A stretch of DNA of 12,051 nucleotides, from NCBI GenBank assembly GCA_009782725.1, contig WRIM01000010.1:1-12051 (forward strand), written 5' to 3'. The position numbers and the translations under genes were made by a program. Source of the stretch: Alphaproteobacteria bacterium. GTDB taxonomy: Bacteria; Pseudomonadota; Alphaproteobacteria; Rs-D84. Within the stretch, counting starts at the first letter, position 1, and the number at the start of each line of letters is the position of its first letter. The notes beneath the pieces are model-generated. The model searched no databases and was not told where the DNA came from. It was given only the letters and a program-made list of their open reading frames with translations. Shown piece after piece: positions 1 to 12,051 of this stretch.

Positions 1-947
<947 letters not shown>

Positions 948-960
948 GTGGTATAAAAAC

Positions 961-988
961 TTGCGTCAAAGCTTTTTTTATGTATAAT
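961..988 (+). promoter_or_regulatory. Predicted sigma-70 promoter of the structured RNA
   Basis: The -35 is TTGCGT (961-966), the spacer is 16 nt, and the -10 is a perfect TATAAT (983-988). The predicted transcription start is near 995. It drives the structured RNA at about 995-1144 and, by readthrough, the HTH gene. The -35 shares the TTGC core with the other promoters predicted in this window. Confidence 0.65.
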
Positions 989-992
989 ATTA

Positions 993-1002
993 CCGATATC
1001 GG
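993..1002. promoter_or_regulatory. 10-bp palindrome at the RNA start site, possible operator
   Basis: CCGATATCGG is a perfect 10-bp palindrome covering the predicted transcription start, 4 nt after the -10 box. A second arm pair, TACCG (991-995) and CGGTA (1009-1013), encloses it. The position would suit a repressor site, possibly for the HTH protein encoded just downstream (autoregulation). That is inference; short palindromes also arise by chance. Confidence 0.3.
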
Positions 1003-1144
1003 GTGTTCCGGTATTGAGGCTGGAGACCTCACAAAACGAAAATCCTGCTGCGGCAGGAGGATGCCGAATATATTGAATAAGGCATGCTATTCGTTTTGAT
1101 AGTCTTTAACCTCCTGCCACCTTTTTTCACAAGGTGGTTTTTTT
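995..1144 (+). ncRNA. Structured RNA, unknown family: small RNA or attenuated 5' leader
   Basis: About 150 nt lie between a good promoter and an intrinsic terminator. Visible helices: P1 TGAGG/CCTCA (1015-1019/1027-1031, 7-nt loop); P2 CAAAACGAA/TTCGTTTTG (1032-1040/1090-1098, 9 bp) enclosing P3 TCCTGC/GCAGGA (1043-1048/1053-1058, TGCG loop) and P4 ATGCC/GGCAT (1061-1065/1081-1085). A competing 9-bp helix, GGCAGGAGG (1052-1060) with CCTCCTGCC (1110-1118), excludes P3, crosses P2 as a pseudoknot, and takes the two basal bases of the terminator stem. It lacks the hallmark sequences of SRP RNA, RNase P RNA and tmRNA, and does not fold into the 6S rod. The terminator lies 14 nt before the HTH start codon, so this could be a riboswitch-like leader or an independent sRNA whose CCTCCT segment resembles an anti-Shine-Dalgarno seed. 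Confidence 0.6.
1117..1144 (+). terminator. Rho-independent terminator of the structured RNA
   Basis: A perfect 7-bp stem CCACCTT (1117-1123) / AAGGTGG (1131-1137), with a 7-nt loop, is followed by seven T residues (1138-1144). Its first two C residues can instead pair with GG at 1052-1053 in the competing pseudoknot helix. This makes conditional termination possible. Confidence 0.85.
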
Positions 1145-1158
1145 ATGGAAGAAAAGAA

Positions 1159-1353
1159 ATGGCAAGGCAAAGTTACGACAATGTGGTTGGCAAGAAATTA
1201 AGACGCATACGCGCGCATTTGCGCCGCTCGGAAAAAGAAATGGCGGAATATTTAAAAGTACCGTTGCAAAAATACAGAGAATTCGAATCTGGCGAGCGTC
1301 AGCCGGAAAACTTTCCGGCCGATATCGTGATGCTGATGTTCATAGATATATGA
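1159..1353 (+). CDS. Small XRE-like helix-turn-helix protein
   Basis: This 64-residue protein begins MARQSYDNVVGKKLRRIRAHL. Residues about 10-50 follow the Cro/C1-type HTH pattern: a basic first helix (GKKLRRIRAHLRR), a second helix (EKEMAEYLKV) and a recognition helix ending in the typical YREFESGERQP turn. The protein stops soon after, so it is a minimal DNA-binding domain without an effector or full dimerisation region. ATG 1159 is chosen because it follows a purine-rich GGAAGAAAAGAA stretch and sits just after the terminator. A longer in-frame reading from 1084 would run through the terminator and add an unlikely hydrophobic N-terminus. It has no promoter of its own that I can see, so it probably depends on readthrough of the upstream RNA. 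Its target is unknown; autoregulation at 993-1002 is a guess. It ends 2 bp before the convergent lipoprotein gene. Confidence 0.72.
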   Translation: MARQSYDNVVGKKLRRIRAHLRRSEKEMAEYLKVPLQKYREFESGERQPENFPADIVMLMFIDI

Positions 1354-1355
1354 AA

Positions 1356-1739
1356 TCAATTCATCTGTTCGAATGTCATTTTCTGGCCGTCGGACGCCTT
1401 TAACAGCAATTCGTTCCCGGAAAGCTTATAAGATTCTACCATTGGCATGAATTTGAAAAACTCGCGCTCTACGCGCATTGCGGTCTCGTTTATACCCATC
1501 ATCATCGTCGACGCAAACATGCCGAATTTTATCTTGCCCCCGCTTATTTCATACGGGCCGTTATAGCGATTCACAACTTGGCCGAAAACGCGGTTTTCAT
1601 CCGCCGCGAAATTCAAAGTAATCGTCGTGCCTTCGACATTCGCGGTGAATTCTTTGCCGCGAAGCGATTGGGGCGCCTCGTCTGCGGCGCATGCGACCAA
1701 TGGCAATAATAATGCAAGCGCGGTTAAGTTTTTTCTCAT
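1356..1739 (-). CDS. META-domain lipoprotein (HslJ-like)
   Basis: A 127-residue secreted protein. Residues 1-17 form a lipoprotein signal peptide (MRKN, a hydrophobic core, then lipobox LVAC with Cys17). The rest matches the META/HslJ beta-fold: LRGKEFTANVEGTTITLNF, RVFGQVVNRYNGPYEISGGKIKFG, a methionine-rich segment with FFKFMPMVESYKLSGNELLL, and an SDGQKMTFEQ end. The two cysteines often present in META domains (in GCN and in the TxMAC segment) are absent; here they read VVN and MMMG. Position 2 of the mature chain is Ala, which would normally favour outer-membrane sorting. AGGAGT lies 5 nt before ATG, the clearest Shine-Dalgarno in the window. It is the last gene of the tkt-ygjP operon (14-nt gap). 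In E. coli HslJ is linked to heat and novobiocin resistance; the role here is unknown. Confidence 0.8.
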   Translation of the reverse strand: MRKNLTALALLLPLVACAADEAPQSLRGKEFTANVEGTTITLNFAADENRVFGQVVNRYNGPYEISGGKIKFGMFASTMMMGINETAMRVEREFFKFMPMVESYKLSGNELLLKASDGQKMTFEQMN

Positions 1740-1753
1740 TTTCCACTCCTTTG

Positions 1754-2440
1754 TTAAAAATATTTATGAAGGCTTTGTCCGTTTTTGGAAAGCCATGACT
1801 TTGCGCGCTCTACGCCGGGGCCGTATAAAACGCGCACCAACGCCCAGAATTGCGGCGAATGATCCATGTGCCGCATGTGCGACAATTCATGCATAATGAC
1901 ATAGCGCATAATCTGCGGCGGCGCAAAGGCCAAACGCCACGAGAACGACATTGTCCCGGTGCTTGAACAGCTTCCCCACCGGCTTGACGTGTCGCGCACG
2001 GCGACGCGCTTTGGACGGAATTCTAATGGCACGGCCGCGATTTCACGCTTTACGGCATTCAAGAATTGCTTTTTTATTTCATCCCGAACGCGCCGCTCGA
2101 AAAATTCGGGCGCGCCGCCTACAACGATTGCGGATTGCTGATTTATGATTGCTGATTTATCGTTCGTTATGATTACTTCTTCGCCGAAAATTGTTATTGT
2201 GTCGCCCGGATTCAATTTGCTTTTCACCGGGGCGCGGGCGAATATGCGTTCAAGCCACCTGCGCTTTTCTTCGACGAAAGTAACCGCGCGCGCATGACCC
2301 GTCCACCGCGGCAGCGTTATATGAAGCTCGCGCACGGGGGCGACTTTGGGTCTCAGCACGATGTTTCGCACCCCGGATTTAGTTGTAAAAATAATCGGAA
2401 TTTCTTCGCCGGTTGATAACGTAAAATTATCGTTCTTCAT
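1754..2440 (-). CDS. YgjP-type M48-like zinc metallopeptidase
   Basis: A 228-residue cytosolic protein of the YgjP/DUF45 family, predicted zinc-dependent peptidases. The N-terminal half (1-110) is a beta-rich region with the family pattern IVLRPKVAPVRELHITLPR and GDTITIFGEEVII. The C-terminal half carries the conserved RDTSSRWGSCSSTGTMSFSWRL (150-170) and the HExxH zinc site HELSH (184-188); His194 in HMDHSPQFW is the likely third ligand. Length is normal for the family. Its ATG overlaps the tkt stop by 4 nt (ATGA), so it is probably translationally coupled. Residues about 95-108 (DKSAIINQQSAIV) are encoded by a 35-bp heptamer repeat that sits in a hairpin or loop before the helical segment. 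The physiological substrate is not known. Confidence in family assignment is high. Confidence 0.92.
   Translation of the reverse strand: MKNDNFTLSTGEEIPIIFTTKSGVRNIVLRPKVAPVRELHITLPRWTGHARAVTFVEEKRRWLERIFARAPVKSKLNPGDTITIFGEEVIITNDKSAIINQQSAIVVGGAPEFFERRVRDEIKKQFLNAVKREIAAVPLEFRPKRVAVRDTSSRWGSCSSTGTMSFSWRLAFAPPQIMRYVIMHELSHMRHMDHSPQFWALVRVLYGPGVERAKSWLSKNGQSLHKYF
2126..2160 (-). repeat. Heptamer repeat, site A, inside ygjP (5 x 7 bp)
   Basis: On the coding strand five consecutive 7-mers read ATAAATC, AGCAATC, ATAAATC, AGCAATC, CGCAATC. All end in AATC. The 14-bp pair ATAAATCAGCAATC is repeated exactly in tandem (2133-2160). The codon phase is the same as at sites B, C and D. In this orientation there is no stop; reversed, TGA would appear. 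Confidence 0.85.
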
Positions 2441-4365
2441 TTCTTTATGTTCTTTCGGATTCTGGCCGCGATAGATGATGCATCGAATCCAAAATGCTTA
2501 TAGACTTCCGCGCCCGGCCCGCCTTCGCCGAACGTGTCTATTCCGACGATGTCGTCCGCGAATTCATGCCAAGCGTATGTCGCGCCGGCTTCGATCACGG
2601 TGACATGGCCACGCAATATTGTGCGCTTGTATTTATCGGAATGCAAGCGGAAAATTTCGCATGACGGCATGCTGACCACGTTGGCGGAAACCTTGGCGGA
2701 GGCAAGCTTTTTTTGTACTTCCAGCGCCAATGAAACCTCTGACCCGGTTGCTATTATTGTAACCGTCGGGCGCGGTGATTCGGAAATTATATATCCGCCG
2801 TACTCTATGTCGTCGGGTGCGGCCACGTCCGGCGGATTCGGGAAATCTTGACGTGTCAGCACCAACGCGACCGGGCCGTCTTCGCACCGCAATGCGAATT
2901 CCATGCATGACGCAACCTCGGCCGCATTGCACGGCCGCATAACAATCATGTTTGGAATCATGCGCAATGATGCAAGATGTTCAATCGGTTGATGCGTTAC
3001 GCCGTCTTCGCCAAGCGCCACAGAATCATGCGTGAACACATATAGTACGGGTTGTTTCATCAATGCGGAAAGTCGGATTGCGGGACGCATATAATCGCTG
3101 AACACCAAGAATGTTCCGCCATAAGGACGAAATCCAGACAAAGCCAATCCGTTCATAATCGCGGCCATTCCATGCTCTCGCACTCCATAACGGATATAAT
3201 TGCCGCGATAGTCGCCCGCCTTGATATCTTTCGCATCATCGGGCCGGGTATTATTGCTTGGCGTTAAATCGGCGCTTCCCCCGATTATTTTATCCGGCCA
3301 AGCATCAAGCGTGATTTTAATGGCGCGACCGAAAATTCTGCGCGTAGATTCCGGTTTGGTCGAAGGCGCCAAGGTCGCAATAATATCCGGTATCGGCAAA
3401 TCAAAGACAACGTCTTTGGTTTCCGGCGACTCTGAAAATGTCGGGGTATTGATTTTTATATTCCGCAAACGCGCCCACAAAGCGTCCGCATTCGCTTGAA
3501 TCGTAAACGGCGGGCCGTCGCGCCCCAACTTTTGATATACCGCCGCCGCGTCCGCCGCGGTTAACGGAGTGCCATGAACCGTGGCCGTGCCTGCAAGTTC
3601 CGACAAATACCCGATTTGCGTTTTGCATACGATAAGGGTCGGCTTTTTCAAGCGACGCGTTAGGGTCAGCGCGCGGTTTATTTCAAGCGTATTCATGCCG
3701 TCGATTTCAATGGTTGCCCAATTTGCGGCCAAAAACCGCGCGGGCATATCTTCGCTTGTCGCAACTTTCCCGTCGATTGAAATCCCGTTGTCGTCCCACA
3801 TTACGACAAGATTATCCAATTTATAATGTCCGGCGAATGAAATTGCTTCTTGGGATATTCCTTCCATTAAATCGCCGTCGGAACACATGCAATAGATTTG
3901 AGGTTTGAAGTTTGAAGTTTGAGATTCGCGGGCAGATTTTATTTTTGTGGCCAATGCCATTCCAACAGCATTTGCAAGGCCTTGGCCCAGTGGGCCGGTC
4001 GAGGTTTCTATGCCGGGAAGCGCGCCGTATTCCGGATGCCCTTGGGTTCTTGCGCCCAATTGGCGGAACGCACGCAAATCATCGACCGATACATCATATC
4101 CAGACAAATACAGCGTCGCGTAAAGCATCGCGGACGCGTGCCCCATGGACAGCACAAAGCGGTCTCGGTCAGCCCAATCAGGAACGTTCGGATTAAACCG
4201 CAAATGGTTTGCAAACAATGTCGTAATAACATCCGCCATGCCTAACGGCGCGCCGGGATGTCCGCTTTGCGCGGCTTGGACTTGGTCGATTGACAATGCA
4301 CGGACAGCGTTGGCCATGGCGCGCAGCTCTATTGCGTTAAAATTGTCGCGTCGATTGAAAAGCAT
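2437..4365 (-). CDS. tkt: Transketolase
   Basis: A 642-residue thiamine-diphosphate enzyme moving two-carbon ketol units between sugar phosphates in the non-oxidative pentose phosphate pathway. The full domain series is present: N-terminal ThDP domain with SGHPGAPLGMA (His36), GHASAML (His76), GPLGQGLANAVGMA (124-137), the metal-binding SDGDLMEGIS (162-171, with Ser where many enzymes have Gly) and DDNGISIDG (191-199); the Pyr domain with catalytic Glu397 in YGVREHGMAA and FTHDSVALGEDGVTHQP (444-460); and the C-terminal domain with FGEGGPGAEVYKHFGF. Length is near the usual 660. Residues about 147-158 (ESQTSNFKPQI), just before the metal loop, are encoded by a 35-bp heptamer repeat; the loop is not clearly longer than in relatives, so the repeat seems to replace native loop sequence. 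First gene of the operon with ygjP and the META lipoprotein. Shine-Dalgarno is weak (GAG). Confidence 0.97.
   Translation of the reverse strand: MLFNRRDNFNAIELRAMANAVRALSIDQVQAAQSGHPGAPLGMADVITTLFANHLRFNPNVPDWADRDRFVLSMGHASAMLYATLYLSGYDVSVDDLRAFRQLGARTQGHPEYGALPGIETSTGPLGQGLANAVGMALATKIKSARESQTSNFKPQIYCMCSDGDLMEGISQEAISFAGHYKLDNLVVMWDDNGISIDGKVATSEDMPARFLAANWATIEIDGMNTLEINRALTLTRRLKKPTLIVCKTQIGYLSELAGTATVHGTPLTAADAAAVYQKLGRDGPPFTIQANADALWARLRNIKINTPTFSESPETKDVVFDLPIPDIIATLAPSTKPESTRRIFGRAIKITLDAWPDKIIGGSADLTPSNNTRPDDAKDIKAGDYRGNYIRYGVREHGMAAIMNGLALSGFRPYGGTFLVFSDYMRPAIRLSALMKQPVLYVFTHDSVALGEDGVTHQPIEHLASLRMIPNMIVMRPCNAAEVASCMEFALRCEDGPVALVLTRQDFPNPPDVAAPDDIEYGGYIISESPRPTVTIIATGSEVSLALEVQKKLASAKVSANVVSMPSCEIFRLHSDKYKRTILRGHVTVIEAGATYAWHEFADDIVGIDTFGEGGPGAEVYKHFGFDASSIAARIRKNIKK
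3895..3929 (-). repeat. Heptamer repeat, site B, inside tkt (5 x 7 bp)
   Basis: Coding-strand units are GCGAATC, TCAAACT, TCAAACT, TCAAACC, TCAAATC, exactly 35 bp. The opening GCGAATC is identical to that of site C. It encodes E-S-Q-T-S-N-F-K-P-Q-I in the loop before the ThDP/metal motif of transketolase. Confidence 0.9.
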
Positions 4366-4391
4366 TACATTCTCGTCTTATTTGTGATAGC

Positions 4392-4421
4392 ATTATAGAA
4401 TGAAATTAATAGGAAATGCAA
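4392..4421 (-). promoter_or_regulatory. Predicted tkt operon promoter
   Basis: On the minus strand the -35 is TTGCAT (4421-4416), the spacer is 18 nt, and the -10 is a perfect TATAAT (4397-4392). The start would be near 4385-4388, giving a leader of about 20 nt. The -35 lies immediately before the divergent rnhA start codon, so the two genes share a 57-bp intergenic region. I could not pick a convincing promoter for rnhA. Confidence 0.55.
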
Positions 4422-4422
4422 T

Positions 4423-4848
4423 ATGATAAAAATCTGGACTGACGGTTCTTGTTTGGGTAATCCCGGGCCGGGGGGATGGGCATTTATTGCCACAGACGGC
4501 GCAAAAACCGTGGAACGTTCGGGCGGAGAAAATCCGACCACGAACAACCGTATGGAATTAATGGCGGTGATTCGCGCGCTGTCCATTATTAAAAACCGCG
4601 AAGTGGAAATTCACACGGATTCGCAATACGTAAAAAACGGCATGCAGACTTGGATGAAAAATTGGAAGCGCAATAATTGGCGCACTGCGGATAAAAAACC
4701 GGTAAAGAATCAAGATTTATGGCAGAAATTGGACGAGCTTGCAGCCGAATTTAAAATAGAATGGGTATGGGTGCGCGGGCATGACGGCAATCCGATGAAC
4801 GAACGCGCGGACGAATTGGCGCGATGCGCGGCGGAATCTAGTTTTTAA
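4423..4848 (+). CDS. rnhA: Ribonuclease HI
   Basis: A 141-residue endonuclease that cuts the RNA strand of RNA-DNA hybrids (R-loops, Okazaki primers). The catalytic set is complete: Asp7 (WTDGSCLGNPGPGGWA), Glu45 (NNRMELMAVI), Asp66 (HTDSQYV), His120 (VRGHDGNPMNERADELA) and Asp130. The basic-protrusion helix region (WMKNWKRNNWRTADKKPVKN, 77-96) is present, as in E. coli RNase HI. It lacks the N-terminal hybrid-binding domain of RNase HII-like or eukaryotic H1 enzymes. AGGA lies 8 nt before ATG. It is divergent from tkt, and its last 11 bp overlap the 3' end of rlmE on the other strand; no terminator hairpin is visible at this junction. Confidence 0.97.
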   Translation: MIKIWTDGSCLGNPGPGGWAFIATDGAKTVERSGGENPTTNNRMELMAVIRALSIIKNREVEIHTDSQYVKNGMQTWMKNWKRNNWRTADKKPVKNQDLWQKLDELAAEFKIEWVWVRGHDGNPMNERADELARCAAESSF

Positions 4849-5473
4849 ATCCCAATCCGACTATGAACATTTCAACGCTGTCTTTGCGGGATGCGCCGGG
4901 TTTGATATGCGCGACTTTATCAAAGTGCTTTTTTATGTCATTCAACAATTCATTCGTAGTGCCGCCGGTAAAAGATTTCGCAACGAAAGTTCCGCCTGGC
5001 TTTAAAGTTTCTTTGGCGAAATCCCACGCGTATTCCAACAAAGTCATTTGGCGAAGATGATCGGTTTTTTGATGCCCCGTCGTGTTCGGCGCCATGTCTG
5101 ACAAAACTACATCTATTTTATCCGGCGCTTTTTCGTTCAGCCAGGCAAGCGCCTCGTCCGTTGTGAAATCGCCTTCGTAAAATTCGACATTCGGGATTGG
5201 TTTTATGGCCAGTAAATCCATAGCAATAACATGCGATTTTGGAAACTCGCGCGCGATATATTGCGACCAAGAACCCGGCGCGGCGCCCAAATCCACCACA
5301 ACCTGACCGTCTTTTAAAAATTTATATTTATCGTTGATTTCGGTCAGCTTGTAAACGGCGCGCGCGCGATAGCCTTCTTTGTGCGCGCGTTCCACGTACG
5401 GATCTTTCGCCTGGCGTTGAAGCCATGCGACGGAAGATTTTTTCGATGCAATTTTTTTGTTCGTTATTTTCAT
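4838..5473 (-). CDS. rlmE: 23S rRNA 2'-O-ribose methyltransferase RlmE (FtsJ/RrmJ)
   Basis: A 211-residue SAM-dependent methyltransferase that modifies U2552 (E. coli numbering) in the A-loop of 23S rRNA during late 50S assembly. The SAM-binding motif VDLGAAPGSWSQY is at 60-72. The K-D-K-E catalytic tetrad is complete: Lys42 (RAVYKL), Asp126 (LSDMAPNTTG), Lys166 (FVAKSFTGG) and Glu201 (DSVEMFIV). A lysine-rich N-terminal tail precedes the WLQRQAKDPYVERAHKEGYRARA segment. The start codon overlaps the stop of the upstream unknown gene by 4 nt (ATGA), indicating translational coupling. It is last in the minus-strand run that contains ffh. Its usual companions (ftsH in gammaproteobacteria, ppx in many alphaproteobacteria) are not adjacent here. 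Confidence 0.95.
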   Translation of the reverse strand: MKITNKKIASKKSSVAWLQRQAKDPYVERAHKEGYRARAVYKLTEINDKYKFLKDGQVVVDLGAAPGSWSQYIAREFPKSHVIAMDLLAIKPIPNVEFYEGDFTTDEALAWLNEKAPDKIDVVLSDMAPNTTGHQKTDHLRQMTLLEYAWDFAKETLKPGGTFVAKSFTGGTTNELLNDIKKHFDKVAHIKPGASRKDSVEMFIVGLGFKN

Positions 5474-5967
5474 GTTGTGATTTTATCGCGTTTCGACTGC
5501 GATAATTGTTGAAGCCTTTCTTTTTCGGTTTTTTGCAGTTCTTGGAATGCAAGGTGTTTATCCCGGAATGCTTTTGCCTTTTTCGGATTTGTGAACCAAC
5601 TGGGTTTTTCTTTGCCGTCCATATAAGTCAAAACCACCATATGTTCGATTTTACGTTTTCCGAATCTTTTAACCATTTCGATTTCAGAAACCGTATCAAG
5701 ACATTTCGCAAGGGCTTTGTTATAAAAATCATTCGCGTCATTTTTTGCAAAATCTCCGTAAAACACTGATCGACAAACGCCGGCATTTTCGTATGCCACC
5801 CATACATAATAAAACGGTTGCGACACGGGTTCCGGTTTTTTATCGGAGTCTAACATTTCCCAAAAGTCTTTTGGCGCAGGTACTTTGCGTTCGTTGAATT
5901 TCGGCTCTGTTATCGATACGACCGGCCCTTTGAATACATATCGTAAAAGCGAGTTCTTGATATTCAT
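5470..5967 (-). CDS. Unknown 165-residue protein coupled to rlmE
   Basis: I do not recognise a family. The protein has no signal peptide or membrane segment. It has an aromatic-rich beta-like core (FYYVWVAYENAGVCRSVFYGDF, about 52-73), a central alpha-rich part (FYNKALAKCLDTVSEIEMVKRFGKRKIEHMVVLTYMDGKEKPSWF) and a very charged, probably helical or coiled-coil tail (AKAFRDKHLAFQELQKTEKERLQQLSQSKRD). Two cysteines lie at about 65 and 89. AAGGA is 6 nt before ATG, and the gene overlaps rlmE by 4 nt and follows ffh by 36 nt, so it is very probably expressed with them. The basic tail and ribosome-related neighbours would suit an RNA- or ribosome-linked role, but that is guilt by association only. 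Confidence 0.8.
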   Translation of the reverse strand: MNIKNSLLRYVFKGPVVSITEPKFNERKVPAPKDFWEMLDSDKKPEPVSQPFYYVWVAYENAGVCRSVFYGDFAKNDANDFYNKALAKCLDTVSEIEMVKRFGKRKIEHMVVLTYMDGKEKPSWFTNPKKAKAFRDKHLAFQELQKTEKERLQQLSQSKRDKITT

Positions 5968-6003
5968 TTATATTCCTTTGCGTTATTCTCTCTCGCTTTT
6001 ATT

Positions 6004-7335
6004 CTAACTATCCGCGCCCGGCATGTTCTTCATCATCTCCATTAATTTGTCGGGGCTTCCGAACGATGATAATTGTTTCATTTGGCTGCGCATTTTTTCA
6101 AAGTTTTTTAACAATGCCTCGACATCACGAACGGATACTCCCGCGCCCGATGCGATGCGCGCCTTGCGCGATGCCAATATTATTTCGGGATGCGCGCGTT
6201 CGGGTGGCGTCATGGATTGAATTATCGCCATTTGTTTGTTTATCGCGCCGTCGGTCGCCTTGTCCTTTAACGCGCCGGCCATTTGCGACATGCCCGGAAT
6301 TAATTTTATAAGCGCGCCGATGCTTCCCATTTTCTTAATCTGTTTTATTTGCTTCATCATATCGTCCAGAGTAAATTCCCCGCTGAACATTTTCATCATC
6401 GTGTTTTCGGCGTCTTTTTCGGATATGTGTTCTTGGGCTTTTTCGACCAACGACACTACGTCGCCCATGCCCAAAATGCGCGACGCCACGCGGTCGGGAT
6501 AAAATGGCTCAATGTCGCCTATCTTTTCCCCGGTGCCGGTGAATAATACGGGCGCGCCGGTCTCACAGCGCATAGACAATATCGCCCCGCCCCGCGCGTC
6601 GCCGTCCGCGCGCGTCATTATCAATCCCGTGATGCCCAATTGATTGTTGAATTCGCGCGCAACGTTCAATGATTCTTGGCCGGCCATTGCGTCGGCCGTA
6701 AGCATGATGTCGGTCGGATTCAGAATCTTTTTCAAGTCGCGCAGCTCGGTCATCAAGGCTTCATCGATTTGCAAACGCCCGGCGGTATCGATTATTAAAA
6801 CATCGCTTTTATTTTCTTTTAAAGCGCGGCGCGCAATATCGGCCGGCTTTTCGTTTTCGATGATTGGTAATGAATCCGCGCCCGCCTGACGCGCAAGCAT
6901 TTCAAGTTGTTCGCGCGCGCTTGGGCGATAGATATCGGTGGACGCAAGCGTAACGGAACGCCCTGACTTTTTATAATGCAACGCCAATTTGCCCGCGGTT
7001 GTGGTTTTCCCGGTGCCTTGAAGTCCCACAAGCATGATTATTTGTGACGTGTGATTTGTGACTTGTGATTCGCCGCCAAGAATGTTAACCAATTCGTCGT
7101 ATACGATTTTCGCAACTTGTTCCGCTGGTTTTATATTATCAATGATTTTTTGACCGGTCGCTTTGTCTTTAATCTCTGCAAGCATTTTTTTTACAACGGG
7201 CAACGCCACGTCAGCTTCAAGCAGCGCGATGCGGATTTCAGACAAAGCATCGTCAAGCATGTCGGCCGTCAAATGCGTACGCCCTGTTAATTTCGCAAAA
7301 GTAGTACCGAGTCTTCGGGTTAAATTATCAAACAT
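6004..7335 (-). CDS. ffh: Signal recognition particle GTPase Ffh (SRP54)
   Basis: A 443-residue SRP protein that binds signal sequences of nascent inner-membrane proteins together with SRP RNA and docks with FtsY. The N domain is at 1-85. The G domain has G1 GLQGTGKTT (104-112), DTAGRLQIDE (183-192), TRADGDARGG (241-250) and GTGEKIGDIEPF (267-278). The methionine-rich M domain (about 310-443) carries the finger-loop region GSIGALIKLIPGM and the RNA-binding RIASGAGVSVRDVEALL (393-409; commonly RIAxGSG). MFDNLTRRLG is a canonical start. There is no Shine-Dalgarno, and a promoter predicts a leaderless mRNA. Residues 89-99 (ESQVTNHTSQI), linking the N and G domains, are encoded by a 35-bp heptamer repeat. 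It is not followed by rpsP-rimM-trmD, the common arrangement. The SRP RNA gene is not in the window. Confidence 0.97.
   Translation of the reverse strand: MFDNLTRRLGTTFAKLTGRTHLTADMLDDALSEIRIALLEADVALPVVKKMLAEIKDKATGQKIIDNIKPAEQVAKIVYDELVNILGGESQVTNHTSQIIMLVGLQGTGKTTTAGKLALHYKKSGRSVTLASTDIYRPSAREQLEMLARQAGADSLPIIENEKPADIARRALKENKSDVLIIDTAGRLQIDEALMTELRDLKKILNPTDIMLTADAMAGQESLNVAREFNNQLGITGLIMTRADGDARGGAILSMRCETGAPVLFTGTGEKIGDIEPFYPDRVASRILGMGDVVSLVEKAQEHISEKDAENTMMKMFSGEFTLDDMMKQIKQIKKMGSIGALIKLIPGMSQMAGALKDKATDGAINKQMAIIQSMTPPERAHPEIILASRKARIASGAGVSVRDVEALLKNFEKMRSQMKQLSSFGSPDKLMEMMKNMPGADS
7039..7073 (-). repeat. Heptamer repeat, site C, inside ffh (5 x 7 bp)
   Basis: Coding-strand units are GCGAATC, ACAAGTC, ACAAATC, ACACGTC, ACAAATA, exactly 35 bp. 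It encodes E-S-Q-V-T-N-H-T-S-Q-I in the linker between the N and G domains, and the same codon phase is used as at site B. Confidence 0.9.
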
Positions 7336-7341
7336 GCTGAG

Positions 7342-7370
7342 ATTTTACACCGGTAATAAGGGAATTGCAA
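7342..7370 (-). promoter_or_regulatory. Predicted ffh promoter, leaderless transcript
   Basis: On the minus strand the -35 is TTGCAA (7370-7365), the spacer is 17 nt, and the -10 is TAAAAT (7347-7342). Exactly 6 nt (CTCAGC) then lead to the A of the ffh ATG at 7335, the usual distance to a transcription start. The -35 begins one base after the uvrA stop codon. It is the best leaderless candidate in the window. Confidence 0.55.
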
Positions 7371-7371
7371 A

Positions 7372-10194
7372 CTATTTCAAATATCTTTTTAAATACTTGC
7401 CTGTGGGGGATTCGGGGATTTTTGCGACCGCTTCGGGCGTGCCGGCGGCCACGACCATACCGCCCGCGTCGCCCCCGCCCGGGCCCAAATCGATGACCCA
7501 ATCCGCGGTTTTGATTACTTCCAAATTGTGTTCGATTACGATAACCGTATTGCCCGCATCCGCCAATTCATGCAGAACCGAAAGCAACATTTTGATGTCT
7601 TCGAAATGCAATCCCGTGGTCGGTTCGTCCAATATATACAGAGTGCGACCGGTGCTGCGCGCCGCCAATTCTTTGGATAATTTTACACGCTGAGCCTCTC
7701 CGCCTGACAATTCCAACGAAGATTGCCCCAATTTGATATAGTCCAATCCTACGCGTTTTAATAATTCCAATTTATTTTTAATCAGCGGGACATTTATAAA
7801 GAATCTGTACGCTTCATCGACGGTCATATTCAATACGTCCGCAATGGATTTGTCTTTGTATTTTACTTTCAACGTTTCGTCGTTATATCGCGCGCCGTGA
7901 CATACGTCGCATTCGACATAAACGTCGGGCAAGAAATTCATTTCTATTTTTATGCTGCCGTCGCCTTGGCATGCTTCGCACCTTCCGCCTTTGACATTGA
8001 AAGAGAATCTGCCGGCGGCATATCCGCGCGCCTTAGACTCTGGCAATGCGGCATAAAAATCACGAATATGAGTAAACAACCCGGTATACGTCGCCGGATT
8101 AGAACGCGGGCTTCGCCCGATTGGCGATTGATCGATATCGACGACTTTGTCGATATTTTCAATGCCAGTTATTTTATCATGCGCGCCGATATCAAATTTC
8201 GAACCGTGAAGCGCGCGCATAATCGCGGGATACAAAGTATTAATCAACAGCGTTGATTTCCCGGAACCAGAAACCCCAGTCAGCGCGATTAATTTCCCAA
8301 GCGGAATTTCAACATTAACATCTTTTAAATTATTCGCGCGCGCGCCCTTGATTACAATTTTTTCACCTGTGCCGGCGCGCCGCGACTTTGGAGTATCGAT
8401 TTTCTTTTTCCCGGCCAAATATTGCCCCGTTAATGAATCTTTGTTTTTTATAACGACATCCGGAGTGCCGGCGGCAACAATGTTTCCGCCGTGAACGCCC
8501 GCCGCGCGGCCAATGTCGATAAGGTAATCGGCGGCGCGCATCGCGTCTTCGTCATGTTCGACAACGATAACAGTATTGTCTTTATCGCGCAGAGTTTTCA
8601 AAGTATCCAACAATTTATCATTGTCGGATTGATGCAGACCAATGGACGGCTCGTCCAAAACATAAAGCACGCCCGTCAATCCCGAACCGATTTGCGAGGC
8701 AAGACGAATGCGCTGCGCTTCGCCGCCGCTGAGCGTTCCGGCATTGCGCGACAGCGTCAAATATCCCAATCCCACGTTCTGCAAAAATTCAAGACGCGAC
8801 GTGATTTCGCGCAATATTACGCGCGCGATTTCGTTTTGTTTTTGCGTCAAATGCGCGGGCAATTCACGAAACCATTCAAGCGATTTCTTCACAGACATTT
8901 CGGACACGTCCATTATGTCTTTGCCATTTATTTTGACGCATAACGCTTGGATATTCAAACGCTTTCCGTGACATATCGGGCATGGGCGCGCCGATTGAAA
9001 TTTTTCCAAGAATTCGCGCATCATGGCGGAGTCGGATTCGCGCCAGCGACGCTCTAAATTTCCCATTACTCCTTCGAACGGCTTGTCATATTCATACCCG
9101 TTCCAATTGATATGTATCGGAGTATCTCCCGTGCCGTATAATATTAAATTTTGCTGTTCTTCGGTCAGACTGTTCCAAGGCTTTGACATTGGGATTTTGT
9201 ATTGCTTTGAAAGTGCTTCCAACAAATGTTCATATTGGGTAATCATGCCGCCGCGCGACCAAGGCGCAATCGCGCCTTCGCGCAAGCTTAACGTTCCGTC
9301 CGGCACAACCAATGCCGGCGACATATTTAATTGTATGCCTAATCCGTCGCACGAAGTGCATGCGCCGACCGGCGCATTGAATGAAAACAATCGCGGCTCT
9401 ATTTTCGGAACTGTGAATCCGGATACGGGGCACGCGAATTCTTGGGAATATAAAATGTCTTCGTTGGTGTCAAGACGGCGCACCAAAACGCTTCCCGGCA
9501 CAAGGCGAAGAGAAGATTCGAACGAAGCAGAAAGCCGAGACACGAATTCATCATCGTCTTTGTTCGGTATCGCCAATCTGTCCACTATTACAAAAATATT
9601 ATGCTTTTTATTCTTATCCAAATTCGGCGGCGCAGATAAATTTGCCAATTCGCCGTCTATTATCGCGCGCTGATACCCTTGCTTTACCAAAAACGCCAAT
9701 TCTTTTTTATATTCGCCTTTGCGTTCGCGCACCAACGGCGCCATGACGTAAATCTTGGTGCCGGCGGGAATTTTCATCGTCCATTCGACCATTTCCGGAA
9801 TGGTCTGCGAAGATATGGGCAAACCGGTCACGGGAGAATGCGGCACGCCGACGCGTGCCCAAAGCAAACGGAAATAATCATAAATTTCGGTTACCGTCCC
9901 AACGGTCGAGCGCGGATTTTTCGACGTGGTTTTTTGCTCTATGGCGATTGCGGGGGACAAACCTTCGATAAAATCGACATCCGGCTTACGCTGCATATCC
10001 AAAAACTGACGCGCATAGGACGATAAAGATTCCACATATCGGCGTTGTCCTTCGGCGTAAATGGTATTGAATGCAAGGCTTGATTTGCCCGAACCAGACA
10101 CGCCTGTAATGACCACCAATTTGTTCTTTGGTATGTCGATATCGATATTTTTCAAGTTGTTTTCGCGTGCGCCGCGAATTTTTATAGCGTTCAT
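7372..10194 (-). CDS. uvrA: UvrABC excision nuclease subunit A
   Basis: A 940-residue damage-recognition ATPase of nucleotide excision repair, which loads UvrB at lesions. It is a tandem ABC protein with Walker A GVSGSGKS at 31-38 and 640-647, signatures LSGGEAQR at 488-495 and 829-836, and Walker [10 protein letters not shown] (513-521) and LDEPTTGLH (855-863). Zinc modules: Cys255 and Cys279/Cys282 in the first (CPVSGF has Ser258 where E. coli has Cys), CPICHG at 405-410, and the intact Cys739/742/762/765 module (CEAC...CDVC). Length is standard. [16 protein letters not shown] is the usual N-terminus, so the ATG is secure although no Shine-Dalgarno precedes it. The stop lies 36 nt before ffh; a uvrA-ffh pairing is not a standard operon. 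SOS control is not evident: I see no LexA-like box upstream. Confidence 0.98.
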
Positions 10195-10203
10195 AATGGG
10201 GGT

Positions 10204-10231
10204 AATATAAGGGATTTCCGAAAAATTACAA
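10204..10231 (-). promoter_or_regulatory. Predicted uvrA promoter, near-leaderless
   Basis: On the minus strand the -35 is TTGTAA (10231-10226), the spacer is 16 nt, and the -10 is TATATT (10209-10204). Six nt after the -10 is A10197, giving an mRNA that would begin ATTATG with a 3-nt leader. No Shine-Dalgarno is present upstream of the ATG. It lies in the 42-bp gap after the rodZ-like gene. Confidence 0.42.
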
Positions 10232-10236
10232 GGGCA

Positions 10237-11055
10237 TTATTCAGAAATCAACGCCGCCGGCGACAAAGTAATCCCAGATTTGCGCGTATGGTCTGCGCCC
10301 AATTTCGGGGCAAGTTTGCCATTGACATAAACATCCAATCCACCCGCGTTTCCGACGGTTGCTTTGGGTCCCGTCGCCGGCGCATAGTACACGTCGCCCG
10401 GCATCATCACGCGAGAGAAAAGCGTAGAGCCTTTGGAGTCTTCGACTTTCAGCCATGTTTCCGCATTCGCTTGCAAAATTACCGATGCCGCCCCGCGATT
10501 TTCCGTGCCGAATTGTTCTTTGACCGGGATTTTATATTCGGGCACGGGCATTTGCGCCAAATCTTGGGCCGCGTCAATCGGCGCGTTATCAGTTCTTTGA
10601 TTATTTGCGACCATGGATACAAGGTAAAATCCCGCGATTATTACCAATATCACCACAACCAACCCGGCAAGCCATTTCCAAAAGCGCACGATATTCGATA
10701 TTACGCGCCCGATGAAGCTTCGAACAATCGACAATATTCCGCGACGTGGCTTTACGGGCACGGGGACAGGCTCGCTTTCATCGTTTTCTTTGATAATTCC
10801 CATTTCCAGCTTGATTTTATTTACGATTATATCCGGGTCAAGTTCCAACTCTATGGCCAAATTGCGCGCAAAGCCCAACAAATACACCAATTCTGGGATT
10901 TTTTTGTATTCGCCCGTCTCAATCGCTTCCAAAAAGTCTTCGCGTATGCACAATTGCCGCGCTATGGTGGTCAACTCGCGCTTTCTGCGACCCGTTGTGC
11001 GGGCGTGCTTTAAAAGTTCTGCTGCGGTTTTCCCAAAGTAAATATCATTGGACAT
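10237..11055 (-). CDS. rodZ: RodZ-like membrane protein: cytoplasmic HTH, one TM helix, C-terminal beta domain
   Basis: A 272-residue bitopic inner-membrane protein resembling RodZ, which links MreB filaments to the elongasome. Residues about 8-70 form the HTH_25-type domain (ELLKHARTTGRRKRELTTIARQLCIREDFLEAIETGEYKKIPELVYLLGFARNLA). A proline-rich, basic linker (95-125) is followed by one transmembrane helix (about 128-149, WLAGLVVVILVIIAGFYLVSMV). The periplasmic part has a short linker and a DUF4115-like beta domain (190-265, SVILQANAETWLKVEDSKGSTLF...DVYVNGK). AAGGA is 6 nt before ATG. The order (inside N-terminus, positive residues before the TM) fits RodZ topology. Positively charged residues before the helix agree with the inside-positive rule. 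It is shorter than E. coli RodZ (337 residues), mainly in the linker. A generic HTH membrane regulator is the alternative. Confidence 0.88.
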   Translation of the reverse strand: MSNDIYFGKTAAELLKHARTTGRRKRELTTIARQLCIREDFLEAIETGEYKKIPELVYLLGFARNLAIELELDPDIIVNKIKLEMGIIKENDESEPVPVPVKPRRGILSIVRSFIGRVISNIVRFWKWLAGLVVVILVIIAGFYLVSMVANNQRTDNAPIDAAQDLAQMPVPEYKIPVKEQFGTENRGAASVILQANAETWLKVEDSKGSTLFSRVMMPGDVYYAPATGPKATVGNAGGLDVYVNGKLAPKLGADHTRKSGITLSPAALISE

Positions 11056-11080
11056 ATTTTTTCCTTTTTATTTGTCTGAC

Positions 11081-11108
11081 ATTATAAATTAATCAAAGCG
11101 ATGCGCAA
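11081..11108 (-). promoter_or_regulatory. Predicted rodZ promoter
   Basis: On the minus strand the -35 is TTGCGC (11108-11103), the spacer is 16 nt, and the -10 is a perfect TATAAT (11086-11081). The start near 11074 leaves about a 20-nt leader that keeps the AAGGA Shine-Dalgarno. The -35 lies within the last codons of dus. Confidence 0.55.
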
Positions 11109-12051
11109 CCGAAAAATTCCGCGATCGTTTTTTCTAATTCGGATGCATTGGATATTTGGTTTACGCGCACACGGAATGGCGCCGAATCCGGCATCCCCGC
11201 ACTGTACCATGCGGCATGTTTGCGAAACAACGGCACGCCCGCGCGTTCGCCGTAATATTCGACAATCGAATGCAAATGCTCAAGAATCAAATCGACATTC
11301 TTTATTTGCGGTTTGTGATTGGTTAATTCGCCAAGCAGCCAAGGATTTCCAAGAATCGCGCGGCCAATCATCGCGCCGTTCGCGCCCAATTTCTCAACCG
11401 CCGACATATCATCCCGCGTCTTTATATCGCCGTTGAATATTATTGGAAAGTCTTTAAATTGCGCTTTGAGTTTTGCGCATTCGTTCCAATCCGCCCGGCC
11501 CGCATAACCCGCCGCGCGCGTGCGGCCATGGATTGTTGCAAATTGCGCGCCCTCTTCCCGCGCGATTTTTATTAATTCGGCAGAATCAAGATGCGACGCA
11601 TCCCACCCAAGTCGCGTTTTTACAGACACCGGGATTTTCACCGCACGCGCAACAGCCGCAACAATGCGCCCGGCCAACGCATGATCGCGCATAAGGAATG
11701 CGCCCGCACCCGCCTTTGTCGCAACTTTGGGCACCGGGCATCCCATGTTTATATCGATCCATGATGCGCCGCTTTGCTCTAAAATTTTGGCGCCGTCCGC
11801 CATTATTTTCGGATCGGCCCCGAATATCTGCGCGCCAATTAATCCCATGTCCGCATATGTATCAAAATTGCGACGATTCCCGGTGGTAAAGTCGCGTTTC
11901 CCGCGGTGTGTAAGCGCATGACATGAAATCATCTCGGTCAGTAATGGCGCGCCAGGCGCGCATTTGCGAAGAATTTGCCGATACGGCTGGTCGGTGATGC
12001 CCGCCAGCGGCGCCGCGAATATGGGCGGGGGAATGATAAGATTCTTAAGAT
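11093..12051 (-). CDS. dus: tRNA-dihydrouridine synthase, DusB/NifR3 type, N-terminus cut by window edge
   Basis: An FMN enzyme that reduces specific uridines in tRNA with NADPH. The frame is open to the right edge: residues before the first internal Met read LIIPPPIFAAPLAGITDQPYRQILRKCAPGAPLLTEMISCHAL, the classic Dus N-terminus. Only a few residues are therefore missing, and a start at 11932 would be wrong. Seen in order: FMN-site APLAGITDQPYR, the catalytic Cys in NMGCPVPKVATKAGAG, VSVKTRLGWD, the HGRTRAAGYAGRADW phosphate/tRNA region, FNGDI, and GANGAMIGRAILGNPWLLGEL, then a short helical C-terminal domain. Closest to DusB/NifR3 by GCPVPKV and GNPWL, but subfamily is less certain than family. 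Residues ELTNHKPQI after GNPWLLG are encoded by heptamer repeat D. It is the first visible gene of the minus run; 37 nt separate it from rodZ. Confidence 0.93.
   Translation of the reverse strand, partial: LKNLIIPPPIFAAPLAGITDQPYRQILRKCAPGAPLLTEMISCHALTHRGKRDFTTGNRRNFDTYADMGLIGAQIFGADPKIMADGAKILEQSGASWIDINMGCPVPKVATKAGAGAFLMRDHALAGRIVAAVARAVKIPVSVKTRLGWDASHLDSAELIKIAREEGAQFATIHGRTRAAGYAGRADWNECAKLKAQFKDFPIIFNGDIKTRDDMSAVEKLGANGAMIGRAILGNPWLLGELTNHKPQIKNVDLILEHLHSIVEYYGERAGVPLFRKHAAWYSAGMPDSAPFRVRVNQISNASELEKTIAEFFGCASL
11303..11331 (-). repeat. Heptamer repeat, site D, inside dus (degenerate, 29 bp)
   Basis: Coding-strand units are GCGAATTA (8 bp, one base longer), ACCAATC, ACAAACC, GCAAATA. 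The first and last units closely match those of site C (GCGAATC and ACAAATA). It encodes E-L-T-N-H-K-P-Q-I in the variable segment after GNPWLLG. It is weaker than sites A-C because of the 8-bp unit and the smaller number of units. Confidence 0.65.

Follow-up and report, generated by a model that had tools for sequence, protein, structure and literature searches.

Dispersed tandem heptamer arrays with a common format and many sequence words in an alphaproteobacterial genome

Rickettsia palindromic elements are small repeats that lie in frame in many protein genes; they are palindromic, longer than the arrays treated here, and conserved in sequence within the family. Cyanobacterial STRRs are tandem heptamer repeats. 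Further related systems are summarized here as far as the accessible text of each paper describes them. In Geobacter metallireducens, 49 elements with four heptanucleotide repeats occur within and between genes. In class 3, 15 of 16 sites consist of five tandem heptanucleotides in opposite-strand pairs, class 1 consists of four tandem octanucleotides in opposite-strand pairs at variable distance, and the elements are interpreted as regulatory RNA elements or regulator binding sites (PMC2700814). The GGGAATC repeats of Xanthomonas are dispersed heptamers, mostly of four units (range 2-26) with some variable positions; 70 and 75 cases of two nearby opposite-strand sites are described, and 89-93% are intergenic (PMC4692102). 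The TAACTGA direct repeats of Beggiatoaceae form many dispersed arrays of two to six copies, mostly just upstream of start codons and with few in genes; one indirect (inverted) set is reported (PMC4679880). REP sequences are palindromic, end in GTAG or CGTC, and have a linked RAYT transposase (PMC3116915, PMC3733652).

The stretch of DNA analysed here (the window, 12,051 nt) is contig C10 of an alphaproteobacterial genome designated G000, which comprises 723 kb in 131 contigs and is 79.5% complete. The preliminary description of the window reported heptamer repeats at four sites in four genes. The coordinates of these sites are right, and all of them lie on the coding (minus) strand of the genes for YgjP, transketolase, Ffh, and Dus:

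1754..2440, minus strand: ygjP-like metallopeptidase gene (PF01863, 132 bits)
2126..2160, minus strand: array in ygjP, ATAAATC AGCAATC ATAAATC AGCAATC CGCAATC, encoding KSAIINQQSAI
2437..4365, minus strand: transketolase gene, tkt (PF00456, PF02779; best solved match 2e6k)
3895..3929, minus strand: array in tkt, TCAAACT units with periodicity over 3897-3922, after the host codons CGC GAA
6004..7335, minus strand: signal recognition particle protein gene, ffh (PF00448, PF02978, PF02881; best solved match 2xxa)
7039..7073, minus strand: array in ffh, encoding ESQVTNHTSQI
11093..12049, minus strand: tRNA dihydrouridine synthase gene, dus (PF01207, 257 bits), reaching the contig end
11303..11331, minus strand: array in dus, doubtful or decayed and without significance of its own

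Three of the four sites were confirmed by synonymous shuffling of the host gene. In ygjP, the identity at lag 7 is 21/28 (18/21 at lag 14), and the observed value was reached by 2/300 shuffles; in tkt (lag-7 identity 22/28, run score 16) and in ffh (19/28), it was reached by 0/300. The ffh array forms the linker that joins the N domain of the protein (aa 5-82) to the GTPase domain (aa 98-289). The dus site, with a lag-7 identity of 11/22, was not confirmed, a fraction of 0.49 of 300 shuffles reaching the observed value; it may be a decayed array, although it fails the shuffle test in G000. None of five other window genes (rnhA-like, rlmE-like, an unnamed ORF, uvrA, and rodZ-like) exceeds its 300 synonymous shuffles; the genes at 1-911, 1159-1353, and 1356-1739 were left out of these tests. 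In a relative, a 7-periodic CACCAGC/CACCAGT stretch can be noted by eye at the dus loop (locus L044). The opening unit GCGAATC, described earlier as shared by the sites, is absent from the start of the ygjP site, and the similar letters in tkt (CGC GAA) and dus (GGC GAA TTA) are host codons, since relatives share them without an array. A search of the window with Rfam at gathering thresholds gave no matches.

Contigs C1-C20 of G000 (243,768 bp, about one third of the genome) were scanned for tandem periodicity. At a score of at least 12, this sample contains 90 runs of period 7, as against 0-4 for any one of the other periods in the range 2-13; the 64 and 25 runs of periods 14 and 21 are harmonics. 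One Markov shuffle of the sample gave 0-1 runs per period and none of period 7. The heptanucleotide runs exceed chance, as in long simple sequence repeats (LSSRs). In 222 predicted genes (205 kb), 36 period-7 runs were found at the same score, whereas ten synonymous-codon shuffles gave 0-2 runs each. The condition that the preliminary description named as its refutation, counts no higher than in codon-preserving shuffles, thus does not hold. The repeats are real and more abundant than the window alone could show. No statistic was taken from a heptamer pattern search, the control of which is confounded (18+23 matches of the reversed pattern vs 3+20); in our reading, other heptamer words match the reversed pattern. 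The set analysed below contains 93 arrays, namely the 90 runs and three sub-threshold window sites added by hand. Inverted pairing, the many word families, and the change of words between related species are features beyond the reach of the window.

G000 arrays have a format in common, not a sequence. Their median length is 32 nt (IQR 30-34, n=90), or about 4.5-5 units, in agreement with the defined element size suggested earlier. With the threshold lowered to 8 and the other periods subtracted as background, the excess of arrays is 5.5 at 14-17 nt, 2.2 at 18-20, 2.0 at 21-23, 10.5 at 24-26, 21.8 at 27-29, 37 at 30-32, and 22 at 33-35, with 14 longer; two- or three-unit arrays are scarce. Many arrays, when laid out by word, consist of about five cores (AACT-aac x4 + AACT, CAAA-gag x4 + CAAA, TAGATA-n x4 + TAGATA), and in many of them the cores are more constant than the spacers. 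Only where the spacer is constant (e.g., in the words AACTAAC and CAAAGAG) do fixed ends carry information, because a variable spacer forces the ends onto the cores. The preliminary description assigned the sites to one family with the consensus ACAARTC, whereas 61 G000 loci (neighbours collapsed) carry 30 different words. In two random models, the mean numbers of words are 58.2 and 55.1; the same words recur at unlinked loci. The 93 arrays comprise 36 exact words, mostly A+C-rich on one strand, and TAACTGA is absent from the listed array units. None of the Geobacter words GGACCGG, MTYCTGA, and GTTGCTYN was noticed among the listed words. Alignments by word revealed neither a common GTAG or CGTC end nor a sequence common to the copies beyond the word family. 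In intergenic arrays, the unit-to-unit variation is similar at all lags.

The window sites were described as all lying within genes, and this does not extend to the sample: only 38 of the 93 arrays are inside predicted genes, 19 are at gene ends, and 36 are between genes. Since predicted genes cover 84% of the sequence, the arrays are enriched outside them. Among neighbouring arrays of the same word at a distance of up to 250 bp, 23 cases are inverted and a single doubtful case, in which the words differ slightly, is direct. Other family genomes show 12 inverted and no direct neighbours; in the G008 sample, all such neighbours are inverted (9 at pitch 7 and 7 at pitch 8, none direct), some of these loci being common with the family count. 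Of the 36 intergenic arrays, 27 were found to have an inverted partner of the same word, as were 10 of the 19 gene-end arrays and 7 of the 38 arrays inside genes. The 244 kb contain 54 long inverted repeats; in 30 of these, the arms are 7-periodic and the loop measures 8-193 nt. The arms of a pair are no more alike (similarity 0.928) than unlinked arrays of the same word (0.937), and in long G008 pairs the unit order is not common to both arms; ordered copying of one arm from the other thus does not explain the pairs. A few pairs (L037, L043) hint at arms as mirror copies, and the same figures leave this unsupported in general. No target-sequence duplication was seen by eye beside the inspected pairs. 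The window arrays have no same-word inverted partner among the listed pairs of G000, and no long inverted repeats were found in the window contig (locus L033).

Like the Rickettsia palindromic elements, G000 arrays are found in frame in protein genes; unlike them, they have no conserved palindromic family sequence. As with STRRs, tandem heptamers in G000 outnumber other periods; unlike STRRs as described, G000 has arrays that cluster in size around five units, stand in inverted pairs, and use many words within one small genome. The same likeness and the same differences apply to heptanucleotide LSSRs in the accessible description (PMC4679880). LSSRs growing by stepwise slippage would be expected to spread in length, whereas the lengths in G000 peak at 30-32 nt and short arrays are few; the spread is wider in G008. 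Further comparisons follow the accessible parts of the cited papers. Geobacter sites resemble G000 arrays in their four to five heptamers and in opposite-strand pairs at variable distance, and differ in having one word per class (GGACCGG, MTYCTGA, GTTGCTYN), as against the 36 exact words of G000 with their considerable share inside genes (PMC2700814). Dispersal, few units per array, and close opposite-strand pairs are common to G000 and the Xanthomonas repeats, the latter having one G-rich, quadruplex-forming word (PMC4692102). Beggiatoaceae likewise have many dispersed heptamer arrays, some inside genes, with one word in direct orientation, unlike the many words of G000 (PMC4679880). REPINs share with G000 the dispersed hairpin-forming inverted doublets with less conserved spacers and the additional singlets, whereas the arms in G000 are direct heptamer arrays without a GTAG/CGTC tag and with an inconsistently present transposase (PMC3116915, PMC3733652).

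Arrays inside genes are found in hosts of varied function, and 35 arrays of G000 sit in homology-supported open frames. In these coding arrays, the in-frame stop words that a perfect array would contain are altered in 17 of 17 cases, which is a requirement of an open frame, vs 8 of 48 out of frame. In some arrays, the lone deviating unit is the would-be stop, as at L024:10023-10055 (AAATTGA AAATTGA AAATGGA AAATTGA). Because all in-frame stop words are altered, the arrays probably carried variants when they were first translated, and we infer that this fits the entry of ready-made arrays. Of 24 comparisons with the best relative of more than 50% identity, 20 give a net change in length between -3 and +5 aa; the remaining four are +10, +20, +28, and +28 aa, both +28 aa cases being the two arms of one hairpin at the KsgA start. 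The small net length therefore points to replacement of earlier sequence or later trimming more often than to plain insertion. In the T-rich reading direction, some arrays encode hydrophobic stretches near protein starts (L027:7163, L027:11490, L030:4590), which look like signal-peptide cores. Database proteins show array-like peptides of many words at the same Ffh and KsgA positions. At a strict threshold, these number 9 of 61 Ffh and 5 of 55 KsgA proteins, which are low estimates, since this weak test, the null of which contains real arrays, missed the known G000 arrays (Ffh 20 vs a threshold of 21, KsgA 21 vs 22).

Among relatives, the Ffh linker contains heptamer arrays in G000, G001, and G011 and, by eye, in G020; those of G001 and G011 are at the same site as in G000, and the G011 assembly has only 3 contigs. 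G016 and G004 have no heptamer array in this linker; other palindromic inserts occupy it in G008 and G015, and a hexamer repeat in G009. The same protein loops hold different words in different species. At a score of at least 13, the density is 84 runs per 244 kb in G000, 10 per 283 kb in G001 of the same genus, and 14 per 417 kb in G011. By eye, the sequence replaced by an array is in places an older decayed array (G001 and G011). Runs were found in 9 of 21 readable samples of family relatives, with one in the Ffh locus of G020, the negatives being weak because five samples are under 7 kb or nearly so. Readable samples of other families in the order, 13 in number, gave no runs, and neither did 1.35 Mb of Bacillota loci. 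The arrays found elsewhere in the family number 61 and have other words; 49 of them are 25-34 nt long. The 257 kb sample of G008 contains 51 pitch-7 arrays, of which 23 are 27-35 nt long, 14 are shorter, and 14 are longer, including six of 73-108 nt. It also contains 17 pitch-8 arrays, 11 of them 33-39 nt long; the pitch follows the word, 16 of the 17 carrying AGTGACA-type cores. G000 thus keeps closely to five cores, whereas G008 only tends towards this format. A vocabulary shared throughout the phylum was rejected, the exact 24-mer AAAGTTCAAAGTTCAAAGTTCAAA being present in G000 only (1 of 249 genomes); AATCACR arrays were found in 4 of 95 family genomes. The nearest named record by Ffh is the MAG Cu122P5bin52 (WQUT01000028, 68% identity), and the two closest Ffh proteins carry the database names 'Alphaproteobacteria bacterium' and 'Rickettsiales bacterium'. 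MAGs of this kind presumably come from termite guts. The comparison contains no pair of close strains, and no single gain event was seen.

We tentatively favour the view that the arrays are dispersed REPIN-like mini-elements, existing arrays being copied as units by template switching or a single-strand activity. The element would consist of about five cores of some 3-6 nt, recurring every 7 nt and separated by more variable spacers, about 32 nt in total in G000, and would enter new places whole instead of growing there. Its copies would be mostly single inside genes and mostly in inverted pairs between genes. Each genome would have many families, each defined by a word and its pitch, and the families would be replaced as lineages diverge. 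The copying could proceed by ectopic template switching at replication or by single-strand/hairpin transposition through a putative activity. The coding copies are probably tolerated rather than useful, and the inverted pairs may persist since a recognisable SbcD is lacking. The preliminary description of the window proposed a lineage-limited small repeat at tolerant protein positions, which is supported, and preferred the copying of units to independent slippage; given the size peak, the few short arrays, and the recurring words, this is our preference as well. The inverted orientation of neighbours, the frequency of partners between genes and their scarcity inside them, the bond between pitch and word, the frame argument given below, the altered in-frame stop words, and the ffh array of the 3-contig G011 also speak for it. 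Against the copying of units is the lack of a mobiliser among the candidates: a REP-type transposase gene is present in G000, but none was found in the array-rich G002, and RVT_1 was found in neither G000 nor G011. The looser sizes in G008, the arms of a pair being no more alike than unlinked arrays, the lack of visible target duplication, and the small net change in protein length also count against it.

Polymerase slippage in place, with 7 nt as a favoured length, independent growth of each array, and perhaps bursts of an error-prone polymerase, is an unlikely alternative. Heptanucleotides are reported to be the commonest class of long simple repeats, which the accessible accounts ascribe to the length of DNA contacted by the polymerase (Mrazek 2007 via PMC4679880, PMC4692102), and the uniform variation of units in intergenic arrays agrees with slippage, as do the 73-108 nt arrays of G008 and its 14 of 51 arrays below 27 nt. 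The looser sizes in G008 and its six long arrays indicate that slippage can act on arrays. As their origin, it is disfavoured by the few two- and three-unit arrays in G000, the identical words at unlinked loci, the inverted rather than direct orientation of neighbours, and the restriction of pitch 8 to one word family. The reading frame argues in the same direction, since adding single 7-nt units would be expected to break an essential frame, such as those of ffh and tkt, at most steps.

It is quite improbable that the arrays are selected binding sites, e.g., paired sites for a putative nucleoid or RNA-binding protein. The steadier cores of many arrays and the pairing of most intergenic ones are consistent with such a role, and the paired sites of Geobacter are read in this way in the accessible text, with IHF/HU as candidates (PMC2700814). 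However, the exact words of one genome together with the other words of its relatives would need many proteins, a large part of the arrays is inside genes of varied function, and pitches 7 and 8 coexist in G008.

The possibility that the arrays are REPINs moved by a REP-associated tyrosine transposase of G000 can be given very little credence. Inverted pairs together with singlets correspond to the REPIN architecture as described in the accessible text (PMC3116915), and the locus G000:C9:4508-5131 codes for a Y1 protein close to the REP_Tyr_transpos family (31.1 bits with Pfam Y1_Tnp, above the cut-off; 70.7 bits with NCBIfam REP_Tyr_transpos, below the cut-off of 80). However, most words have no GTAG end, and this protein is matched in only G000, G004, G008, and G014 of 40 genomes; in the array-rich G002, which is 95% complete, neither it nor Y1_Tnp finds a match. 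A separate GTAGGGGCG hairpin family is a more natural partner of the Y1 gene than the arrays, though in G011, which has 35 copies of its motif, no Y1 gene was found. RVT_1 is present in 17 of the 40 genomes and was found in neither G000 nor G011. Neither a Y1/REP transposase nor a reverse transcriptase tracks the arrays across the 40 relatives, and both were rejected as the mobiliser. An assembly artefact or a by-product of codon usage is hardly credible, since, despite the fragmented and incomplete assembly of G000, synonymous shuffles leave almost no runs, other periods are nearly empty, the 3-contig G011 holds the ffh array at the same site, and database proteins have array-like peptides at the same loops.

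Two gene losses were also considered. Loss of MutS was rejected as a cause, the MutS domain being present in G000 and in 35 of the 40 genomes. The SbcD model TIGR00619 passes its cut-off in 0 of the 40 genomes (two weak matches). Of 14 controls, 13 match and 8 are over the cut-off; the only control without a match, Caulobacter, belongs to the Alphaproteobacteria, and SbcD may therefore escape the model in this class or be absent from it. As array-rich and array-free genomes alike have no passing match, SbcD loss was rejected as a family-specific cause and is at most permissive.

Heptamer arrays of four or five units, their pairing on opposite strands, and copies inside genes are already known, one word at a time and in single lineages, as far as the accessible texts cited above go. 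What seems new is the combination of many word families in one genome with a heavy presence in essential genes. No published report of such arrays in this lineage was found in a weak search that covered few subscription journals. It is possible, though doubtful, that the arrays belong to a class of mobile mini-elements defined by format (about five cores, a 7-nt or rarely 8-nt pitch, inverted pairs), spread by a putative replicative activity, overwriting essential proteins time and again at the same loops, linkers, and signal peptides, and including the Geobacter, Xanthomonas, and Beggiatoaceae repeats. Gene finders and structure predictors meet peptides such as NHESRITNH, SSKFKVQSS, and NQQSAI as unexplained inserts. 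If the arrays move as units, they would be a second REPIN-like class of bacterial dispersed repeat, free of one sequence or a known transposase, and the separate reports of heptamer repeats could be tested within one framework. In these bacteria, loops of essential proteins would then be rewritten in frame, and new linkers and signal peptides could naturally arise from the arrays.

Arrays of other kinds were found in the relative G008, whose sample covered 257 kb (L-numbers denote the loci read).

Octamer arrays of AGTGACAN in inverted pairs, G008: L160:14009-14123, L274:5999-6162, L278:4658-4781, L279:10504-10624 and L281
Long heptamer arrays, G008: L271:1229-1523, L272:3092-3351, L278:7992-8064 and L282:6551-6647

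The AGTGACAN type accounts for 16 of the 17 pitch-8 arrays in this sample. Six heptamer arrays of G008 reach 73–108 nt; five are of the ACCAACG/ACTAACG type and one is of the CCACCGA type, and four of the six make up two inverted pairs. The Ffh linker, between the N and GTPase domains, carries other small inserts in the relatives G008 (L138 and L044) and G015 (L132). The G008 insert is a GC-rich palindrome, and that of G015 is a ATTCCCCGGTTTAACCGGGGAAT-like palindrome, similar to Neisseria dRS3.

Inverted pairs starting with TGTAGGGGCG resemble GTAG-type REPs.

Inverted pairs starting with TGTAGGGGCG: L026:11890-11986, L026:16118-16186, L032:4747-4836, L032:10480-10574, L038:4349-4417 and L041:6095-6190

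One such copy sits in frame within the Y1 (REP-type) transposase gene G000:C9:4508-5131 of the window's own genome. Across 244 kb of sequence from G000, GTAGGGGCG is present 15 times, and 417 kb of the relative G011 contain 35 copies; despite these 35 copies, no Y1 transposase like that of G000 was found in G011.

The loops of two array hairpins (L029:10036-10145 and L032:9016-9150) have in common a palindrome around TTGTCCAATATATTGGACAA, which is perhaps an operator. In the window, short inverted repeats around CCTGCTGCGGCAGGAGG (1000-1140) precede a small ORF (1159-1353); they had no match in Rfam at the gathering threshold.

Two reverse transcriptases of approximately 350–400 aa are encoded in relatives.

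Reverse transcriptase genes: L238:1120-2343 and L239:1306-2370

Both contain the LGNQTSQ motif, which is typical of diversity-generating retroelements; all NCBIfam family models scored below cut-off for them.

In seven further hairpins the flanks are alike and the 22-nt loop (around gtattRaacatac) is conserved.

Conserved-loop hairpins: L025:903-964, L026:6800-6853, L026:14113-14174, L029:1294-1355, L029:8160-8221, L034:2642-2701 and L035:2609-2670

Their stems differ in sequence, yet each pairs perfectly or almost perfectly, and these hairpins are candidates for a structured RNA or a mobile element.
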